A stretch of DNA of 64,000 nucleotides from Ignavibacteriales bacterium. Lineage in GTDB: Bacteria; Bacteroidota; Ignavibacteria; Ignavibacteriales; Ignavibacteriaceae. The stretch spans positions 1 to 64,000 of the forward strand of contig JAAYVN010000118.1 in assembly GCA_012517155.1 (NCBI GenBank). The letters run 5' to 3'. Under the pieces are notes generated by a model that was given only the letters and a program-made list of their open reading frames with translations, searched no databases and was not told where the DNA came from. Shown in pieces: positions 1 through 64,000 of the stretch. Each line of letters opens with the position of its first letter. Positions within the stretch are counted from its first letter, which is position 1. A program made the position numbers and the translations under genes.

Positions 1-1
1 T

Positions 2-2686
2 GCCTCTAGCAAGGAAACTGAAACTAATGTTATGAGACTTTTCAATTCTATTTTTTCTCTTTCTCAATTCCTAAAAGACGCTTTAGTTTACTCTCATTTT
101 CTACCTTCAATTATAAGAATTGTTGCAAATAGTAATTATTTGACGGATATTCTTGTTAGGGATTCAAGTTTAATTTATTGGTTGTTGCTTTCGAGACCTC
201 AATATGAAAAAATTGATAAAATGTATTTAGAAAAAGAAATTCACTCTAGGTACCGAAATTTAAAGAATTATCCTTCCAAACTAAGAGTCCTGAAAGGTAT
301 TAAAAGGAGAGAGATACTGGGAATTGCTTACCGAGATATTTGTGGTTTTGATAATTTAAAGGAAACAACCATTCAATTATCCATTCTAACTAAAGTAATT
401 TTAAATCAATTATTTATTGACTGCATCAAACAAAAATTAGAAGAATATTGTATAAAAAAATTGTCAACTTATTATTTTTTAATCGCTTTAGGAAAGCTTG
501 GCGGAGATGAGATAAATTACAGTTCAGATGCCGATATGATGCTGGTATATGAAAAAGACGAAGAATTAAAAAAAGGTTTAACCAGTCAGGAATTTTTTTC
601 TTCAGTAATCCAGACATTCATTCGAACTTCGACAGAAAACAATGAAGATGGATTTCTATACAGAATAGATTTCAGACTTAGACCATATGGAAAGGATTCT
701 TCGCTTTGCAGATCACTATCGAATACATTTGATTATTATGAAACAGAATCCGCATTATGGGAACGACAAATGCTCATCAAGTCTTCTTATTTATGTGGAA
801 ATAAAAATTTATATAGAGAGTTTAGTGAATTTACTTCTAAATTAATTTACCAACTTCCTGTATTATCATCTCCTCATGATTATGTTGCCAAAATGAGAGC
901 TGAAAAAGTTGGAAAACTAAGAGACAGCAGAGATATTAAGGAATCAAGGGGTGGTATAAGAGATATTGAATTTCCTGTTCAGCTTTTACAACTTCTCAAC
1001 GGGAAACGAAATCCCAAGATAAAAACAGGGAATACAATCAGTGCTTTAAAGTTATTGAATGAAAAGGATATTATTACTGATGATGAGCATTATAGTATGC
1101 TAAGCGCCTACATCCTGTTTAGAAAAATTGAACATTATCTGCAACTAATGAATAACAATCAAACTCATCGAATACCTGAAACAGGAGAGATAATAGAGAA
1201 AATCTCAATGTATCTTGAATATGCTTCAGTTGCGGATTTTTCTGCTGTTATCTGTGAACACAAAAAGAGAGTAACTGAGTTTGCAAGATCAGTTTTAATG
1301 GAAACTGAGAAATTTGATGATAATGTGATTGATGTGAACTTCTCAAAAATGTGGGAAAAAGAAAAAAAGTTTTTAAAATCAGGAAAAGGAATTCTAGGAA
1401 GTAAATTTTCAGATCTTAAAACAGAAGAAATATTCTTAAAAATTGAAGGCTATTTGGATGAATTTCTAAAACAAGCTATTGATCCTGAAAGAACTATTAA
1501 TAATTTTGTTAAGATAATCAGAAAATCAAATTTTCCCTCTATTTGGTATGACTTGTTTTGTGACCTTAAAATTTTCAATTATTTTCTTACAATCTGCGAA
1601 AGATCACAAAAAGCTGCGGACATTCTCGCTGAAGATAGGAGTATAAGAGATGCCTTTCTTAATGGAATATTCTTCAAAACAATTTCTGAAAAAACTTTTC
1701 AATTTTTTGAACCCAAATGGATGCTTTTTGATTTGATGACAAAATTTGCTAATAAAATTATTAATAGTGAAAAAGTGGGTGTCATCCTTAGTCACTATCT
1801 AAGTAAAAAAATAACAGACGCAATTAATAATTCGTTAGATGAAGCTGAAAATCGACTGTATAAAAGATATCTTTTATTTTTAAGTATGGGGAGTTTTTCG
1901 ACAGGAGAAATGTCCTTCAACTCAGATATTGACATAATTATCCTATACTCAAAAGAACAGGTTGCACATCGATTAGAAGAGAGAATGTTCAAATTATTAA
2001 GTGACCTTCAGAAATTGCTTTTTCCAGTAAAAGTTGATTGTAGACTAAGGCCTGAAGGACAGAGTGGTAATCTGGTCTGGAGTATCCGTTCTTTTTCCGA
2101 ATATTTAAAGAATAGATCAAGAATATGGGAATTCCAGAGCTACACAAGGATGAATTTGCTGAGTGGAAGCAAACAAAAATACTCAATAATCAGAGATGAG
2201 ATAATTAATTCGATTAAAAACCAAAGTCATGAAAAAATAAAGTCGGGAGTTAAGGACATCAGGATGAAGAATATTGATTCCACATTATCCTTCAATATAA
2301 AAAGTGATTCTGGAGGAATACGAGAGAGTGAAATAATAGTACAATATATTTTGTTAACTAATCCGGATTTATTAAAGGAATTTCATGGTAAAAATACTAA
2401 AGAAATCTTAGAGAAGATAGGTGACAAGTTCTTAAATTTTCAAGATGATGCGGAAATCCTTTTAAGAAATCGAAAGTTTTTAATAGATTTGCAACTTACA
2501 TTTCAAAATTATATCGGATCAAGTGGCAGTTTGCTTCCTACTGATGATGAGAGAATGAAAGCGTTAGCTAGGATATGTGGTTTATCAGATGAAACATCAC
2601 TGCAAAACAAAATTAAAAATACTAGAAAGGAAAATTCTACGATCTTTCGTAAAACAGTTGAGATAAATAATTGGATAAAAAATTAA
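2..2686 (+). CDS. glnE: Glutamine synthetase adenylyltransferase/deadenylase, 5'-partial
   Basis: This bifunctional enzyme attaches AMP to glutamine synthetase and removes it again, tuning nitrogen assimilation. Two nucleotidyltransferase modules are visible. Counting from the ATG at 32, the first has GKLGGDE (154-160) followed by S-D-A-D (D166, D168), with a later GGIRDIEF helix. The second has S-D-I-D (D632, D634), then CRLRPEG and SGGIRESE. The frame is open to the left window edge with no stop. The ATG at 32 has no well-placed ribosome site, and 884 residues is shorter than the usual ~950, so the true start is probably upstream. The 3' end overlaps the next gene by 16 nt. Family assignment is confident; which domain adenylylates is inferred from family order. 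Confidence 0.9.
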   Translation, partial: ASSKETETNVMRLFNSIFSLSQFLKDALVYSHFLPSIIRIVANSNYLTDILVRDSSLIYWLLLSRPQYEKIDKMYLEKEIHSRYRNLKNYPSKLRVLKGIKRREILGIAYRDICGFDNLKETTIQLSILTKVILNQLFIDCIKQKLEEYCIKKLSTYYFLIALGKLGGDEINYSSDADMMLVYEKDEELKKGLTSQEFFSSVIQTFIRTSTENNEDGFLYRIDFRLRPYGKDSSLCRSLSNTFDYYETESALWERQMLIKSSYLCGNKNLYREFSEFTSKLIYQLPVLSSPHDYVAKMRAEKVGKLRDSRDIKESRGGIRDIEFPVQLLQLLNGKRNPKIKTGNTISALKLLNEKDIITDDEHYSMLSAYILFRKIEHYLQLMNNNQTHRIPETGEIIEKISMYLEYASVADFSAVICEHKKRVTEFARSVLMETEKFDDNVIDVNFSKMWEKEKKFLKSGKGILGSKFSDLKTEEIFLKIEGYLDEFLKQAIDPERTINNFVKIIRKSNFPSIWYDLFCDLKIFNYFLTICERSQKAADILAEDRSIRDAFLNGIFFKTISEKTFQFFEPKWMLFDLMTKFANKIINSEKVGVILSHYLSKKITDAINNSLDEAENRLYKRYLLFLSMGSFSTGEMSFNSDIDIIILYSKEQVAHRLEERMFKLLSDLQKLLFPVKVDCRLRPEGQSGNLVWSIRSFSEYLKNRSRIWEFQSYTRMNLLSGSKQKYSIIRDEIINSIKNQSHEKIKSGVKDIRMKNIDSTLSFNIKSDSGGIRESEIIVQYILLTNPDLLKEFHGKNTKEILEKIGDKFLNFQDDAEILLRNRKFLIDLQLTFQNYIGSSGSLLPTDDERMKALARICGLSDETSLQNKIKNTRKENSTIFRKTVEINNWIKN

Positions 2687-4641
2687 GAAATATTTTAATT
2701 ATAATTATTACTGGGCTGATTTTAAGCATTTATCTTTACACAATTGCTCCATCAGTCATTCAAATAGACTCCGGGGAACTTGCAACTGTTCAATGTTTAC
2801 CTGGAATAGCTCATCCCTCCGGATATCCACTCTTTACATTGCTGGGGTACTTATTCTCTTTACTCCCTTTCCCTACAACTAAAATATTTCAGTTAAATCT
2901 CCTTTCGATGGGATACACACTGATTGCCCTTATTATATTTTACAGAATTTGCCTGCTCATTCTGGACAATTTGTTCTTCTTTGGTGTAATAAATTCACTC
3001 AAAATCAGTAAGAAAAAAAACAAATCTAAGTCAAAAAATAAAAACAAATCTATAGAATTCCGTAATATTGAGGAATTGCCTGGAAAGGAGATCCAAGAGG
3101 TTGATAAACTTATCTCTGCAGCATTAGCAACCCTGATTTTGGCTTTTAGCTCAACGTTTTGGTTCCAAAGTGTTGCAGTAGAGGTCTATTCCCTTCATTT
3201 ATTACTTATTTCTCTAATAATATATTTATTATTAAAGGCATATACGGGAAATCAAAATGGTGTTAAATCCTGGATAGTATTTTCAGTAGCACTGGGATTA
3301 GGTTTTACCAATCATTTAACAACTATCCTTATTATTCCTGCATCAGCATATTTATTTTTTAACCGTAGAAAATTCAATAAATTATCATTAACAATTATTG
3401 CAAAAATGTTTGCTGTCTTTTTATGTGTTTTTGTAGCAATATATTCAATTCTCCCAATTATTGCGAGTTTGAATCCTGCTCTAAATTGGGGAAATCCAAT
3501 TGATCTTGAAAGGATATTAAGACATATTTCCGGCAAACAATATCAAGTATGGATTTTTTCTTCAATTGATTCTGCGAAAAAGCAGTTTATTTATTTTCTT
3601 AATAATTTGCCCAAAGAGTTTTTCCTGTCTTTGATCATTATATTACCAGGAGTAATAATATCTTTCTTAAAATATAGGAAACTTTTTTATTTTATATTTT
3701 TACTTTTCTCTACAACAATAATTTATTCAATAAATTATGATATTGTGGATATAGATTCATATTTTCTCCTCGCTTATATAGCTTTATGTATTTGGAGTGT
3801 TATGGGGTTGCATTTTATAATTTCCCGAGTATCTATTAGTGTACAAAGCAGATATATAATTACAGCTATTTTGGTAATGCTGATTTCAATACAAGCATAT
3901 ACAAATTATAAGAATAATAATCAGAATGGTAATTTCGTATTTGAAGATTATTCAAAATCTGCATTAGCATCAGTAGAGGAAGGGGCAGTAATATTTTCTT
4001 ATCAATGGGACTATCTGATTTCACCGGCGTATTATTTCCAATTTGTTGAACATTTTCGAAAAGATGTTGCAGTTATAGATAAGGAACTTTTACGAAGAAG
4101 TTGGTATTATAACCAGTTGGAAAGAAATTATCCCGAGGTTACAAAAGGCGTATATGAAGTTAAGAATCAATTTTTGGAAGCAGTACAACCTTTCGAAAGG
4201 GATGAAAAGTATAATTCGGAAACATTGGAAATTTTATACCGACAAATCATGACAAAACTTGTAGCAACAAATTATCCGAAAAAGAATTACTATATAGGTC
4301 CTGAGCTGGTTTTAAATGAATTAGCAAAAGGTGAATTTAGTCTTCCTAAAGGACTTAAAATTGTACCCCATTTATTCTTTTTCAAGATTGCAGATACTGA
4401 TGATTATCAACCCGCCGGGGATTTTTACTATACTTTCAGAAAAAGTAGTATTATTAATAAATATACATCTTTCATTCGAGACGCAGTTCCAAATATGCTT
4501 TTGCGAAGAATCTATTACGAACTGCAGCATGAAAAATATGACAGAGCTCTTCATTACATAAAAGCTATAAAAACAAATTTCCCAGAGTACAGAATACCAT
4601 CTGATTTATTAAATTTGGAAAGTGAAAACAAAATACCATGA
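2671..4641 (+). CDS. DUF2723 polytopic membrane protein (glycosyltransferase-like)
   Basis: A multi-pass membrane protein of 656 residues. The N-terminus has one membrane helix and then D-S-G-E (33-36) and G-I-A-H-P-S-G-Y-P (45-53), the signature of DUF2723 proteins, which resemble GT-C/PMT-type glycosyltransferases. A Lys/Asn/Ser-rich loop lies at about 112-130, and a soluble C-terminal part starts near 430. It starts with TTG inside the end of glnE, so translation is probably coupled; the next possible starts would remove the conserved segment. The next gene overlaps by 4 nt (ATGA). The substrate is unknown. A lipid-linked sugar transferase role is inference from the fold family only. Confidence 0.8.
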   Translation: MDKKLRNILIIIITGLILSIYLYTIAPSVIQIDSGELATVQCLPGIAHPSGYPLFTLLGYLFSLLPFPTTKIFQLNLLSMGYTLIALIIFYRICLLILDNLFFFGVINSLKISKKKNKSKSKNKNKSIEFRNIEELPGKEIQEVDKLISAALATLILAFSSTFWFQSVAVEVYSLHLLLISLIIYLLLKAYTGNQNGVKSWIVFSVALGLGFTNHLTTILIIPASAYLFFNRRKFNKLSLTIIAKMFAVFLCVFVAIYSILPIIASLNPALNWGNPIDLERILRHISGKQYQVWIFSSIDSAKKQFIYFLNNLPKEFFLSLIIILPGVIISFLKYRKLFYFIFLLFSTTIIYSINYDIVDIDSYFLLAYIALCIWSVMGLHFIISRVSISVQSRYIITAILVMLISIQAYTNYKNNNQNGNFVFEDYSKSALASVEEGAVIFSYQWDYLISPAYYFQFVEHFRKDVAVIDKELLRRSWYYNQLERNYPEVTKGVYEVKNQFLEAVQPFERDEKYNSETLEILYRQIMTKLVATNYPKKNYYIGPELVLNELAKGEFSLPKGLKIVPHLFFFKIADTDDYQPAGDFYYTFRKSSIINKYTSFIRDAVPNMLLRRIYYELQHEKYDRALHYIKAIKTNFPEYRIPSDLLNLESENKIP

Positions 4642-5393
4642 TTTACGAAATTCTTCTCAATACAATATTAGCGATAATTTCTGCAATGTTAGGGGCAAGT
4701 ATTTTATTTGTAATCAAAATAAATCACAACAAACTTTGCGCCTTAATATCAATTTCAGCAGGTGCATTACTCGGTGCAGGACTACTTGTAATCATTCCTG
4801 AGACATTGAAACATCTATCACTTTTTTCAGTCCTTATTTCAACCGGGACTGGATATCTACTGTTTTGGTTAATAAGTAAGTATTATTTTCACATATGCCC
4901 GGCTTGTTCTGCCAGTCATTTTGATAGTTACACAACTCAAAAATTTACTGATGTTGTGAAAATGCTTTTTACTGCTTTGGCTATTCATTCTTTTTTTGAT
5001 GGTTTAGCGATAACAACTGAACATGGACATATTCATCATGCTGGAGAGGGGGGGCACGCAGTACTTACAGCAATAATGGTGCACAAATTCCCGGAAGGCC
5101 TGGCATTAGCTTCTTTAATGCTTGGAGCAAATTATCCAAAAATTAAGGTTATGTTATTTGTTTTCTTGGTTGAACTAACCACATTGTTAGGTGGGATCGC
5201 CGGATACTTCTTACTGTCTACAGGTAATCTCGGTGACTGGGTTAGCTTAATAGAAGCACATATCGCTGGGGGTTTTATCTTTCTGGCATTTCATGCATTG
5301 ATTGGAGAAACATTTAAGCATCATATGGGAAAGGTAGTGGTATACTTTTTATTGGGAGTTTTGGTCATTTCCTTCACAAGATTCTTATTCTAA
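4638..5393 (+). CDS. ZIP-family divalent metal transporter
   Basis: A 251-residue membrane protein with the two metal-binding helices of ZIP transporters: H-S-F-F-D-G (117-122) in TM4 and H-K-F-P-E-G (149-154) in TM5. Between them is a His-rich segment (129-140: G-H-I-H-H...G-G-H) that may act as a metal sensor or filter. ZIP proteins move Zn or Fe into the cytoplasm. A short C-P-A-C motif lies in the loop after TM3. The ATG overlaps the stop of the DUF2723 gene, so the three genes from glnE form one transcription unit. No terminator is evident after it. Metal specificity cannot be read from sequence. Confidence 0.9.
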   Translation: MIYEILLNTILAIISAMLGASILFVIKINHNKLCALISISAGALLGAGLLVIIPETLKHLSLFSVLISTGTGYLLFWLISKYYFHICPACSASHFDSYTTQKFTDVVKMLFTALAIHSFFDGLAITTEHGHIHHAGEGGHAVLTAIMVHKFPEGLALASLMLGANYPKIKVMLFVFLVELTTLLGGIAGYFLLSTGNLGDWVSLIEAHIAGGFIFLAFHALIGETFKHHMGKVVVYFLLGVLVISFTRFLF

Positions 5394-5751
5394 AAAACCA
5401 ATATTAAACTCGATTTAAGGGGATAGGAGCACAAATTATAGGAATTACTATTAATTTGTGATTATTTCAGGTATTTATTTTATCTTTTTCTCTGATATTA
5501 CTAATTAATATAAACATTCTCATAATTGAAAAATCCATTAATGAGAAACCAACCTTGTATTTTTCTCAAAAAACCGTGATTTTACTCGATTTTTGAATTA
5601 TAAAGTGAAAAATTGCCGATACAGGACTCCATAAATAGAAGGGCACAATTTTTGCCAATTCAGACATATACCGAATTCTACCACATATATTCGGACAACT
5701 TTGAAAAATAATTAATAAACAACTCATTTTAACCTATTTGGAGGATATCTC
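5394..5751. other. Intergenic region before the hydrogenase cluster
   Basis: 358 bp without a supported gene. It ends with a strong ribosome site GGAGGAT 5 nt before the receiver-protein ATG. An inverted repeat CCGAAT/ATTCGG with a 12-nt spacer (5671-5676, 5689-5694) lies about 60 bp upstream of that ATG and may be an operator. A smaller GGCA/TGCC repeat (5642-5656) precedes it. CAACTTTG at about 5695-5702 is one base off the TAnnTTTG box. The rest is AT-rich and I see nothing else in it. Confidence 0.4.
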
Positions 5752-6138
5752 ATGGCGTTAATTGCAGTAATTGATGATGATCTCGATATTATTGATGCCA
5801 GTAGTTTAGTACTTAAAACACATGGCTTCGATGTAGTAACAGCAACAAATCCTGATGACGGATACAGAATAATCAAAGAACATAAACCCGATTTAATCAT
5901 CTTGGATGTTATCATGAACGAACCGGATGACGGTTTCTTCCTAGCTCAGAAACTCCGTAAAGAAGGTATCAGTATTCCAATAATTATGTACACTTCAGTT
6001 TCCAAAGCTCTTGGAGTGCAATATGATAAAGGTGAAATGGTTCCAGTTGATGAATTTGTTGAAAAACCAATATCACCGGAACAGTTGCTCAAGAAAATCA
6101 ATGACCTGTTAGAAGCGAAAGGGAAGGAGAAGAAGTGA
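5752..6138 (+). CDS. Stand-alone response-regulator receiver (REC) protein
   Basis: A 128-residue protein that is only a receiver domain. The acidic pocket is D8-D9-D10, the phospho-accepting aspartate is D52 (I-I-L-D-V), and the switch residues are T81 and K105 (E-K-P). There is no output or DNA-binding domain, so it must signal by protein contact or act in a phosphorelay. GGAGGAT is ideally spaced before the ATG. It is followed after 1 nt by hydC and is surely co-transcribed with the hydrogenase. The histidine kinase at 9797 beyond the hydrogenase terminator is the nearest possible partner. Function in hydrogen metabolism is inference from position. Confidence 0.9.
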   Translation: MALIAVIDDDLDIIDASSLVLKTHGFDVVTATNPDDGYRIIKEHKPDLIILDVIMNEPDDGFFLAQKLRKEGISIPIIMYTSVSKALGVQYDKGEMVPVDEFVEKPISPEQLLKKINDLLEAKGKEKK

Positions 6139-6139
6139 A

Positions 6140-6613
6140 ATGTTAATACTTGAAAAGAACATGTTGACTGAAGAGATTGAAAAATTGGCCGAGCAATATG
6201 GGAATTCGAGAGCTTCGTTAATGCCGATACTTCAGGCAATCCAAATCAAATATAACCATATTTCAGACCATGCACAGCAGGAAATAGCTAGGGTACTTGA
6301 TATTCATCCTGTGGAAGTTTATGGTGTTATTTCTTTTTATGCTTTTCTGCATGCAGAACCAAGAGGAAGAAATATAGTCCGTTTGTGTAAAACTATTTGT
6401 TGCGAACACGCTGGTAAAGATTTGGTTGAAAAAGCAATTGAGAGAGAAATTGGAGTCAAATTCGGTGAAACTACTAAAGATGAAAAATTCACTCTGGAAT
6501 TCACAAGTTGTCTTGGTATGTGCGATCAGGGTCCAGCAATGATGATAAATAACGAAATTTATACAAAGCTTGATCCCGAAAAAGCTTGTGAAATATTAAG
6601 TACAATTAAATAA
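6140..6613 (+). CDS. hydC: NAD-linked [FeFe]-hydrogenase gamma subunit (NuoE-like)
   Basis: A 157-residue thioredoxin-like [2Fe-2S] protein of the NuoE/HydC/HndA family, which relays electrons between the flavin subunit and the hydrogenase. The cluster ligands are visible as C-x4-C (CKTICC) and C-x3-C (CLGMC), with an N-terminal helical part typical of the family. The start at 6140 is chosen because AGGAGA lies about 10 nt upstream; another ATG at 6161 has a poorer site. It sits 12 nt before hydB. By sequence alone it could be a complex I NuoE, but the neighbouring catalytic hydrogenase and the absence of other nuo genes favour HydC. Confidence 0.9.
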   Translation: MLILEKNMLTEEIEKLAEQYGNSRASLMPILQAIQIKYNHISDHAQQEIARVLDIHPVEVYGVISFYAFLHAEPRGRNIVRLCKTICCEHAGKDLVEKAIEREIGVKFGETTKDEKFTLEFTSCLGMCDQGPAMMINNEIYTKLDPEKACEILSTIK

Positions 6614-6625
6614 GAAGGAGCCGGA

Positions 6626-7840
6626 ATGTTAACAGTTGAAAACAGACCCAAAAGAGATGGAATTATATTATTCTCGGATTACAAAGCCGGTTCAGGAATC
6701 CGACGATCAGTTGAAATGGGACGTGAAAATGTACTATTTGAACTAAGAGAATCAAAACTTAAAGGAAGAGGAGGAGCAGGTTTTTCTACGGCTACAAAAT
6801 GGATGTTAACCGCTGCTGCCTCAGGAGAAATAAAATACATTGTTTGTAATGCAGATGAGGGAGAACCTGGCACATTTAAAGATAAAGTTCTGCTTACAGA
6901 ATACCCTGACTTGGTTTTTGATGGAATGGTAGTAGCCGGTTTCACAATCGGTGCCAAAAAAGGACTTGTTTATCTTAGAGGTGAATATGTTTATATGCTT
7001 AAGTCTCTCGAAAGATATCTGGACAGAATGCGTACTTATAATTTGCTCGGAAAGAATATTCTCGGAAAAGAGGGATTTGATTTTGACATTGAGATAAGAC
7101 TTGGAGCTGGAGCTTATGTATGTGGAGAGGAAACGGCATTAATAGAATCTTTAGAAGGTCATAGAGGAGAACCCAGGAACAGACCTCCATATCCCGTTAA
7201 CACAGGTTATATGGGTTGTCCTACAGTGGTGAATAATGTAGAAACTCTGGCTTCCGTACCTAATATCCTTATTAAAGGAGGTGCCTGGTTTGCAAAACAC
7301 GGCACGGACAAATCAACTGGTAGCAAATTATTCTCAATTTCGGGGGATTGCAAAAAACCAGGTGTTTATGAACTGCCCTGGGGTATTACGATTGACGAAG
7401 TATTAAAAATAGTTGAGGCTGAAAACACTAAAGCTGTTCAGGTTGGGGGTGCAAGCGGATCCTGTATCCCTAAAAAATGCTTTGACAGAAAATTAGCTTA
7501 TGAAGATGCTGCCACAGGAGGATCAATCATGATTTTTAATGAAAGCAGAAATATGCTGAATGTTCTAAAAAACTTTATGGAATTTTTTGTTGAAGAATCT
7601 TGCGGTCAGTGTACGCCTTGCAGAGTAGGAAATGTTAAATTACTTGAAGGTATTGAGATGATTGAAAATAATGAATATACATTCAGATATATCAATCAAC
7701 TTAAAGACTTGTGTAAAACCATGCAATTGGCATCAAAATGTGGGTTAGGACAATCAAGCCCAAATTCATTTTTATCAATTTTAGAAAATTTTAAGGAAGA
7801 AATATTCTTCAAAAACGGGAACGGAGTATACCATGGATAA
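6626..7840 (+). CDS. hydB: NAD-linked [FeFe]-hydrogenase beta subunit (NuoF-like, short form)
   Basis: A 404-residue flavoprotein that binds FMN and NAD(H). Seen: GRGGAGFSTATKW (47-59) for nucleotide binding, CNADEGEPGTF (74-84), G-A-Y-V-C-G-E-E-T (162-170), and the [4Fe-4S] ligands C326, C329, C332 (CGQCTPC) and C372. The protein is the bare NuoF core. The N-terminal thioredoxin-like domain and the C-terminal double [4Fe-4S] ferredoxin domain of electron-bifurcating HydB proteins (about 600 residues in Thermotoga) are both missing. This short form may mean electron transfer from NADH alone rather than bifurcation with ferredoxin. GAAGGAG precedes the ATG; the 3' end overlaps hydA by 8 nt. 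Confidence 0.92.
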   Translation: MLTVENRPKRDGIILFSDYKAGSGIRRSVEMGRENVLFELRESKLKGRGGAGFSTATKWMLTAAASGEIKYIVCNADEGEPGTFKDKVLLTEYPDLVFDGMVVAGFTIGAKKGLVYLRGEYVYMLKSLERYLDRMRTYNLLGKNILGKEGFDFDIEIRLGAGAYVCGEETALIESLEGHRGEPRNRPPYPVNTGYMGCPTVVNNVETLASVPNILIKGGAWFAKHGTDKSTGSKLFSISGDCKKPGVYELPWGITIDEVLKIVEAENTKAVQVGGASGSCIPKKCFDRKLAYEDAATGGSIMIFNESRNMLNVLKNFMEFFVEESCGQCTPCRVGNVKLLEGIEMIENNEYTFRYINQLKDLCKTMQLASKCGLGQSSPNSFLSILENFKEEIFFKNGNGVYHG

Positions 7841-9710
7841 GAAAGATAAACTTAGAGCCCCAGTTAGTCAACAACCTTTGAAAGTTGAAAAGCCTGCTGA
7901 TACTAATACTATCGGAGGAACAATCAGCGTTCAGCTAAATGAAAAAAAGGTAGTCGTACCTTTTGGAACTACTATCCTGGATGCTTGTAAAGAGAATCAA
8001 ATCTATATACCAACTCTGTGCCATCATTCTGATCTGTGTATTGCTGGTAATTGCAGGGTGTGTCTGGTTGAAGTTGAAGGGATGAGAACACTTCAAACTG
8101 CTTGTAGTTTTCCTATTACATCGAATATAAAAATACGTACTTCAACTGAAAACGTCAGAAAAGCACGCAGGCATGTTATTGATTTACTTTTAAGTGAACA
8201 TTATGGAGACTGTTATGCATGTGTCCGAAATAATAACTGTGAACTTCAATCCCTTGCAAAAGAATACGGTGTAGATTCCTTTACATTTGGACATATTAAA
8301 GAACCGAAATATGAAATCGATAATTCTTCACCTTCGGTGATCCGGGATATGAACAAATGCGTTAATTGCAGAAGATGCGTAAGAACATGTATCGATCTCC
8401 AGGAGGTAGGAGTACTTGAAGCAGTCGGAAGAGGGAATGAAACAAAAATCACTACTTTTATGGATAAACCTCTTGCAGATGTTATTTGTATTAATTGTGG
8501 CCAGTGTATCAACAGATGTCCGACTGGAGCTCTGCATGCTAATGATCCATCAGACGATATCTGGAGGGCCATAGATGATCCAACGAAGCATGTTGTTATC
8601 CAGACAGCTCCTTCTCCAAGAGCAGCAATCGCTGAGGAATTTGGATTCCCGGCTGGGACATCAATGACTCAAGAACTTAATACAGCGTTAAGAAGGATTG
8701 GCTTTGACAAAGTCTTTGATACTAACTTTTCAGCAGATTTAACAATTATGGAAGAAGGGACAGAACTTCTGCACAGACTTAAATCCAAAATTGTCGAAAA
8801 AGATGATAGTGTCAAGTTACCTCAATTTACATCTTGCTCTCCGGGATGGGTTAAATATATAGAGCACTTCTATCCTGATTATCTTGATCATCTATCTACA
8901 GCTAAATCGCCTCAACAAATGTTCGGTGCTGTTCTGAAAACTTTTTATGCCCAAGAATACTGGATAGATCCAAAAGACATTGTAACTGTTGCAGTGATGC
9001 CATGTTCCGCTAAAAAATTCGAGTGTAATAGACCGGAAATGAACTCATCTGGATTTAAGGATGTGGATTATGGTCTAACTACAAGAGAATTGGCAAAAAT
9101 GATTCGGGAAGCAGGTATTCATCTTCCTGAAATGCCAAAGAGCGGATTCGACGATCCATTCGGAGAAGCATCCGGCGCAGGTCTTATTTTTGGAGCAACC
9201 GGTGGAGTGATGGAGGCTGCTTTAAGAACCGCATATGAACTGATAACAGGCAGAGAAGTACCTTTCAAGGATCTGAAAATAGAACCTTGTAGGGGTTTTG
9301 AAGGAGTTAAAAAAGCTTCGGTCCTGCTTGAGGGCTGCAAACCTGATTATAGTTTTCTTGAAGGTGTGGAATTGAAATTCATGGTGGCTCACGGAACTGC
9401 AAATGCAATGACTGTAATGGAAATGTTAAAAAGGGGCGAAATTGATGATGTCCACTTCATTGAGATAATGGGATGTCCTGGTGGATGTATCGGAGGTGGA
9501 GGTCAACCTATTCCAACTTCACAAGAAATCAGAACTAAACGGGCAGAGGCAATTTATAAAGAAGAAGAAGGATTACCAATTCGAAAATCTCATGATAATC
9601 CACATATTACTTATATCTATGAGAAATTCTTTAAAGAAGGACCTTGCAGTGAATTATCCCATAAGCTTCTACATACTCATTACACCAAGCGTGGGAAATA
9701 CATAGTATAA
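7833..9710 (+). CDS. hydA: [FeFe]-hydrogenase catalytic alpha subunit
   Basis: The 625-residue catalytic subunit, producing or oxidising H2. Domains in order: [2Fe-2S] ferredoxin (C63, C74, C77, C91), His-Cys cluster (H123, C127, C130, C136), two [4Fe-4S] clusters (C176/C179/C182/C186 and C219/C222/C225/C229), the H-cluster domain, and a C-terminal small-subunit-like region. H-cluster motifs are T-S-C-S-P-G-W (L1), M-P-C-S-A-K-K-F-E (L2) and E-I-M-G-C-P-G-G-C-x-G-G-G-Q-P (L3). L1 differs from the usual T-S-C-C-P-x-W by a serine at the second cysteine. No HydE, HydF or HydG maturase is in the window. A strong terminator follows. NuoG is excluded by the H-cluster motifs. Confidence 0.95.
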   Translation: MDKKDKLRAPVSQQPLKVEKPADTNTIGGTISVQLNEKKVVVPFGTTILDACKENQIYIPTLCHHSDLCIAGNCRVCLVEVEGMRTLQTACSFPITSNIKIRTSTENVRKARRHVIDLLLSEHYGDCYACVRNNNCELQSLAKEYGVDSFTFGHIKEPKYEIDNSSPSVIRDMNKCVNCRRCVRTCIDLQEVGVLEAVGRGNETKITTFMDKPLADVICINCGQCINRCPTGALHANDPSDDIWRAIDDPTKHVVIQTAPSPRAAIAEEFGFPAGTSMTQELNTALRRIGFDKVFDTNFSADLTIMEEGTELLHRLKSKIVEKDDSVKLPQFTSCSPGWVKYIEHFYPDYLDHLSTAKSPQQMFGAVLKTFYAQEYWIDPKDIVTVAVMPCSAKKFECNRPEMNSSGFKDVDYGLTTRELAKMIREAGIHLPEMPKSGFDDPFGEASGAGLIFGATGGVMEAALRTAYELITGREVPFKDLKIEPCRGFEGVKKASVLLEGCKPDYSFLEGVELKFMVAHGTANAMTVMEMLKRGEIDDVHFIEIMGCPGGCIGGGGQPIPTSQEIRTKRAEAIYKEEEGLPIRKSHDNPHITYIYEKFFKEGPCSELSHKLLHTHYTKRGKYIV

Positions 9711-9721
9711 TAAATCTTATT

Positions 9722-9753
9722 AATCCCTCTCAATAAAGAGAGGGATTTTTTTT
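9722..9753 (+). terminator. Rho-independent terminator after hydA
   Basis: A perfect 10-bp stem, AATCCCTCTC (9722-9731) with GAGAGGGATT (9738-9747), around a 6-nt loop AATAAA, followed by a run of eight T. It closes the receiver-hydCBA operon and separates it from the histidine kinase. Confidence 0.92.
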
Positions 9754-9796
9754 CGTACTAATGCACAATTTTCAATTTACTATAAGATGAGAAAAG

Positions 9797-11212
9797 ATGA
9801 TACGTCTTGTACCTGAATGGGCACGCCATTACGAAGAGTTCTGGGCCGCAATTCGAAAGCGAAATATCTGGTTTATTAAACTCAGATATGCGGCAATATT
9901 AGCTCTTTTAGTATTTATAGTAATTTCTGAATACATCCTGGATTTCAGCTTAACTTATTTCCAGGTGTATTCACTTTTGATAATTGCCACCGCAATATTG
10001 GTATATAATGTTATTCTTCATCTTGTAAAGGATCGAATCAAGGAGATCCCCGGGAAATTTAATGTGCTGCATTTCTCACTTCTTCAGATCTTGCTTGATT
10101 TGTTGTCTTTAGCCTTAATAGTCTATCTGACCGGAGGTGCTGTATCACCTTTATACTACTTGTTTATTTTTCATATGATAATTGGTAGTTTGATTCTTCC
10201 GGGTAAAGTAGTTTATACACTTGCAGTGTCTATTATATTTTATTTTTTAATATTTTCTCTTCTTGAATTCTATAAATATATTCCTCATCAATATCTCAGT
10301 GGTTACATTGGTACCTCAATATATGATAATTTCAAATATATTCTCATAAGTAATTTTATCTTTAGTTTTGTAATTCTAACAAGCGTTTATTTCGCAAACG
10401 GTATTGCCAGGCAATTATATAAACTTGAACAGGATCTTGTTGAATCATTTGACAAACTGCATAAAGCAGAAATTGAAAAGCAAAAATATATAATGGCTGT
10501 CGTTCACGAGATTAAAAGCCCGCTGACAGTTGTAATAACCTACCTGGATATAATTTTAAGTAAAATGCTGGGTCCTTTACCCGAACAAATTGAAGAGCGA
10601 ATTGACAGAGCAATAATTAGAGTCAGAGAAGCAGTTGGATTAATTAATAATGTTCTCAGAATATCAAAACTCCGACTTCTTGATGAAATTGTCTATGAGG
10701 AGTATGAAATTGGACAACTAGTAGAAAATGTACTTAGTGCAAGGAAATCCAATCTGGAATCGAAGCGAATTAGTACTGAAACAATTGATCAAAGAAAAGA
10801 TAAAATTACTCTTTTAGGGGATAAGTTCTTAATTGAGATGGTTATATCGAATTTGTTAAGCAATGCTATAAAGTATACAAGCCACGATGGAAATATTAAA
10901 ATAGCACTTTGGATTGAATCAGGGTATACAAAACTTAGTATTAGCGACGATGGAATTGGTATTCCCAAATCTGATCTTGAAAAAATGTTTGGCGATTTCT
11001 TTCGGGCGTCCAATGCTAAAAGAGATGGTTTCGAAGGAACCGGCCTTGGTTTATCAATAGTTAAGCAAGTAGTTGAAAAACATCACGGAACCATAGTAAT
11101 TGATAGTCCTTCCGATATTGGTAAAGAGGGGAAACCGGGTACTCAGGCCACTATTTCCTTACCTTTAAAACAAGAATCCACGGACTCTAAACTCAAAAAA
11201 CATGTTGAGTAG
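9797..11212 (+). CDS. Membrane sensor histidine kinase
   Basis: A 471-residue kinase. About six membrane helices fill residues 25-205 with only short loops, so the sensor is the membrane part itself. A short coiled linker leads to the HisKA helix with H237 in V-V-H-E-I-K-S-P. The ATP-binding domain shows N-L-L-S-N-A-I-K-Y-T (N box), D-D-G-I-G-I-P (G1) and G-T-G-L-G-L-S-I-V (G2). It lies 86 nt after hydA behind a terminator, so it is probably transcribed separately. No response regulator follows; the only receiver protein nearby is at 5752, on the other side of the hydrogenase genes. The signal sensed is unknown. Confidence 0.93.
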   Translation: MIRLVPEWARHYEEFWAAIRKRNIWFIKLRYAAILALLVFIVISEYILDFSLTYFQVYSLLIIATAILVYNVILHLVKDRIKEIPGKFNVLHFSLLQILLDLLSLALIVYLTGGAVSPLYYLFIFHMIIGSLILPGKVVYTLAVSIIFYFLIFSLLEFYKYIPHQYLSGYIGTSIYDNFKYILISNFIFSFVILTSVYFANGIARQLYKLEQDLVESFDKLHKAEIEKQKYIMAVVHEIKSPLTVVITYLDIILSKMLGPLPEQIEERIDRAIIRVREAVGLINNVLRISKLRLLDEIVYEEYEIGQLVENVLSARKSNLESKRISTETIDQRKDKITLLGDKFLIEMVISNLLSNAIKYTSHDGNIKIALWIESGYTKLSISDDGIGIPKSDLEKMFGDFFRASNAKRDGFEGTGLGLSIVKQVVEKHHGTIVIDSPSDIGKEGKPGTQATISLPLKQESTDSKLKKHVE

Positions 11213-11272
11213 ACACCTATAAATATTTAACTGAATCAATTTTAAAGGCTTTTTTTATTAATTGAATTTATA

Positions 11273-11280
11273 TATATTTG
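11273..11280 (+). promoter_or_regulatory. TAnnTTTG -7 box upstream of a secreted protein gene
   Basis: TATATTTG matches the Bacteroidota-type -7 consensus TAnnTTTG, about 66 nt before the ATG at 11347. I do not see a well-spaced -33 TTG. The gene has GGAGG near its ATG, so a leader of about 60 nt is plausible. Confidence 0.5.
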
Positions 11281-11346
11281 ATCTGGATGTATCCTCGAAT
11301 TTCATGAATCCATAGCTATAGTTTTGACGAATTTTCCGGAGGTCTT

Positions 11347-12192
11347 ATGAAGTCTATAATTTCTATTATTCTTCTTTTCCTTTTCGCTCAAACTTCTAAT
11401 TTTGCACAAATTGTTGTTAATGGGGATTTTGAGTATGGGAATTCTGGGTGGACTATTTATAGTAAGAGTGGTCAGGGTTTAATTGGAACCGCATCATTTT
11501 TTGCATCATCAGCAATTACACCTCCTGTTTATCCAAAAAGTGGCGAATATATGGCAAGATTAGGAGGCTTTGGGTATGATGAAAGTGAAATCTCTCAAAA
11601 TATTATTCTCCCAAACACTAATCCCCTATACTTGTCAATTTTTTATCAAAGCAGATCTTTTACTGGAGCTGAGTGCTCGGGATTATATCATGGGGGTGAA
11701 GTAAAAATAGTTATAGCCGGACAAATGATGTATAATGGCTATCTATGTTACTACAATGATATGCATCAGTGGACTAACGTTTATTTCGATGTAAGTGCAG
11801 CTGCCGGACAAACTATCCAGGTAATACTCAGGGTGGATGCTGCTAATTCAATGTGGTCATATCTTTATCTTGATGATTTGGAGATTAGAACACTTCTGCC
11901 TGTTGATGATGAAAAAAGAAAAGATCATTTTCAAAACGAATTATTACAAAACGTTCCTAATCCATTTAATCCTACCACTTCAATTCAATTTTCTTTATCT
12001 GAAAGTGATCGGGTTTCGATTAAAATTTATGATATTCTTGGCAATCTAATCTCTGAAATAATTAATGAATATCGAAATGCTGGAAATCACAAAGTAGATT
12101 TCAATGCGATTAATTTACCCGGGGGAATTTACTTTTGTAACCTTTCAACTAAGAAAATATCATTAACCAGGAAAATGTGTTTAATCAAATAA
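11347..12192 (+). CDS. Secreted T9SS cargo protein with jelly-roll (CBM-like) domain
   Basis: A 281-residue protein. A signal peptide spans about 1-20 (cleavage after F-A-Q). Residues about 22-180 begin N-G-D-F-E-x-G-x-S-G-W and end L-Y-L-D-D-L-E-I-R, the pattern of beta-sandwich carbohydrate-binding-like domains (CBM4/9-like). The C-terminal ~85 residues are a type IX sorting domain: N-P-F-N-P-T-T-S-I, then I-K-I-Y-D-I-L-G-N, and a final K-M-C-L-I-K. It is therefore probably exported through the outer membrane and surface-anchored or released. No catalytic motif is visible. The ligand is unknown. It is followed by a lipoprotein gene 18 nt downstream. Confidence 0.85.
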   Translation: MKSIISIILLFLFAQTSNFAQIVVNGDFEYGNSGWTIYSKSGQGLIGTASFFASSAITPPVYPKSGEYMARLGGFGYDESEISQNIILPNTNPLYLSIFYQSRSFTGAECSGLYHGGEVKIVIAGQMMYNGYLCYYNDMHQWTNVYFDVSAAAGQTIQVILRVDAANSMWSYLYLDDLEIRTLLPVDDEKRKDHFQNELLQNVPNPFNPTTSIQFSLSESDRVSIKIYDILGNLISEIINEYRNAGNHKVDFNAINLPGGIYFCNLSTKKISLTRKMCLIK

Positions 12193-12210
12193 TAAATATC
12201 CGAGGTTTTT

Positions 12211-12549
12211 ATGCGAGGATTGATTCCAATTATTTTTCTCGTTTTGTTTTTTATGAGTTGCAATCATAATCAATATAAAATTGAGAAGATGGATCATGCT
12301 CTTATTCAGGAGATAAATTCTCTTGATAAAGATAAATCAGATAAGCTAATATCGATTATTGGAAAGACTATTTTAGAAATTAATGACAATATTAAGGAAG
12401 AAATTGCATCATCTGGTGTTGTAATAGAAACAGTCGCTGGCAATATTTTTACCGCTTCGGGAGATAGGTGTGGAATATCTAAACTTTCGAGGCAGGATTT
12501 TATTGAGAAACTTGAATTATCAGTTGTTAGACCGCTTATAATTAAATAA
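12211..12549 (+). CDS. Small lipoprotein of unknown function
   Basis: 112 residues with a lipoprotein signal peptide (F-F-M-S-C, lipid-attached C17). The mature part is mostly charged and helical to about residue 65, followed by a segment E-T-V-A-G-N-I-F-T-A-S-G-D-R-C-G with a single Cys, then a short helix. I do not recognise the family. It lies 41 nt before a secreted subtilase gene, so it might be an inhibitor, chaperone or partner of that protease, but nothing in the sequence proves this. GAGG lies just upstream of the ATG. Confidence 0.75.
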   Translation: MRGLIPIIFLVLFFMSCNHNQYKIEKMDHALIQEINSLDKDKSDKLISIIGKTILEINDNIKEEIASSGVVIETVAGNIFTASGDRCGISKLSRQDFIEKLELSVVRPLIIK

Positions 12550-12551
12550 TT

Positions 12552-12563
12552 CCGGATATCCGG
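12552..12563. repeat. 12-bp perfect palindrome
   Basis: CCGGATATCCGG directly after the lipoprotein stop codon and 28 nt before the subtilase ATG. It could be an operator or a weak attenuator stem; there is no loop or T-run to make it a terminator. Confidence 0.3.
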
Positions 12564-12590
12564 TATGTAAAATATTTACTGAGGTATAAA

Positions 12591-14921
12591 ATGAAAAAAA
12601 TTATTCTGCTTATATTACTTATTTTTTTAGTTAGTAATTCAATATTTTCGCAAACTCACTATTTGGGAAAATCAATTTCAAAATTATCTGATAATCTTGG
12701 TAATATAATTGTTCCGAATACTTTTATTGCAGAAGGATGGGAAAACAAAGTATCTCCAACACTTAAACTGACTTTCAATAAATTTACTGAAAGCGTTGGG
12801 AAGGAAGATTTTAATGCGGATAATTTCATAAGTAGTAATAAGTTCGTTTCACTTAATAAAACTCTTAATGGAAATATCTTTTCCCCGGTTTTAATTCTTA
12901 CTTCTGATGTTCAAGTAGTCAAGGATTATATTTCATCTATGGGTGGTGTTGTTTACTCGATAATTTACGATATTCTAACAGCCGATATACCACTGGAGAA
13001 AATAAAAGAAATCGCTTTGCTAGATGCTATAATCAGTATAGACGGTAGTAATTATAGATATAGCTCAATGGATATTAGCCGGACAGATATAAAAGCAGAT
13101 CAAGTACATAATGGTATAGGACTTCCAAGAGGCTTTAAAGGGAATAATGTCATAGTGGGAGTTCTTGATAGTGGAATTGACTGGAAGCATAATGATTTTA
13201 AGAACACAACAAGCGGAAGTCGTATTCAATACCTTTGGGATATGTCAGGTTCTAGTAATCCCCCCTCCGGGTACACTTATGGCAGAGAATATACTAAATC
13301 CCAAATTGACGCAAACCAATGCTACGAGACAGATGCTGATGATGGAGGAGGTCATGGAACTCACGTTACTGGGACAGCAACCGGCAACGGAAATGCTATT
13401 GGAAATTATATTGGGATAGCTCCGGAAAGTCAGATTATCTTTGTTAAAGGATTTCGATCCGGTCCGGGATTTGCTGACGCAGATGTAGTAAATGGGTGTA
13501 ATTATATATTCACGAAAGCTGCATCACTAAATAAACCTTGCGTGATTAATCTAAGCTTGGGAGGTCATTATGGTTCACATGATGGCACCAGTCTTTATGA
13601 AAAGGCATTAAGCAATCTTACAGGCAATGGAAAAATCATTGTTGCCGCAGCTGGTAATGAAGGGGCTTCGATGAACCATCTTAGTTATACAACGGGAGGT
13701 ACAGGAGTCTCTACAGCCAGACAGAGTTTCTGGATGATAAACGAAAATTCCACCATTTCCGCTGTAGATATGTGGTATAATTCGCCTGGTCAGATCTATG
13801 TCGGATTAGCTGCTTATGATGCTCAGTTTAATCTTATTGGTAATACGAATGCGATTGCTCCAGGCCAGAAAATTGAGGATGCACCATTTATAGTGGAAGG
13901 TACTAATTATGGATACGTTACTATTGATGCCTCAGTTACATCCGACCCAAACAACGGATCGAGAAGAGTGGTTTTTGCTATAGATAGCCATAATGGAGCA
14001 GTTGGAATTAGAAATTGCTATTGGACTATTTACACCTATGGTTCAGGCACATTTGATGCCTGGTGTTTTACAGGGGGGAATTTTACTACGGATAATAATC
14101 CTTCTATTGGACTTTACCCGGGTGATAATATTAAGTCAATAGGTATTCCAAGCACAGCTTTAAAACTTTTATCCATAGGCGCTTATGTTACAAAAACACA
14201 ATGGACTGATATTGATGGACAAACATGGGGGCAGGGAGGTAATCCCGTTCTTCAGTCCAGGGCTACTTTCAGCAGTATGGGCCCAACTAGGGATGGAAGG
14301 ATAAAACCTGATCTCTCTGCTCCGGGAGAAGTTATCGTCTCCTCTCTGTCAAGTTTTCTTACCATAGGTGGAAATGGTACTCCACGAGCTCATATTGTGC
14401 TGGGTGGTAAGCACCAGAAGATGCAGGGTACTAGCATGGCATCTCCGCATGTCACTGGTGTTATTGCCCTTATGCTTGAACGTAATAGGGGACTTGACTA
14501 TCAAAGTGCTTATAATATATTAACCGCTAATACAAAAAAGGATTCGTACACCGGACAAACTCAGAACAATAACTTTGGTTTTGGAAAACTGGATGCACTC
14601 AAAACCCTTCAGAACACTCCGGTTGGTACCGGAACAGGTGATGAGCAAGAGTTGGTCACTGATTACAGTATTATGCAAAATTTTCCCAATCCCTTTAATC
14701 CGGAAACAGTGATAAGTTACAGTTTGCCGAAGACAAGCAAAGTTACACTTAAAGTATTTGATCTTTTAGGGAATGAAATAATTACATCGGTTGACCGCGA
14801 AGAGATCCCTGGTTCATACAGCGTCAAAATTAACGGAGACAAACTTGCTAGTGGAGTATATTTCTACAGAATTACTGCCGGAGATTTTATCGCCACTAAA
14901 AAGATGATTCTTATGAAATAA
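12591..14921 (+). CDS. Secreted subtilisin-like serine protease (S8) with T9SS sorting domain
   Basis: A 776-residue protease exported by type IX secretion. A signal peptide (about 1-20) is followed by a propeptide-like region to about 160. The catalytic triad is visible: Asp in G-V-L-D-S-G-I-D (near 190), His in G-H-G-T-H-V-T-G (near 253), and Ser in G-T-S-M-A-S-P-H (near 613). The oxyanion Asn sits in A-A-A-G-N-E-G. A long insert of about 250 residues between the oxyanion Asn and the Ser is probably a jelly-roll domain. The C-terminus has N-F-P-N-P-F-N-P and ends K-K-M-I-L-M-K, a sorting domain. GAGG precedes the ATG. A clear terminator follows. Confidence 0.93.
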   Translation: MKKIILLILLIFLVSNSIFSQTHYLGKSISKLSDNLGNIIVPNTFIAEGWENKVSPTLKLTFNKFTESVGKEDFNADNFISSNKFVSLNKTLNGNIFSPVLILTSDVQVVKDYISSMGGVVYSIIYDILTADIPLEKIKEIALLDAIISIDGSNYRYSSMDISRTDIKADQVHNGIGLPRGFKGNNVIVGVLDSGIDWKHNDFKNTTSGSRIQYLWDMSGSSNPPSGYTYGREYTKSQIDANQCYETDADDGGGHGTHVTGTATGNGNAIGNYIGIAPESQIIFVKGFRSGPGFADADVVNGCNYIFTKAASLNKPCVINLSLGGHYGSHDGTSLYEKALSNLTGNGKIIVAAAGNEGASMNHLSYTTGGTGVSTARQSFWMINENSTISAVDMWYNSPGQIYVGLAAYDAQFNLIGNTNAIAPGQKIEDAPFIVEGTNYGYVTIDASVTSDPNNGSRRVVFAIDSHNGAVGIRNCYWTIYTYGSGTFDAWCFTGGNFTTDNNPSIGLYPGDNIKSIGIPSTALKLLSIGAYVTKTQWTDIDGQTWGQGGNPVLQSRATFSSMGPTRDGRIKPDLSAPGEVIVSSLSSFLTIGGNGTPRAHIVLGGKHQKMQGTSMASPHVTGVIALMLERNRGLDYQSAYNILTANTKKDSYTGQTQNNNFGFGKLDALKTLQNTPVGTGTGDEQELVTDYSIMQNFPNPFNPETVISYSLPKTSKVTLKVFDLLGNEIITSVDREEIPGSYSVKINGDKLASGVYFYRITAGDFIATKKMILMK

Positions 14922-14960
14922 TTAATTATTTAATTCGACATATCGGATGGGTTTAATTAA

Positions 14961-14993
14961 ATGAGTCGGTTGTCTGACCGGCTCATTCTTTTT
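14961..14993 (+). terminator. Rho-independent terminator after the subtilase gene
   Basis: Stem ATGAGTCGGT (14961-14970) with ACCGGCTCAT (14977-14986), ten pairs including one G-T wobble, 6-nt loop TGTCTG, then TCTTTTT. Confidence 0.88.
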
Positions 14994-15483
14994 GGAAAGA
15001 AAAGATAATTTATATTCATACTTTCTTCATTCAACTTAACATTTCAATAAGTTTGTCTGTAAAAACCACCCGTTCTGTATCTCTTCACAAAAAATATAAT
15101 GAGAATAATTGCTGAATAATTCAACATCTGGATATTCCTGGTATGAGAATGATACCAAGATTTTTACCCCGTTTTCTAAGATCATACCTTCCCTCCTCCT
15201 TCGATCTAACTTCGATCATGTATGCCTGAAAGTGTAATATTTTTTACCCTAAAACTTGTTTTCGAAAACTGTAAATTATTTCAACATTCTCTGCGTTTTG
15301 ATATAGGTTTTTACCCACTCGTTACTTGAACTTGAAACCCTTCACTGGGTTCTCAACTCTGCTCACTCATCCTTAATAATTTCTTAACATTCTTAATGGA
15401 AAAATGGATAGATTTTCCTTTCCAATTTTCTCTATGTGTGTTATCTTACTATGTTAATTATGATTAATTATATAGAATTTTTA
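14994..15483. other. Long intergenic region with a dispersed repeat copy
   Basis: About 490 bp with no credible gene in any frame. It holds a GGTAT/ATACC hairpin (about 15140-15155), one copy of a 25-nt repeat (15194-15218) whose best match is at 50951-50975, a second shared 13-mer CCTAAAACTTGTT (15248-15260), and a 12-bp palindrome GTTTTCGAAAAC (15258-15269). I see no clear TAnnTTTG promoter for the gene that follows. Confidence 0.5.
15194..15218 (+). repeat. Dispersed intergenic repeat, copy A
   Basis: Begins TCCTCCTTCGATC and ends CGATCA. It matches 22 of 25 bases with copy B at 50951-50975. Another shared 13-mer lies 29 nt downstream (15248-15260). The reverse strand reads GATCGAAGGAGG, which resembles a ribosome site but has no gene behind it. 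Confidence 0.6.
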
Positions 15484-17556
15484 ATGAAAAATATAATTCG
15501 TTTATTTCTTGTTTTTGTTTTCTTTTCGTCATCTGCCTTGCCTCAGGATATTCTTATCCATAAGCAAATGGATGACGCGAAAAAAATTACTTCCATCGGG
15601 AATATTGGGCTCACTATCACTAACTTCGGTACTTATGGCAACGGTTTTGTAAAATGGCCTCAGGAACCGAGTTGCGAGTATCCGCTGGGTTCGGGAATTG
15701 AACATATCTTTGATGGTGGACTATGGATTGGAGCATTTATTTCGGATAATGCCACAGGGCTTAATAAAGTGGGACCCTTTGTCACCACAGGTGCTGTGGA
15801 TGCTGCCTCGGTTTCCACAAGAGGTGGAGGCTTTGAATTTACAAATCCGGTTGGGAGTTTTATAACTGAGCGATCTGCTCTGCTCACTTCAAAATTCTTC
15901 TCACCTGAAGCTGTTAGTCATCAGGATTTTAAGATGACTTTTAATGATACCAGTACTATACTCATTGGGGGCGAACCTATACCCGATCACAGCCCACTTG
16001 GAGTAAAAGTAGATTTAGAGACATATGCGTGGAATTATAGTTACGCAAATAATTTCATAATTTTTAATTATACGATTCGAAATGTTGGAAACAAGTATCT
16101 TGATAGTATTTATATAGGTTTATGGACAGATGCTGTTGTAAGAAATACGAATATTACTAGTCCAAGATCCGGCGGAACCTTCTTTTCCTACGGAGGTGAT
16201 GGATATAGCGATTCTATGAAAATCGCTTACGAGTTCGATGCAGGGGGTGATGTTGGATTTACAGATAGTTATATTGGTTTGCAATTTCTTGGGTCCTCGA
16301 TACCTGCTGATAGTGTTAATTTTAATTGTTGGCAGTTCAGAAATACCAGTGATGTGAATTTATTTGCCCCAATGACTGACGTAGAAAGATACAGAAAAAT
16401 GCAGGGCTATTTTGGAGGAGATAACAGATATCCATATAATATTTCTCCTGCATCACTCAAAGGTCCTTCAAACCGGTCAATATTAATAACCTCCGGATCA
16501 TATTCACAATTAAAACCAGGTGATTCTTTAAATATTGTTTTTGCATTAATAACTGCCAAAAAATTCGGTACTGAACCCGCATCTATTGATAATAATGAGC
16601 AAAAATATAATCTGTATACTAGCGGTGAATGGGCACTTAGAGCTTATTTTGGAGAGGATCGTAACAGAAATAACACTCTTGATCCTGGCGAAGATCTCGA
16701 CAATAATGGTTTCATTACAAGATATATACTTCCAAAACCACCGGATGATCCTATTGTAAAGGTTATTCCTGAAAACAAAAAAGTAACTATTTTTTGGAAT
16801 AAAAGTGCTGAATCTACCATTGATCCCATTCTTGGGACAAAAGATTTTGAAGGCTACAGATTGTATAGAACTAATGCAGGATTTGATTTAACTCAGATTC
16901 AGGACATTGAAGGTGCTCTGGTTGAAATGGCGGAATTTGACAGTAGTGGAAATAATTTGGGTTTTAACACCGGATTTAGTTTCGTTGAATTATCATCTCC
17001 TGTTAAATTTGATGGCGATACGACTAATTATTATTACAAATTTGAAGTTGAGAACTTATTAAATGGCTGGCAGTACATTTTTTCTGTTACCGCTTTTGAT
17101 AAAGGAGCTCCTGAAATAAAACTTGAATCTCTTGAGTCTTCAATTCTGGCAAATTCCAAAAAAGTCATTCCCGGGGTTCTTCCGTCACAATCTGATGATG
17201 TTAAACCCGGTGTATATCCAAATCCATATTATGGTAATGCAGTGTGGGATGGTAACTCTGAAAGATTGCGAAAAATTTATTTTTATAATATACCTGAAGA
17301 ATGTGAGATCACCATTTTTACTTTGGCAGGTGATATTGTTAAGAAAATATACCACGATAAAAATAGTAATGGAAGCGATTTGAGATGGTTCCAAACCTAT
17401 TCTAAGGATGGCTCACAACAAATGACGGGAGGGGAGCATGCCTGGGATTTAATTACAGATAAGGATCAGGCTATAGCTACTGGTCTTTATCTCTTTTCAG
17501 TAAAAAATACTAAAACCGGTCATATAAATACCGGCAAATTTTTAATAGTTAAATGA
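15484..17556 (+). CDS. Large secreted protein with Fn3-like domain and T9SS-type C-terminus
   Basis: The chosen start is the ATG at 15484, giving 690 residues with a signal peptide ending near A-L-P-Q. The open frame begins 48 nt earlier, but the extra residues would spoil the signal peptide. Residues to about 420 form a beta-rich domain I cannot assign. A fibronectin type III-like segment follows (P-E-N-K-K-V-T-I-F-W-N-K to S-V-T-A-F-D-K-G). The C-terminal ~100 residues begin V-Y-P-N-P-Y-Y-G and end T-G-K-F-L-I-V-K, a diverged type IX sorting domain. An E-F-hand-like stretch D-R-N-R-N-N-T-L-D-P-G-E-D may bind calcium. It overlaps the next open frame by 4 nt. Confidence 0.8.
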   Translation: MKNIIRLFLVFVFFSSSALPQDILIHKQMDDAKKITSIGNIGLTITNFGTYGNGFVKWPQEPSCEYPLGSGIEHIFDGGLWIGAFISDNATGLNKVGPFVTTGAVDAASVSTRGGGFEFTNPVGSFITERSALLTSKFFSPEAVSHQDFKMTFNDTSTILIGGEPIPDHSPLGVKVDLETYAWNYSYANNFIIFNYTIRNVGNKYLDSIYIGLWTDAVVRNTNITSPRSGGTFFSYGGDGYSDSMKIAYEFDAGGDVGFTDSYIGLQFLGSSIPADSVNFNCWQFRNTSDVNLFAPMTDVERYRKMQGYFGGDNRYPYNISPASLKGPSNRSILITSGSYSQLKPGDSLNIVFALITAKKFGTEPASIDNNEQKYNLYTSGEWALRAYFGEDRNRNNTLDPGEDLDNNGFITRYILPKPPDDPIVKVIPENKKVTIFWNKSAESTIDPILGTKDFEGYRLYRTNAGFDLTQIQDIEGALVEMAEFDSSGNNLGFNTGFSFVELSSPVKFDGDTTNYYYKFEVENLLNGWQYIFSVTAFDKGAPEIKLESLESSILANSKKVIPGVLPSQSDDVKPGVYPNPYYGNAVWDGNSERLRKIYFYNIPEECEITIFTLAGDIVKKIYHDKNSNGSDLRWFQTYSKDGSQQMTGGEHAWDLITDKDQAIATGLYLFSVKNTKTGHINTGKFLIVK

Positions 17557-17570
17557 AAGGAAAAGTTACT

Positions 17571-19736
17571 ATGAAATTAAGAGCAATCTTAATTGTTTTT
17601 ATTCTGTTGACTCTTGTGCAGGTTTCGAATGCACAGAATTATCCTCATGTCTCCATAAGGGATATCCAGTTCGTCCCGCAAGATTCACTGATTGCTGGTA
17701 AAGATGGATCTCCTTACATCGGAGATACTATCCAGGTCACAGGAATTGTTATAGTCAGTTCAATTGTGGATCCCACATTTGATAGAAGACCAATAATGTG
17801 GGCAGGAGCCAGATGGCAGACCTATCTTCAGGATACTTCCGGAACAGAGTTTATAGGATTAAATATTATTCAAAATGATACATCGGGTGTCAACCAGAAT
17901 TCGCTTATGGATCTGATTGATACAGCACAAATTGTAACCATTGTAGGTGTTGTTGAAGAATATCTTGGAAAGCAAACTCAACTGAATGTCCGGGCAATTT
18001 ATCCTGTTCAGTTTTCAGGGCAATTACCGGAAAGACCTGCCCCAAAAGAAATTACAATTGCAGAAATGAACACCGGTGCCGCACCTAATCCCACAAATAT
18101 TATGAGTTCAGGTGAAAAGTATGAAGGGCAGTATGTTATTCTGAGAAACGTAATCTCCTCTAACAGAAATACTTCGACAGGAACTTTCTATATTAATGAC
18201 GGACTTGGAAATTCGATGTATGTTCACGATCAGTCAGGTTATTTTACAAAAAGAACTCATAAATTACGTGACTTTGAACCACCTTTAGATGGATCAACAA
18301 TTGCATATATCCGAGGTGTAGTTGGTCACAATTATAATCCAAATCATTATACTATTCGTCCAATTTATCCGGATGATATGTTTATTACAGATTCTCCGCC
18401 AGCTATTTCTAATATTAAAAGAAATACTTCTCTGATTGCTCCAAACCAAGCTGTTACGATTTCTGCTAATGTTATAGAATATAATCAAGGTGATTCTGTT
18501 GTTTATGCAAAAGTAATGTATCGCGTTAACGGAGGCCCTCTCACAGAAATTAATATGAATAAAGGTGCGAACAATCTCTATTCAGGAACAATTCCGGGCG
18601 TTAGTTTAGACAGTGCACTAGTCGACTTCTATATTAAATCTCAGGACGCAACCGGTTTAGTTTCTTATAATCCGATAGATACCGCAAGAGGGAAATATTT
18701 CTATCTTGTGCTTAACAGACCTTTAAGAGTTCAGGATGTTCAGTACAGCCCGTTTGGAAGCGGATACAGCGCTTATAACAATTACCGCGTTACTGTCTCT
18801 GGTACTGTTACTGCTGATACATCGGACCTCCAGGGGGATGGAAACCAGGTTGGCAGACGAGTATACATTCAGAATGGCACCGGTCCATGGAGTGGCATCT
18901 GGGTTTTCGGTGTTAATGCTGATGCCTTAAAACGAGGAGATAACGTTACAATCACTAACGGTCTCGTTACAGAGAATAACAACAACACTCGGATTGACAG
19001 TATTCAGCAAATTATTGAAAATTCAGTTAATAATCCTCTTCCTCCAGCTGAATTAATTTTAACAAGTACAATAGCAACCAGTTCCATTGTCCCGGCTGGT
19101 TCTGTCCAGGCTGAGCAATGGGAAGGTGTTTTGGTGAAATACGAAGGTGTTGTCGTATCTAATGAAAATGCAGACGGCAACCCGGGTCCAAATGGTGGCG
19201 GTAACTCCAATTTCGGTGAAATTGTTGTTAAAGACGCTTCTAATGTTGATACCAGGGTTGAACTCCAGGAAGGTAACCATGTTTATCATAATCAGTGGAT
19301 TGCCGGATTAGACACTGTTACAGGTAATATCAGAGTTAAAGCAACTGATACCTTTACTCAGATGCACGGCGTTTTGTTTTACTCATTTGGTAACTATAAA
19401 TTAGTCCCGAGAAAGAACGATGACTTTGTTGGTTATGTGGCTGATGCAAACGAACAGGATGTCCCTGAAATTACCTCTTATAATCTTGACCAGAATTATC
19501 CTAATCCGTTTAACCCGACTACAACAATTAGTTACTCGATTCCTAAGGCAGGATTTGTTGAAATTAAAGTGTTTAACATACTTGGTCAGGAAGTGAAATC
19601 ATTAGTTAATCTGGAACAAACTCCAGGAAATTATAAAGTGATCTTTGACGGAAGAGATATGACTTCCGGTGTTTATCTCTATCAAATAAGCATAGGGAAC
19701 TTTGTTCAAACAAAGAAAATGATCTTAATGAAGTAA
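17571..19736 (+). CDS. Secreted T9SS cargo protein with OB-fold-like modules
   Basis: The ATG at 17571 is preferred over the one at 17553 because AAAGGAAAA lies just upstream and the signal peptide (M-K-L-R-A-I-L-I-V-F...S-N-A-Q) then starts cleanly. The 721-residue product has two or more segments of the form G-D-T-I-Q-V-T-G-I-V...Y-L-Q-D-T-S-G, then T-V-S-G-T-V-T-A-D-T...V-Y-I-Q-N-G-T-G, resembling OB-fold modules seen in extracellular nucleases and DUF5689-type proteins. A Fn3/Ig-like domain lies between them. The C-terminus is a typical sorting domain (N-Y-P-N-P-F-N-P-T-T-T-I...K-K-M-I-L-M-K). No catalytic site is recognised. Confidence 0.82.
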   Translation: MKLRAILIVFILLTLVQVSNAQNYPHVSIRDIQFVPQDSLIAGKDGSPYIGDTIQVTGIVIVSSIVDPTFDRRPIMWAGARWQTYLQDTSGTEFIGLNIIQNDTSGVNQNSLMDLIDTAQIVTIVGVVEEYLGKQTQLNVRAIYPVQFSGQLPERPAPKEITIAEMNTGAAPNPTNIMSSGEKYEGQYVILRNVISSNRNTSTGTFYINDGLGNSMYVHDQSGYFTKRTHKLRDFEPPLDGSTIAYIRGVVGHNYNPNHYTIRPIYPDDMFITDSPPAISNIKRNTSLIAPNQAVTISANVIEYNQGDSVVYAKVMYRVNGGPLTEINMNKGANNLYSGTIPGVSLDSALVDFYIKSQDATGLVSYNPIDTARGKYFYLVLNRPLRVQDVQYSPFGSGYSAYNNYRVTVSGTVTADTSDLQGDGNQVGRRVYIQNGTGPWSGIWVFGVNADALKRGDNVTITNGLVTENNNNTRIDSIQQIIENSVNNPLPPAELILTSTIATSSIVPAGSVQAEQWEGVLVKYEGVVVSNENADGNPGPNGGGNSNFGEIVVKDASNVDTRVELQEGNHVYHNQWIAGLDTVTGNIRVKATDTFTQMHGVLFYSFGNYKLVPRKNDDFVGYVADANEQDVPEITSYNLDQNYPNPFNPTTTISYSIPKAGFVEIKVFNILGQEVKSLVNLEQTPGNYKVIFDGRDMTSGVYLYQISIGNFVQTKKMILMK

Positions 19737-19745
19737 ATAATTGCG

Positions 19746-19778
19746 TTTTACCGTTCCTCTATCCGGGGAACGGTAAAA
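19746..19778 (+). terminator. Stem-loop after the OB-fold protein gene
   Basis: A 14-pair stem, TTTTACCGTTCCTC (19746-19759) with GGGGAACGGTAAAA (19765-19778), one T-G wobble and a 5-nt loop TATCC. The following TATTCTAT is only moderately T-rich, but the stem is very strong. It separates this gene from the lipoprotein-TonB operon. Confidence 0.78.
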
Positions 19779-19837
19779 TATTCTATACGGATTTAATCCA
19801 TCCGTTAGCTTAGTAAGAAATAATGTAAAAAATATTT

Positions 19838-21415
19838 ATGAAAAAGTTTCTTTTTTTAGTTGTGGTTTTTTTAACCGGAATGTTTATAAGTTCATGTTAT
19901 GATGAACTTGTTGACACTCCAATACCTAACAAACCACCCAAATCTTATATCTCATTATTCCCTGATTCAGTTATTAGTCAGCAGCAAAGCAGATTAAGAG
20001 TCCATTGGTGGGGAGATGACCCTGATGGTCTTGTCATTGGTTATTTCATATCCTCCGATAATATAAACTGGCTTTTTACATCCAGTAACGATTCTACAAT
20101 ATCTTTTCCTATAACCGGATCCGATACCACTATTTTCTTCAGAGTTGCGGCTGTTGATAATCATGGTAATTTTAGGTATGATAATTCTGTTATTAGAAAC
20201 GGAATTAGTTTTGGTTCGGAACCATTTGTGGATTTAGATAGCAATGGTGTATTTACAGAAGGTGAACCATTTATTGACATTGGAGAAGTTGATCCTAATC
20301 CGGCTGTAATTCAATTACCTTTAAAAAATTCACCCCCGATTCTGAAGTTCCTTACGGATAAAAACGGCTTAACAATATCAGTTCCGGAAACAACTTTCAC
20401 TGTAGCCTCATTTGGATGGACAGCTGAGGATATTGATGGTAATGAATCGATTAAAGCAATTTATGTAGGACTTAATGATTCTATAAATCTTATTGAAATT
20501 CCCAGTAGCACCAGATTTATAACTATAAAAGCTGTGCCTCCGTTTTCGGGTGAAGTTGTAAGTTGTGACTTATTCTTGGGAACGTCTGTTACAACTCCCT
20601 ATCAAACTAAATTACCGGGCTTAAAACTGAATGATGAGAATAAAATTTACATTTCTGCAAAAGACATTGCCGGTGCTTCAAGTGAGTTCCTTAAAATGCC
20701 ATCCACTGGGTTAAAATGGTTTGTAAAGAAACCCAAAGGAGAAATTCTCATAATTGATGATTATGCAACCCTGGATAATGCCGCGGATTTTTACAATGCA
20801 GTATTTGATAGCTTGAATCTTTCCAATAAAGTTGACATACTGGATATTAAACTTGGCAGAACTACAACCACATACGGAAGTTTACTGCCAAAATTTATCT
20901 CCCCGATGTTTACTGAAACCCTTAAATTATTTAAGTATATCTTCTGGTATAGTGAGAATGATCCAACTTTAGAACCGGCCCAAATTTGTATACCTACATA
21001 TGTACAAAATGGTGGCAAGATTCTGTTCTCAATGGTCTTTCCACAGCTTTTTGACTCTCGCGGACTAAGTGATTTTTTACCGGTGGATAGTTTGAGTCCA
21101 GCTCCTATTAATTTACTATTCCCGAATACTCAAGTCAATCCATCATCTTTCGCTATTTCAAATGGTTATCCTCAACTAGCAAGAGACGGAAGTTCAACAC
21201 CGGTTGCCAGAATCAGAACTTACTATCCAAATGTTTTAACAGCAGATATTTTATATACCCTTGGATTAACAGGTAATCCTGTTATTGGTTTTAAATCAAA
21301 GGACTCAAGAATTGTATTTATGGGATTACCTTTGCATCGTACTAATGGGTCCCCTTTTAAAATAAAAGATTTCTTCCATAAAGTGTTTTTTGAAGAATTT
21401 GGAGTTTCTAAATGA
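19838..21415 (+). CDS. Lipoprotein with Fn3-like and amidotransferase-like (flavodoxin-fold) parts
   Basis: 525 residues with a lipoprotein signal (I-S-S-C, lipid-attached C20). Residues about 30-120 look like an Fn3/Ig domain (W-W-G-D-D-P-D-G...F-R-V-A-A-V-D-N-H-G). A further beta domain follows. From about 300 the sequence E-I-L-I-I-D-D-Y-A...Y-I-F-W-Y-S-E-N-D...G-G-K-I-L-F-S-M fits a class I glutamine-amidotransferase-like or DUF4350-like fold. I cannot name a substrate. It is first in a five-gene operon; its stop overlaps the TonB receptor start by 4 nt. Confidence 0.75.
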   Translation: MKKFLFLVVVFLTGMFISSCYDELVDTPIPNKPPKSYISLFPDSVISQQQSRLRVHWWGDDPDGLVIGYFISSDNINWLFTSSNDSTISFPITGSDTTIFFRVAAVDNHGNFRYDNSVIRNGISFGSEPFVDLDSNGVFTEGEPFIDIGEVDPNPAVIQLPLKNSPPILKFLTDKNGLTISVPETTFTVASFGWTAEDIDGNESIKAIYVGLNDSINLIEIPSSTRFITIKAVPPFSGEVVSCDLFLGTSVTTPYQTKLPGLKLNDENKIYISAKDIAGASSEFLKMPSTGLKWFVKKPKGEILIIDDYATLDNAADFYNAVFDSLNLSNKVDILDIKLGRTTTTYGSLLPKFISPMFTETLKLFKYIFWYSENDPTLEPAQICIPTYVQNGGKILFSMVFPQLFDSRGLSDFLPVDSLSPAPINLLFPNTQVNPSSFAISNGYPQLARDGSSTPVARIRTYYPNVLTADILYTLGLTGNPVIGFKSKDSRIVFMGLPLHRTNGSPFKIKDFFHKVFFEEFGVSK

Positions 21416-24225
21416 AAGTAATGATCCGAATACTTTTTCTATATTTATTTATTTCCATTGTGATACACGCTCAGGAGAAAGGAAATTTAGCGGGAAAAGT
21501 TACCGATGCCGGTAACGGTGATGATCTTCTGGGTGTCAATCTTGTTCTCCAGGGGACTTATTATGGAGCAGCAACCGACATCAATGGTAATTATCGTGTT
21601 CAAAATATTAATCCTGGAACGTATACAATTCAGGTTTCTCTGATTGGTTATAAGACCATGCAGTTTACCGGAATTAAGATTGAAAGTGGGAAAACAACCA
21701 CATTAAATATAAAGTTAGAAGAAACTGTTCTAACTCTGGGACAGGATGTTGTGGTTGTCGGTGAAAAACCACTTATGGATGTTGAAGAAACTCAAAGTAA
21801 GAAAACTCTGTCCAGAGAGGATATAGAGCTCTCAAGTGTAGAGGGTATTAAAGATCTTGTCACTCAGCAAGCAGGAGTTGTTCAATCAGATAATGCCATA
21901 CATATACGGGGAGGAAGGTCGTATGAAAATGCTTTCTTACTAGATGGAGTTTCAGTACAAGATCCCTTAGCTGGAACAGGTTTTGGGCTTCAATTAAGCT
22001 CCAATGCAATTGAAGAAGTTGAAGTTATTACCGGGGGATTTAATGCAGAGTTTGGGCAAGCAACCTCAGGAATAGTGAATGTGAAAACAAGAGAGGGAGG
22101 GGATAAGTATAACGGATATCTTTCATATAAAAGAGATAATTTTGGTTCAAGGTCTTCAAATAATGTTTTTAACATTGACATTATTGAAGCTAATTTAAGC
22201 GGTCCCGAGCCTATTACCAGCTTCTTGCTTCCGGCGTTAGGATTGAAAATTCCGGGAGAATTAACATTTTTCACAAACTTCTATGGCGGAATGAGCGACG
22301 GAATTACTCAAGGTTATTATAAGAGCACTGCCAGCAAACTCTATTCCTCCACTTTCTTTGGTTCAAGGTTCACACCAAGAGCAGAAAACAGCTGGTATTG
22401 GATAGGAAAAATGAACTACAAACCCGATCCCAAAATTCGATTGTCTTATTCGTTTAATCAATCGGTAAGTATTAATCAAAACTCTCAGTCACTGCAATCC
22501 AATCTCGAATATGTTGAGCCTAGTCCAGGTTATCAATATGAATTTCAAAATATTCTGGATAATGCAAATGTCTTTACTCATAATAATAAATATAACACAA
22601 TTACACTAACTCACACTCTGTCTAACTCGACATTTTATGAACTTAAAGCAAGTCACTTTTTTACTAATTTAAGAGCGGATGCGAATGGGAAGTATTATAA
22701 TCAATATGTTGAACCTAAAGATATTACTAACTTCCCAATTGAGTATTATAACCTTGTCAGAGATACAGTAGGAGTTATACCGGGTGACGGTTTTTGGGAT
22801 GTAGGGAATCCTTTCACATGGCGTGATCACTATTTAGAAGAATTTTCCATAAAAGGCGATTTAACAAGTTTCTTTGACGAAAAAAACAAATTCAAAGCCG
22901 GATTTAACGTTCAGTTGCAAGAAATGCAAGTAATTGAAATTTACAAGCCTTGGATTGGTACTCTCGGATTAAATAATGATATATATAAGGTTCATCCGGC
23001 TATTGGTTCTCTGTATGCTCAGGATAATGTTAATTTTAGTGGAATGATCCTGAATTTCGGACTTAGAATGGATTTTTGGTTCCCGGGAAAATATGTTGAT
23101 GATGCAGTAGAGAATCCTGATGTTGTAACCATTCCGGATGAAACAAGGGAAAACTATAAAAATAACAGTATTCCATGGTTTGGAAACAGACGCTTTAAAG
23201 CAAGACTTAGTCCAAGAATTGGTATTTCACACCCGGTATCAGATTTTCAAACACTCTTTTTCTCTTATGGTCACTTCAGCAAGTGGCCAAGACCCCAATT
23301 TATTTACGCAAAACTAAATCCATACAGTGCTCAGTCGTCATTCCAGAAATTTGGAAATCCCAACCTAAATCCTGAAACAACAGTAGCTTACGAGATTGGA
23401 ATTAAAACTCAGTTCACTCAAAATGATGTATTAACCGTTACTGCGTACTATAAAGATATTTTTGATTATGTCTCTACCAGAACTGCACTGATTTCTTCTG
23501 CTCGATTTGCCACACAACGTTTCATCACATACGTAAACAGCGATTATGCAAGTTCCAGAGGTGTGGAGATTGAGTTTAGAAAAAGAATTGGGAGATGGTT
23601 TAATGGAAACGCTTCTTTCTCTTACTCCATTGTAACCGGAAAATCTTCTTCTGCAGATGAAGGTGTTTTGGTTCTCCAGGGTGACCTTGATGAATCGATT
23701 AAAGAGGAGTACCTTCCTTGGGACAGACCATTTACAGTTTCCACCACGGCTAATTTTTACGTAAATAAAGATGAACCTTTGTTTGGATTTCTACCCGGTA
23801 TTCTCGATGATTATAATGTGTACCTCAGAGGATTCTTCCAGTCTGGTAAAAGATATACACCCTCTTTATTTAATGGAAGATATGATACTGATGGAAGACC
23901 AATTTATGAAACTGACAGAAAAAACAGGTATAGCGAAACAGGAGATAACTGGTTCTGGATCGACTTGAATTTTGAAAAGTATATTTACTGGGGTGATTTG
24001 AGATTTTCTGTATTTGCTGAGATTACAAATCTATTTGATATAAAAAACTCAGCAATAATTAACCCAGTCACTGGTAAAGCATATGAATTGGGTGATCCTA
24101 CTCCATCAAGCTGGAATGATCCATTATATCCGGATGTGCAGGCTCCTTTAAATCCGTATCCGTATAACCCAGCGCGTTATCTCACACGAAGAAATATAAA
24201 ATTTGGAATTAGCTTAAGATTTTAA
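21412..24225 (+). CDS. TonB-dependent outer-membrane receptor with carboxypeptidase-regulatory-like domain
   Basis: A 937-residue outer-membrane receptor. A signal peptide is followed by a CarboxypepD_reg-like domain at about 22-105 (G-N-L-A-G-K-V-T-D...G-T-Y-Y-G-A-A-T-D-I-N-G-N-Y-R-V). Next is the plug domain (about 115-220), with I-H-I-R-G-G-R-S-Y-E-N-A and G-F-N-A-E-F-G-Q-A-T-S-G-I-V-N-V, then a long beta-barrel ending in G-I-S-L-R-F with a terminal Phe, as usual for BAM-inserted proteins. In this phylum such receptors often import oligomers bound by partner lipoproteins, which fits the flanking lipoproteins. The substrate is not readable from sequence. Confidence 0.93.
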   Translation: MKVMIRILFLYLFISIVIHAQEKGNLAGKVTDAGNGDDLLGVNLVLQGTYYGAATDINGNYRVQNINPGTYTIQVSLIGYKTMQFTGIKIESGKTTTLNIKLEETVLTLGQDVVVVGEKPLMDVEETQSKKTLSREDIELSSVEGIKDLVTQQAGVVQSDNAIHIRGGRSYENAFLLDGVSVQDPLAGTGFGLQLSSNAIEEVEVITGGFNAEFGQATSGIVNVKTREGGDKYNGYLSYKRDNFGSRSSNNVFNIDIIEANLSGPEPITSFLLPALGLKIPGELTFFTNFYGGMSDGITQGYYKSTASKLYSSTFFGSRFTPRAENSWYWIGKMNYKPDPKIRLSYSFNQSVSINQNSQSLQSNLEYVEPSPGYQYEFQNILDNANVFTHNNKYNTITLTHTLSNSTFYELKASHFFTNLRADANGKYYNQYVEPKDITNFPIEYYNLVRDTVGVIPGDGFWDVGNPFTWRDHYLEEFSIKGDLTSFFDEKNKFKAGFNVQLQEMQVIEIYKPWIGTLGLNNDIYKVHPAIGSLYAQDNVNFSGMILNFGLRMDFWFPGKYVDDAVENPDVVTIPDETRENYKNNSIPWFGNRRFKARLSPRIGISHPVSDFQTLFFSYGHFSKWPRPQFIYAKLNPYSAQSSFQKFGNPNLNPETTVAYEIGIKTQFTQNDVLTVTAYYKDIFDYVSTRTALISSARFATQRFITYVNSDYASSRGVEIEFRKRIGRWFNGNASFSYSIVTGKSSSADEGVLVLQGDLDESIKEEYLPWDRPFTVSTTANFYVNKDEPLFGFLPGILDDYNVYLRGFFQSGKRYTPSLFNGRYDTDGRPIYETDRKNRYSETGDNWFWIDLNFEKYIYWGDLRFSVFAEITNLFDIKNSAIINPVTGKAYELGDPTPSSWNDPLYPDVQAPLNPYPYNPARYLTRRNIKFGISLRF

Positions 24226-24227
24226 CT

Positions 24228-25241
24228 ATGAGAAGAATTATTAATTCAATATTAATTGTATTTACCACACTGCTGATTATTAATAATCAGACTTATGCTC
24301 AACTTTTCCCAACACTTGGTGGTCAACGTGTGGGAATCTCAACAGCACAATTTCTTAAAATTGGAGTTGGAAGCAGAGCTTCTGCAATGGGAGATGCTTT
24401 TGTTGCCATTTCGGATGATGCATCAGCATTATATTGGAATCCAGCAGGTCTCGTTCAGTTTGCAGATAACCAGGTGATTTTTTCTCACAATACATGGGTA
24501 GTAGATATTAACCATGATTTTCTGGGACTTGTTTATCATCTTTCTCCAATGGACGCAGTGGGGGTTTCGGTAACCTCACTAAGCATGCAGAAGATGCCCG
24601 TAACCACTGAATTTGCTCCAACCGGAACCGGGGAGTACTTTTCTTTCGGTGATTTAGCTTTCTCTCTGACTTATTCAAGAGCAATGACGGATAAATTTAG
24701 TTTTGGCGGAACTGTCAGATATATGGAAGAAACTCTGGATAAATTAAAAATGAGGGGCGTAATGATCGATTTAGGGACTTATTACTGGACCGGGTTAGGT
24801 ACTTCTCGTTTTGCAGTTGTTGTAACCAATTTTGGCAACCAGATGGCACCTGATGGTGATATAATTCTTTTTGGAAACAGAAAAAAGTCAGATTGGCAGT
24901 CTTTTTCGCCTCCAACAATGTTCCGTTTTGGATTTGCATTTGAACCCGTTTATACTGATAAGCATAAATTAACAACATCCATACAACTTAACCACCCAAA
25001 CGATAATAGCGAGAACGTTTCGTTTGGTGCTGAGTATAAGTATGATGAACCCTTGTTGTATAGTCAACTTTTTCTCAGGGGGGGTTACAAGTATAATGCA
25101 GACGAACAGGATTTTAGCCTTGGTGCAGGTCTGGCTCTCTCACTTCCTTTTGGGAATATTAAAATTGATTACGGATATGCAAACTTTTCAACACTCGGAT
25201 CTGCCCATAGATTTACAGTAATATTAGGAGCGGTGTTATGA
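24228..25241 (+). CDS. PorV/PorQ-like outer-membrane protein (type IX secretion associated)
   Basis: A 337-residue beta-barrel protein with a signal peptide ending T-Y-A-Q. The segment G-S-R-A-S-A-M-G-D-A-F-V-A and S-A-L-Y-W-N-P-A-G-L is the hallmark of the PorV/PorQ (UPF0164) family; PorV shuttles type IX cargo from the translocon to the attachment complex. It starts 2 nt after the TonB receptor stop. Several paralogues usually occur per genome, so it could be a locus-specific relative rather than the core PorV. Its presence beside cargo genes supports a dedicated secretion role, which is inference. Confidence 0.85.
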   Translation: MRRIINSILIVFTTLLIINNQTYAQLFPTLGGQRVGISTAQFLKIGVGSRASAMGDAFVAISDDASALYWNPAGLVQFADNQVIFSHNTWVVDINHDFLGLVYHLSPMDAVGVSVTSLSMQKMPVTTEFAPTGTGEYFSFGDLAFSLTYSRAMTDKFSFGGTVRYMEETLDKLKMRGVMIDLGTYYWTGLGTSRFAVVVTNFGNQMAPDGDIILFGNRKKSDWQSFSPPTMFRFGFAFEPVYTDKHKLTTSIQLNHPNDNSENVSFGAEYKYDEPLLYSQLFLRGGYKYNADEQDFSLGAGLALSLPFGNIKIDYGYANFSTLGSAHRFTVILGAVL

Positions 25242-26311
25242 AATTCATTAGACTATTAATTCTCCTTTCAATTGTTTATTTTTCAGGATGCTCGGAGAAA
25301 TTCGATATTAATGAATTCTCTGATAAATCAGGTTCAGGGAATATCAAAGGAGACACAGTATATATTCCCCTTAGTCCAAACTGGACGGGTTTTAGTAATC
25401 CTCAAGATATTTATATCGGTAATGAACCTTTTATTTATGTATGTGATACTGACAACAACAGAATTGTGATGATGAATCTTGCCGGGCAAGTTTTAGGTAC
25501 TCGCTATCTCGAGAAACCACTTGCTTTAGCACAGGATTATGCATTGAATTTAATTGTTGCTGCTCACGATACTTCCACGTTTGTTGATGGCAAACCAATA
25601 GCAGCATTATTTAAGATTGATATGGTGGCAGGCGGACACAATATCCAAACCGCTCCATTAATAAGGATTTTCTATAAAACATCATATGATCTTAGTTTTA
25701 AAGGAAAATATACTGGAATTAGTGTGTTTTTTGATAATTCCTACTATGTAAGTCGTACCGGTCCAAATAATACTTCACTTACAGATAAGGATAATTCTGT
25801 TTTAATATTTAATGTAAAAAAATATCCTGATGGAACAAAAAAAGATACTTTGATAGGACAGATACCAAATTTGGAAGCTGAGGGGACGGGACTTTTAACA
25901 GCAAATCAAATTAGTTCGATGACTTCTTTTAAGCGAAAAAATATTGATTTTATTATGACTCTTTCAGGCAATACAAGTTTTAAAACACAATGGCTATATT
26001 ATAATTACAGTGGCGAAACTCCCGGGTACGAAAACAGATTATTCCCATCTGAAAAAGGAATGATGAAAATTAACAAATTCTCTCAACCGGAAGCGGTTAC
26101 AGTTGATAATTCCGGTAATATTTTTATTGCTGATGCAGGCAAAGATTCGATATTTAAGTTTAATCCTTTTGGCGATGAAATGCAATCCTTTGGGGGTGCT
26201 TCTGTATTTAATAAACCCTCAGGAGTTGCTTTTTTTGATAAAGTCCTGTACGTAGCTGATGCAGGCAATAACAGGATTCTAAGATTTGTATTATCAACGG
26301 ACATTCAATGA
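25238..26311 (+). CDS. NHL-repeat lipoprotein
   Basis: 357 residues with a lipobox F-S-G-C (C18). The body is a beta-propeller with NHL-type repeats; the clearest are P-Q-D-I-Y-I-G...Y-V-C-D-T-D-N-N-R-I-V, P-E-A-V-T-V-D...I-F-I-A-D-A-G-K-D-S-I and P-S-G-V-A-F-F...Y-V-A-D-A-G-N-N-R-I-L. NHL propellers bind proteins, RNA or ligands. It overlaps the PorV-like gene and the next gene by 4 nt each, so all five genes of the operon are translationally coupled. The binding partner is unknown. Confidence 0.85.
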   Translation: MKFIRLLILLSIVYFSGCSEKFDINEFSDKSGSGNIKGDTVYIPLSPNWTGFSNPQDIYIGNEPFIYVCDTDNNRIVMMNLAGQVLGTRYLEKPLALAQDYALNLIVAAHDTSTFVDGKPIAALFKIDMVAGGHNIQTAPLIRIFYKTSYDLSFKGKYTGISVFFDNSYYVSRTGPNNTSLTDKDNSVLIFNVKKYPDGTKKDTLIGQIPNLEAEGTGLLTANQISSMTSFKRKNIDFIMTLSGNTSFKTQWLYYNYSGETPGYENRLFPSEKGMMKINKFSQPEAVTVDNSGNIFIADAGKDSIFKFNPFGDEMQSFGGASVFNKPSGVAFFDKVLYVADAGNNRILRFVLSTDIQ

Positions 26312-28623
26312 CAAAATTATTTTTAGTATTTACTTTATTTATCACGGTTTATCTGAATGGACAGACTGTTCTTCCAATAATCGATTTAAGGCAAAACGAT
26401 GCGAATGGCGTCCCAGTCGGTAATGGACAGTTATTCACCGTGTCGGGCGTAGTGACGGCCGGAAATAATTTTGGAGCAAGTGGTCCAGGAGCTATTCAGG
26501 ATCATACTGCAGGCATTTCAGTTTATGGAAGTGCATTTGTTAATCAAGTTCAAATAGGAGACTCTGTAACAATAACTGCACAACTTGTTCATTTTAATGG
26601 ACTTACGCAGCTTGATTTTACTAAACCCGGAGCATCTCTGGTTAAACATAAAAGCGGTGTTGAAATTGATCCGGTTATTGTAACTATTGCTCAGATAATT
26701 GCTCAAACCTGGAACGGTATTGAGGAAATTGAAAGTGAACTGATCAGAATAAACAACGTTTCAATAAATGGTACAGGGAATTTTACAGGTGGCACTTCAG
26801 GATTTAATTATACTATTTCAGATCCTACCGGAACCCTGGCTATGAGAATTGATGAGAGTGTGAATCTGGTAGGTACTCCTATTCCATCCGGGGCAGTGGA
26901 TTTGATCGGAATTTTATCTCAGTATAAATATGCCGCGCCCTATAATTCTGGATATCAAGTTATGCCAAGATTTATTAATGATATTATTGATGACGGTTCT
27001 CCTGTAGTGTTAAATCCTCTCGTTGTTTCAAATATTGATTCTGTCTCATTTACGGTTTTCTTCTCGACTATCAGAAATGGAAACAGTCAGGTTAAATATG
27101 GCTTGACTCCATCACTGGAACTTGATTCGGTAATAATTGATGATGACACGACTTTCCATCGTGTGCCAGTAACCGGACTTCAACCTTTCACTACTTACTT
27201 CGTAAAAGCGTTTTCAAGAAATTCAGTAGGGGAGAGTTCAAGCTCAGTTCAGTCAGTTTTAACGGCCGCCTCAAATCCCACAAGCGGAGCAATTAACGTT
27301 TACTTTAACTTTGCGGTAGATACAACAGTGGCAATAACAGGCAATAATGCCAGTGGTTTTGTTCATTTCCCGACCAAGTTAATTGAACGGATTAATGCTG
27401 CAACTTACTCAATTGATCTGGCTCTATATAGTTTTTTTGGATTGAGTGATGTTGCCAACGCATTAATAACAGCGAAAAACAGAGGTGTTAAAATTAGATT
27501 TGTTTATGATAGCAGAACAAACCAGAATAATGCGGCGATGCTGATTAATGCGGGAATTCCATATATTAAGAGACCTACTTCTCCAAGTGGAATAATGCAC
27601 AACAAATTTTTCATTTTTGATGCACGCGACACCAACCCAAATAACGACTGGGTGTGGACAGGGTCATGGAATGTTACTTCTTCAGAGGTAAACTGGAAAA
27701 ATAATGTTATTGAGATAAATGATCCGGCGGTTGCTTTGGCTTATACAAATGAATTTCAAGAGATGTGGGGAAGTAATAGTGATACCCCAAATCCTTCAAA
27801 TGCCAAATTTGGTCCTCAGAAAACCGATAATACACAGCATGAATTTACTGTTGGTGGAAGAAATGTCAAGATCTTTTTCTCTCCATCTGATAACACTACT
27901 TCGAAAATAATTGATGTTATAAACACAGCAAATAATAATATCTATTTTGCCACATATTCCTTTACAAGAAGCGACATTCGTACGGCAATGTATAACCGAT
28001 ACCAACTCGGCGCATCTGATATCAGAGGCATTATCGACCAGGCAAATGGTACAGGATCTCAATATTCTCAGCTTCAAGGCTTTGCTCAGATGTTTACTAC
28101 TGTTTCCACAGGTACAGTACACCACAAATATGGAATGGTGGATGTTACTAACCCTCTAAGTCAACCGACGGTAATAACGGGTTCACACAACTGGTCTGGG
28201 AATGCTGAGACGGATAATGATGAAAATACGGTTATTATTTCTGATATCTATATTGCAAATAAGTATATGCAGGAATTCAAATCAAGATATAACGAAGATG
28301 GAGGCACAAGTTCTTTTATAATTCCTGTACTTGGTGTTGAAGACGAATTATTTGATATATCAAATTACTCACTAAATCAGAACTATCCAAATCCCTTTAA
28401 TCCATCAACAGTTATTAGTTATGATCTGAAGTCATCAGGCTATGTCACTCTTAAGGTTTATGACATTCTTGGAAATGAGATAAGTACTCTTATAAATAAA
28501 GAACAAGCACCGGGAAGGTATTCAGTTCCTTTTATAGCTTCAGGATTATCCAGTGGAGTTTATTTCTACACTTTGAATACAACGAATTATTCTGAAACAA
28601 AGAAAATGATTCTAACTAAGTAA
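26308..28623 (+). CDS. Secreted HKD-family (phospholipase D/Nuc-like) protein with OB-like module and T9SS domain
   Basis: 771 residues. The signal peptide ends near L-N-G-Q. Residues about 25-230 resemble an OB-fold module (V-S-G-V-V-T-A...A-I-Q-D-H-T-A-G-I-S-V and G-D-S-V-T-I-T-A). A Fn3-like domain follows (about 235-325). Two phospholipase D half-sites are visible: H-N-K-F-F-I-F-D with G-S-W-N-V-T, and H-H-K-Y-G-M-V-D with G-S-H-N-W-S-G. Such tandem HKD proteins include nucleases (Nuc-like) and phospholipases. The C-terminus is a sorting domain (N-Y-P-N-P-F-N-P-S-T...K-K-M-I-L-T-K). Nuclease activity is favoured by the OB module, but this is inference. Confidence 0.88.
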   Translation: MTKLFLVFTLFITVYLNGQTVLPIIDLRQNDANGVPVGNGQLFTVSGVVTAGNNFGASGPGAIQDHTAGISVYGSAFVNQVQIGDSVTITAQLVHFNGLTQLDFTKPGASLVKHKSGVEIDPVIVTIAQIIAQTWNGIEEIESELIRINNVSINGTGNFTGGTSGFNYTISDPTGTLAMRIDESVNLVGTPIPSGAVDLIGILSQYKYAAPYNSGYQVMPRFINDIIDDGSPVVLNPLVVSNIDSVSFTVFFSTIRNGNSQVKYGLTPSLELDSVIIDDDTTFHRVPVTGLQPFTTYFVKAFSRNSVGESSSSVQSVLTAASNPTSGAINVYFNFAVDTTVAITGNNASGFVHFPTKLIERINAATYSIDLALYSFFGLSDVANALITAKNRGVKIRFVYDSRTNQNNAAMLINAGIPYIKRPTSPSGIMHNKFFIFDARDTNPNNDWVWTGSWNVTSSEVNWKNNVIEINDPAVALAYTNEFQEMWGSNSDTPNPSNAKFGPQKTDNTQHEFTVGGRNVKIFFSPSDNTTSKIIDVINTANNNIYFATYSFTRSDIRTAMYNRYQLGASDIRGIIDQANGTGSQYSQLQGFAQMFTTVSTGTVHHKYGMVDVTNPLSQPTVITGSHNWSGNAETDNDENTVIISDIYIANKYMQEFKSRYNEDGGTSSFIIPVLGVEDELFDISNYSLNQNYPNPFNPSTVISYDLKSSGYVTLKVYDILGNEISTLINKEQAPGRYSVPFIASGLSSGVYFYTLNTTNYSETKKMILTK

Positions 28624-28629
28624 TTTATA

Positions 28630-28651
28630 CCCCTCTGGAATAACAGAGGGG
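28630..28651 (+). terminator. Stem-loop closing the TonB/HKD operon
   Basis: CCCCTCTG (28630-28637) pairs perfectly with CAGAGGGG (28644-28651) across loop GAATAA, 6 nt after the stop codon. The following sequence AACCATTTC is weak in T, so termination efficiency is uncertain. Confidence 0.65.
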
Positions 28652-29183
28652 AACCATTTCTATCTCAACATGTCAATTAAAGAGTCCAGGGAATAAGCTG
28701 CTGCAATTACTGCATTACCACAAATAGTGATTTCAAAGAAATTTGAAAAGAAATGTGTAGCAGGGATATAATCTAAAGGGCGACGTTACTTACTGCCCTT
28801 ATTTCATTATTTATTTTCTCCCTTATACCTCCTTCGGTTCTCCTTTGACTGACTACCTGAATATTCTGACTTCACGAAAATCCAAGATTCATGTTAAAAT
28901 CAGAAAGGCATCCATTCTCCTAATGAAAAATCCGGAAATCCATCACCGACCTTAAAATCATGTGCAGATAAGACCTGCATGTATAGAATATTGAATGGGT
29001 TAATAAATCTTAAAAGCTCAGTATGTATATATCGTAAATATTATATCTTATTATTAAATAATATAAAATATACAAATAAATAGATGGTCTGGATTTCAGC
29101 TGAAAACACTCCCGGAAGGTAACCGAAAGGGAAGCTGAAGGGAAGACTTTCCCAAAAATCACATTTTTATCAGTTCTTTTAAT
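28652..29183. other. Long non-coding gap between convergent genes
   Basis: About 530 bp between two facing terminators, with no supported gene. It contains an AAGGGC/GCCCTT stem (28777-28782 with 28795-28800). ACCTCCTTCG (28827-28836) starts a degenerate match (about 15 of 25) to the intergenic repeat at 15194 and 50951. Downstream there is an AT-rich stretch and a purine-rich run near 29110-29145. Such a long gap between converging genes is out of step with the otherwise tight packing; a small RNA or element remnant is possible. Confidence 0.4.
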
Positions 29184-29213
29184 AAAAAAAGAGCAGGAGA
29201 AATCCTGCTCTTT
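29184..29213 (-). terminator. Rho-independent terminator of the minus-strand secreted-protein pair
   Basis: Read on the minus strand, AAAGAGCAGGA pairs perfectly with TCCTGCTCTTT (11 pairs; 29203-29213 and 29188-29198) around a 4-nt loop, followed by a T-run (29190-29184). It lies 23 nt past the stop of the gene ending at 29237. Confidence 0.9.
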
Positions 29214-29236
29214 AGTATATTATTTAAGTACTTTGC

Positions 29237-31741
29237 CTACTTAATTAACTGCATCTTCTTTACAGAGGTAAAGTCAGATGTTGAGAGTCTGTAGAAATAA
29301 GTACCTGTTGAAAGGTTAGTTGCATTGAAGTTAACAATGTGATTACCTGCAGACATCATTTCATTGTTTACAAGTGTTGCAACTTCATTTCCCAATACGT
29401 CATATACTCTTAGATCAACAGTAGTTTCAACCGGCAGTCCGAATCGGATTGAAGTTGTAGGATTGAACGGATTAGGATAGTTCTGATCAAGAGAATATGT
29501 GAACGGAGCAGTAACATCAACCTCAATTGGTTTTGAGTAGGTAAAAGCGCCGTTATAATCAATCTGTTTCAGTCTGTAAGTATAGAGCTCATTGCTAACC
29601 TGCTGGTCAGTGTAAGAGTAGTTCTGAGCTTGAGCAGTAGAACCCATACCGTTAATATAGGCAATAGTAAGATAATTCGAATTAGCAGTTTTACGCTGAA
29701 TTTCAAATCCTCTATTATTGGTTTCTGTTGCGGTTGACCAGTTCAATACAACGTTTCCGCTAACTACTTTCCCTTCGAATGAAGTGAGCTCTACTGGGAC
29801 ATTAGGTGTAATGTCAACATAGAACATTGGGGTTATCTGCCAACCATCATTATAAACTGTGGCTGATGATGTGAACTGTGTAGCAACACCCTTTACTCTG
29901 ATTGGCCATACCGGTTCAGGTTGACCATCAATATCGGTATCTCTGTCAATTCTTAGAATAAGTTTATTAACTCCATCCCAAACTCCAAAATTAGCATCAC
30001 TGTTGAGGGCAGGCCATGCAACTGTTACACTAGGATCAGCAAAGAGCATGTTGATTTCAAGAAGTCTTGACTGATAATTATAGCCATTAGCAACATAATT
30101 TGGAATAGTAGTAGCAATAGGAGTAAGAGCATTGCCTGATGTAGTCTTCAATACATCGCCCATAGTAGTCAACTCAAGTTGTACGGTTCCTCTGTACTGA
30201 GTAATCTTTCCAGTAGCAATCAACTCATCTCCGACATTATAAACCGGACCGCCGCCTGTCTCGCTTCCTTTAGTTATAACAATACCGCCTGTTTCATCCT
30301 GCATAGTGTACTGAAATCTGTTTGCTGAAGCAGTAAGGTTAACACCGTTTACGATACCTTTAACTGTAGCTGTCTGATTTAATCTATCAGGTTGAAAATC
30401 GCTGTTTGCATCTACTCTGACTGCAGCAATTGTCTCAACAAGATACCTGCCAAGAGTAACAATTGGTATTGGAATAGGATAACCACTTGAGTACATAATT
30501 TCCTGACCCGGCATTCCGTCAATATTAGCTAAACCTATAATATCGAACCTTCCGTCAGCAGGAACAATTTGCTTATCCAGTAATTGAGTTTCATATGATG
30601 CAGGCATTAAAATGTCACCACCGACATATTTCAGTCTGACGATAGCACCATTTGGACTTGCGCCTCTGGTTCCGAATACGAAATCAAGTTTACCATCAGC
30701 ATCGATATCTCCAACATCACCACCGAACATACGACCATTCATCCCAACCAGTCCAGCAAAATCAGCGATTTCATTGAATATCAGAGTATCACCGGATTCT
30801 CTAAGCAGCCACACTTTCTGACTAGCACTAGCACCTCCACCTGCAACAACAATTTCTTTCGTTCCATTGTTGTCAATATCAGCTACACAAGCTGTTTTCC
30901 AAGTTCCTTGAGGTAATAAAGCCTGTGCCGGGCTAATAACGTATTCTGTGCCACTCCATTTAACTTTTACTACTGTACCATTTGTTGAGAAAAGATAGAT
31001 GTTCTTATCAACAATAGCAATATCGTAGAAAGTTCCGGTAAACGAAGCTGATCCCTGACCGTTTTTTTCCATAGTCCATACTTCTGATCCGTCACCATCA
31101 TTCGGAATATTGGAGACAGAAATAATACCAAATCTAAAATTCGACTGACGATCAACGAAAACAAGTTCCTTAGCGGCATCATTGTCAACATTAGCCATTA
31201 GCCATCTGAAAGGCCTGATTTCAAGACTTGCTGTTTCAGTCATAGTATATTTTGCGTTAGGTCTGTAGTTGTTTGTACCGGGAATTAAAATTCCCATTAC
31301 ATCACTTCCATCGCCTTTGGACTCGAATACAATAACTCTTTCCGGATTTGGGCTAACGCCAGATAAGAAATTATTGACCGGACCCCAGATTACCTCTTTT
31401 CTGCCGTCATTATCCCAATCATCAACAATCAACGATGGCCAGGTGTTTTGTCCGGGAATATCAAGTACAGCGCCCCAGACTGAATCCCAGCTTGCTCCAT
31501 TCCATTCATATTTGTATATTCTTGGAATTAATTCATCAGGGGTATCGCCTGAGTTTTCGTTTACAACGAACATATCAATTTTACCATCGCCATCAACATC
31601 AACGTTGGTAACCATATTTCCCCATCCACCCGGTTCAACAGCGGGAGGATTAAGGATGTGCTTTCTGACAAACAATTCAGTCTGTGCAGAAAGTATTGTG
31701 GATAGAAGAATTATAGAGAGAACAAGAGAAAGTTTTTGCAT
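29237..31741 (-). CDS. Secreted T9SS protein with FG-GAP/VCBS repeats and OB-like module
   Basis: 834 residues. The signal peptide ends near L-S-A-Q. Residues about 40-420 hold FG-GAP/VCBS-type Ca-binding repeats (D-V-D-G-D-G-K-I-D, D-D-W-D-N-D-G-R-K-E, D-I-D-N-N-G-T-K-E, D-I-D-A-D-G-K-L-D), indicating an integrin-like propeller. Residues about 440-645 are an OB-fold-like module (A-T-V-K-G-I-V...Y-T-M-Q-D-E-T-G-G-I-V-I). A Fn3-like segment (Y-R-L-K-Q-I-D-Y-N-G) precedes a classic sorting domain (N-Y-P-N-P-F-N-P-T-T-S-I...K-K-M-Q-L-I-K). GGAGGT lies before the ATG. It is co-transcribed with the gene at 31755, 13 nt upstream. Confidence 0.87.
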   Translation of the reverse strand: MQKLSLVLSIILLSTILSAQTELFVRKHILNPPAVEPGGWGNMVTNVDVDGDGKIDMFVVNENSGDTPDELIPRIYKYEWNGASWDSVWGAVLDIPGQNTWPSLIVDDWDNDGRKEVIWGPVNNFLSGVSPNPERVIVFESKGDGSDVMGILIPGTNNYRPNAKYTMTETASLEIRPFRWLMANVDNDAAKELVFVDRQSNFRFGIISVSNIPNDGDGSEVWTMEKNGQGSASFTGTFYDIAIVDKNIYLFSTNGTVVKVKWSGTEYVISPAQALLPQGTWKTACVADIDNNGTKEIVVAGGGASASQKVWLLRESGDTLIFNEIADFAGLVGMNGRMFGGDVGDIDADGKLDFVFGTRGASPNGAIVRLKYVGGDILMPASYETQLLDKQIVPADGRFDIIGLANIDGMPGQEIMYSSGYPIPIPIVTLGRYLVETIAAVRVDANSDFQPDRLNQTATVKGIVNGVNLTASANRFQYTMQDETGGIVITKGSETGGGPVYNVGDELIATGKITQYRGTVQLELTTMGDVLKTTSGNALTPIATTIPNYVANGYNYQSRLLEINMLFADPSVTVAWPALNSDANFGVWDGVNKLILRIDRDTDIDGQPEPVWPIRVKGVATQFTSSATVYNDGWQITPMFYVDITPNVPVELTSFEGKVVSGNVVLNWSTATETNNRGFEIQRKTANSNYLTIAYINGMGSTAQAQNYSYTDQQVSNELYTYRLKQIDYNGAFTYSKPIEVDVTAPFTYSLDQNYPNPFNPTTSIRFGLPVETTVDLRVYDVLGNEVATLVNNEMMSAGNHIVNFNATNLSTGTYFYRLSTSDFTSVKKMQLIK

Positions 31742-31754
31742 TTTAACCTCCGAT

Positions 31755-33227
31755 TTATTTAAGTAATGACATTTTTTTAGTCAATTGTTTATTTCCAGCT
31801 TGAAGTGTATAAATGTACAAACCTGAAGCCATTTTTGATGCATCAAATGAGAATTTGTATGTTCCTTTTTCAAGAATAGCACCATTAATTAATTCAGCTA
31901 CAAGTTGTCCGTTTACATCGTAAATGTTCAGATTAACAACATTGTTTTCTGCTAAAGAAAATTCGATTGTAGTTGTTGGGTTGAAGGGATTTGGATAATT
32001 TTGAGCCAATGTAAATTCAGTTGGAGTCAATCCCTCCGTTTTTTCTAATCCGAGAATAGTTACAGGTATTGTTGGGATTACCCCGTCAAAGTACCATTTG
32101 TCAACTGTCCATCCATAATAGGATACTGTATACACATTAAAGTTTTCATCATAATCAGAATTGTACAATGCGTTATAAGCTGAGACGCTATCATTAGGAG
32201 TTGTATAACTACCCGTTTGTGCGAAGCTCCAACCTGCAGCATCTAGTGTGTTCATAATATCGCCTGTATTAGGATTAACCATATAAACACGCGAATATTC
32301 ATAAGCTACTCCTAAACGGAATAACTGAGCACAAGAGACCATCAAAATGTTCTTGTCCTGCATATATTTTAGGCCAATCGGACCGGGGAATATTGTATCA
32401 ACACCATTAGAAGCCATTGGCTGATCAGTTAATGTAAAATTAAATCCGTTATACAATGTATATCCGGTTGTGGGACTGCCGGTAAAGCAATAAACTTTAT
32501 CAGCATCATAATTCGAGGCATAAACTATTGTTCCTTCAGCGTTGGTTGTAACTCCGGTAATTCTACCTGGATCAGGAATATTAATTGTTGCCAGAGGAGT
32601 GGAGAGGTGCGGTTGATCCAACCAGGCTGTTTCTTCAGCAATGCTCTTGAAAACAAGAATTTTTCCGGGATTACTGCCAATTCCGCACTGACCAACATAT
32701 ACCCTTCCATTATTGTCCACGTCAATTCCCCAGAGAGAATCCGCTTGCGTAACCAGGCGATAATCAGTGGAAATTACCGAATCAGCAGACATTCTGAAGA
32801 CAAGAATATTTCTCTCAACGTCATTGTTTGCTACGTAAACCAGCGAATCCTTTGTTACTGCAATATCATAAGCTTCTACCATTTCAATGTTCTCAAATCC
32901 GCTAGCCCAAGGTTGACGTATATCTGCAGCTACCGGGGGATTTGTTCCGTAACCGTATACACCCATCCTGCCCGTAAGAGTTGATGCATTAGTATAACCA
33001 ACCAAATAGCATGTTAAAGTTGTAGCGGTTTTTCTTGAAACGAGAGCGACAAATGTATTGGGTTTGATAACTCCTACAGATGCGGTTGGATAACCGGTGC
33101 CATTTGGACGGTCATCCTGGGTGGCGTAAATACAATGCCAGCTGCCTGTGAAATTTTGTGCATATGTATTCGAAGAAAGAATCAGAAGAGATGAAAATAG
33201 AAGCAGAAAACCTAAAAACAAACGCAT
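31755..33227 (-). CDS. Secreted T9SS protein, probable beta-propeller
   Basis: 490 residues with a signal peptide ending near T-Y-A-Q. The central part repeats short blades such as Y-D-I-A-V-T-K-D-S-L-V-Y-V-A-N-N, W-G-I-D-V-D-N-N-G-R-V-Y-V and T-G-V-T-T-N-A-E-G-T-I-V-Y-A-S-N, which suggests an NHL/SMP-30-like propeller. The C-terminus is a sorting domain (N-Y-P-N-P-F-N-P-T-T-T-I-E-F...K-K-M-S-L-L-K). AGGAGTAAG precedes the ATG. It shares a 156-bp divergent upstream region with the PASTA gene. Function is unknown; a binding or scaffold role is a guess. Confidence 0.83.
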   Translation of the reverse strand: MRLFLGFLLLFSSLLILSSNTYAQNFTGSWHCIYATQDDRPNGTGYPTASVGVIKPNTFVALVSRKTATTLTCYLVGYTNASTLTGRMGVYGYGTNPPVAADIRQPWASGFENIEMVEAYDIAVTKDSLVYVANNDVERNILVFRMSADSVISTDYRLVTQADSLWGIDVDNNGRVYVGQCGIGSNPGKILVFKSIAEETAWLDQPHLSTPLATINIPDPGRITGVTTNAEGTIVYASNYDADKVYCFTGSPTTGYTLYNGFNFTLTDQPMASNGVDTIFPGPIGLKYMQDKNILMVSCAQLFRLGVAYEYSRVYMVNPNTGDIMNTLDAAGWSFAQTGSYTTPNDSVSAYNALYNSDYDENFNVYTVSYYGWTVDKWYFDGVIPTIPVTILGLEKTEGLTPTEFTLAQNYPNPFNPTTTIEFSLAENNVVNLNIYDVNGQLVAELINGAILEKGTYKFSFDASKMASGLYIYTLQAGNKQLTKKMSLLK

Positions 33228-33371
33228 AACTTACTCCTTAAATATTGTTAACGAAATAAATAAAATCTCAGTAAGAACATTAATAATTTTCTTTATAAAT
33301 ATCAAGTAATTTCGACAAAAAAATGATTTTTTTTTCAATACCTCAAGATTTAAATTCTCCCATAATTTTTA

Positions 33372-33379
33372 TATATTTG
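33372..33379 (+). promoter_or_regulatory. TAnnTTTG -7 box abutting the PASTA gene start
   Basis: TATATTTG ends only 4 nt before the ATG at 33384. With the usual start point a few bases past this box, the transcript would begin at or next to the ATG, so the mRNA may be leaderless. No ribosome site is present, which agrees. A clear -33 TTG is not seen. Confidence 0.5.
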
Positions 33380-33383
33380 GATA

Positions 33384-34145
33384 ATGAAATTTAGTAAAAA
33401 AAATATTATCCGAAAAACCATATTTACGGCAATATTTGTCTTCCTTTTTGTAATTCTTCTAAATTATGTATTGATGCCATGGTATGTTTATTCAGCGGAA
33501 GTGACTGTTCCCAAAGTAACAGGTAAAAATCTTGAGGATGCCATAAGTATTCTTGAGGACGCTGACCTTAATCCGATAGTCGGTGATACTTCTTTTGATG
33601 CCAAAACACCAAAAGGATATATTTTGATCCAAAGTCCCAAAAGTGGAGAAGTAGTCAAAGAGGGGAGGAGAATTTACTTGTTTGTAAGTGGTGGAAAGCC
33701 TGTTGTGGCTGTTCCCAAACTTGTGGGAAAAACCGTTACAAATAGCAGATTTTCTCTGGAAAGATTAGGACTAAAGCTCGGAAATATATTTGAAACTCCA
33801 TCTAATAGTCCGAAAAATACAGTTTTGGAGCAACAATTTTCAGAAGGAACAAAAATTGACAGAGGGTCATCTGTAAATGTAACTGTAAGTTCCGGAAGTG
33901 AAACCGGTACCATACCGGTACCTGATTTAATCGGTAAATCACTTACAGACGTGGAGGCAATTGTTACTGAGCTCAATCTAAAAATTGGAAAAATCAATTA
34001 TCAACCCTCTTTTGCCATTCTACCGAACACAATTATCGATCAATATCCTAGCAAAGGGGTTCTCCTTAATCCTTCAGATTTCATTGACCTTTTTGTGACT
34101 AAAAACGTTGAAATTAAAGACGAAATAAGCGAGGAACCAAAATGA
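33384..34145 (+). CDS. Membrane-anchored PASTA-domain protein
   Basis: 253 residues: one N-terminal membrane helix (about 12-32) then three PASTA domains (about 38-105, 107-176, 178-248), marked by V-P-K-V-T-G-K, V-P-K-L-V-G-K and V-P-D-L-I-G-K. PASTA domains bind peptidoglycan or beta-lactam-like structures. In PrkC/PknB kinases they are the sensor, but no kinase domain is present here. It is followed by rpe with a 4-nt overlap, an arrangement reminiscent of PASTA-kinase/rpe clusters in other bacteria. The ATG at 33384 is required to keep the membrane helix. A role in cell-wall sensing or synthesis is inferred. Confidence 0.9.
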   Translation: MKFSKKNIIRKTIFTAIFVFLFVILLNYVLMPWYVYSAEVTVPKVTGKNLEDAISILEDADLNPIVGDTSFDAKTPKGYILIQSPKSGEVVKEGRRIYLFVSGGKPVVAVPKLVGKTVTNSRFSLERLGLKLGNIFETPSNSPKNTVLEQQFSEGTKIDRGSSVNVTVSSGSETGTIPVPDLIGKSLTDVEAIVTELNLKIGKINYQPSFAILPNTIIDQYPSKGVLLNPSDFIDLFVTKNVEIKDEISEEPK

Positions 34146-34798
34146 AATTGATTGCTCCATCAATTCTGTCGGCTAATTTTCTGAATCTGGAAAATGAATT
34201 AAAACAAATAGAAAAAGGGGGGGGCGATTTGATTCATTGTGACATAATGGATGGTCATTTTGTGCCAAATTTAACATTTGGTCCGGTAGTTCTTAAAAAA
34301 ATTGGTGAAATCTCTAATCTTCCGCTAGATATTCATCTCATGGTAAGAGAACCGGAAAAATTCATTCCTATGTTCTTTCCACTTAAGCCAAAATATCTGA
34401 CAATTCATCTTGAGGCAGTGACCCATCTGCACAGATTAATTGTTTCTATAAAAGAACAGGGAATCCAAGCCGGTGTATCAATAAATCCGGCGACTCCGGT
34501 TGGGCATCTCTCGGAGATTTTAGAATTTGTAGATCTAGTGCTTGTAATGACGGTAAATCCCGGATTTGGTGGACAAACGTTCATTGACTCTTCTCTGAGA
34601 AAAATTAAAGAACTAAATAGATTAAAAAATGATAAAAAATACGCCTTCGTTATCGAAGTAGATGGCGGGGTTACTAAAAACAATATCAGCATGATCAGTG
34701 AAGCCGGATGCGACATTTTTGTTGCCGGGGCAGCAATATTTGGTACTGATATAATTCAGGAAACAAAACTTCTCAAAACTCTGGTGAATAAACAGTGA
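34142..34798 (+). CDS. rpe: Ribulose-phosphate 3-epimerase
   Basis: 218 residues of a TIM barrel interconverting ribulose 5-phosphate and xylulose 5-phosphate in the pentose phosphate pathway. Metal and catalytic residues are visible: A-P-S-I-L-S-A at the N-terminus, H32-x-D34-x-M-D37-G-H-F-V-P-N, D-I-H-L-M-V, M-T-V-N-P-G-F-G-G-Q and E-V-D-G-G-V. Length and motifs are normal. ATG overlaps the PASTA stop by 4 nt and its own stop overlaps the nagA GTG start. Confidence 0.96.
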   Translation: MKLIAPSILSANFLNLENELKQIEKGGGDLIHCDIMDGHFVPNLTFGPVVLKKIGEISNLPLDIHLMVREPEKFIPMFFPLKPKYLTIHLEAVTHLHRLIVSIKEQGIQAGVSINPATPVGHLSEILEFVDLVLVMTVNPGFGGQTFIDSSLRKIKELNRLKNDKKYAFVIEVDGGVTKNNISMISEAGCDIFVAGAAIFGTDIIQETKLLKTLVNKQ

Positions 34799-35943
34799 AA
34801 ACAGCAGTAATTCAAGGAAAAATAGTTACACCTTTTAGAACTTTAGAAAATTCAGTTATACTTATTGAGGATGGTATTATAAGTCAGTTGGGTCGTATCC
34901 CGGATGTAGAAATACCTGATGGAACCGAGATTATTGACTGCAGTGGGTTTATCATAACACCTGGATTTGTGGATCTTCTTTGTCATGGTGGCGGAGGAGC
35001 AAGTTTTGCTGATGAATCCACAGATTCTATTAAAATTGCGAGCGAGTATTTTCTTAAACACGGGTCAACCACTCTGCTTGCCTCACTTCATGCAAAACCC
35101 CATAGGTTACTGTTAAACGATCTTAGACGGGTCTCTGACTATATTTTGGAACATCCTGAATCAAACCTGTACGGAATTCATATGGAAGGACCCTTTCTTA
35201 ATAAAGAATTTAAAGGTGCGATGAATGAAGACTACCTATGGATTCCGTCTAAGAAATTATGGGATGATCTTTGGGAAGCTTCTCAAGGGACTATAAAATT
35301 AATGACAATTGCTCCTGAATTACCGGGGGCTTTAGATGTTATAAGGGAAGCTGCAAAAAAGGGCGTTGTTGTATCAATTGGACACTCAATGGCTACTTAT
35401 GCTGAGATTGAAGCGGCTATTGATAATGGAGCAGCGCACGTGACACATATCTTTAATGCTATGAAGCCACTTCATCACAGAAATCCGGGAGTGTTACTAA
35501 GCTCTCTGCTCCGCAATGAATTGAAAATCGAGCTTATTGCAGATACTTTTCATGTACATAATGCTGTAATGGAATTGCTTCTTAAATTAAAGGGCAGTGA
35601 TGGGATAATATTGATAACAGATTCTATTAAAGCAGGTGGCATGCATGAAGGAGAGTATGATTTTGCTGATCAGAAGGTTATAATGAAGGATAAAAAAGCG
35701 TTTTTACCGGATGGAACGCTTGCTGGTAGTACGCTTACTTTAAATACTGCAATCAGAAATATTACAAGACTTGGAAATGCTAAGATAAATGATGCCGTCA
35801 GAATGGCTTCACTGAATGGAGCTAAAGTATTGGGTATTTCAAGACAAAAAGGGGTTATTGCTGTTGGTAAAGATGCTGATATCGTAGTAATGGATTCTGA
35901 ATTTAATGTTGTTATGACATTGTTAAAAGGTAATAAGGTTTGA
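34795..35943 (+). CDS. nagA: N-acetylglucosamine-6-phosphate deacetylase
   Basis: 382-residue amidohydrolase that removes acetate from GlcNAc-6-P in amino-sugar recycling. Seen: I-T-P-G-F-V-D-L-L-C-H-G-G-G-G near the N-terminus, H-M-E-G-P-F (metal Glu), I-G-H-S-M-A-T-Y (metal His), H-V-T-H-I-F-N-A-M (second His) and the catalytic Asp in I-T-D-S-I-K-A-G-G. It starts with GTG, overlapping the rpe stop by 4 nt (GTGA), so translation is probably coupled. Position after the PASTA gene fits cell-wall amino-sugar turnover. No nagB is in the window. Confidence 0.94.
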   Translation: MKTAVIQGKIVTPFRTLENSVILIEDGIISQLGRIPDVEIPDGTEIIDCSGFIITPGFVDLLCHGGGGASFADESTDSIKIASEYFLKHGSTTLLASLHAKPHRLLLNDLRRVSDYILEHPESNLYGIHMEGPFLNKEFKGAMNEDYLWIPSKKLWDDLWEASQGTIKLMTIAPELPGALDVIREAAKKGVVVSIGHSMATYAEIEAAIDNGAAHVTHIFNAMKPLHHRNPGVLLSSLLRNELKIELIADTFHVHNAVMELLLKLKGSDGIILITDSIKAGGMHEGEYDFADQKVIMKDKKAFLPDGTLAGSTLTLNTAIRNITRLGNAKINDAVRMASLNGAKVLGISRQKGVIAVGKDADIVVMDSEFNVVMTLLKGNKV

Positions 35944-35950
35944 TGTTAAT

Positions 35951-36793
35951 TTGAATATTTCCACTAATAATTTAACGAAATTCCAAATTAAGGATAGAGA
36001 ATTTATTTTTAATCACCCAGTATTGATGGGAATTCTCAATGTTACTCCGGATTCCTTTTCTGATGGGGGAAAATATTTTAATACAGAAGAGGCGGTTAAG
36101 TCCGCATTATTAATGATTGATCAGGGAGTGGATATAATTGATATTGGAGGCGAATCTTCACGCCCGGGCTCGGATCCGGTTTCCGTGGATGAGGAACTTG
36201 CCAGGGTAGTTCCAGTTATTGAAAAATTGTTGTATCTGAGACCGGATGCAATTTTATCAGTTGACACTTATAAAAGTAGAGTGGCTAAAGAAGTTTTGGA
36301 TATGGGGGTTGATATAATTAATGACATTTCAGGTGGCAGATTGGATCCTGAGATCATTCTTACAGCTGCAAAATATGATGCAACTTTTGTTATAATGCAT
36401 TCCAAGTCTGTTCCAAAGGATATGCAGCAGTTCACGGATTACAATGACGTTATTGCTGAGATAAAGGATTTCTTTATCGAACGAATTGAAACTTCTCGTC
36501 AGTCAGGGATTAAAAATATTTTTCTGGATCCGGGTATCGGATTTGCAAAATCTGTTGAGCATAATTATAGAATAATAAATAAATTACACGAGTTTTCGTC
36601 ATTAGGTTTTCCTCTTCTTGTGGGTTTAAGTAGAAAATCTTTTATTGGGCAAACCATTGAACCTGATATAGAAAAAAGAGATTTTCCTTCCGCAATTCTG
36701 GAAACCATTGCAATACTTAATGGAGCAAAAATAATAAGAACTCATAACATCGCTAATTTTTTGACGGTGAAAAAAATATTTTCAAATTTATAA
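35951..36793 (+). CDS. folP: Dihydropteroate synthase
   Basis: 280 residues; condenses p-aminobenzoate with dihydropterin pyrophosphate in folate synthesis. Motifs: M-G-I-L-N-V-T-P-D-S-F-S-D-G-G, D-I-G-G-E-S-S-R-P-G, S-V-D-T-Y-K, N-D-I-S-G-G, D-P-G-I-G-F-A-K, G-L-S-R-K-S-F-I and a final R-T-H-N-I. The start appears to be TTG at 35951, 7 nt after nagA. The ATG at 35943 runs straight into a stop, and the next in-frame ATG would cut into the conserved core. It is followed closely by cdaA, a common neighbour in this group. Confidence 0.94.
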   Translation: MNISTNNLTKFQIKDREFIFNHPVLMGILNVTPDSFSDGGKYFNTEEAVKSALLMIDQGVDIIDIGGESSRPGSDPVSVDEELARVVPVIEKLLYLRPDAILSVDTYKSRVAKEVLDMGVDIINDISGGRLDPEIILTAAKYDATFVIMHSKSVPKDMQQFTDYNDVIAEIKDFFIERIETSRQSGIKNIFLDPGIGFAKSVEHNYRIINKLHEFSSLGFPLLVGLSRKSFIGQTIEPDIEKRDFPSAILETIAILNGAKIIRTHNIANFLTVKKIFSNL

Positions 36794-36799
36794 ATATCA

Positions 36800-37618
36800 A
36801 TGTTTGAATTATTTAAAATAGGTTTTCTCTCAGTAAATATACTTGATATAGTTGATATAGCAATTGTGGCTTATATCATTTATAAGTTGTATATGCTTCT
36901 AAAAGGAACTATTGCCTCACAAATATTTCTTGGTCTGGTTATTGTCATATTTTTATCATTTTCAGCACAGGCAATAAATCTTAAAGCAGTGAGTTATTTA
37001 CTGAAATTTGTAACTGATATTTGGATAATAGCATTCATTATATTATTTCAGCCGGAAATTAGACGACTTCTTGTAATTCTTGGAAGGAGTCCGCTTTTTA
37101 GATTCAGTCTTAAACAAGATACTGAATCTGCAATGATAATAACTGATGCAGTTTTTGAAATGGCACAGTTGCAGCATGGTGCACTCATAATTATTATTAA
37201 GTCGTCCGGTATTAAAGGTATAACTGAATCCGGAGAACAACTTAATGCCAAACTTAGTAAAAATTTATTAAAATCAATTTTCTATCCCCGCTCTCCCTTG
37301 CACGATGGTGCTGCGGTAATAAAAAATGATGTAATAGAAGCAGTTCGTTGTACAATGCCTTTGTCATTGACAACTACTCTTAATGGAATACCACTGGGGA
37401 TGAGGCACAGAGCTGGGTTGGGTATTTCTGAACAAGCAGATGTTATTGCCGTAATTGTTTCTGAAGAAACAGGAAGTATTTCTATAGCCGAAAATGGGAA
37501 ACTTACCAGGGGTCTTTCAAAAGAATCTTTGAAAAACAAATTAACTAAACTTCAGGGTTCTGATTTACAGGGTTCTCATACAAACATTTTCAAATCGATA
37601 TTTAGAAAGTCAAATTAA
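36800..37618 (+). CDS. cdaA: Membrane diadenylate cyclase (c-di-AMP synthase)
   Basis: 272 residues: three N-terminal membrane helices (to about 85) and a DisA_N cyclase domain. The catalytic motifs are D169-G170-A171 and R202-H203-R204, with E-E-T-G-S-I-S-I-A downstream. It makes c-di-AMP from two ATP; c-di-AMP controls potassium, osmotic balance and wall homeostasis. It lies 6 nt after folP. A partner such as CdaR is not in the window. The presence of a PASTA protein in the same gene run hints at shared envelope control, which is inference. Confidence 0.95.
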   Translation: MFELFKIGFLSVNILDIVDIAIVAYIIYKLYMLLKGTIASQIFLGLVIVIFLSFSAQAINLKAVSYLLKFVTDIWIIAFIILFQPEIRRLLVILGRSPLFRFSLKQDTESAMIITDAVFEMAQLQHGALIIIIKSSGIKGITESGEQLNAKLSKNLLKSIFYPRSPLHDGAAVIKNDVIEAVRCTMPLSLTTTLNGIPLGMRHRAGLGISEQADVIAVIVSEETGSISIAENGKLTRGLSKESLKNKLTKLQGSDLQGSHTNIFKSIFRKSN

Positions 37619-37630
37619 CTCCTTTTTTTT

Positions 37631-37638
37631 TATCTTTG
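37631..37638 (+). promoter_or_regulatory. TAnnTTTG -7 box upstream of the UPF0173 hydrolase gene
   Basis: TATCTTTG lies 62 nt before the ATG at 37701 and 12 nt after the cdaA stop. A T-run precedes it. No convincing -33 TTG is visible. Confidence 0.45.
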
Positions 37639-37700
37639 TAATTATTTATATTAAATATTAAATTAATTTAATTATAAAACTCATCCGTGAAAGGACAGTT

Positions 37701-38381
37701 ATGAAACTTAAATATTTTTCACATTCCGCATTCCAGATTACTGCTGAAAATGGGCTTAGGATTCTTATTGATCCCTTTTTTGACGGAAACCCTACTTCTC
37801 CAGTTTCTTCAAATGATGTGGAAACTGATTACATTATTCTTACGCATGCACACGGTGATCACCTTGGTGATGCCATAAAAATTGCTCAAAGATGCAATCC
37901 AACATTTATTTGCGTTAATGAACTATCAAATTACATGGCTGATAAGGGCTACAAAGCTCACAATATGCATATTGGTGGAAGTTACAGTTTCCCTTTTGGC
38001 AGTGTTAAATTTACTATTGCTCATCATGGTTCAATAACCCCAGATAACTTTTATGGTGGTCCCGCAGCTGGAGTGCTTGTTATGCTGGAAGGAAAAACGA
38101 TCTATCATACAGGTGATACTGGTTTGTTTTATGATATGAAATTAATTGGCGAAATAAATCCCGTTGATTATTTGCTATTACCAATTGGTGATAACTTTAC
38201 AATGGGAATTGATGATGCAGTAAAAGCAGTTGAACTTGTTAATCCAAAAGAAGCAGCTATTCCAATGCATTATAATACGTTTCCGCTTATAAACGCCGAT
38301 CCGCAGGTGTTCAAAGATAAACTCACAAATATCGGTAAATCCGGTATTATTATGGCTTTTGGAGACGAAATTAATCTATAA
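37701..38381 (+). CDS. UPF0173 metallo-beta-lactamase-fold hydrolase
   Basis: 226 residues with the MBL signature H49-A-H51-G-D53-H54, further metal ligands in I-A-H-H-G and Y-H-T-G-D-T-G, and a final P-M-H-Y-N-T motif typical of UPF0173 (YtkL-like) proteins. The family hydrolyses unknown substrates. It stands alone behind its own promoter and AAGGACAG site, 31 nt upstream of parA. Confidence 0.93.
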   Translation: MKLKYFSHSAFQITAENGLRILIDPFFDGNPTSPVSSNDVETDYIILTHAHGDHLGDAIKIAQRCNPTFICVNELSNYMADKGYKAHNMHIGGSYSFPFGSVKFTIAHHGSITPDNFYGGPAAGVLVMLEGKTIYHTGDTGLFYDMKLIGEINPVDYLLLPIGDNFTMGIDDAVKAVELVNPKEAAIPMHYNTFPLINADPQVFKDKLTNIGKSGIIMAFGDEINL

Positions 38382-38412
38382 CTCTATTTATATTCGAGCT
38401 GAAAACTGACTG

Positions 38413-39183
38413 ATGGGAAAAATAATTACAATTGCAAATCAAAAAGGCGGGGTTGGGAAAACAACCACCTCTATTAATCTTTCCGCTTCTTTAGCAACCG
38501 CCGAAAAAAAAGTTTTACTTATTGATATAGATCCACAAGGGAATTCATCATCAGGATTAGGTGTCTCAGATTATAAATCAACGATTTATGAGGTCCTTAT
38601 TGGCGAGGTCGGACCTGTTGAAGCTACAATGCCGACTCTGGTTCCTAACTTGTATTTAATTCCGTCAGATATTAACCTGGTTGGTGCTGAGATAGAAATG
38701 GTGGAATTTAAGGAAAGGGAACAGTACTTAAAAAAAAGAATTATTGATTTAAAAGAAAGTTATGATTATATTTTTATTGATTGTCCTCCTTCACTTGGCT
38801 TTCTTACTCTTAACTCTTTGACAGCATCAGATTCTGTGCTTATACCCGTCCAATGTGAGTACTTTGCACTTGAAGGACTTGGTCAACTGCTGAACACCAT
38901 TAATTTGGTAAAGCAGTACTATAATACTTCTCTTCAAATAGAAGGTGTGCTGCTAACCATGTACGATGTTCGTTTACGTCTTTCTCAGCAAGTTGCTGAA
39001 GAAATTAGAAGATATTTTGGAGAAAAAGTGTTCAATACAATTATTTATCGTAATGTTAAATTATCAGAAGCTCCTGGCTATGGTAAACCGGTTCTGCTTT
39101 ATGATGCTCTTTCTACCGGCGCTAAAAATTATATCTCACTTGCAGCTGAAATGTTGGGAGTTCTATCCGGTAAAGACGAATAA
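38413..39183 (+). CDS. parA: Chromosome-partitioning ATPase ParA/Soj
   Basis: 256 residues with the deviant Walker A box K-G-G-V-G-K-T-T (11-18), N-L-S-A-S-L-A, D-I-D-P-Q-G-N (Walker A') and F-I-D-C-P-P-S (Walker B). The short form without an N-terminal HTH is the chromosomal Soj type. With ParB it positions the replication origin. It is followed by parB after 19 nt. I found no good parS site in the window. Confidence 0.96.
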   Translation: MGKIITIANQKGGVGKTTTSINLSASLATAEKKVLLIDIDPQGNSSSGLGVSDYKSTIYEVLIGEVGPVEATMPTLVPNLYLIPSDINLVGAEIEMVEFKEREQYLKKRIIDLKESYDYIFIDCPPSLGFLTLNSLTASDSVLIPVQCEYFALEGLGQLLNTINLVKQYYNTSLQIEGVLLTMYDVRLRLSQQVAEEIRRYFGEKVFNTIIYRNVKLSEAPGYGKPVLLYDALSTGAKNYISLAAEMLGVLSGKDE

Positions 39184-39202
39184 AAAATAAAATTATTCTA
39201 TT

Positions 39203-40135
39203 ATGACAAAAAGCAAAATTGTTTTAGGAAGAGGCTTGGATGCCTTAATAAGACCTAAGGAAAATCTTGAGAATAAAGATTCATCTCTTGAGTCAAATCC
39301 CCAAAAGGAATCTATCTCACATGATACAAAATTTATAATGATTAATATTGAAGATATTGAGCATAATCCATTTCAACCGAGAACTATCTTTGAACCTGAA
39401 AAGATGGATGAACTCAAAAAATCAATTTTAATGAATGGACTGATTCAACCGGTTACTGTACGTTTACATGATGGAAAATACCAATTGGTTTCAGGGGAGA
39501 GAAGACTCCGTGCATGCCGTGATATTGGTTATAGAGAAATCCCTGCTTATATAATTAAGGTTCTTTCCGATGAGGCAATGCTTGCCATTGCTCTGATTGA
39601 AAATATCCAGAGAGAGCGATTAAATGCCATAGAAATTGCTCATGCATACAAAAGATTAATGGATGAATGTAAACTTAGCTACGATTCTATTGCTGAAAAA
39701 GTGGGTAAGGACAGGACAACTGTTGTTAATAGCATTCGACTTCTTAAATTACCTCTTGAAGTACAGGATGCCATCGTTAAAGAAGAAATTTCAATGGGTC
39801 ATGCGCGAGCTCTGATTAATCTTAATAATCCTATGCTCCTCAAGGAACTGGTCAATAAAATTAAGTCTGAACATTTATCCGTTCGGAAAATCGAACAACT
39901 GGTTAAGAAATACATTCAAATGGATCAAAATAATCATTCCATAAGGCCAGTTTTATTAGAAAGACCTCAAAAGGATGTCGGAATTTCTTCTGTAGAGGAT
40001 AATTTGAGAAAGATATTTGCTACAAAGATTATATGCAGGCATAATAGTAATGGTTCCGGATACATCCAAATTGAGTTTTACTCTAATGATGAATTAGAAA
40101 GATTGTTAGAACTTTTGCAGTCAATTGAAACATAA
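39203..40135 (+). CDS. parB: Chromosome-partitioning protein ParB/Spo0J
   Basis: 310 residues. The N-terminus K-I-V-L-G-R-G-L-D-A-L-I is the usual ParA-contact peptide. The CTPase/ParB core shows N-P-F-Q-P-R, S-G-E-R-R-L-R-A and E-N-I-Q-R-E-R-L-N; the HTH follows (K-V-G-K-D-R-T-T-V-V-N-S-I-R-L-L-K-L), then G-H-A-R-A-L. The end is a dimerisation tail. It overlaps the following DUF5683 gene by 11 nt. No ribosome site is obvious before the ATG. Confidence 0.96.
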   Translation: MTKSKIVLGRGLDALIRPKENLENKDSSLESNPQKESISHDTKFIMINIEDIEHNPFQPRTIFEPEKMDELKKSILMNGLIQPVTVRLHDGKYQLVSGERRLRACRDIGYREIPAYIIKVLSDEAMLAIALIENIQRERLNAIEIAHAYKRLMDECKLSYDSIAEKVGKDRTTVVNSIRLLKLPLEVQDAIVKEEISMGHARALINLNNPMLLKELVNKIKSEHLSVRKIEQLVKKYIQMDQNNHSIRPVLLERPQKDVGISSVEDNLRKIFATKIICRHNSNGSGYIQIEFYSNDELERLLELLQSIET

Positions 40136-40646
40136 TATATACATAATTTCTCTTTTTCTTCTTTTTACTTCCATATCTCTTTCACAAGAAGTCATTTCGG
40201 ATTCGGTTAAACTCAATAATTCTGATTTCCCTGAAGTTTCTGTTGAATCCAATGATAGTTTATTTATAATGACAAAATCTCCATGGGGCGCCATGCTTAG
40301 GAGTGCTGCTATCCCTGGTTGGGGACAGTTTTATAATGAATCCTATTGGAAAATTCCGGTTATTTGGGGAGTAATGGGTTGGTTTATTTATAACTGGATT
40401 GATAATAATAATAACTATCGGGATTATCGGGATCTCTATAATAATGATCCAAGCAATAGTAACAAACGACTTCGTGAGTTCTACCGGGATAACAGAGATT
40501 TATTTGCAATTTATTTAGGATTAACCTATGTAGCTAACCTTGTAGATGCTTATGTGGATGCGCATATGTTTGATTTCGATGTATCCGAAGATCCTGTTAG
40601 AAATTCTACTCAATTAAATATTAAATATTTCTTTGGGAGGAGATAA
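40125..40646 (+). CDS. DUF5683 envelope protein
   Basis: 173 residues. A signal peptide (M-K-H-N-I-Y-I-I-S-L-F...L-S-Q) leads to a short charged segment and then S-A-A-I-P-G-W-G-Q-F-Y-N-E-S-Y-W-K-I-P, the DUF5683 signature, with two membrane segments. The start is TTG inside parB, chosen because it gives a clean signal peptide. The family is often found beside parAB in Bacteroidota and relatives; its role is unknown, possibly linking chromosome segregation or wall synthesis to the envelope. Confidence 0.85.
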   Translation: MKHNIYIISLFLLFTSISLSQEVISDSVKLNNSDFPEVSVESNDSLFIMTKSPWGAMLRSAAIPGWGQFYNESYWKIPVIWGVMGWFIYNWIDNNNNYRDYRDLYNNDPSNSNKRLREFYRDNRDLFAIYLGLTYVANLVDAYVDAHMFDFDVSEDPVRNSTQLNIKYFFGRR

Positions 40647-41347
40647 TGATTGGTAGATTTATAATCTGTAAAAAGTGTAATGCTCAAAATCAACTATCTT
40701 CGCTTAATTGTTTGAACTGTTCTCAAATCTTGAGGGATAGAGTAGTAAATCTTGATTTCTTAAAAATAGTCTCCTTACTTATTGAAAATCCGGTTAAAGG
40801 TTTTAATTACATAATTTTATCTGAAAATAAAAATTTTATAACTCTCTTCCTCTTCTTTTTTATCTTTAAAACATCTCTGCTAAATTATTCAATTTCTCCT
40901 TATTTGGGTTTGTATATAAGATATTTCCCACTGACTCTATTCTATACAGTTATAATCACAATACTATTAATTGTTTTTATAATTATCTTAACAAAGTTTC
41001 TGTTTCGTCTGATTTTGGTAAAACTTCGAATTAAGGATTATTTTGCATTAATTATTTACCCGCTTTTCCCATTTTTCTTTTCACTTGTTTTATTATCGCT
41101 TCTTGAGTTAGCTGTCTTTGGAAACTATTTGTTTGAAATATCTCCAACGCCATTTGAAATCAAACCAGCACTTGCTTATATTTTTGTTATTTTTGAAATT
41201 TTATTATTACTCTGGAGTTTAGTACTATACGTAATAGCTTTTCAGAGAATAATACAAAGTAAACTACTCTCAGCTGTTATTGGTGTAATTGTTTTTTTTA
41301 TAATAGTTGTATTACCCCATTTGGTACTTTTTAATATAGTTAGATGA
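40646..41347 (+). CDS. Zinc-ribbon, Yip1-like multi-pass membrane protein
   Basis: 233 residues. The N-terminus carries a small zinc ribbon (C-K-K-C...C-L-N-C). About five membrane helices follow in a layout like the Yip1 domain family. GGGAGG lies just before the ATG, which overlaps the previous stop by 1 nt. Function is unknown; co-transcription with parAB and nadB is likely from spacing. Confidence 0.75.
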   Translation: MIGRFIICKKCNAQNQLSSLNCLNCSQILRDRVVNLDFLKIVSLLIENPVKGFNYIILSENKNFITLFLFFFIFKTSLLNYSISPYLGLYIRYFPLTLFYTVIITILLIVFIIILTKFLFRLILVKLRIKDYFALIIYPLFPFFFSLVLLSLLELAVFGNYLFEISPTPFEIKPALAYIFVIFEILLLLWSLVLYVIAFQRIIQSKLLSAVIGVIVFFIIVVLPHLVLFNIVR

Positions 41348-41363
41348 AGTAAATAGGTGTGTT

Positions 41364-42992
41364 ATGCAGATTAAAACTGATGTATTAATTATTGGAAGTG
41401 GGATAGCAGGACTTTTTGCCGCTATTAATTGCTCAGAATTTGCCGATGTCCTTCTTGTAACAAAAAAGGAAAAAACAGATTCAAACACCAATTATGCACA
41501 AGGAGGTATTGCTTCCGTCTTTGATCAGGCAGATTCCTTTGATAAACATTTCCATGACACAAATATTGCTGGTGCAGGTCTCTGTAATAAGAACATGGTA
41601 GAAATCATGGTTAAAGAGGGACCAGCAAGAATTCTGGAACTGATTGAAATAGGCACTCAATTTACTAAGATAAATGGACATCTCGATCTTGCTAAAGAAG
41701 GAGGTCATTCCCATGCTCGTATTGTACACGCAAAAGACCTCACCGGCAAAGAAGTTGAACGCGCTCTAATTGAAAAAGTGAACTCAATACCTAATATCAG
41801 ACTTATCGAAAACACTTTAGCAGTTAATTTAATTACTGAGCATAATATCGTCAACCTAAAACATCTTCCAATAAACAGTCGTCACTGTTTTGGAGCATAT
41901 ATCCTTGAAGTAAATAATAATCAGGTCATAACTGTTGTTTCTAAAGTTACGATTCTGGCAACTGGGGGACTTGGTCAAGTTTACCAACATACTACAAATC
42001 CATCAATTGCAACCGGAGATGGTTACGCAATGGCGTACAGAGCAGGAGCCAAAGTCGGTAATATGGAATTCATACAATTCCATCCGACTTCATTATATGA
42101 AAATTCCAAAAAAAACGCAAATACGCATGCTTTTTTAATTACCGAAGCTGTTAGAGGTTTTGGAGGGATATTAAGAACAAAAGATGGCAATGCGTTTATG
42201 AAATCGTATGACCCACGTTTGGAACTTGCTCCAAGGGATATTGTGGCGAGAGCTATTGACACTGAACTTAAAAAACATGGAGATGATTTTGTATATCTTG
42301 ATATTACCCATAAAAATTCGAATGAAATTATCGATCACTTCCCAAATATTTACGCTCATTGTTTAAGCGTTGGAATTGATATTACTAAAGATTTTATCCC
42401 CGTTGTTCCGGCAGCTCACTATGCATGCGGAGGTATTTTAGTCGATGAATATGCCAGGTCTTCTTTGAAGGGTTTGTATGCAACTGGAGAAGTTTCCATG
42501 ACCGGAGTGCATGGCGCAAACCGGCTCGCAAGCAACTCACTTCTTGAAGCTCTTGTTTTTTCTTATAGAGCATCTCTTGATATTAAAAAATCCCTGAATT
42601 CGTTTGTTCAGTCAAGTAATCATATTCCACCTTGGGATGACACTGGAACCCTCTCTGCTGATGAAAAAGTCTCCATCGTCCATGGCAAAAAAGAACTTAA
42701 ACAATTGATGTGGGACTATGTTGGTATTGTCCGTTCTGACCTCAGACTGGAATCGGCCGCACGAAGAATAAAAAATCTTTTTACCGAAGTAGAAGACTAT
42801 TATATGAAAACAAAAGTATTTTCGGATCTTATTGAACTCAGAAATCTTGTTACTTGTGCACATTTAATTGTTAAATCAGCTCAGATAAGAAAAGAAAGTA
42901 GGGGACTTCATTATACACTTGATTACCCGGACAAATTCCCTGAAAATATTGCTGAGAATACCATCGTTCAGAATACTTACCAAACTTCCTGA
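41364..42992 (+). CDS. nadB: L-aspartate oxidase
   Basis: 542-residue FAD enzyme that oxidises aspartate to iminoaspartate, first step of NAD synthesis. Seen: the FAD-binding G-S-G-I-A-G (11-16), N-Y-A-Q-G-G-I-A-S-V, H-S-H-A-R-I-V-H (substrate loop), A-T-G-G-L-G-Q-V-Y, and G-E-V-S-M-T-G-V-H-G-A-N-R-L-A-S-N-S-L-L-E-A-L. The signature separates NadB from succinate dehydrogenase flavoprotein. No nadA or nadC is present in the window. Confidence 0.95.
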   Translation: MQIKTDVLIIGSGIAGLFAAINCSEFADVLLVTKKEKTDSNTNYAQGGIASVFDQADSFDKHFHDTNIAGAGLCNKNMVEIMVKEGPARILELIEIGTQFTKINGHLDLAKEGGHSHARIVHAKDLTGKEVERALIEKVNSIPNIRLIENTLAVNLITEHNIVNLKHLPINSRHCFGAYILEVNNNQVITVVSKVTILATGGLGQVYQHTTNPSIATGDGYAMAYRAGAKVGNMEFIQFHPTSLYENSKKNANTHAFLITEAVRGFGGILRTKDGNAFMKSYDPRLELAPRDIVARAIDTELKKHGDDFVYLDITHKNSNEIIDHFPNIYAHCLSVGIDITKDFIPVVPAAHYACGGILVDEYARSSLKGLYATGEVSMTGVHGANRLASNSLLEALVFSYRASLDIKKSLNSFVQSSNHIPPWDDTGTLSADEKVSIVHGKKELKQLMWDYVGIVRSDLRLESAARRIKNLFTEVEDYYMKTKVFSDLIELRNLVTCAHLIVKSAQIRKESRGLHYTLDYPDKFPENIAENTIVQNTYQTS

Positions 42993-43024
42993 ATTTGTAG
43001 TTAGAACATTTTAAGTAATTTTAT

Positions 43025-43032
43025 TATTTTTG
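43025..43032 (+). promoter_or_regulatory. TAnnTTTG -7 box upstream of a small membrane protein gene
   Basis: TATTTTTG ends 21 nt before the ATG at 43054. An upstream TTTG (42994-42997) is 27 nt away, longer than the usual 19-21 spacing, so the pairing is doubtful. Confidence 0.4.
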
Positions 43033-43053
43033 TAAGTAAACAAATAATTATTT

Positions 43054-43581
43054 ATGACAAAATTATCTAAAACAGCTAAAATATTTCTTTTTTTGCTCGC
43101 AAGTTCAACAGTTATTTGGCTTGGTAATTCAATATCAAGAATGTTCTTTACTTATAATATTTTTCAAAGTCCCGATCTTGTCTTAAAGCCATTTCTTTCA
43201 GAAAATACTTTAAAACTGATATTTGTAATACATCAGCCTATGGTTTCTATTTCTATTTTTGCATACTTTGCAATGATTACATTTTTAATACTTTTTATAA
43301 TAACATCTCACTTAAAGTTGCGGGAAAATGGATGGCTATTTATTTCTCTAATTTTAGTATTTATTACTGCGCCATTTGAGATATTTTTAATAGTTAAAGA
43401 TTTTGATCTCCTAATGACTCTTTTCTATACTGATTATGACTTGACCCACGTTATGAAAATTATCCTCCAGAGATACTCTGTTATGGGTAGTTTCATTATT
43501 TTAGAAGTTCTTGCCTATTTCGCTGTTATATTTCTTTTTATTCTCCAACCTCTCACCAAGAAATTTTCAAATGAAACTTAA
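43054..43581 (+). CDS. Small multi-pass membrane protein, unknown
   Basis: 175 residues with four predicted membrane helices (about 10-30, 65-90, 95-115, 140-165) and short charged tails. I do not recognise the family and see no conserved polar motif in the membrane that would suggest transport or catalysis. It overlaps the next small gene by 11 nt. Confidence 0.7.
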   Translation: MTKLSKTAKIFLFLLASSTVIWLGNSISRMFFTYNIFQSPDLVLKPFLSENTLKLIFVIHQPMVSISIFAYFAMITFLILFIITSHLKLRENGWLFISLILVFITAPFEIFLIVKDFDLLMTLFYTDYDLTHVMKIILQRYSVMGSFIILEVLAYFAVIFLFILQPLTKKFSNET

Positions 43582-43840
43582 GGAAAAAGAGTTCGAAGAG
43601 ATATTGGAGGAGTTAAAATCCCTCGTTAATCAACTTGGAGCTACTCTACGGATTGAAAATGGCGATTTTAAGGGGGGGTATTGTTTAATGAAAGAAAAAA
43701 AAATTATAGTAATTAATAAATTGACAAATTCTCAGAGAAGAGCGATAATTCTTTCTACAGCTCTGAAAGAACTCGGAATAGATAACATCTATGTCCAACC
43801 AAAACTTAGAGAGATTATCGATAATTTGGTCGAGGAATAA
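43571..43840 (+). CDS. Small hypothetical protein next to aroQ
   Basis: The ATG at 43571 is preferred over the TTG at 43511 because it overlaps the upstream gene only slightly and gives a compact 89-residue protein. The protein is a helix (K-E-F-E-E-I-L-E-E-L-K-S-L-V), then beta strands (G-D-F-K-G-G-Y-C-L-M-K-E-K-K-I-I-V-I-N), then a C-terminal helix. I know no function for it. Tight coupling to aroQ (1-nt overlap, TAATG) suggests a constitutive housekeeping role. Confidence 0.75.
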   Translation: MKLKEKEFEEILEELKSLVNQLGATLRIENGDFKGGYCLMKEKKIIVINKLTNSQRRAIILSTALKELGIDNIYVQPKLREIIDNLVEE

Positions 43841-44262
43841 TGAAAATTTTAATTATTAATGGTCCAAATCTTGATATTCTCGGCGAACGAAACCCTCAAC
43901 ATTACGGAGATATGTCATTACTAGACATACAGAATGAAATTTTATCCCAATTTCCTGATGATCAGTTCGTTTTCTTTCAGTCCAGCATTGAAGGGGAGTT
44001 GGTTAATAAAATTAACAGTATTAATGGTTTGTACGATGCATTAATCATTAATCCGGGAGCATATTCTCACTACTCTGTTGCCATTCATGATGCATTAGAA
44101 AACTGTAAAGTAAAAAAAGTTGAGGTCCATTTGTCTAATCTGGCAAAGAGAGAAGATTTTAGACAAAACCTATTAACTGCACGCTCTTGTGATGCTTATA
44201 TCTCTGGATTTAAAGAAAATGCTTACATAATTGCTGTTTTTGCTTTAAAAAAATACACTTAA
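43840..44262 (+). CDS. aroQ: Type II 3-dehydroquinate dehydratase
   Basis: 140 residues; third step of the shikimate pathway. Motifs: N-G-P-N-L-D-I-L-G-E-R with the catalytic Arg loop and H-Y-G-D, S-I-E-G-E-L-V, I-N-P-G-A-Y-S-H-Y-S (catalytic His), E-V-H-L-S-N and R-E-D-F-R. The ribosome site GAGG is inside the upstream gene. Length and motifs are typical. Confidence 0.96.
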   Translation: MKILIINGPNLDILGERNPQHYGDMSLLDIQNEILSQFPDDQFVFFQSSIEGELVNKINSINGLYDALIINPGAYSHYSVAIHDALENCKVKKVEVHLSNLAKREDFRQNLLTARSCDAYISGFKENAYIIAVFALKKYT

Positions 44263-44276
44263 TTACTATTTTTTAA

Positions 44277-44307
44277 TTGTTTTTTCAAAGTAAATTTTTT
44301 AATTTTG
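44277..44307 (+). promoter_or_regulatory. Bacteroidota-type promoter of the MerR gene and tRNA-Pro
   Basis: TTG (44277-44279), a 20-nt spacer and TAATTTTG (44300-44307) match the TTG/TAnnTTTG consensus at the expected distance. It is the best promoter match I found in the window. The ATG follows 18 nt after the box. The same transcript could include tRNA-Pro. Confidence 0.65.
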
Positions 44308-44325
44308 CATATTAATTAATTACTT

Positions 44326-44733
44326 ATGAAAGACTTTAACCTAAAAAAGCTCTATTATTCCATTAGTGAAGTGAGCAGAATCACGGATGTGGAGCAATAT
44401 ATTCTTCGTTACTGGGAAACTGAGTTCTCAATCTTGCAACCCCAGAAGAACAGGTCAGGGAATAGGGTATACACCAATAAAGATATTAAACTTATTTTGT
44501 TTATTAAATCTTTATTACGAGAAAAAAAGTTTACGGTTGAAGGAGCCAAAGAGATTATTGCTAATTATTCCTCACATAAAGAATTATTTCTGCAGATTGA
44601 AAATTTATCCGCTGAAGCGATTTCGAACAAAGTGAAAAACATGGATTTATTTGGTAATCCAGATGAGCTTGATCTTAAGGAGGAACTATTAAATCTCAAA
44701 CAAGATCTTCTTAATTTATTGAAGTTATTATAA
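44326..44733 (+). CDS. MerR-family transcriptional regulator
   Basis: 135 residues. The winged HTH starts Y-Y-S-I-S-E-V-S-R-I-T and continues L-R-Y-W-E-T-E-F, R-S-G-N-R-V-Y-T-N-K-D-I. The C-terminal part is a short coiled coil without a cysteine metal site, so it is not a metal-type MerR. The closest type is the short MerR proteins of unknown ligand that are common in this group. It ends 1 nt before tRNA-Pro. Confidence 0.9.
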   Translation: MKDFNLKKLYYSISEVSRITDVEQYILRYWETEFSILQPQKNRSGNRVYTNKDIKLILFIKSLLREKKFTVEGAKEIIANYSSHKELFLQIENLSAEAISNKVKNMDLFGNPDELDLKEELLNLKQDLLNLLKLL

Positions 44734-44734
44734 T

Positions 44735-44809
44735 CGGAACGTGGCGCAGCCCGGCTAGCGCACTTGAATGGGGTTCAAGGGGTCGCGGGTTCAAATCCCG
44801 CCGTTCCGA
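44735..44809 (+). tRNA. tRNA-Pro (anticodon GGG)
   Basis: A 75-nt cloverleaf. The acceptor stem is CGGAACG with CGTTCCG, the D stem is GCGC/GCGC, the anticodon stem CTTGA/TCAAG holds loop ATGGGGT (GGG anticodon, reads CCC and CCU), and the T arm is GCGGG-TTCAAAT-CCCGC. The discriminator is A and CCA is not encoded. The gene begins 1 nt after the merR stop codon. Confidence 0.95.
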
Positions 44810-44824
44810 CAACTTTTTATGTAT

Positions 44825-47800
44825 TTAGGCTATCAATTCCTTTACTAATCCACCAAATTTGCTATCAAGTTTAAATCCAAATTTATAGAAATACTCGGGT
44901 CTAAAATATCCGGTTGTCAAGTATTTATAATTCTGACTGATTTTCCTTGAAAACAGATCTTTCATTAGCAAATCACTTATCCCTTTTCCTCTGAATTTTC
45001 TATTTATTACAATTTTCTCCATTCTGATAGTTTCAGCATCTTCAACAAAGTAAAACAGTCCTCCGATTATAAAACCCTGTTCCGATGTCACGATTAAAAA
45101 ATGATGATAAGGCTTAAAGGTTACTTGCAGATTCGCATCTATAAATAGTTGATACAATCTGTTTATTTCTCTTGGATTTATAGGTTTTCTGATATATAAG
45201 TTGTTTCCCTCAGTATCTTCATACTGTACGACAAGATTTGTTTCTGTACCAGCTTCTGATGATGATTTAACTAACACGGCAGAAGCTTCAGGTTTGACAA
45301 ACGGGTAAGTCAATCTGGTTAAGAAATATTCTTCTTTCTCTGAAAGCTCAACGTGCATTTTAATATGGATTAGTAAATCAAGTATATTCTCAATACTTTC
45401 TTGCTTTATCCTTATTTTATTAATTAGATTTATTATCTCTTTTTTAAGCTCAGCCTTTGAATCTTCGAATACTGTTTGTAAATAAAACCGTATTCTTAAC
45501 TCTGGATAATCATTTTCGAAATTGTTTAATTGATATGTCTCATAAATGTCATTAATGGTGTATGCTAGAGCAATATTCGATGCTCCCTTATTGTTTGCAT
45601 ACCATCTTAAAAATCTGTTGATCGCAAAATAAACCTGTTTAGGCATAAACCCAACTCTCTCAACCTCATTAATGAATGACTTAAGTAATCTTATTCGTGT
45701 ATCATTTATCGGAAGTTGTTTCACCTCAGATTTTAAGTACTCACCGAGCATCTTAATTCCCAACTCCTCACCAAATGCATTAAGAATTCCAGAAAAAATG
45801 AAGTTATAATACTTCTCAGTTTTCAGGGTTGGAAAAATTTCGAATGTTGGATGAATAAATTGGTTTTCAAATGATTCCATAGAATCTTTAATTGATATGA
45901 ACTTTTCACGATTTGCAAAACTTACTAATCTTGTTCCTAAATGATAGTCATGCTCAGGTACGTAAAAACACTCTAGGTCAGGATTTGCAATTTTGTACTT
46001 ATAATTTGTTAATCTTATAAAATTAAAAAATGTTGCCGAACAATTCCAGATATAAAAATACCACAACAATAATTCTTTATCAGTAGCAGCTTGATTATTA
46101 ATTTTCTTAAATGATTTTCCAAGTTGTCTTTTAACAGTATCTGAAGGAATGTATTTAGTTGTCCACATGTCATGTTCTTCCCAAATCCCGCCAAAATCCT
46201 CAACTAATTCAGATAGAAAATATCTTGAACCCGCTAATATCATCCAGTTGATTTCTTCCAATACCAATTCACGTATATTTGGATTGTAAACGGTAATTAA
46301 AAGTGAATACGCACCTTGAAATCTTGTCTGTATACTCAATTTAAAGATCGCTCGGTTACTTTCGGTTCTATACACAGAAATAAAAATTCCGGAAGTGACA
46401 ATATTATTTAAAGATATTTGCACACCATTTGAAAAAAGGAAAACAGCTTCTCGAACAATATTTAATTCTTTCAATGCATTACTAATTTTCTCTCGATATT
46501 CCAAATTTACACTTTCATCAAATACTATCACATCAGACCATTTGTATTCTTTTCCAGTATCCGGATCTACGGCAAGCTTGGGATTCTCTCCCAGCCATTT
46601 TCTGAATCCAATTCTCATTTGTTTTCTGTTTTGTGCGGCAATAAGTGAGAAGTCCTTATTAACAAAAAGAGTTTCATATTTCGAGAAAACCTGCCTTATG
46701 TGAACATACTTGGTTGGATGACTTACTCCATAATTACAAAGTAAAGTAAATAAATGCGGAATTGCAGATTTTTTTATATTACCATCAACCGCAAAAGTTT
46801 TAATTAAATTATCTAGAACTTCCTCGATAATTCCTATTTCATTTTCTGACCCATGTTCAATAAAAGTATTAATTAATCCCTGATCAAACAGATTAAATAA
46901 TTTATCAAGATATTTGTTAAGTAATTCCTTAAACTCTTTTTCTTTTACATAAATAATGACCAGGCCGAATAATTCTCTTAATGTAGTTTGATTACTTATT
47001 TCTTTTATTCGGCCTAATAATTCTTTGACGATTTTAAAATAGTAAATATTATCAGTCTCAATAAATTGCTTTAAGAACTTTATACCAAGGAGATTAAATA
47101 GTCCATCCCTGGCATATAGAAAAGTAATGGCCGTATGCAGTTGTATCAAGGAACTTTTACTACGATCCAATAAAATCGTTTTCCCATTTTCATAATTTAC
47201 ACTTACCTCTACTTTATCAGTTTCATAAAAATAAGCATTCCCTTTTTGCCTGTCCGCTCTTACCCATTCAGCTAATTGCTCTCCACAAAATTCATATATG
47301 CTTTGATTTCCTATCCATAACAATGGATTGGTGATAATATCTTCAAGATTTATCCTGTTGTAAGTTGTCTTATAATAAAAATCACCAGCTTTGACGACAT
47401 CTGAAAAGTGCGGATGAAGCTCGATTAATAGTTCTTTCCCTAGTTTTGGAACAATAATACTATTTTCCAATTTAATTATATCTTGTTGCAAAAGCCCTTT
47501 TTCCTTTAAGAACCAATTTGGTATGTTTACTTCTATATCCCCAAAAATAAGAGTTCGGTAATTTTTAACATACATCTCACTTATTATGTTAATAAAATTT
47601 CTCTCAATAACCCATCGCTTTAGTGTATTTTTTGGAGTGATTTCTTCTTTTTCAATTGAAAAGGGGCGTTCAATTAATCTGTAATCAATTATTCTTTCAT
47701 GTTTCGGTAAAAATTTATTAACGGATACAATTAAACTGGAAAAAAGATCATGCTTTTGATTTTCATCATAATTTGCAAGTTGTGAATCTTCATTCGCATA

Positions 47801-49372
47801 TATTAATAAGGTATTATATGGTCTGTGATCACCAACAAGAAACACTTGTTTAATATACTCACTCTCCAGAAATAAATTTTCTATCTTTTGTGGTGCAACT
47901 GTTTCTCCTCTGGAGTTTTTATAAATATCTTTTTTCCTATCAATTATATAATGAAATCCCTCTTCGTCAATTTTCATAATATCACCAGTTGGGAACCAAT
48001 TATCACCAATGAAAGGTTGTGTTAAAACACCATAATACCCTGCTGTTACATACTGTCCCCTTATCAAGAGTTCTCCTTCGTTTCCTAACTTTGTTTCGAT
48101 ACCCGGAAGGGGAATACCTATACTATCATTTTTATATTTATTCGGTGGAGTCATCGTAATTCCCCCTGTAGCTTCAGTCATCCCAAAACCGCTTAAAAGG
48201 TTAATATCATAATTTTGAAAAAACTTAAATACGTCAGATGATAAATATCCTGCTGCTGAAAGTCCCCACTTTAAATTGCCACCTGTAATCTCCTTGATTT
48301 TGATTTGTATTTCATTTTTATTTGCAGTTTCCACATCAACTCTGTCACAAATGTAATCATACAATTGTACCCATTTTTTTGGAATGCTTATAAAAATACT
48401 GGGCTTTTCTGTTTGCATGAGTTTTATAAGCGTATCAATACTGGAATTATCTGCAAAAATATACTCCGCTCCCCAGAATATTGCTCCCATCATTTCGAAA
48501 TATCTTCCGAAAGTATGAAAAAGTGGAAGATAAGACAGAAATAAATCATTCCTTCCTATCAGAGGAAGTGCCAGAGCCCTTGCAAATCTCTTTGAAATAA
48601 TATTCATATTACTAAACATTATTCCTTTCGGTTCTCCGGTTGTCCCTGAGGTATACATTATCGTCGCTAAATCAAAAATGTTCAAAGGATTAATTGATTC
48701 GATTGAATTTTGTTTAGGATAATCTTCCTTTATTTCATCGTTTAACAATGGTATTTTTGATTCAGGAATCCCGTTACTAAGGGCAATTACTCTAATGTTC
48801 TCATTGTTAACGTATTGTGAGTCCTTGATTTTAGCATATAATTCTTTGGAGGATATAAAGAGCAATTTAGGCTTTGACTGATTTAGTATGAAATTAATAT
48901 GTTCTTCAGTAATATTCGGTGGTATAATGACATTTACCACTCCGCTATAAAGTGCGCCAAGATCAACAAGTGCCATCTCTAAACAATTTTCACTCAGTAT
49001 GGCTATCTTAAAATCATTCTCATAATTTTGTTTAACCCTGTAGTTAGCCAGATAAATAGCAATGCTTTTAACTCGTTCTCTGACTTCCTTAAAAGTGATT
49101 CTTTCTCTTGAATTCAAACTTTTGATATTGAAAAGGTATGATCCCCCTGATTTGTCTCCTCTGTAATCTATCAACTCTTTTACCCTGAACTCACTTTTCT
49201 CTAATAATCCAAAAATTAGCTTTTCCCAATCCTTATCTTTTCCAATCTCCTGAAATAAACCAGAATCCAATAAAGTCATTAAATAATTTATAATCTTCTC
49301 TTTGGTTTCTTTTGCCGGGTTATTATAAAGAATTAAACCCTCCTGGTACCTCTCATTCAGAGCTCTTCCCAT
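44825..49372 (-). CDS. Fusion: AMP-forming acyl-CoA ligase, unknown central region, GNAT acyltransferase
   Basis: 1515 residues, about 2.5 times a normal acyl-CoA ligase. Residues about 60-600 are a full long-chain-type adenylating enzyme: T-S-G-T-T-G-E-P-K-G (P-loop, near 240-250), G-F-G-M-T-E-A-T-G-G (A5), T-G-D-I-M-K-I-D-E-E-G (A7), D-R-K-K-D-I-Y-K-N (A8) and N-T-L-K-R-W (A10 Lys region). Residues about 600-1380 are mostly helical with one beta-rich stretch, and I cannot assign them. Residues about 1385-1515 are a GNAT domain with the acetyl-CoA loop R-K-F-R-G-K-G-I-S. One enzyme could activate an acyl group and transfer it, or the GNAT part could acylate the ligase lysine as in Pat/Acs control. 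AAAGGAA precedes the ATG. Confidence 0.9.
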   Translation of the reverse strand: MGRALNERYQEGLILYNNPAKETKEKIINYLMTLLDSGLFQEIGKDKDWEKLIFGLLEKSEFRVKELIDYRGDKSGGSYLFNIKSLNSRERITFKEVRERVKSIAIYLANYRVKQNYENDFKIAILSENCLEMALVDLGALYSGVVNVIIPPNITEEHINFILNQSKPKLLFISSKELYAKIKDSQYVNNENIRVIALSNGIPESKIPLLNDEIKEDYPKQNSIESINPLNIFDLATIMYTSGTTGEPKGIMFSNMNIISKRFARALALPLIGRNDLFLSYLPLFHTFGRYFEMMGAIFWGAEYIFADNSSIDTLIKLMQTEKPSIFISIPKKWVQLYDYICDRVDVETANKNEIQIKIKEITGGNLKWGLSAAGYLSSDVFKFFQNYDINLLSGFGMTEATGGITMTPPNKYKNDSIGIPLPGIETKLGNEGELLIRGQYVTAGYYGVLTQPFIGDNWFPTGDIMKIDEEGFHYIIDRKKDIYKNSRGETVAPQKIENLFLESEYIKQVFLVGDHRPYNTLLIYANEDSQLANYDENQKHDLFSSLIVSVNKFLPKHERIIDYRLIERPFSIEKEEITPKNTLKRWVIERNFINIISEMYVKNYRTLIFGDIEVNIPNWFLKEKGLLQQDIIKLENSIIVPKLGKELLIELHPHFSDVVKAGDFYYKTTYNRINLEDIITNPLLWIGNQSIYEFCGEQLAEWVRADRQKGNAYFYETDKVEVSVNYENGKTILLDRSKSSLIQLHTAITFLYARDGLFNLLGIKFLKQFIETDNIYYFKIVKELLGRIKEISNQTTLRELFGLVIIYVKEKEFKELLNKYLDKLFNLFDQGLINTFIEHGSENEIGIIEEVLDNLIKTFAVDGNIKKSAIPHLFTLLCNYGVSHPTKYVHIRQVFSKYETLFVNKDFSLIAAQNRKQMRIGFRKWLGENPKLAVDPDTGKEYKWSDVIVFDESVNLEYREKISNALKELNIVREAVFLFSNGVQISLNNIVTSGIFISVYRTESNRAIFKLSIQTRFQGAYSLLITVYNPNIRELVLEEINWMILAGSRYFLSELVEDFGGIWEEHDMWTTKYIPSDTVKRQLGKSFKKINNQAATDKELLLWYFYIWNCSATFFNFIRLTNYKYKIANPDLECFYVPEHDYHLGTRLVSFANREKFISIKDSMESFENQFIHPTFEIFPTLKTEKYYNFIFSGILNAFGEELGIKMLGEYLKSEVKQLPINDTRIRLLKSFINEVERVGFMPKQVYFAINRFLRWYANNKGASNIALAYTINDIYETYQLNNFENDYPELRIRFYLQTVFEDSKAELKKEIINLINKIRIKQESIENILDLLIHIKMHVELSEKEEYFLTRLTYPFVKPEASAVLVKSSSEAGTETNLVVQYEDTEGNNLYIRKPINPREINRLYQLFIDANLQVTFKPYHHFLIVTSEQGFIIGGLFYFVEDAETIRMEKIVINRKFRGKGISDLLMKDLFSRKISQNYKYLTTGYFRPEYFYKFGFKLDSKFGGLVKELIA

Positions 49373-49400
49373 CTATGGAATTCCTTTGAAAATAAATTCA

Positions 49401-49439
49401 TGAAAAAAGGGTAAAGCCTTCAAATTAAAGGCTTTACCC
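49401..49439 (-). terminator. Rho-independent terminator after citrate synthase
   Basis: On the minus strand a perfect 12-bp stem (49428-49439 with 49409-49420; GGGTAAAGCCTT / AAGGCTTTACCC) around a 7-nt loop is followed by TTTTTT (49408-49403). It ends gltA transcription 19 nt past the stop. The fusion gene begins only about 30 nt further on, so it depends on read-through or on a promoter inside this region. Confidence 0.92.
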
Positions 49440-49458
49440 TCAAAATTAAAACTATTTC

Positions 49459-50763
49459 CTACTTTTTGAATGCTATCTCCTCTAGCATTTCTGTAGTTAA
49501 AGATTTTGGTCTTTCAAGAGCATATCCTAGCGCCCTTGCCCAAATAATATTACTTGCCACGCCAAGTGCTCTACCTACTCCAAACATAACAGTATAGAAG
49601 TCATATTCCTTTATTCCATAGTGCCACAATATCACTCCACTTTGAGCATCAACATTAGGCCATGGATTTTTTGCCTTCCCTTGCTCTAATAACACCCCCG
49701 GTACAATTCTGTATAATTGGTCAACAAACTTAAATAATTCATCGTCTTTCATATATTTTAAGCAAAACTCCCTTTGCGCTGTATATCGTGGATCCGTTTT
49801 ACGCAACACTGCATGCCCATACCCTGGTATAACTTGTCCACTTTTTAGAGTTTCCCATACATATTGTCTCATTTCTTCGTCAGTTGGCGTTTTATTACCA
49901 ATATGCTTCCTTACATTTTGTATCCAATTTAACACTTCTTGATTTGCCAATCCATGCAGAGGTCCACTTAATCCGTTAAGCATACTGCTCATAGCATAGT
50001 AAATGTCCGACAGTGCCGAAGAAACTAAATGCCCGATGTGTGCCGAGACATTACCACTCTCATGGTCACTATGTAAAATAAAGTAAAGTCTTGATACATC
50101 GTCAAATGGCTCATCAACACCCATCATATGAGCAAAATTCCCTCCCCAGTCAAGATTTGGATCCGGATTGATAATTGTATCAGCTCGGTACTTCATTCTG
50201 AATATATATGCGGCAATCTGAGGTATCTTGGCTAACAAATTTAAGGCATCTTCGTATGTCGGATTCCAGTATTCATTCTTATGAATTCCGTTATGATATT
50301 CCTTCGCAAATAAACTCTCTCTCTGCATAGCTAAAACAGCAGCACTGAAAAGAGTCATAGGATGAATATCTCTCGGCATTCCTCTCAATAAATCAAAGAT
50401 ATACTGAGGTACTCTGCTCCTTTTCTTAAATTCCGAAATTACATCATCTACATCTTCTTGAGAGGGGATTTCTCCCGTTAGGAGTAAGTAAAAAAGTCCC
50501 TCTACATAAGGCATCTCTTTCCCTGCAGGTTTAGGGAGTTTTTCGATTACTTCGGGAATTGTGAAACCTCTAAACCGGATTCCTTCCTGAGGATCAAGAT
50601 AGGATATATCTGTTACCAGGCTTTTTATATCTCGCATTCCTCCTATAACCTGTGATATTGTTACTTCATCCACTTTCACATCCCCATATTCTTTTAAAAG
50701 TCTTTGGGTTCTTGGGCGCCATCCAACGATTTTTTCATGCAATTTCGCTTTAAGTTTACTCAT
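49459..50763 (-). CDS. gltA: Citrate synthase, eukaryotic/mitochondrial-like type
   Basis: 434 residues; condenses oxaloacetate with acetyl-CoA. The catalytic residues sit in H-S-D-H-E-S-G-N-V-S-A-H (first His), G-P-L-H-G-L-A-N-Q-E-V and P-G-Y-G-H-A-V-L-R-K-T-D-P-R-Y (second His), and N-V-D-A-Q-S-G (Asp). The N-terminal extension and these exact motifs match mitochondrial citrate synthases (porcine H274, H320, D375) better than the shorter bacterial hexameric type. AAAGG lies before the ATG. It faces the kgd gene across pdxH, forming a TCA cluster. Confidence 0.95.
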   Translation of the reverse strand: MSKLKAKLHEKIVGWRPRTQRLLKEYGDVKVDEVTISQVIGGMRDIKSLVTDISYLDPQEGIRFRGFTIPEVIEKLPKPAGKEMPYVEGLFYLLLTGEIPSQEDVDDVISEFKKRSRVPQYIFDLLRGMPRDIHPMTLFSAAVLAMQRESLFAKEYHNGIHKNEYWNPTYEDALNLLAKIPQIAAYIFRMKYRADTIINPDPNLDWGGNFAHMMGVDEPFDDVSRLYFILHSDHESGNVSAHIGHLVSSALSDIYYAMSSMLNGLSGPLHGLANQEVLNWIQNVRKHIGNKTPTDEEMRQYVWETLKSGQVIPGYGHAVLRKTDPRYTAQREFCLKYMKDDELFKFVDQLYRIVPGVLLEQGKAKNPWPNVDAQSGVILWHYGIKEYDFYTVMFGVGRALGVASNIIWARALGYALERPKSLTTEMLEEIAFKK

Positions 50764-50909
50764 AAAATGCCTTTCAGTTTGAATTATTGATTATTAATTT
50801 GCCTTCTTTATGTAAGATGTGAATGAATTTATTATGTCGCAAGTTAGTAAAAAAAAATTATAAAATAAAAATTATTTTGCCTTCAATACCTCAATAATCG
50901 GACAAAAAA

Positions 50910-51024
50910 AAGTAGTATTTTAGGTCATTCTGGAGTGACCTAAAACTCGTTCCTCCTTCGATCCAAACTCGATCACCATAGCCTTTTCATATTTTAGGAA
51001 TTACCACTAAAAATACGACTACTT
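50910..51024. repeat. Candidate miniature element bounded by imperfect inverted repeats
   Basis: AAGTAGTATTTTAG at 50910-50923 pairs with CTAAAAATACGACTACTT at 51007-51024 allowing two small gaps. Inside are a perfect 10-bp hairpin and repeat copy B. No direct target duplication is obvious. It could be a decayed MITE-like element or a structured RNA; low confidence because the arms are AT-rich. Confidence 0.35.
50951..50975 (+). repeat. Dispersed intergenic repeat, copy B
   Basis: Starts TCCTCCTTCGATC and ends CGATCA; 22 of 25 bases match copy A (15194-15218). Immediately upstream CCTAAAACTCGTT (50939-50951) matches 12 of 13 bases with 15248-15260, so two blocks are shared but in different order. 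Confidence 0.6.
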
Positions 51025-51047
51025 CTTGATAGAATACACGCTTTTTT

Positions 51048-51698
51048 TTATGGGTACAACCTGGTTATTATCCATTTATTTTCACACTTTTTATATCTAA
51101 TTCGGTCATGAATTCTGTTTATTCCTCCTTGCCAAAACTCAAATTCTGATGGGAAAATCTTATAGCCTCCCCAGTTTTTGGGGTAAGGAATTTCCTTACC
51201 TATGAACTTTTTCTTTGTGGCTCTGAACAAGTCTAATAACTTCTGATAAGATTCTAATTCTTCACTTTGTCTGCTTACAAACGATGAAAGCTGACTTAAT
51301 CTCGGTCGGCTTCTGAAATAATCCTCCGATTTTTTTAAAGGGATTTTCTTTACAATTCCGGTTATTCTAACCTGTCGTTCAAGTTCCTTCCACCAAAAAA
51401 GAGCTGAAACTCTGTTGTTTTGTTCAATTTCTTTTCCCTTTCTGCTTAAATAGTTCGAAAAAAAAACAATTCCTTTATTATCAAAATCCTTCATCAGCAC
51501 AACTCTGCTTGACGGTTGCTTTTCATGACTAGTTGAAACTATCATCCCCGTCGGTTCGATTATTTCTGCTTCCAGAGCTTCCTTGAACCATAATTCGAAC
51601 AAGATAAATGGATTTCCTGGCAAAGTAACCTCTGTTAACCGGGAATAAGCGTAATCTTTCCTTATATCTGCAATCAGATTAATTTCTTTTATCTTCAT
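51048..51698 (-). CDS. pdxH: Pyridoxamine 5'-phosphate oxidase
   Basis: 216 residues; FMN enzyme making pyridoxal 5'-phosphate. Motifs: S-S-R-V-V-L-M-K-D-F-D (FMN), F-F-S-N-Y-L-S-R-K-G, A-L-F-W-W, S-R-P-R-L-S-Q-L-S, P-K-N-W-G-G-Y and the C-terminal R-I-H-D-R-I-R-Y...R-L-Y-P. Length is typical. AGGAGA precedes the ATG. It shares a 74-bp divergent region with kgd. Confidence 0.96.
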   Translation of the reverse strand: MKIKEINLIADIRKDYAYSRLTEVTLPGNPFILFELWFKEALEAEIIEPTGMIVSTSHEKQPSSRVVLMKDFDNKGIVFFSNYLSRKGKEIEQNNRVSALFWWKELERQVRITGIVKKIPLKKSEDYFRSRPRLSQLSSFVSRQSEELESYQKLLDLFRATKKKFIGKEIPYPKNWGGYKIFPSEFEFWQGGINRIHDRIRYKKCENKWIITRLYP

Positions 51699-51772
51699 TT
51701 ATTCTCCTTGCATATGAACTAAGAAATCATTAAAATAGTTTAAGTAATAACTTTAATATAAATACATTTATT

Positions 51773-54700
51773 ATGAAAAAGAAATTGTCAGAAAAAGATA
51801 AAAAAGAACTCGAACTTTTTGGAGCTAATGCATGGTATGTAGAATCACTAATTGAAACCATGAGAGAAAATCCGGATTCGCTGCCCGAAAACTGGAAAAC
51901 TTTTTTCAAATTAGCAATATCTGGGTCAAATGAATTAAATTTGTCCCCTGTATCTGAGAAATCATTAAAATACCCTCAGCCCAAAAACAACGACATGCCG
52001 ACTCCTATATTAGGTGGTTTTGCTCGGATCGTTGAAAATATGGAAAGTAGTCTTTCTCTTCCCATTGCTCAATCCCAGCGAATTGTACCAATGAAGTTAC
52101 TGGAAGAAAACAAAATTCTTATTAATAAACATCTTGCGCGAACATCTGACATCAAAGTTTCTTTTACGCATATAATCGCTTATGCGGTAGTACAAGCATT
52201 AAAGAAACATATTAATATGAATTCTTTCTTTACTTATGTCGAAAATAAACCCATGCTAGTTAAAAGAAACTATATAAATCTTGGTTTAGCCATTGACATA
52301 CAAAAAAAAGATGGAAGTAGATCCCTGATAGTTCCAAACATAAAAAACTCGGAATTGCTCACTTTTTCAGAATTTATCAAAAAATATGATGATCTCGTAA
52401 GGCGGGGGAGAAGTGGCCAGATTGATGTTACAGAGTTTTTAGATACTACTGTTTCACTTACTAATCCTGGAACTATTGGCACTGTTAGCTCAATCCCCAG
52501 ATTAATGTTGGGGCAGGGGAGTATCATCTCAACCGGAGCTATTCAATATCCACCGGAATTCACAGGTATGTCATTTAAGACCATCTCAGATCTTGGAATT
52601 AGTAAAACTGTCTCTGTTACGAGTACATATGATCATAGAATAATACAGGGTGCTGAGTCAGGTAATTTTCTTAAAAAAATAAACGAACTTCTTTTAGGTG
52701 ATGACAATTTCTATGAAAATATCTTATCAGATCTAAAAATTCCTTCAATTCCCGTCAAATGGCAAAAAGATTTCAAGTCTAGTAATCTCCAAAATTTTCA
52801 AGACTCATCAATTCTTGATAAACAGGCTAAAGTTCTGCAACTAATAAATATGTATCGCGTTAGAGGACATTTAATTGCAGATCTCGATCCGCTGGGTGCA
52901 AACTCTGTTTTCCACCCGGAACTTGATCCTTCGTTTTACAATCTGACTCTTTGGGATTATGATAGAGAGTTTATAACTGGTAATTTTTCTGGTATTGAAA
53001 AGGCTACTCTGAGGGAAATACTGGATATGCTCCAGAAAACGTATTGCAATAAAATTGGAGTAGAGTACATGCATATTCAAAATCCCGAAGAAAAACTCTG
53101 GCTTCAACAAAAAATGGAACCTATTGGTAATAGTGTGCAGTACAACGTAGATATAAAATTAAATATATTAACTAAACTTATTGAAGCTGAAGGGTTTGAG
53201 CATTATATTCATACAAATTTTCTAGGACATAAAAGATTTTCCCTTGAAGGATCAGAAACGTTGATTTCTATTCTTGATTATTTATTCAATGTGGGAGCAC
53301 ACACAGAAACTGATGAATTTGTTCTTGGAATGGCTCATAGAGGACGTCTAAATGTTTTAGTAAACCTTATGGGAAAGTCTTATGAATCCATTTTTTCTGA
53401 ATTTGAAGATAATTATGATCCCGATTCCAGGCAAGGTTCTGGTGATGTTAAGTATCACTTGGGAGCAACAGGATCATTCAAAGCAAATAATGGTAGATTA
53501 ATCAAAGTGTCTCTTGCTCCCAATCCAAGCCATCTTGAATGGGTAAACCCGGTCGTCGAAGGTATTGTGCGTGCTAAACAAACCAGAAAAAACGATACGG
53601 ATAAAAGTAAAACAATTCCGGTCTTGATACATGGAGATTCAGCATTTGCTGGTCAGGGAGTTGTGGCTGAAACACTTAATCTTTCACAATTAAAAGGTTA
53701 CCGGACAGGGGGTACTATACATATTATCGTAAATAATCAGATTGGATTTACCACCAGACCGGAAGATTCTAGATCGTCAACTTATGCAACAGATGTTGCA
53801 AAAATGATTCAGGCACCTATAATTCACGTAAATGGTGATGACCCTGAAGCTGCATTATGGGCTACTGAACTAACATTTATGTATCGGCAAAGATTTAATA
53901 AAGATGTTGTGATTGATCTTTTTGGTTATAGACGTCACGGACACAACGAAGGAGATGAACCAGGCTTTACTCAACCTTTGCTTTACAGTAAAATAAAAAA
54001 CCATCCTTCTGTACTTGAACTGTATTCAAATAAACTTATTAAAGAAAAAATTCTCTCTGAGCCCGAGATCTTACAGCTTAGAAAAAAATATGATGCTAAA
54101 TTAACAAAAGCTCTTGAGAGAGTAAAAGCGAAGAGACAGGAATTCAAGCCTGATACACCTCTGGCTGTTCGAAAAAACCAAATCGTTTGCATTCACAATG
54201 ATGAATATGGCGTTATTGATAATAACATTCTGAATGATATCGTAAGTAGATCAACTTCAGTTCCTGAAAAATTCGCATTAAATCCAAAACTTGAAAAATT
54301 CCTTGAGAAACGAAGAGAATTTCTTAATGAAAATTCTTTTGCTGATTGGGCATTTGCAGAGTATCTGGCTTTCGCCACATTACTAAAAGAAAATATTCAT
54401 GTTAGATTAAGTGGTCAGGACAGTGTTAGGGGAACTTTTAGTCAACGCCATCTTGGACTGACTGATATCAATTCAGGTGAAATTTACGTTCCTTTGAATC
54501 ACATGTATCCAAAACAAGCCCAAATCGAAGCTTTGGATAGCTCTTTATCAGAAGCAGCAGTTCTGGGATTTGAGTATGGCTATAGTACTGCGGATCCACT
54601 TACACTCGTAATTTGGGAGGCACAGTTTGGTGATTTCGTTAACGGAGCACAGGTAATTATCGATAATTTTATTGTTTCAAGCAAGGAAAAGTGGGATGTT

Positions 54701-55372
54701 TCAAGTAATCTGGTTCTGCTTCTTCCTCATGGTTTCGAGGGGCAGGGTCCGGAGCACTCCAGTGCAAGGCTTGAAAGATTTCTTATTCTTTGTGCGCAAG
54801 AAAATATTGAAGTTTGCTATCCTACATTGCCTTCACAATACTTTCATTTATTAAGAAGGCAAGTATCAAAATCGACACTTAGACCATTAGTTATTATGAC
54901 TCCAAAGAGTATGCTTCGGCTTCCGGAAGCTAAATCTCATAAATCTGAATTCATTAACAGTAAATTCAGAGAAATTATTGATGATCACCATATTTCAAAC
55001 TCAAAGGATATTAATCGTATAATCCTTACATCTGGAAAAGTCAGTTATGATCTCTTTGCATTTAAAAAAATAAACAACATTTCTGATACCGCAATATTAA
55101 GGATAGAACAATTCTATCCAATAAATGTAGATTATCTGAAAGAAATTATATCTAAATATTCGAATGCGAAGGAGATAGTTTGGGTTCAAGAGGAACCACA
55201 AAACATGGGGGCATGGAATTTCATTAAGGATTTTATATCGCGAAGCAAAAAAAACAATCAAACTATTAAATATGCAGGTAGATCTGCTAGTGCTAGTCCG
55301 GCAGTAGGATCATATAAAAAATCTGTACATCAGCAGGAAATGTTAATTGCTGAAGCTTTTGCAAAAAAGTGA
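51773..55372 (+). CDS. kgd: 2-oxoglutarate dehydrogenase, fused E2-E1 (Kgd/OdhA type)
   Basis: 1199 residues. Residues 1-40 carry the E1 N-terminal helix (G-A-N-A-W-Y-V-E-S). Residues about 100-325 are an acyltransferase (E2) catalytic domain with I-V-P-M-K-L-L-E-E-N, S-F-T-H-I-I-A-Y and the active-site D-H-R-I-I-Q-G-A-E-S-G. From about 359 (R-V-R-G-H-L-I-A-D-L-D-P-L-G) follows a complete thiamine E1: H-R-G-R-L-N-V-L near 522, G-D-S-A-F-A-G-Q-G near 620, G-D-D-P-E-A near 688. There is no lipoyl domain. This matches actinobacterial Kgd/OdhA (about 1230 residues). A separate lipoyl E2 and E3 would be needed and are not in the window. Confidence 0.94.
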   Translation: MKKKLSEKDKKELELFGANAWYVESLIETMRENPDSLPENWKTFFKLAISGSNELNLSPVSEKSLKYPQPKNNDMPTPILGGFARIVENMESSLSLPIAQSQRIVPMKLLEENKILINKHLARTSDIKVSFTHIIAYAVVQALKKHINMNSFFTYVENKPMLVKRNYINLGLAIDIQKKDGSRSLIVPNIKNSELLTFSEFIKKYDDLVRRGRSGQIDVTEFLDTTVSLTNPGTIGTVSSIPRLMLGQGSIISTGAIQYPPEFTGMSFKTISDLGISKTVSVTSTYDHRIIQGAESGNFLKKINELLLGDDNFYENILSDLKIPSIPVKWQKDFKSSNLQNFQDSSILDKQAKVLQLINMYRVRGHLIADLDPLGANSVFHPELDPSFYNLTLWDYDREFITGNFSGIEKATLREILDMLQKTYCNKIGVEYMHIQNPEEKLWLQQKMEPIGNSVQYNVDIKLNILTKLIEAEGFEHYIHTNFLGHKRFSLEGSETLISILDYLFNVGAHTETDEFVLGMAHRGRLNVLVNLMGKSYESIFSEFEDNYDPDSRQGSGDVKYHLGATGSFKANNGRLIKVSLAPNPSHLEWVNPVVEGIVRAKQTRKNDTDKSKTIPVLIHGDSAFAGQGVVAETLNLSQLKGYRTGGTIHIIVNNQIGFTTRPEDSRSSTYATDVAKMIQAPIIHVNGDDPEAALWATELTFMYRQRFNKDVVIDLFGYRRHGHNEGDEPGFTQPLLYSKIKNHPSVLELYSNKLIKEKILSEPEILQLRKKYDAKLTKALERVKAKRQEFKPDTPLAVRKNQIVCIHNDEYGVIDNNILNDIVSRSTSVPEKFALNPKLEKFLEKRREFLNENSFADWAFAEYLAFATLLKENIHVRLSGQDSVRGTFSQRHLGLTDINSGEIYVPLNHMYPKQAQIEALDSSLSEAAVLGFEYGYSTADPLTLVIWEAQFGDFVNGAQVIIDNFIVSSKEKWDVSSNLVLLLPHGFEGQGPEHSSARLERFLILCAQENIEVCYPTLPSQYFHLLRRQVSKSTLRPLVIMTPKSMLRLPEAKSHKSEFINSKFREIIDDHHISNSKDINRIILTSGKVSYDLFAFKKINNISDTAILRIEQFYPINVDYLKEIISKYSNAKEIVWVQEEPQNMGAWNFIKDFISRSKKNNQTIKYAGRSASASPAVGSYKKSVHQQEMLIAEAFAKK

Positions 55373-55393
55373 AATAATTAGTATCGGATAATG

Positions 55394-55423
55394 GGTATTA
55401 TGTAAACATATGAACACAATACC
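55394..55423. terminator. Possible shared stem-loop between convergent genes
   Basis: GGTATTATG (55394-55402) pairs with CACAATACC (55415-55423) with one mismatch across a 12-nt loop, exactly between the kgd stop and the end of the minus-strand operon. T-runs are weak on both sides, so this is tentative. Confidence 0.35.
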
Positions 55424-55639
55424 TTATATTCCCCTTGATAGTATTAATATCACAATTACTACTATAATTAATAGAATCAGGTTCTTGTAAATTGTGTTTC
55501 TTGGTTTTATCCTATTTCTTTCAAAACCAATACGGATTTTTCTTTTCCTCTTTTCTTCTTCATCCTTTAAAGGATCGTAAAACCTGGGAGTAAATTCAAA
55601 ATTCCTGTGTTTAGGTTTTTTCATGAACATTTTATCCAC
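55424..55639 (-). CDS. Small tail-anchored basic protein, unknown
   Basis: Up to 71 residues: a basic, polar N-terminal part (R-F-Y-D-P-L-K-D-E-E-E-K-R-K-R-K) and one C-terminal membrane helix (I-Y-K-N-L-I-L-L-I-I-V-V-I-V-I-L-I-L). It is probably a tail-anchored cytoplasmic-membrane protein. The start is unclear: GTG at 55639, ATG at 55630 (GAGAG 8 nt upstream) or ATG at 55624. It begins 3 nt after the lipid kinase stop and is last in the operon. I do not recognise a family. Confidence 0.65.
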   Translation of the reverse strand: MDKMFMKKPKHRNFEFTPRFYDPLKDEEEKRKRKIRIGFERNRIKPRNTIYKNLILLIIVVIVILILSRGI

Positions 55640-55642
55640 TCT

Positions 55643-56542
55643 CTATACTTTTATTTTTAATGCGTTTTTTAACACTCTTATCTCAACTTTAATCCCATTC
55701 ATACTTATCACTTCTCCATCAGTATGAATATAATTCCCTGGATCTAATTGTATTGAACAACTTTCAAACTTAGAATAATTTACTATTTTCATCTTAGTGT
55801 GTTTACCAAATATTGCAATCGGAAGATAAAACAATATTTTTAATCTGTTTAAGTAATTAATTATGCTCAAATCCAATTTCCCATCATCAACTTGTGCAAA
55901 TGGCAGCAATTTAAACCCTCCACCAGAAGTTTTACCATTTCCTATTGATACCATCATTGAATCTAACCTGATTGATCGTCCGTCAATATGACCACTAAGT
56001 CTTGAGTTTGAATAATTTCTTAATGCACTAAAGGCAGAAGATAAATATAACAGAAATCCTTTTAATTTTGTGTTTTTATTGCTAAAGTGAGCTGCTAATG
56101 CATCAAATCCTATACCACAGCTACTGCAGAATATCTGTCTGATACTTCTGTTTTCATCGTCGGTTAATACAATCTCTCCCAAATCTATACTCCGGTATTC
56201 ATCATCCTGGATTCTCTTAATTAATTCTTCAATATTGTTATTAATATTTAGTTCTCTTGATAAATCGTTTCCTGACCCAATTGGGAATATATCTATAATT
56301 GGTGAAGAATAAGGCCCTAATCCATTAACTACTTCATTTATGGTACCATCTCCTCCACATATAATTAGCTTGACCAAATCCCCTTTCAATGATTCTGCTA
56401 TTTTTCCCCCTTCTCCTTTTGATTCTGTAAAATGAATAAAAGCATCAGGATATTCCGTGTTTAATCGATCTATTAATAAAGATATCTTTCGGATACTCTG
56501 ATTCTTACCGGCTATTGGATTAATTATAAAATGTATATCCAT
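55643..56542 (-). CDS. Diacylglycerol kinase-family lipid kinase
   Basis: 299 residues of the DagK/YegS/BmrU family. Seen: I-I-N-P-I-A-G-K-N near the N-terminus, C-G-G-D-G-T-I-N-E-V-V-N-G (nucleotide site), P-I-G-S-G-N-D-L-S-R and a C-terminal domain with G-G-G-F-K-L-L-P-F-A and D-G-K-L-D-L-S-I. It phosphorylates diacylglycerol or a related lipid. Position two genes after pgsA fits phospholipid metabolism. Exact substrate not determinable. Confidence 0.92.
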   Translation of the reverse strand: MDIHFIINPIAGKNQSIRKISLLIDRLNTEYPDAFIHFTESKGEGGKIAESLKGDLVKLIICGGDGTINEVVNGLGPYSSPIIDIFPIGSGNDLSRELNINNNIEELIKRIQDDEYRSIDLGEIVLTDDENRSIRQIFCSSCGIGFDALAAHFSNKNTKLKGFLLYLSSAFSALRNYSNSRLSGHIDGRSIRLDSMMVSIGNGKTSGGGFKLLPFAQVDDGKLDLSIINYLNRLKILFYLPIAIFGKHTKMKIVNYSKFESCSIQLDPGNYIHTDGEVISMNGIKVEIRVLKNALKIKV

Positions 56543-56576
56543 AAATATTTATATTATAATAAGTTATATCTTAATA

Positions 56577-57515
56577 TTAACATAATACATTAACATATGT
56601 AACTGGATCAAAATTCTGCAAATCTGTTATTCCTTCCCCTACGCCTATATATCGAACAGGAATTTTAAGTTTTTTAATAATCTGAAATACAACGCCACCC
56701 TTTGCTGTTCCATCAAGTTTTGTTATTATTAATCCGGTAATTTTAGTAGTCTTCATAAATTCTTGTGCTTGTATCAACGCATTTTGTCCTGTTGCTCCGT
56801 CAAGTACAAGAAAAATTTCATCGGGAGCATGAGGAATCAACTTTGAAATAACTCTTTTAATTTTACTCAGTTCTTCCATCAAATTTGATTTATTATGCAG
56901 TCTTCCTGCGGTATCAATTATGGCAATATCATGCTTCTGGCTTATTGCCTTTGAAACTGTTTCATAAGCAACTGCGGAAGGATCACTTCCCTTTTCTTTC
57001 GAAACAATTTCTACATTGGCTCTATCTGCCCAAATAGTCAATTGTTCATTTGCTGCAGCTCTGAATGTGTCAGCTGCTCCAATAATTACCGATAATCCGC
57101 TTTGTCTGAAATTATAAGCTAGTTTTCCAACTGTTGTGGTTTTCCCGACTCCATTTACCCCAACAATCAATATTACAAATGGTTTATTGGATTCTATATC
57201 TGGTGTATAGTCGAAACTTTCTAAATTATTCACACTGAGATTACTTACTAGTGCTTTCTTAAGAATTTCTATCATCCTTTCTGTCGATCTGTCCTCCTCC
57301 TTTTTCATTCGTGTTTTTAGATCTTCAATAACTAATTCTGTCATCTCTACTCCCAAATCGGCAGAAATTAAAACTTCTTCTATTCTGTCTATGAATGTTT
57401 CATCTATTATTGCCTTCCCTGAGAAAGTTTCAGATATTTTATTGACTATTTTTTCTCGGGTTTTGTTAAGTCCCGTTTTTAATTTGTCGATGTTAATATT
57501 CTTAAATAATTTCAT
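56577..57515 (-). CDS. ftsY: Signal recognition particle receptor FtsY
   Basis: 312 residues with N and G domains: G-V-N-G-V-G-K-T-T-T-V-G-K-L-A (G1), A-A-D-T-F-R-A-A-A (G2), D-T-A-G-R-L-H-N (G3), T-K-L-D-G-T-A-K-G-G (G4) and G-V-G-E (G5). The acidic A domain of E. coli FtsY is absent, as in many bacteria. It brings ribosome-SRP complexes to the membrane. It overlaps pgsA by 14 nt. Confidence 0.96.
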   Translation of the reverse strand: MKLFKNINIDKLKTGLNKTREKIVNKISETFSGKAIIDETFIDRIEEVLISADLGVEMTELVIEDLKTRMKKEEDRSTERMIEILKKALVSNLSVNNLESFDYTPDIESNKPFVILIVGVNGVGKTTTVGKLAYNFRQSGLSVIIGAADTFRAAANEQLTIWADRANVEIVSKEKGSDPSAVAYETVSKAISQKHDIAIIDTAGRLHNKSNLMEELSKIKRVISKLIPHAPDEIFLVLDGATGQNALIQAQEFMKTTKITGLIITKLDGTAKGGVVFQIIKKLKIPVRYIGVGEGITDLQNFDPVTYVNVLC

Positions 57516-58062
57516 GTTTTCCTTTTAAGATTTCTATCGCTCTTATTCCATAAGCAACTAATGATATTACTATCATTCCCATCGTAAGTAGATATACAGT
57601 TTGAAAGTATAGGTTTTCTTGACTAACTTTGAGGGTTATCAGTACCAATACCAGAGCTATAAAAGTTACTGTCACTTTACCTAACATGTTCGATGGGATA
57701 ACTTTCTTAACTTTTGCCGACACATATATACCCCCTAGAAATATCAGAATATCTCTGCCAATTATCATGTAAAAGAAAAGCGGTGATATGAAACCGATTA
57801 AATATAGCTTGAACGTAATTGACGCTACACATATTTTATCTGCCAATGGATCCAGTATTTTTCCCATCTCACTGATTTGGTTAAACTTTCGGGCGAAATA
57901 TCCATCCAGAAAATCAGAAATAATTGCTAATAATACAATTAGCATTAAAAACAATGGACTGTCCCCTTCTTTTATGCCATCTAATAAAAACCAGAAAGGA
58001 ATGGCTAAGAAAAGTCTGATTAAACTTAATAAATTTGAAATTGTATAAAATGAATTTTTCAT
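57502..58062 (-). CDS. pgsA: CDP-diacylglycerol-glycerol-3-phosphate 3-phosphatidyltransferase
   Basis: 186 residues, about five membrane helices. The CDP-alcohol phosphatidyltransferase signature D-x2-D-G-x2-A-R-x8-G-x3-D-x3-D is complete (D-F-L-D-G-Y-F-A-R-K ... G-K-I-L-D-P-L-A-D-K). The enzyme makes phosphatidylglycerol-phosphate. PgsA rather than cardiolipin or PS synthase is inferred from length and the N-terminal N-L-L-S-L-I-R. It overlaps the upstream subtilase stop by 4 nt. Confidence 0.9.
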   Translation of the reverse strand: MKNSFYTISNLLSLIRLFLAIPFWFLLDGIKEGDSPLFLMLIVLLAIISDFLDGYFARKFNQISEMGKILDPLADKICVASITFKLYLIGFISPLFFYMIIGRDILIFLGGIYVSAKVKKVIPSNMLGKVTVTFIALVLVLITLKVSQENLYFQTVYLLTMGMIVISLVAYGIRAIEILKGKHEII

Positions 58063-61000
58063 TTAACTACTGCAATTTTACCTATTCTGCTTTCAATTTC
58101 ATTATTTTTCTCATCTCGCATTACCATCCTATAGATATATATCCCGGAATCTATTTCTTCACCTGTTTCATCCCTGAGATTCCATGTATAACCACCATTT
58201 CCGTCTTTTTCACTCAGGTCAATTACTTTATTACCGGTTAATGACCAAATTGAGATTTCAACAAATCGTGGTAAATTGGCGAAAGTTAGCCCGTTTCCTC
58301 CGGAGATTCTTGCTGGACTTGGATAAAAATATACATCCGTTAGATTGGAAGCAGTTCCGATCAATACTAGTACACTACCGGAATTCTCCCTTATTTTATG
58401 TGAACCACTTTCAACACTCGAAAATATATTCTTTAATTTTAATCGGTATTCAATACCTACGGACCCAACTGGCTTTCCCTCTGATAGATCAAGAAGAATC
58501 TTAGCTGGATTATCCGATGTTGTTCTTATACTACTGATTGTATTTGTGGGAGTGAATTCATAATTGCCTACATTTTCAACTGATGTGGCATCCACCGGTT
58601 TATTAAAAATAATTTCTATTAATTTGGGATTAACAATCTTAAAAGATTCAACAAAAAACTCTTCTGAAGAGGAAACCGATGAATAATCAAAATAAAGTGA
58701 ATCCTTTTTTACCGGTGAATTATATGCGTCAAACAACTCCCTTATGTAAAATACATATTTTCCGTTTGAAGGAGTTTCTTTAAAAGTAATTAAATAAGAG
58801 AACTGATTATTCGGAGTTATTGAATTGATTTCGACATACATATTTGTAATTCTATTCTTAATCAAAAAACACTCAAGATTTAATAGAGTAGTATTTATTG
58901 GAGCATCGAAATATGCAATCAGGGAATTATTATCATTCACATAAATCTGCTTCAGTTTTGCTGGTGTGTGATGAAACACAGTAGCAGTATTACTAAAATC
59001 GGAGTATCTGACTTCATTCAATATATTGTACGATTGTACCTGGTAGTAATAAGTAGTATTTAATGAAACACCATTATCAACATAATACATATTTTCGACA
59101 CTATCAATCTTTTCATAATTGAGTGAATCAATTCCTCTGTATATAATAAAAGAATTCTGATTACCTACCCATTCAAGTCTTACGCTTAAAGAATCAATGC
59201 TGAATCCCGCAACATTATTAGGAGCTTGCGGTTTATCCAGTGCAGTAAATTCATAGAACCAGACTCCATCAGTTTTAGGAAGTGCAATTTCCTTAACTCC
59301 GTTCTTATTAAGATCAGTAACTAATATACCGTCCGAATTCACTCCTTCATCGTAGAAAACTAACTGCTGTTTATTCCCTTTCATTTTCAAAATATACGAA
59401 TATGGGAACATAAAAAGAATCAATTCATCTTTGTTATCATTGTCAATATCTGCAAATTTAATCCCGTTATCTGCTTGTTGAAAAGCACCTTGAAATTCGG
59501 ATGCTGGATCAATAAAAGCCCTTGTTGTTAAATCAAAATTTGAATCAAATACAACAAGCAAATGATAACTGGCTATGTCTATCTCTGGGATTGAGTGAAG
59601 TAGCACTGCAATTTCTTTTTTACCGTCTCCGGTAAAATCTCCTGCTGTAATATATGCTGACGAAGAATAGAATCCGGTATTCAGTTCAATATAAGGAGTG
59701 AATTGATTATTAGGAAGAATCTTAAAACTAAAAACATCTCCGTCCGTATCCACTAACCATAATTCATTTATTCCATCACTGTCAATATCGGTTACAATCC
59801 CATTCGGTGAATCAAAATAATTCCCACCAAAACCTTTTTTTGTGAAATTCTTTAACACTGCTGTTTGTGTTAAACTCAAATCACTATTCGCTCTGTATAT
59901 TGTAAGCGTAGTGTCACTTGATACCGTCACAATTTCAGTTTTTCCATCCTTATCAATGTCCTTAGCCATTACAGGCCAGAACATTGAGTCTTCTTTCTTG
60001 AATTTTTGACTTAGTTTTGATGAGTTATTTGCGTCCTGTTCAAGTATATAACCATAATAAAACCAATAACTTAGTAAATCTTTCTTTCCGTTATTATTAA
60101 AATCACCATAATCTTTCGGAATTTTCTCGCTTAACGTATCAAGCAAAATGAATGAATTATTTTGATATTTATAATGCTTTGTAACTTTGCTGTTTGTGTT
60201 CTCCCTGATCAGGATCTCATCGTTGAATTCTGAAGTAAAATTAACCGGTTGATCAAAAATAATTCCCGAAGGAAGAGAAAATGGCATTTTTGTTTTGGGT
60301 ATCTGGTAAAATGTTTCCTCAGTAGCAATTACAAAATTAGCACCCGAAGAGTCTCTTAAAATTGTTTTAAAACCTGCTAAATTTTCAGCCTCGAAATAAA
60401 CCACATAACTAGTATTAGCCTTTGCATAAAATTTCGGAATGAAGCCGTAGTGGAGTTTTTTTACAAATTGATTGTTTGTTGTAAATCCATCAAGTGTTAC
60501 ATATCTGAAATCTGGCTCCCATGTGGTTTTATAATACATCCTAACTATAGAATTAGTACTTGTATATACAGCAGCTAAAATGTTCGGTTTTTCACCGTAA
60601 TAAGCCGGAACCAGAGAAATAAGCTCAACTGTGGGACTCGTCCGGATAATATGAAAACAAATCCGTTCCTCAAGAGTGCGACCATTTACTTGCGTTACCA
60701 CTATCCTGAGAGTATAAACTGTATCTTTTACATAGGAGTAGTAATCCTTTATACTTAGATTAAATATTTTGGAATTTGATACTTGATATTTAGCGTTGAA
60801 TATTAAATTTTTCCATGACTTTGGGTTTAGTCCCTCCCCTATCTCGAGATCATATTTCTCAAAATATGGCGACAGAACTGAAGCTATTATTGAAATCGTA
60901 TCCTGATTTGTTGCGAAATCCATTGTAGGATAATGAAACTTTACTACTGATGGGGCTAGCACTGTTAGAGCTCTGTTTAAATTAAGCCTTCCCGCTCCGC

Positions 61001-62294
61001 TTCTTAAATCCCAGCCCGCCTCACCTAAATCATCCGAAGTCGATTTCAATATTTGCCTTACCTCCTCATTAGTGAAATCCCCTAAAGATAACACTAATGA
61101 TGCAGCCGCACTAATAAAAGGTGCTGCTGCTGAGGTTCCGTTAAAATTAGAATATTTCCCGTTTCGTATTGTAGTCATTATTCCCGTACCAGGCGCAACC
61201 ATATCTAATGTGCTTCCCCAATTGGAGGTCGATGCTACATAATCCTCAACCGTTGAATTCCCAATAGATATAACTTCTGAATAACCAGAAGGATAATGGG
61301 GATTTGATGAATTGGAGTTGCCTGAACTTCCTACAAGCACAACATTTTGGCTGTGTGCATACCTTATCACATCTCTTAGCACATACGAAAAAGAATAATC
61401 GCCAAAACTCATGTTGATCACTTTTACCCCCATCTGAACAGCATACAATATCGCTGCAGCCACATCATCTTCCTCACCATATCCCGCTGGATCAAATGCC
61501 CTGAGATTCAATATTTTAATATTTGGTGCAACTCCTGCAATACCCATTCCGTTATTAGTCTGAGCTCCTATAATTCCACTAACTGCAGTTCCGTGACTGT
61601 AAATGTTTTCATCCAGCGGAATATTATCCCACTTCAAATAATCTCCCCCTGTCGGATCAAATGGAAAACCAACTCTGTCTGTAAAGTCCCATCCCATATA
61701 GTCATCAACAAATCCGTTATTGTCATCATCAATCCCATTAAACCTTTTATCGTTTCCTGAATTGTCAACACCGCTTTCTCCTGGATTGTAAAAAAGTTTA
61801 TCCACTAAATCGGGGTGCAGAAAATCGACCCCGGTATCCACAACCCCCACAATAACAGAATCGCTTCCTTGTGTCTTATTCCAGGCCGTGAATGCATCAA
61901 TTTTTGTAAGCGCCCACTGCTGCGATATCAGACTGTCATTTGGAATATTATTAATTTGAAAAACAGAATTCCGTTGTATGTATTCAATATCCGGATTTTG
62001 CTTAATGATTAGATCAAAATCAATTTCTTTAATATCATTTATAAATTCAATTTTTACTATTCTGTTAATTGAAGGGATATGTTCAGAAACTCCCTTCGCC
62101 AGATACTCGAAACTTTTTATATTATTCTCTTCAATATTAATATTACTGTAATCCTTAAATGGTCTTGAATCCCGGATCCTGTTTCCAATCTCGCTCTGAG
62201 TAACTGTTTCCCTATATTTTAACAGATAAACTGACTGTGGATACAATGATATTGTAACATAAATCGAAAGGAGAATAATCAGCCTAAAATTCAT
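58059..62294 (-). CDS. Giant secreted subtilase (S8) with FG-GAP repeats and C-terminal T9SS-like domain
   Basis: 1411 residues. A signal peptide is followed by a propeptide to about 120. The triad is Asp in V-V-D-T-G-V-D (near 152), His in H-G-T-A-V-S-G (near 234) and Ser in G-T-S-A-A-A-P (near 388); the oxyanion Asn is in S-S-G-N-S-N. After the protease come Ig-like domains, a VCBS/FG-GAP propeller at about 740-1000 (D-F-N-N-N-G-K-K-D, D-I-D-K-D-G-K-T-E, D-I-D-S-D-G-I-N-E), Fn3 and Ig-like modules, and a C-terminus with F-Y-P-S-P-A-R-I and I-W-S-L-T-G-N-K-V, a diverged sorting domain. It overlaps both purF (11 nt) and pgsA (4 nt), an unexpected place for a secreted protease. Confidence 0.92.
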   Translation of the reverse strand: MNFRLIILLSIYVTISLYPQSVYLLKYRETVTQSEIGNRIRDSRPFKDYSNINIEENNIKSFEYLAKGVSEHIPSINRIVKIEFINDIKEIDFDLIIKQNPDIEYIQRNSVFQINNIPNDSLISQQWALTKIDAFTAWNKTQGSDSVIVGVVDTGVDFLHPDLVDKLFYNPGESGVDNSGNDKRFNGIDDDNNGFVDDYMGWDFTDRVGFPFDPTGGDYLKWDNIPLDENIYSHGTAVSGIIGAQTNNGMGIAGVAPNIKILNLRAFDPAGYGEEDDVAAAILYAVQMGVKVINMSFGDYSFSYVLRDVIRYAHSQNVVLVGSSGNSNSSNPHYPSGYSEVISIGNSTVEDYVASTSNWGSTLDMVAPGTGIMTTIRNGKYSNFNGTSAAAPFISAAASLVLSLGDFTNEEVRQILKSTSDDLGEAGWDLRSGAGRLNLNRALTVLAPSVVKFHYPTMDFATNQDTISIIASVLSPYFEKYDLEIGEGLNPKSWKNLIFNAKYQVSNSKIFNLSIKDYYSYVKDTVYTLRIVVTQVNGRTLEERICFHIIRTSPTVELISLVPAYYGEKPNILAAVYTSTNSIVRMYYKTTWEPDFRYVTLDGFTTNNQFVKKLHYGFIPKFYAKANTSYVVYFEAENLAGFKTILRDSSGANFVIATEETFYQIPKTKMPFSLPSGIIFDQPVNFTSEFNDEILIRENTNSKVTKHYKYQNNSFILLDTLSEKIPKDYGDFNNNGKKDLLSYWFYYGYILEQDANNSSKLSQKFKKEDSMFWPVMAKDIDKDGKTEIVTVSSDTTLTIYRANSDLSLTQTAVLKNFTKKGFGGNYFDSPNGIVTDIDSDGINELWLVDTDGDVFSFKILPNNQFTPYIELNTGFYSSSAYITAGDFTGDGKKEIAVLLHSIPEIDIASYHLLVVFDSNFDLTTRAFIDPASEFQGAFQQADNGIKFADIDNDNKDELILFMFPYSYILKMKGNKQQLVFYDEGVNSDGILVTDLNKNGVKEIALPKTDGVWFYEFTALDKPQAPNNVAGFSIDSLSVRLEWVGNQNSFIIYRGIDSLNYEKIDSVENMYYVDNGVSLNTTYYYQVQSYNILNEVRYSDFSNTATVFHHTPAKLKQIYVNDNNSLIAYFDAPINTTLLNLECFLIKNRITNMYVEINSITPNNQFSYLITFKETPSNGKYVFYIRELFDAYNSPVKKDSLYFDYSSVSSSEEFFVESFKIVNPKLIEIIFNKPVDATSVENVGNYEFTPTNTISSIRTTSDNPAKILLDLSEGKPVGSVGIEYRLKLKNIFSSVESGSHKIRENSGSVLVLIGTASNLTDVYFYPSPARISGGNGLTFANLPRFVEISIWSLTGNKVIDLSEKDGNGGYTWNLRDETGEEIDSGIYIYRMVMRDEKNNEIESRIGKIAVVK

Positions 62295-63732
62295 AGATAT
62301 CCTTTGTAAAATTAGTGTCTATTGTTGTTGGGTAAACACCGGAAAAACATGTAGTGCAATAGTTATCTGCGATATCATCTTCAAGAATAGTGATCAGTTC
62401 CGGTATTGTAAGATACTCTAATGAGTCAACTCCCACATATTTCCTGATCGCTTCAATATCTCCATTTAATCTGTGCGCAATTAATTCTTCCCTGGATGGA
62501 AAATCCATACCATAATAACATGGATAAAGTATCGGAGGTGAGGAAATTCTGAGATGAATTGATTTTGGTTTAGCTTCTCTTATAAGATTGATCAATTGAA
62601 AAGAAGTTGTACCTCTGACTATCGAATCGTCCACTACCACCACAGTTCTGTTTTCTAATACACCTTTTACCGTATTGAATTTTATTCTTACACCAATTTC
62701 CCTCGACTGCTGGCCGGGTGAAATAAATGTCCTTCCAATATAATGACTTCGTATTAATCCTAATTCATACTTCGCTTCAATCCCCATCTTTACTAGCTCA
62801 TTTTTATAACCGAGTGCTGTTGTGTTTGAACTGTCGGGCACGCTTATCACTGTTACCTTCCCCCCGTCCGGTTCAATTACCGGATGCTTCCTCGCCAGTA
62901 CTTTACCTAACCTTCTCCTCATCTTGTCCACATTATGACCAAATATTTTACTGTCAGGTCGCGTAAAATAAATATACTCAAAAATACATTGTCGTAGTTT
63001 TGGTTTGGGTTTACTATACTCTATCGAGATTATTTCATCTGATGACTTAGCACCATCTGGAATAATTACTAATTCTCCCGGATTTACATCCCTTATATAC
63101 TCTGCATAGTTTATGTCAAGTGCACATGATTCAGATGTTATAATATAAGATCCGTTTTTCTTTCCTATACATAATGGTCGGAATCCAAATGGATCTCTGG
63201 CTCCGGCTAACATTGTGTCAGTTAATATAACCACCGAAAAAGCACCATCAATTTGAGACAACGCATCTATTATCTGTTTTTGTTGTTCATCAAATTCGCT
63301 CTTTGCTATTAGATGTAAAATGACCTCAGTATCACTTGTTGTTTGAAAAATAGCCCCTTCCTTACTCATTCTTTCTCTCAATACCGAGGCATTTGATAAA
63401 TTCCCATTGTGCGCCACCGCTAAATGACCCATATGATAATTCACTAAGAAAGGCTGTATATTCTTTCTGCTCCCCTCACCGCTCGTCGAGTATCTGTTGT
63501 GTCCAATACACGCATTCCCGTTCAACACCTTGCCCCATTCATCAAAGTCGCTGAAAACTTCCGAGACAAGCCCCTCCCCTTTAATAATGCTGAAAATCAT
63601 TTTACCATTAGCATCTTCTTTTCTTGAAACTATACCCGTGGCTTCCTGTCCTCTATGCTGCAATGCATGTAGAGCATAATAAGTTATCAGAGGAGCCTCA
63701 AATGAATTGGTTACGCCAACAATTCCACACAT
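62284..63732 (-). CDS. purF: Amidophosphoribosyltransferase
   Basis: 482 residues; first committed step of purine synthesis. The N-terminal nucleophile C2 follows the start directly (M-C-G-I-V-G-V), so no propeptide is needed. The PRPP loop is V-V-V-V-D-D-S-I-V-R-G-T-T-S. All four cysteines that hold the [4Fe-4S] cluster in the Bacillus enzyme appear conserved (R-Q-C-I-F-E-Y, L-Y-P-C-Y-Y-G, Y-C-T-T-C-F-S-G), so an oxygen-sensitive iron-sulfur form is likely. It heads the minus-strand operon. Confidence 0.95.
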   Translation of the reverse strand: MCGIVGVTNSFEAPLITYYALHALQHRGQEATGIVSRKEDANGKMIFSIIKGEGLVSEVFSDFDEWGKVLNGNACIGHNRYSTSGEGSRKNIQPFLVNYHMGHLAVAHNGNLSNASVLRERMSKEGAIFQTTSDTEVILHLIAKSEFDEQQKQIIDALSQIDGAFSVVILTDTMLAGARDPFGFRPLCIGKKNGSYIITSESCALDINYAEYIRDVNPGELVIIPDGAKSSDEIISIEYSKPKPKLRQCIFEYIYFTRPDSKIFGHNVDKMRRRLGKVLARKHPVIEPDGGKVTVISVPDSSNTTALGYKNELVKMGIEAKYELGLIRSHYIGRTFISPGQQSREIGVRIKFNTVKGVLENRTVVVVDDSIVRGTTSFQLINLIREAKPKSIHLRISSPPILYPCYYGMDFPSREELIAHRLNGDIEAIRKYVGVDSLEYLTIPELITILEDDIADNYCTTCFSGVYPTTIDTNFTKDIYEF

Positions 63733-63830
63733 ATCTTGATAAAAAATTTTTAGAAAAACATTTATTTAAATAATAAATGTAAAGATAATAATGGTAAAGT
63801 AAAAGAGGTAAATATGAATCTGAAAGGGGA

Positions 63831-63857
63831 AAAAAAATCCCGAATTTAATCGGGATT
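63831..63857 (-). terminator. Rho-independent terminator downstream of tRNA-Cys
   Basis: Minus-strand stem AATCCCGA (63857-63850) with TCGGGATT (63843-63836), 6-nt loop, followed by TTTTT (63835-63831). It ends the tRNA unit before purF, so purF has its own promoter between 63733 and 63830. TATCTTTA there (one base from TAnnTTTG, minus strand, 63787-63780) is a candidate. Confidence 0.88.
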
Positions 63858-63862
63858 AATCG

Positions 63863-63936
63863 AGGCGCCGGTCGGATTCGAACCGACGAATAAAGGTTTT
63901 GCAGACCTTCCCCTTAGACCGCTTGGGTACAGCGCC
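63863..63936 (-). tRNA. tRNA-Cys (anticodon GCA)
   Basis: A 74-nt cloverleaf on the minus strand. The acceptor stem is GGCGCTG with CGGCGCC (one G-T pair), the anticodon stem AAGGT/ACCTT holds loop CTGCAAA (GCA), the T arm is GTCGG-TTCGAAT-CCGAC and the discriminator is T, as expected for cysteine. CCA is not encoded. Confidence 0.95.
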
Positions 63937-63978
63937 ATATAAAAAAACAAATCCACTCAATTTGAATGGATCTGCTAG

Positions 63979-64000
63979 AGCGGGAAACGGGACTCGAACC
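63979..64000 (-). tRNA. tRNA, 3' part only (probably tRNA-Gly)
   Basis: Minus-strand T-loop GGTTCGAGTCCCG followed by acceptor strand TTTCCCGC and discriminator T; the rest lies beyond the window. An acceptor of GCGGGAA with U73 is typical of tRNA-Gly. The identity is inferred because the anticodon is not visible. It is 42 nt upstream of tRNA-Cys. Confidence 0.75.

Follow-up and report, generated by a model that had tools for sequence, protein, structure and literature searches.

The DNA analysed here, referred to as the window, comprises positions 1 to 64,000 of contig JAAYVN010000118.1 from an Ignavibacteriales bacterium (GCA_012517155.1). Its minus strand carries a gene whose deduced protein joins an AMP-forming ligase, a long middle region and a GNAT acyltransferase domain (Table 1). 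These three parts had been proposed in the preliminary description and all of them were recovered: the Pfam models AMP-binding and AMP-binding_C_3 delimit a complete N-terminal ligase, the approximately 780 residues from 604 to 1380 gave no match in Pfam, NCBIfam, PHROGs or PADLOC, and the C-terminal part was assigned to the GNAT fold, including its acetyl-CoA loop. Additionally, a profile of 38 sequences yielded no convincing solved-structure match outside the GNAT domain. An assembly chimera or a chance reading frame was ruled out, since the same full-length frame occurs in dozens of genomes and the architecture is kept without internal stops in many of them. The order ligase, unassigned middle and GNAT is a real and conserved architecture encoded by one gene.

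Table 1. Features of the fusion gene and its upstream flank (positions refer to the window)
Feature	Residues	Position	Strand	Remarks
Fusion open reading frame	1-1515	44825-49372	minus	1515 aa, uninterrupted, ATG start
N-terminal extension	1-87	49112..49372	minus	poorly conserved, 25% identity within the main clade
AMP-binding (adenylation) large domain	88-447	48032..49111	minus	PF00501, E 4.8e-60; TSGTTGEPKG and GFGMTE conserved
Ligase C-terminal domain	486-603	47564..47917	minus	PF23562 AMP-binding_C_3, E 1e-12
A10 motif K-N-T-L-K-R	581-586	47615..47632	minus	K581 and R586 invariant in 53/53 homologues
Beta-rich middle part	606-735	47168..47557	minus	AlphaFold2 secondary structure, boundary approximate; no family
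Helical middle part	about 736-930	46583..47167	minus	AlphaFold2 model; no family
Predicted kinase-like fold without conserved catalytic residues	about 952-1243	45644..46519	minus	AlphaFold2 model, Foldseek and VIA
Place equivalent to kinase catalytic loop D-x4-N, here N-P-D-L-E-C	1130-1135	45968..45985	minus	secondary-structure order
Helices linking kinase-like fold to GNAT	about 1244-1362	45287..45643	minus	AlphaFold2 models
GNAT domain	about 1380-1515	44828..45235	minus	VIA Z 16.0 (YhbS) and 15.3 (GCN5); Pfam GNAT models in 38/38 homologues
GNAT CoA loop R-G-K-G-I-S	1461-1466	44975..44992	minus	conservation among 53 homologues
Terminator-like hairpin		49407..49441	minus	stem of 16 pairs followed by a T run; lies between the citrate synthase and fusion genes
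Citrate synthase gene		49459..50763	minus	directly upstream of fusion gene

Scanning 84,980 genomes at a sensitivity limited to close relatives yielded 20 loci labelled Ignavibacteriae, Melioribacteraceae, Bacteroidetes or Caldithrix; in most of them the C-terminal 910 residues are complete, and two are truncated at contig edges. The profile search for the architecture that had been suggested in the preliminary description detected long fusion matches in 54 of the 391 genomes of the class Ignavibacteria (61 matches in total, the other seven being short and mostly restricted to the GNAT domain) and the fusion in 10 of the 82 genomes of a second phylum, Calditrichota. Across 296 genomes of the phylum Bacteroidota the fusion was confined to the class of the window, and the matches elsewhere were only short GNAT or repeat-like ones. 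Where the contigs allow, the homologous frames comprise 1500-1650 codons with the ligase first. The middle was not found without a ligase in the 296 phylum and 391 class genomes, and no relatives were detected among the plasmids or viral contigs searched. The ligase parts of the fusions form one clade on a long stem, separate from the standalone ligases (FastTree support 0.68), and this grouping is consistent with a single origin of the multi-domain enzyme.

The ligase part contains the P-loop TSGTTGxPKG and the motifs GxTE (GFGMTE), TGD and DRxK, all conserved across the homologues, and it probably has acyl-CoA-forming activity. Its identity to the window sequence is 53% in the main clade and 38-41% in the deep branches. 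The A10 region reads T-P-K581-N-T583-L-K-R586, with position 583 being Thr or Ser in all 53 homologues. The LKR-type region named in the preliminary description resembles A10, with the correction that K581 is the conserved lysine and that Thr583 takes the usual lysine place. A 603-aa paralogue encoded in the same genome has Lys at the place equivalent to 583 (TPTLKIRR), and the standalone ligases of relatives mostly show T-P-T/S-x-K. Alignments with this paralogue and with carboxylic acid reductase had raised the suspicion of a dead ligase through loss of the A10 lysine, a reading that was dropped because the K-x-S register is shared by standalone relatives. Since three of these (L159, L163 and L177) show the same swap, T-P-K-x-S, the lysine appears to have moved and not to have gone. 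The simplest reading of the alignments is that the A10 lysine may sit in either of two places two residues apart and that the ligase of the fusion is intact.

The Pfam GNAT match in the window protein alone is weak (residues 1418-1501, 1.8e-4), and the GNAT models match each of the 38 aligned homologues, the best with 9e-10. The predicted model of this domain was aligned with YhbS over 133 residues (VIA Z 16.0, rmsd 1.9), and further structural matches included GCN5 (Z 15.3), Naa40 (14.4) and the Pat protein of S. lividans (13.4). The CoA loop R/Q-x-x-G-x-G/A is present, with Ser in the last place in the window; R1461 and G1464 are each kept in 50 of 53 homologues, and Ser or Gly occupies position 1466 in 52. 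Tyr1496 of the FYKFGF segment is kept in 39/53. The preliminary description had held that loss of GNAT catalytic features across homologues would speak against its reading; these features persist in the main clade (54% identity to the window), whereas the deep branches f3, f11 and f51 (20-30% identity) lack the Tyr and a few members, L064 and L111, have lost the CoA-loop Arg. Because the two ends of the protein show equal conservation in the main clade, both probably work there. The GNAT is thus likely to have a genuine function in the clade of the window, a function that may be changed or weakened outside it.

The structure prediction and fold search suggested in the preliminary description were applied to the middle. 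AlphaFold2 modelled residues 590-1515 with a pLDDT of 86, and the model shows, in this order, beta-rich and helical parts, a mixed domain and the GNAT domain. In Foldseek, this model came closest to Vps34 (E 2.4e-5) and to tyrosine kinases. Modelled alone, the mixed domain (residues 928-1372, pLDDT 90) matched best the PAN3 pseudokinase (E 1.8e-5) and JAK1, and VIA-align returned PsiK with Z 12.8 over 243 residues, Bud32 with Z 12.6, and also PRPK, choline kinase, Rio1 and methylthioribose kinase. Because the list of structure matches is filled with kinase-like folds, it is well supported by the models that residues about 952-1243 adopt such a fold. The impression of a kinase-like lobe without catalytic motif, noted earlier from the letters of the sequence, is thereby borne out. 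The places of the kinase catalytic residues, assigned by the order of secondary structures and not by superposed coordinates, are poorly kept: the catalytic-loop Asp (1130) is Asp in 18 of 53 homologues and Asn in the window, the catalytic-loop Asn (1135) is Asn in 48 of 53 and Cys in the window, and among these 53 homologues neither a beta-3 Lys at 1021-1029 nor a DFG Asp at 1149-1154 is conserved. Ser1151 in the DFG region is kept in 51/53, and Asp1142 in the hairpin after the catalytic loop is nearly fixed.

Homology to APH kinases was not detected at the profile level: Pfam APH (PF01636) did not match any homologue scanned, and comparison with the APH kinases of relatives, based on a shallow alignment, gave an hhalign probability under 1%. 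A match of the middle to a known family, which would have spoken against the preliminary description, was not found in the main clade. Since Asn and Cys replace the catalytic pair in the window and neither a Lys nor a DFG Asp is conserved, the middle looks like a pseudokinase, that is, a predicted kinase fold that has lost its catalytic residues, and it is probably not an active kinase. Its identity to the window sequence is 27-37% in the main clade, and the helical part is the least conserved region after the N-terminus.

The fusion was compared with known systems that contain related parts. Long-chain acyl-CoA synthetases of the AMP-binding_C_3 type (FadD15/FadD11-like) share the motif order as well as the AMP-binding and C-terminal domains, and the standalone paralogue of the same genome is 40% identical over residues 351-602. 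Some standalone ligases of this type also have the K-x-S register; the fusion differs from them by the signatures HTFGR and GFGMTEATGG, by 900 further residues and by its separate clade. In carboxylic acid reductases, the second-best solved-structure match by sequence, an AMP-forming ligase is likewise joined to downstream domains. These enzymes continue into a carrier and a reductase domain, neither of which was found in the fusion protein with Pfam. Protein-kinase-like folds (Bud32/PRPK, choline kinase, PsiK, Rio1 and the pseudokinases PAN3 and JAK2 JH2) resemble residues about 952-1243 of the predicted model with Z 10-12.8 over 180-243 residues; in contrast to known kinases, the middle has neither conserved catalytic residues nor a detectable sequence relation to them. 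The Pat/PatZ acyltransferases share with the fusion a GNAT domain within a large multi-domain protein that is functionally tied to acyl-CoA ligases, and the GNAT domain of S. lividans Pat is a fold match. The large domain of Pat has its relatives among the ADP-forming acyl-CoA synthetases. Pat proteins have two domains, the GNAT and a large one with a probable regulatory role, and act on AMP-forming ligases that are separate proteins (PMC4053389). Unlike Pat, the fusion contains an AMP-forming ligase with conserved motifs in the same chain.

We tentatively favour the view that the protein is an activate-and-transfer enzyme with a non-catalytic middle. The N-terminal long-chain-type ligase would convert a carboxylic acid via acyl-AMP into acyl-CoA, the beta-rich part, the helical part and the pseudokinase-like fold would together be a scaffold without catalytic activity of its own, to which a partner or a small-molecule substrate binds, and the C-terminal GNAT would move the acyl group from CoA to an amine of a metabolite, lipid or protein. 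Both ends are probably active, as suggested by their conserved residues, and a scaffold or sensor role is likely for the middle; that the two activities are coupled in this order is what we infer from the fusion itself. The ligase motifs, the main-clade GNAT identity, the CoA loop, the kinase-like fold in two models, the finding of the middle only together with a ligase in the genomes searched and the single ligase clade speak for this proposal, and neighbouring genes that point to no pathway were counted against it. Because of the low GNAT identity and the lost Tyr in deep branches, the ancestral role shared by all members may have been something other than acyl transfer. An all-in-one N-acylation machine, in which the GNAT would use acyl-CoA made by the ligase to acylate an amine substrate or a partner protein bound by the former kinase fold, is regarded as rather doubtful.

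The second choice, which we consider unlikely, is a self-regulating ligase whose GNAT acetylates or acylates its own K581 or the A10 lysine of other ligases, with the middle as sensor and a sirtuin reversing the modification. Pat enzymes provide the precedent, as they silence AMP-forming ligases by acetylating or acylating the active-site lysine (PMC4053389), yet they are proteins apart from their target ligases. K581 is invariant but stands in the shifted K-x-S/T register, and the match to the GNAT of S. lividans Pat does not rank above many other GNATs. Sir2 is encoded as well; however, 39 of 41 relatives have this gene irrespective of whether they carry the fusion, so that it does not track the fusion, and sirtuin co-occurrence was therefore rejected as a functional clue. 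As a third and quite improbable choice, only the ligase would be catalytic, and the pseudokinase-like and GNAT folds would be allosteric sensors of acyl-CoA, acetyl-CoA or nucleotide. The deep branches, where the ligase is the most conserved part and GNAT residues are lost, agree with this arrangement, whereas in the main clade, including the window, GNAT and ligase are equally constrained. That the middle is an active, atypical kinase with the acylated product as its substrate is highly improbable. In favour of this reading, the nearest folds belong to PsiK, choline kinase and Bud32, which are small-molecule or atypical kinases, the catalytic-loop Asp and Asn are kept in 18 and 48 of 53 homologues, respectively, and Asp1142 in the next hairpin is nearly fixed; against it, the window lacks both catalytic-loop residues, no Lys or DFG-place Asp is conserved and no APH-type profile matches.

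The end domains of the fusion are of known kinds. Their combination around a predicted kinase-like fold with lost catalytic residues is unnamed in the family libraries searched, and no description of it was found in the literature searched, which covered few subscription journals. A conserved enzyme architecture of about 1500-1600 residues is added in Ignavibacteria and Calditrichota, in which a fatty-acid ligase and an acyltransferase flank the predicted kinase-like fold. With coupled ends, the fusion would be either a ligase that controls itself or an acylation machine in a single chain, and all-in-one N-acylation, if true, would give both groups an acylated metabolite, lipid or protein that has not been described so far.

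With respect to the gene neighbourhood, 14 of the 20 main-clade loci with enough flank, the window included, have a citrate synthase gene immediately upstream in the same orientation. The hairpin in this gap of the window is a strong one, and terminator-like hairpins were detected by a loose criterion without shuffle control in 11 of these 14 gaps, making co-transcription unlikely, and an operon with citrate synthase was accordingly rejected and the frequent adjacency treated as synteny. The genes beyond citrate synthase vary, with squalene genes in some loci and a metallo-hydrolase gene in others. A pathway deduced from squalene, pyrimidine/purine, esterase or PAP2 neighbours was also rejected, since these are lineage-specific and have no pathway in common. 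Two loci of Calditrichota also have a citrate-synthase-like gene next to the fusion gene, in the other orientation.

The gene encoding the fusion of an AMP-forming ligase, a kinase-like middle region and a GNAT domain is preceded in the window by a citrate synthase gene, which represents a recurrent neighbour in the main clade of homologues grouping with the window protein (14 of the 20 loci with sufficient flanking sequence). A terminator-like hairpin of 16 pairs follows this citrate synthase gene in the window. Additionally, a citrate-synthase-like gene adjoins the fusion in two Calditrichota loci, L109 and L108. In the window, the strand opposite to the fusion gene carries a tRNA gene, matched by Rfam RF00005, just past the 3' end of the fusion. 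A conserved run of genes was identified 3' of the fusion in one family, at L112 and six other loci. This run specifies a putative esterase, a PAP2_C protein (a phosphatase of the sphingomyelin-synthase-like type) and a small protein that has no assignment.

Coordinates of genes in the window and at related loci
Feature	Locus	Position	Strand	Identity to window citrate synthase
tRNA gene	window	44735-44809	+	
Citrate synthase gene with hairpin	window	49407-50763	-	
2-Oxoglutarate dehydrogenase-like gene (1199 aa)	window	51773-55372	+	
Citrate-synthase-like gene	L109	4718-6103	opposite to fusion	47%
Citrate-synthase-like gene	L108	3112-4359	opposite to fusion	27%
Esterase/PAP2_C/small-protein run	L112	2748-4494	-	

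According to its sequence, the 2-oxoglutarate dehydrogenase-like protein reads as an acyltransferase (E2) catalytic domain followed by a 2-oxoglutarate dehydrogenase E1 in one chain, and this predicted fusion order would be the same as that of mycobacterial Kgd.

Among standalone long-chain ligases, the catalytic lysine of the A10 motif occupies two alternative places, T-P-T/S-x-K or T-P-K-x-S (sequences L159, L163 and L177), and this swap appears to be a naturally occurring change in the register of the catalytic residue.
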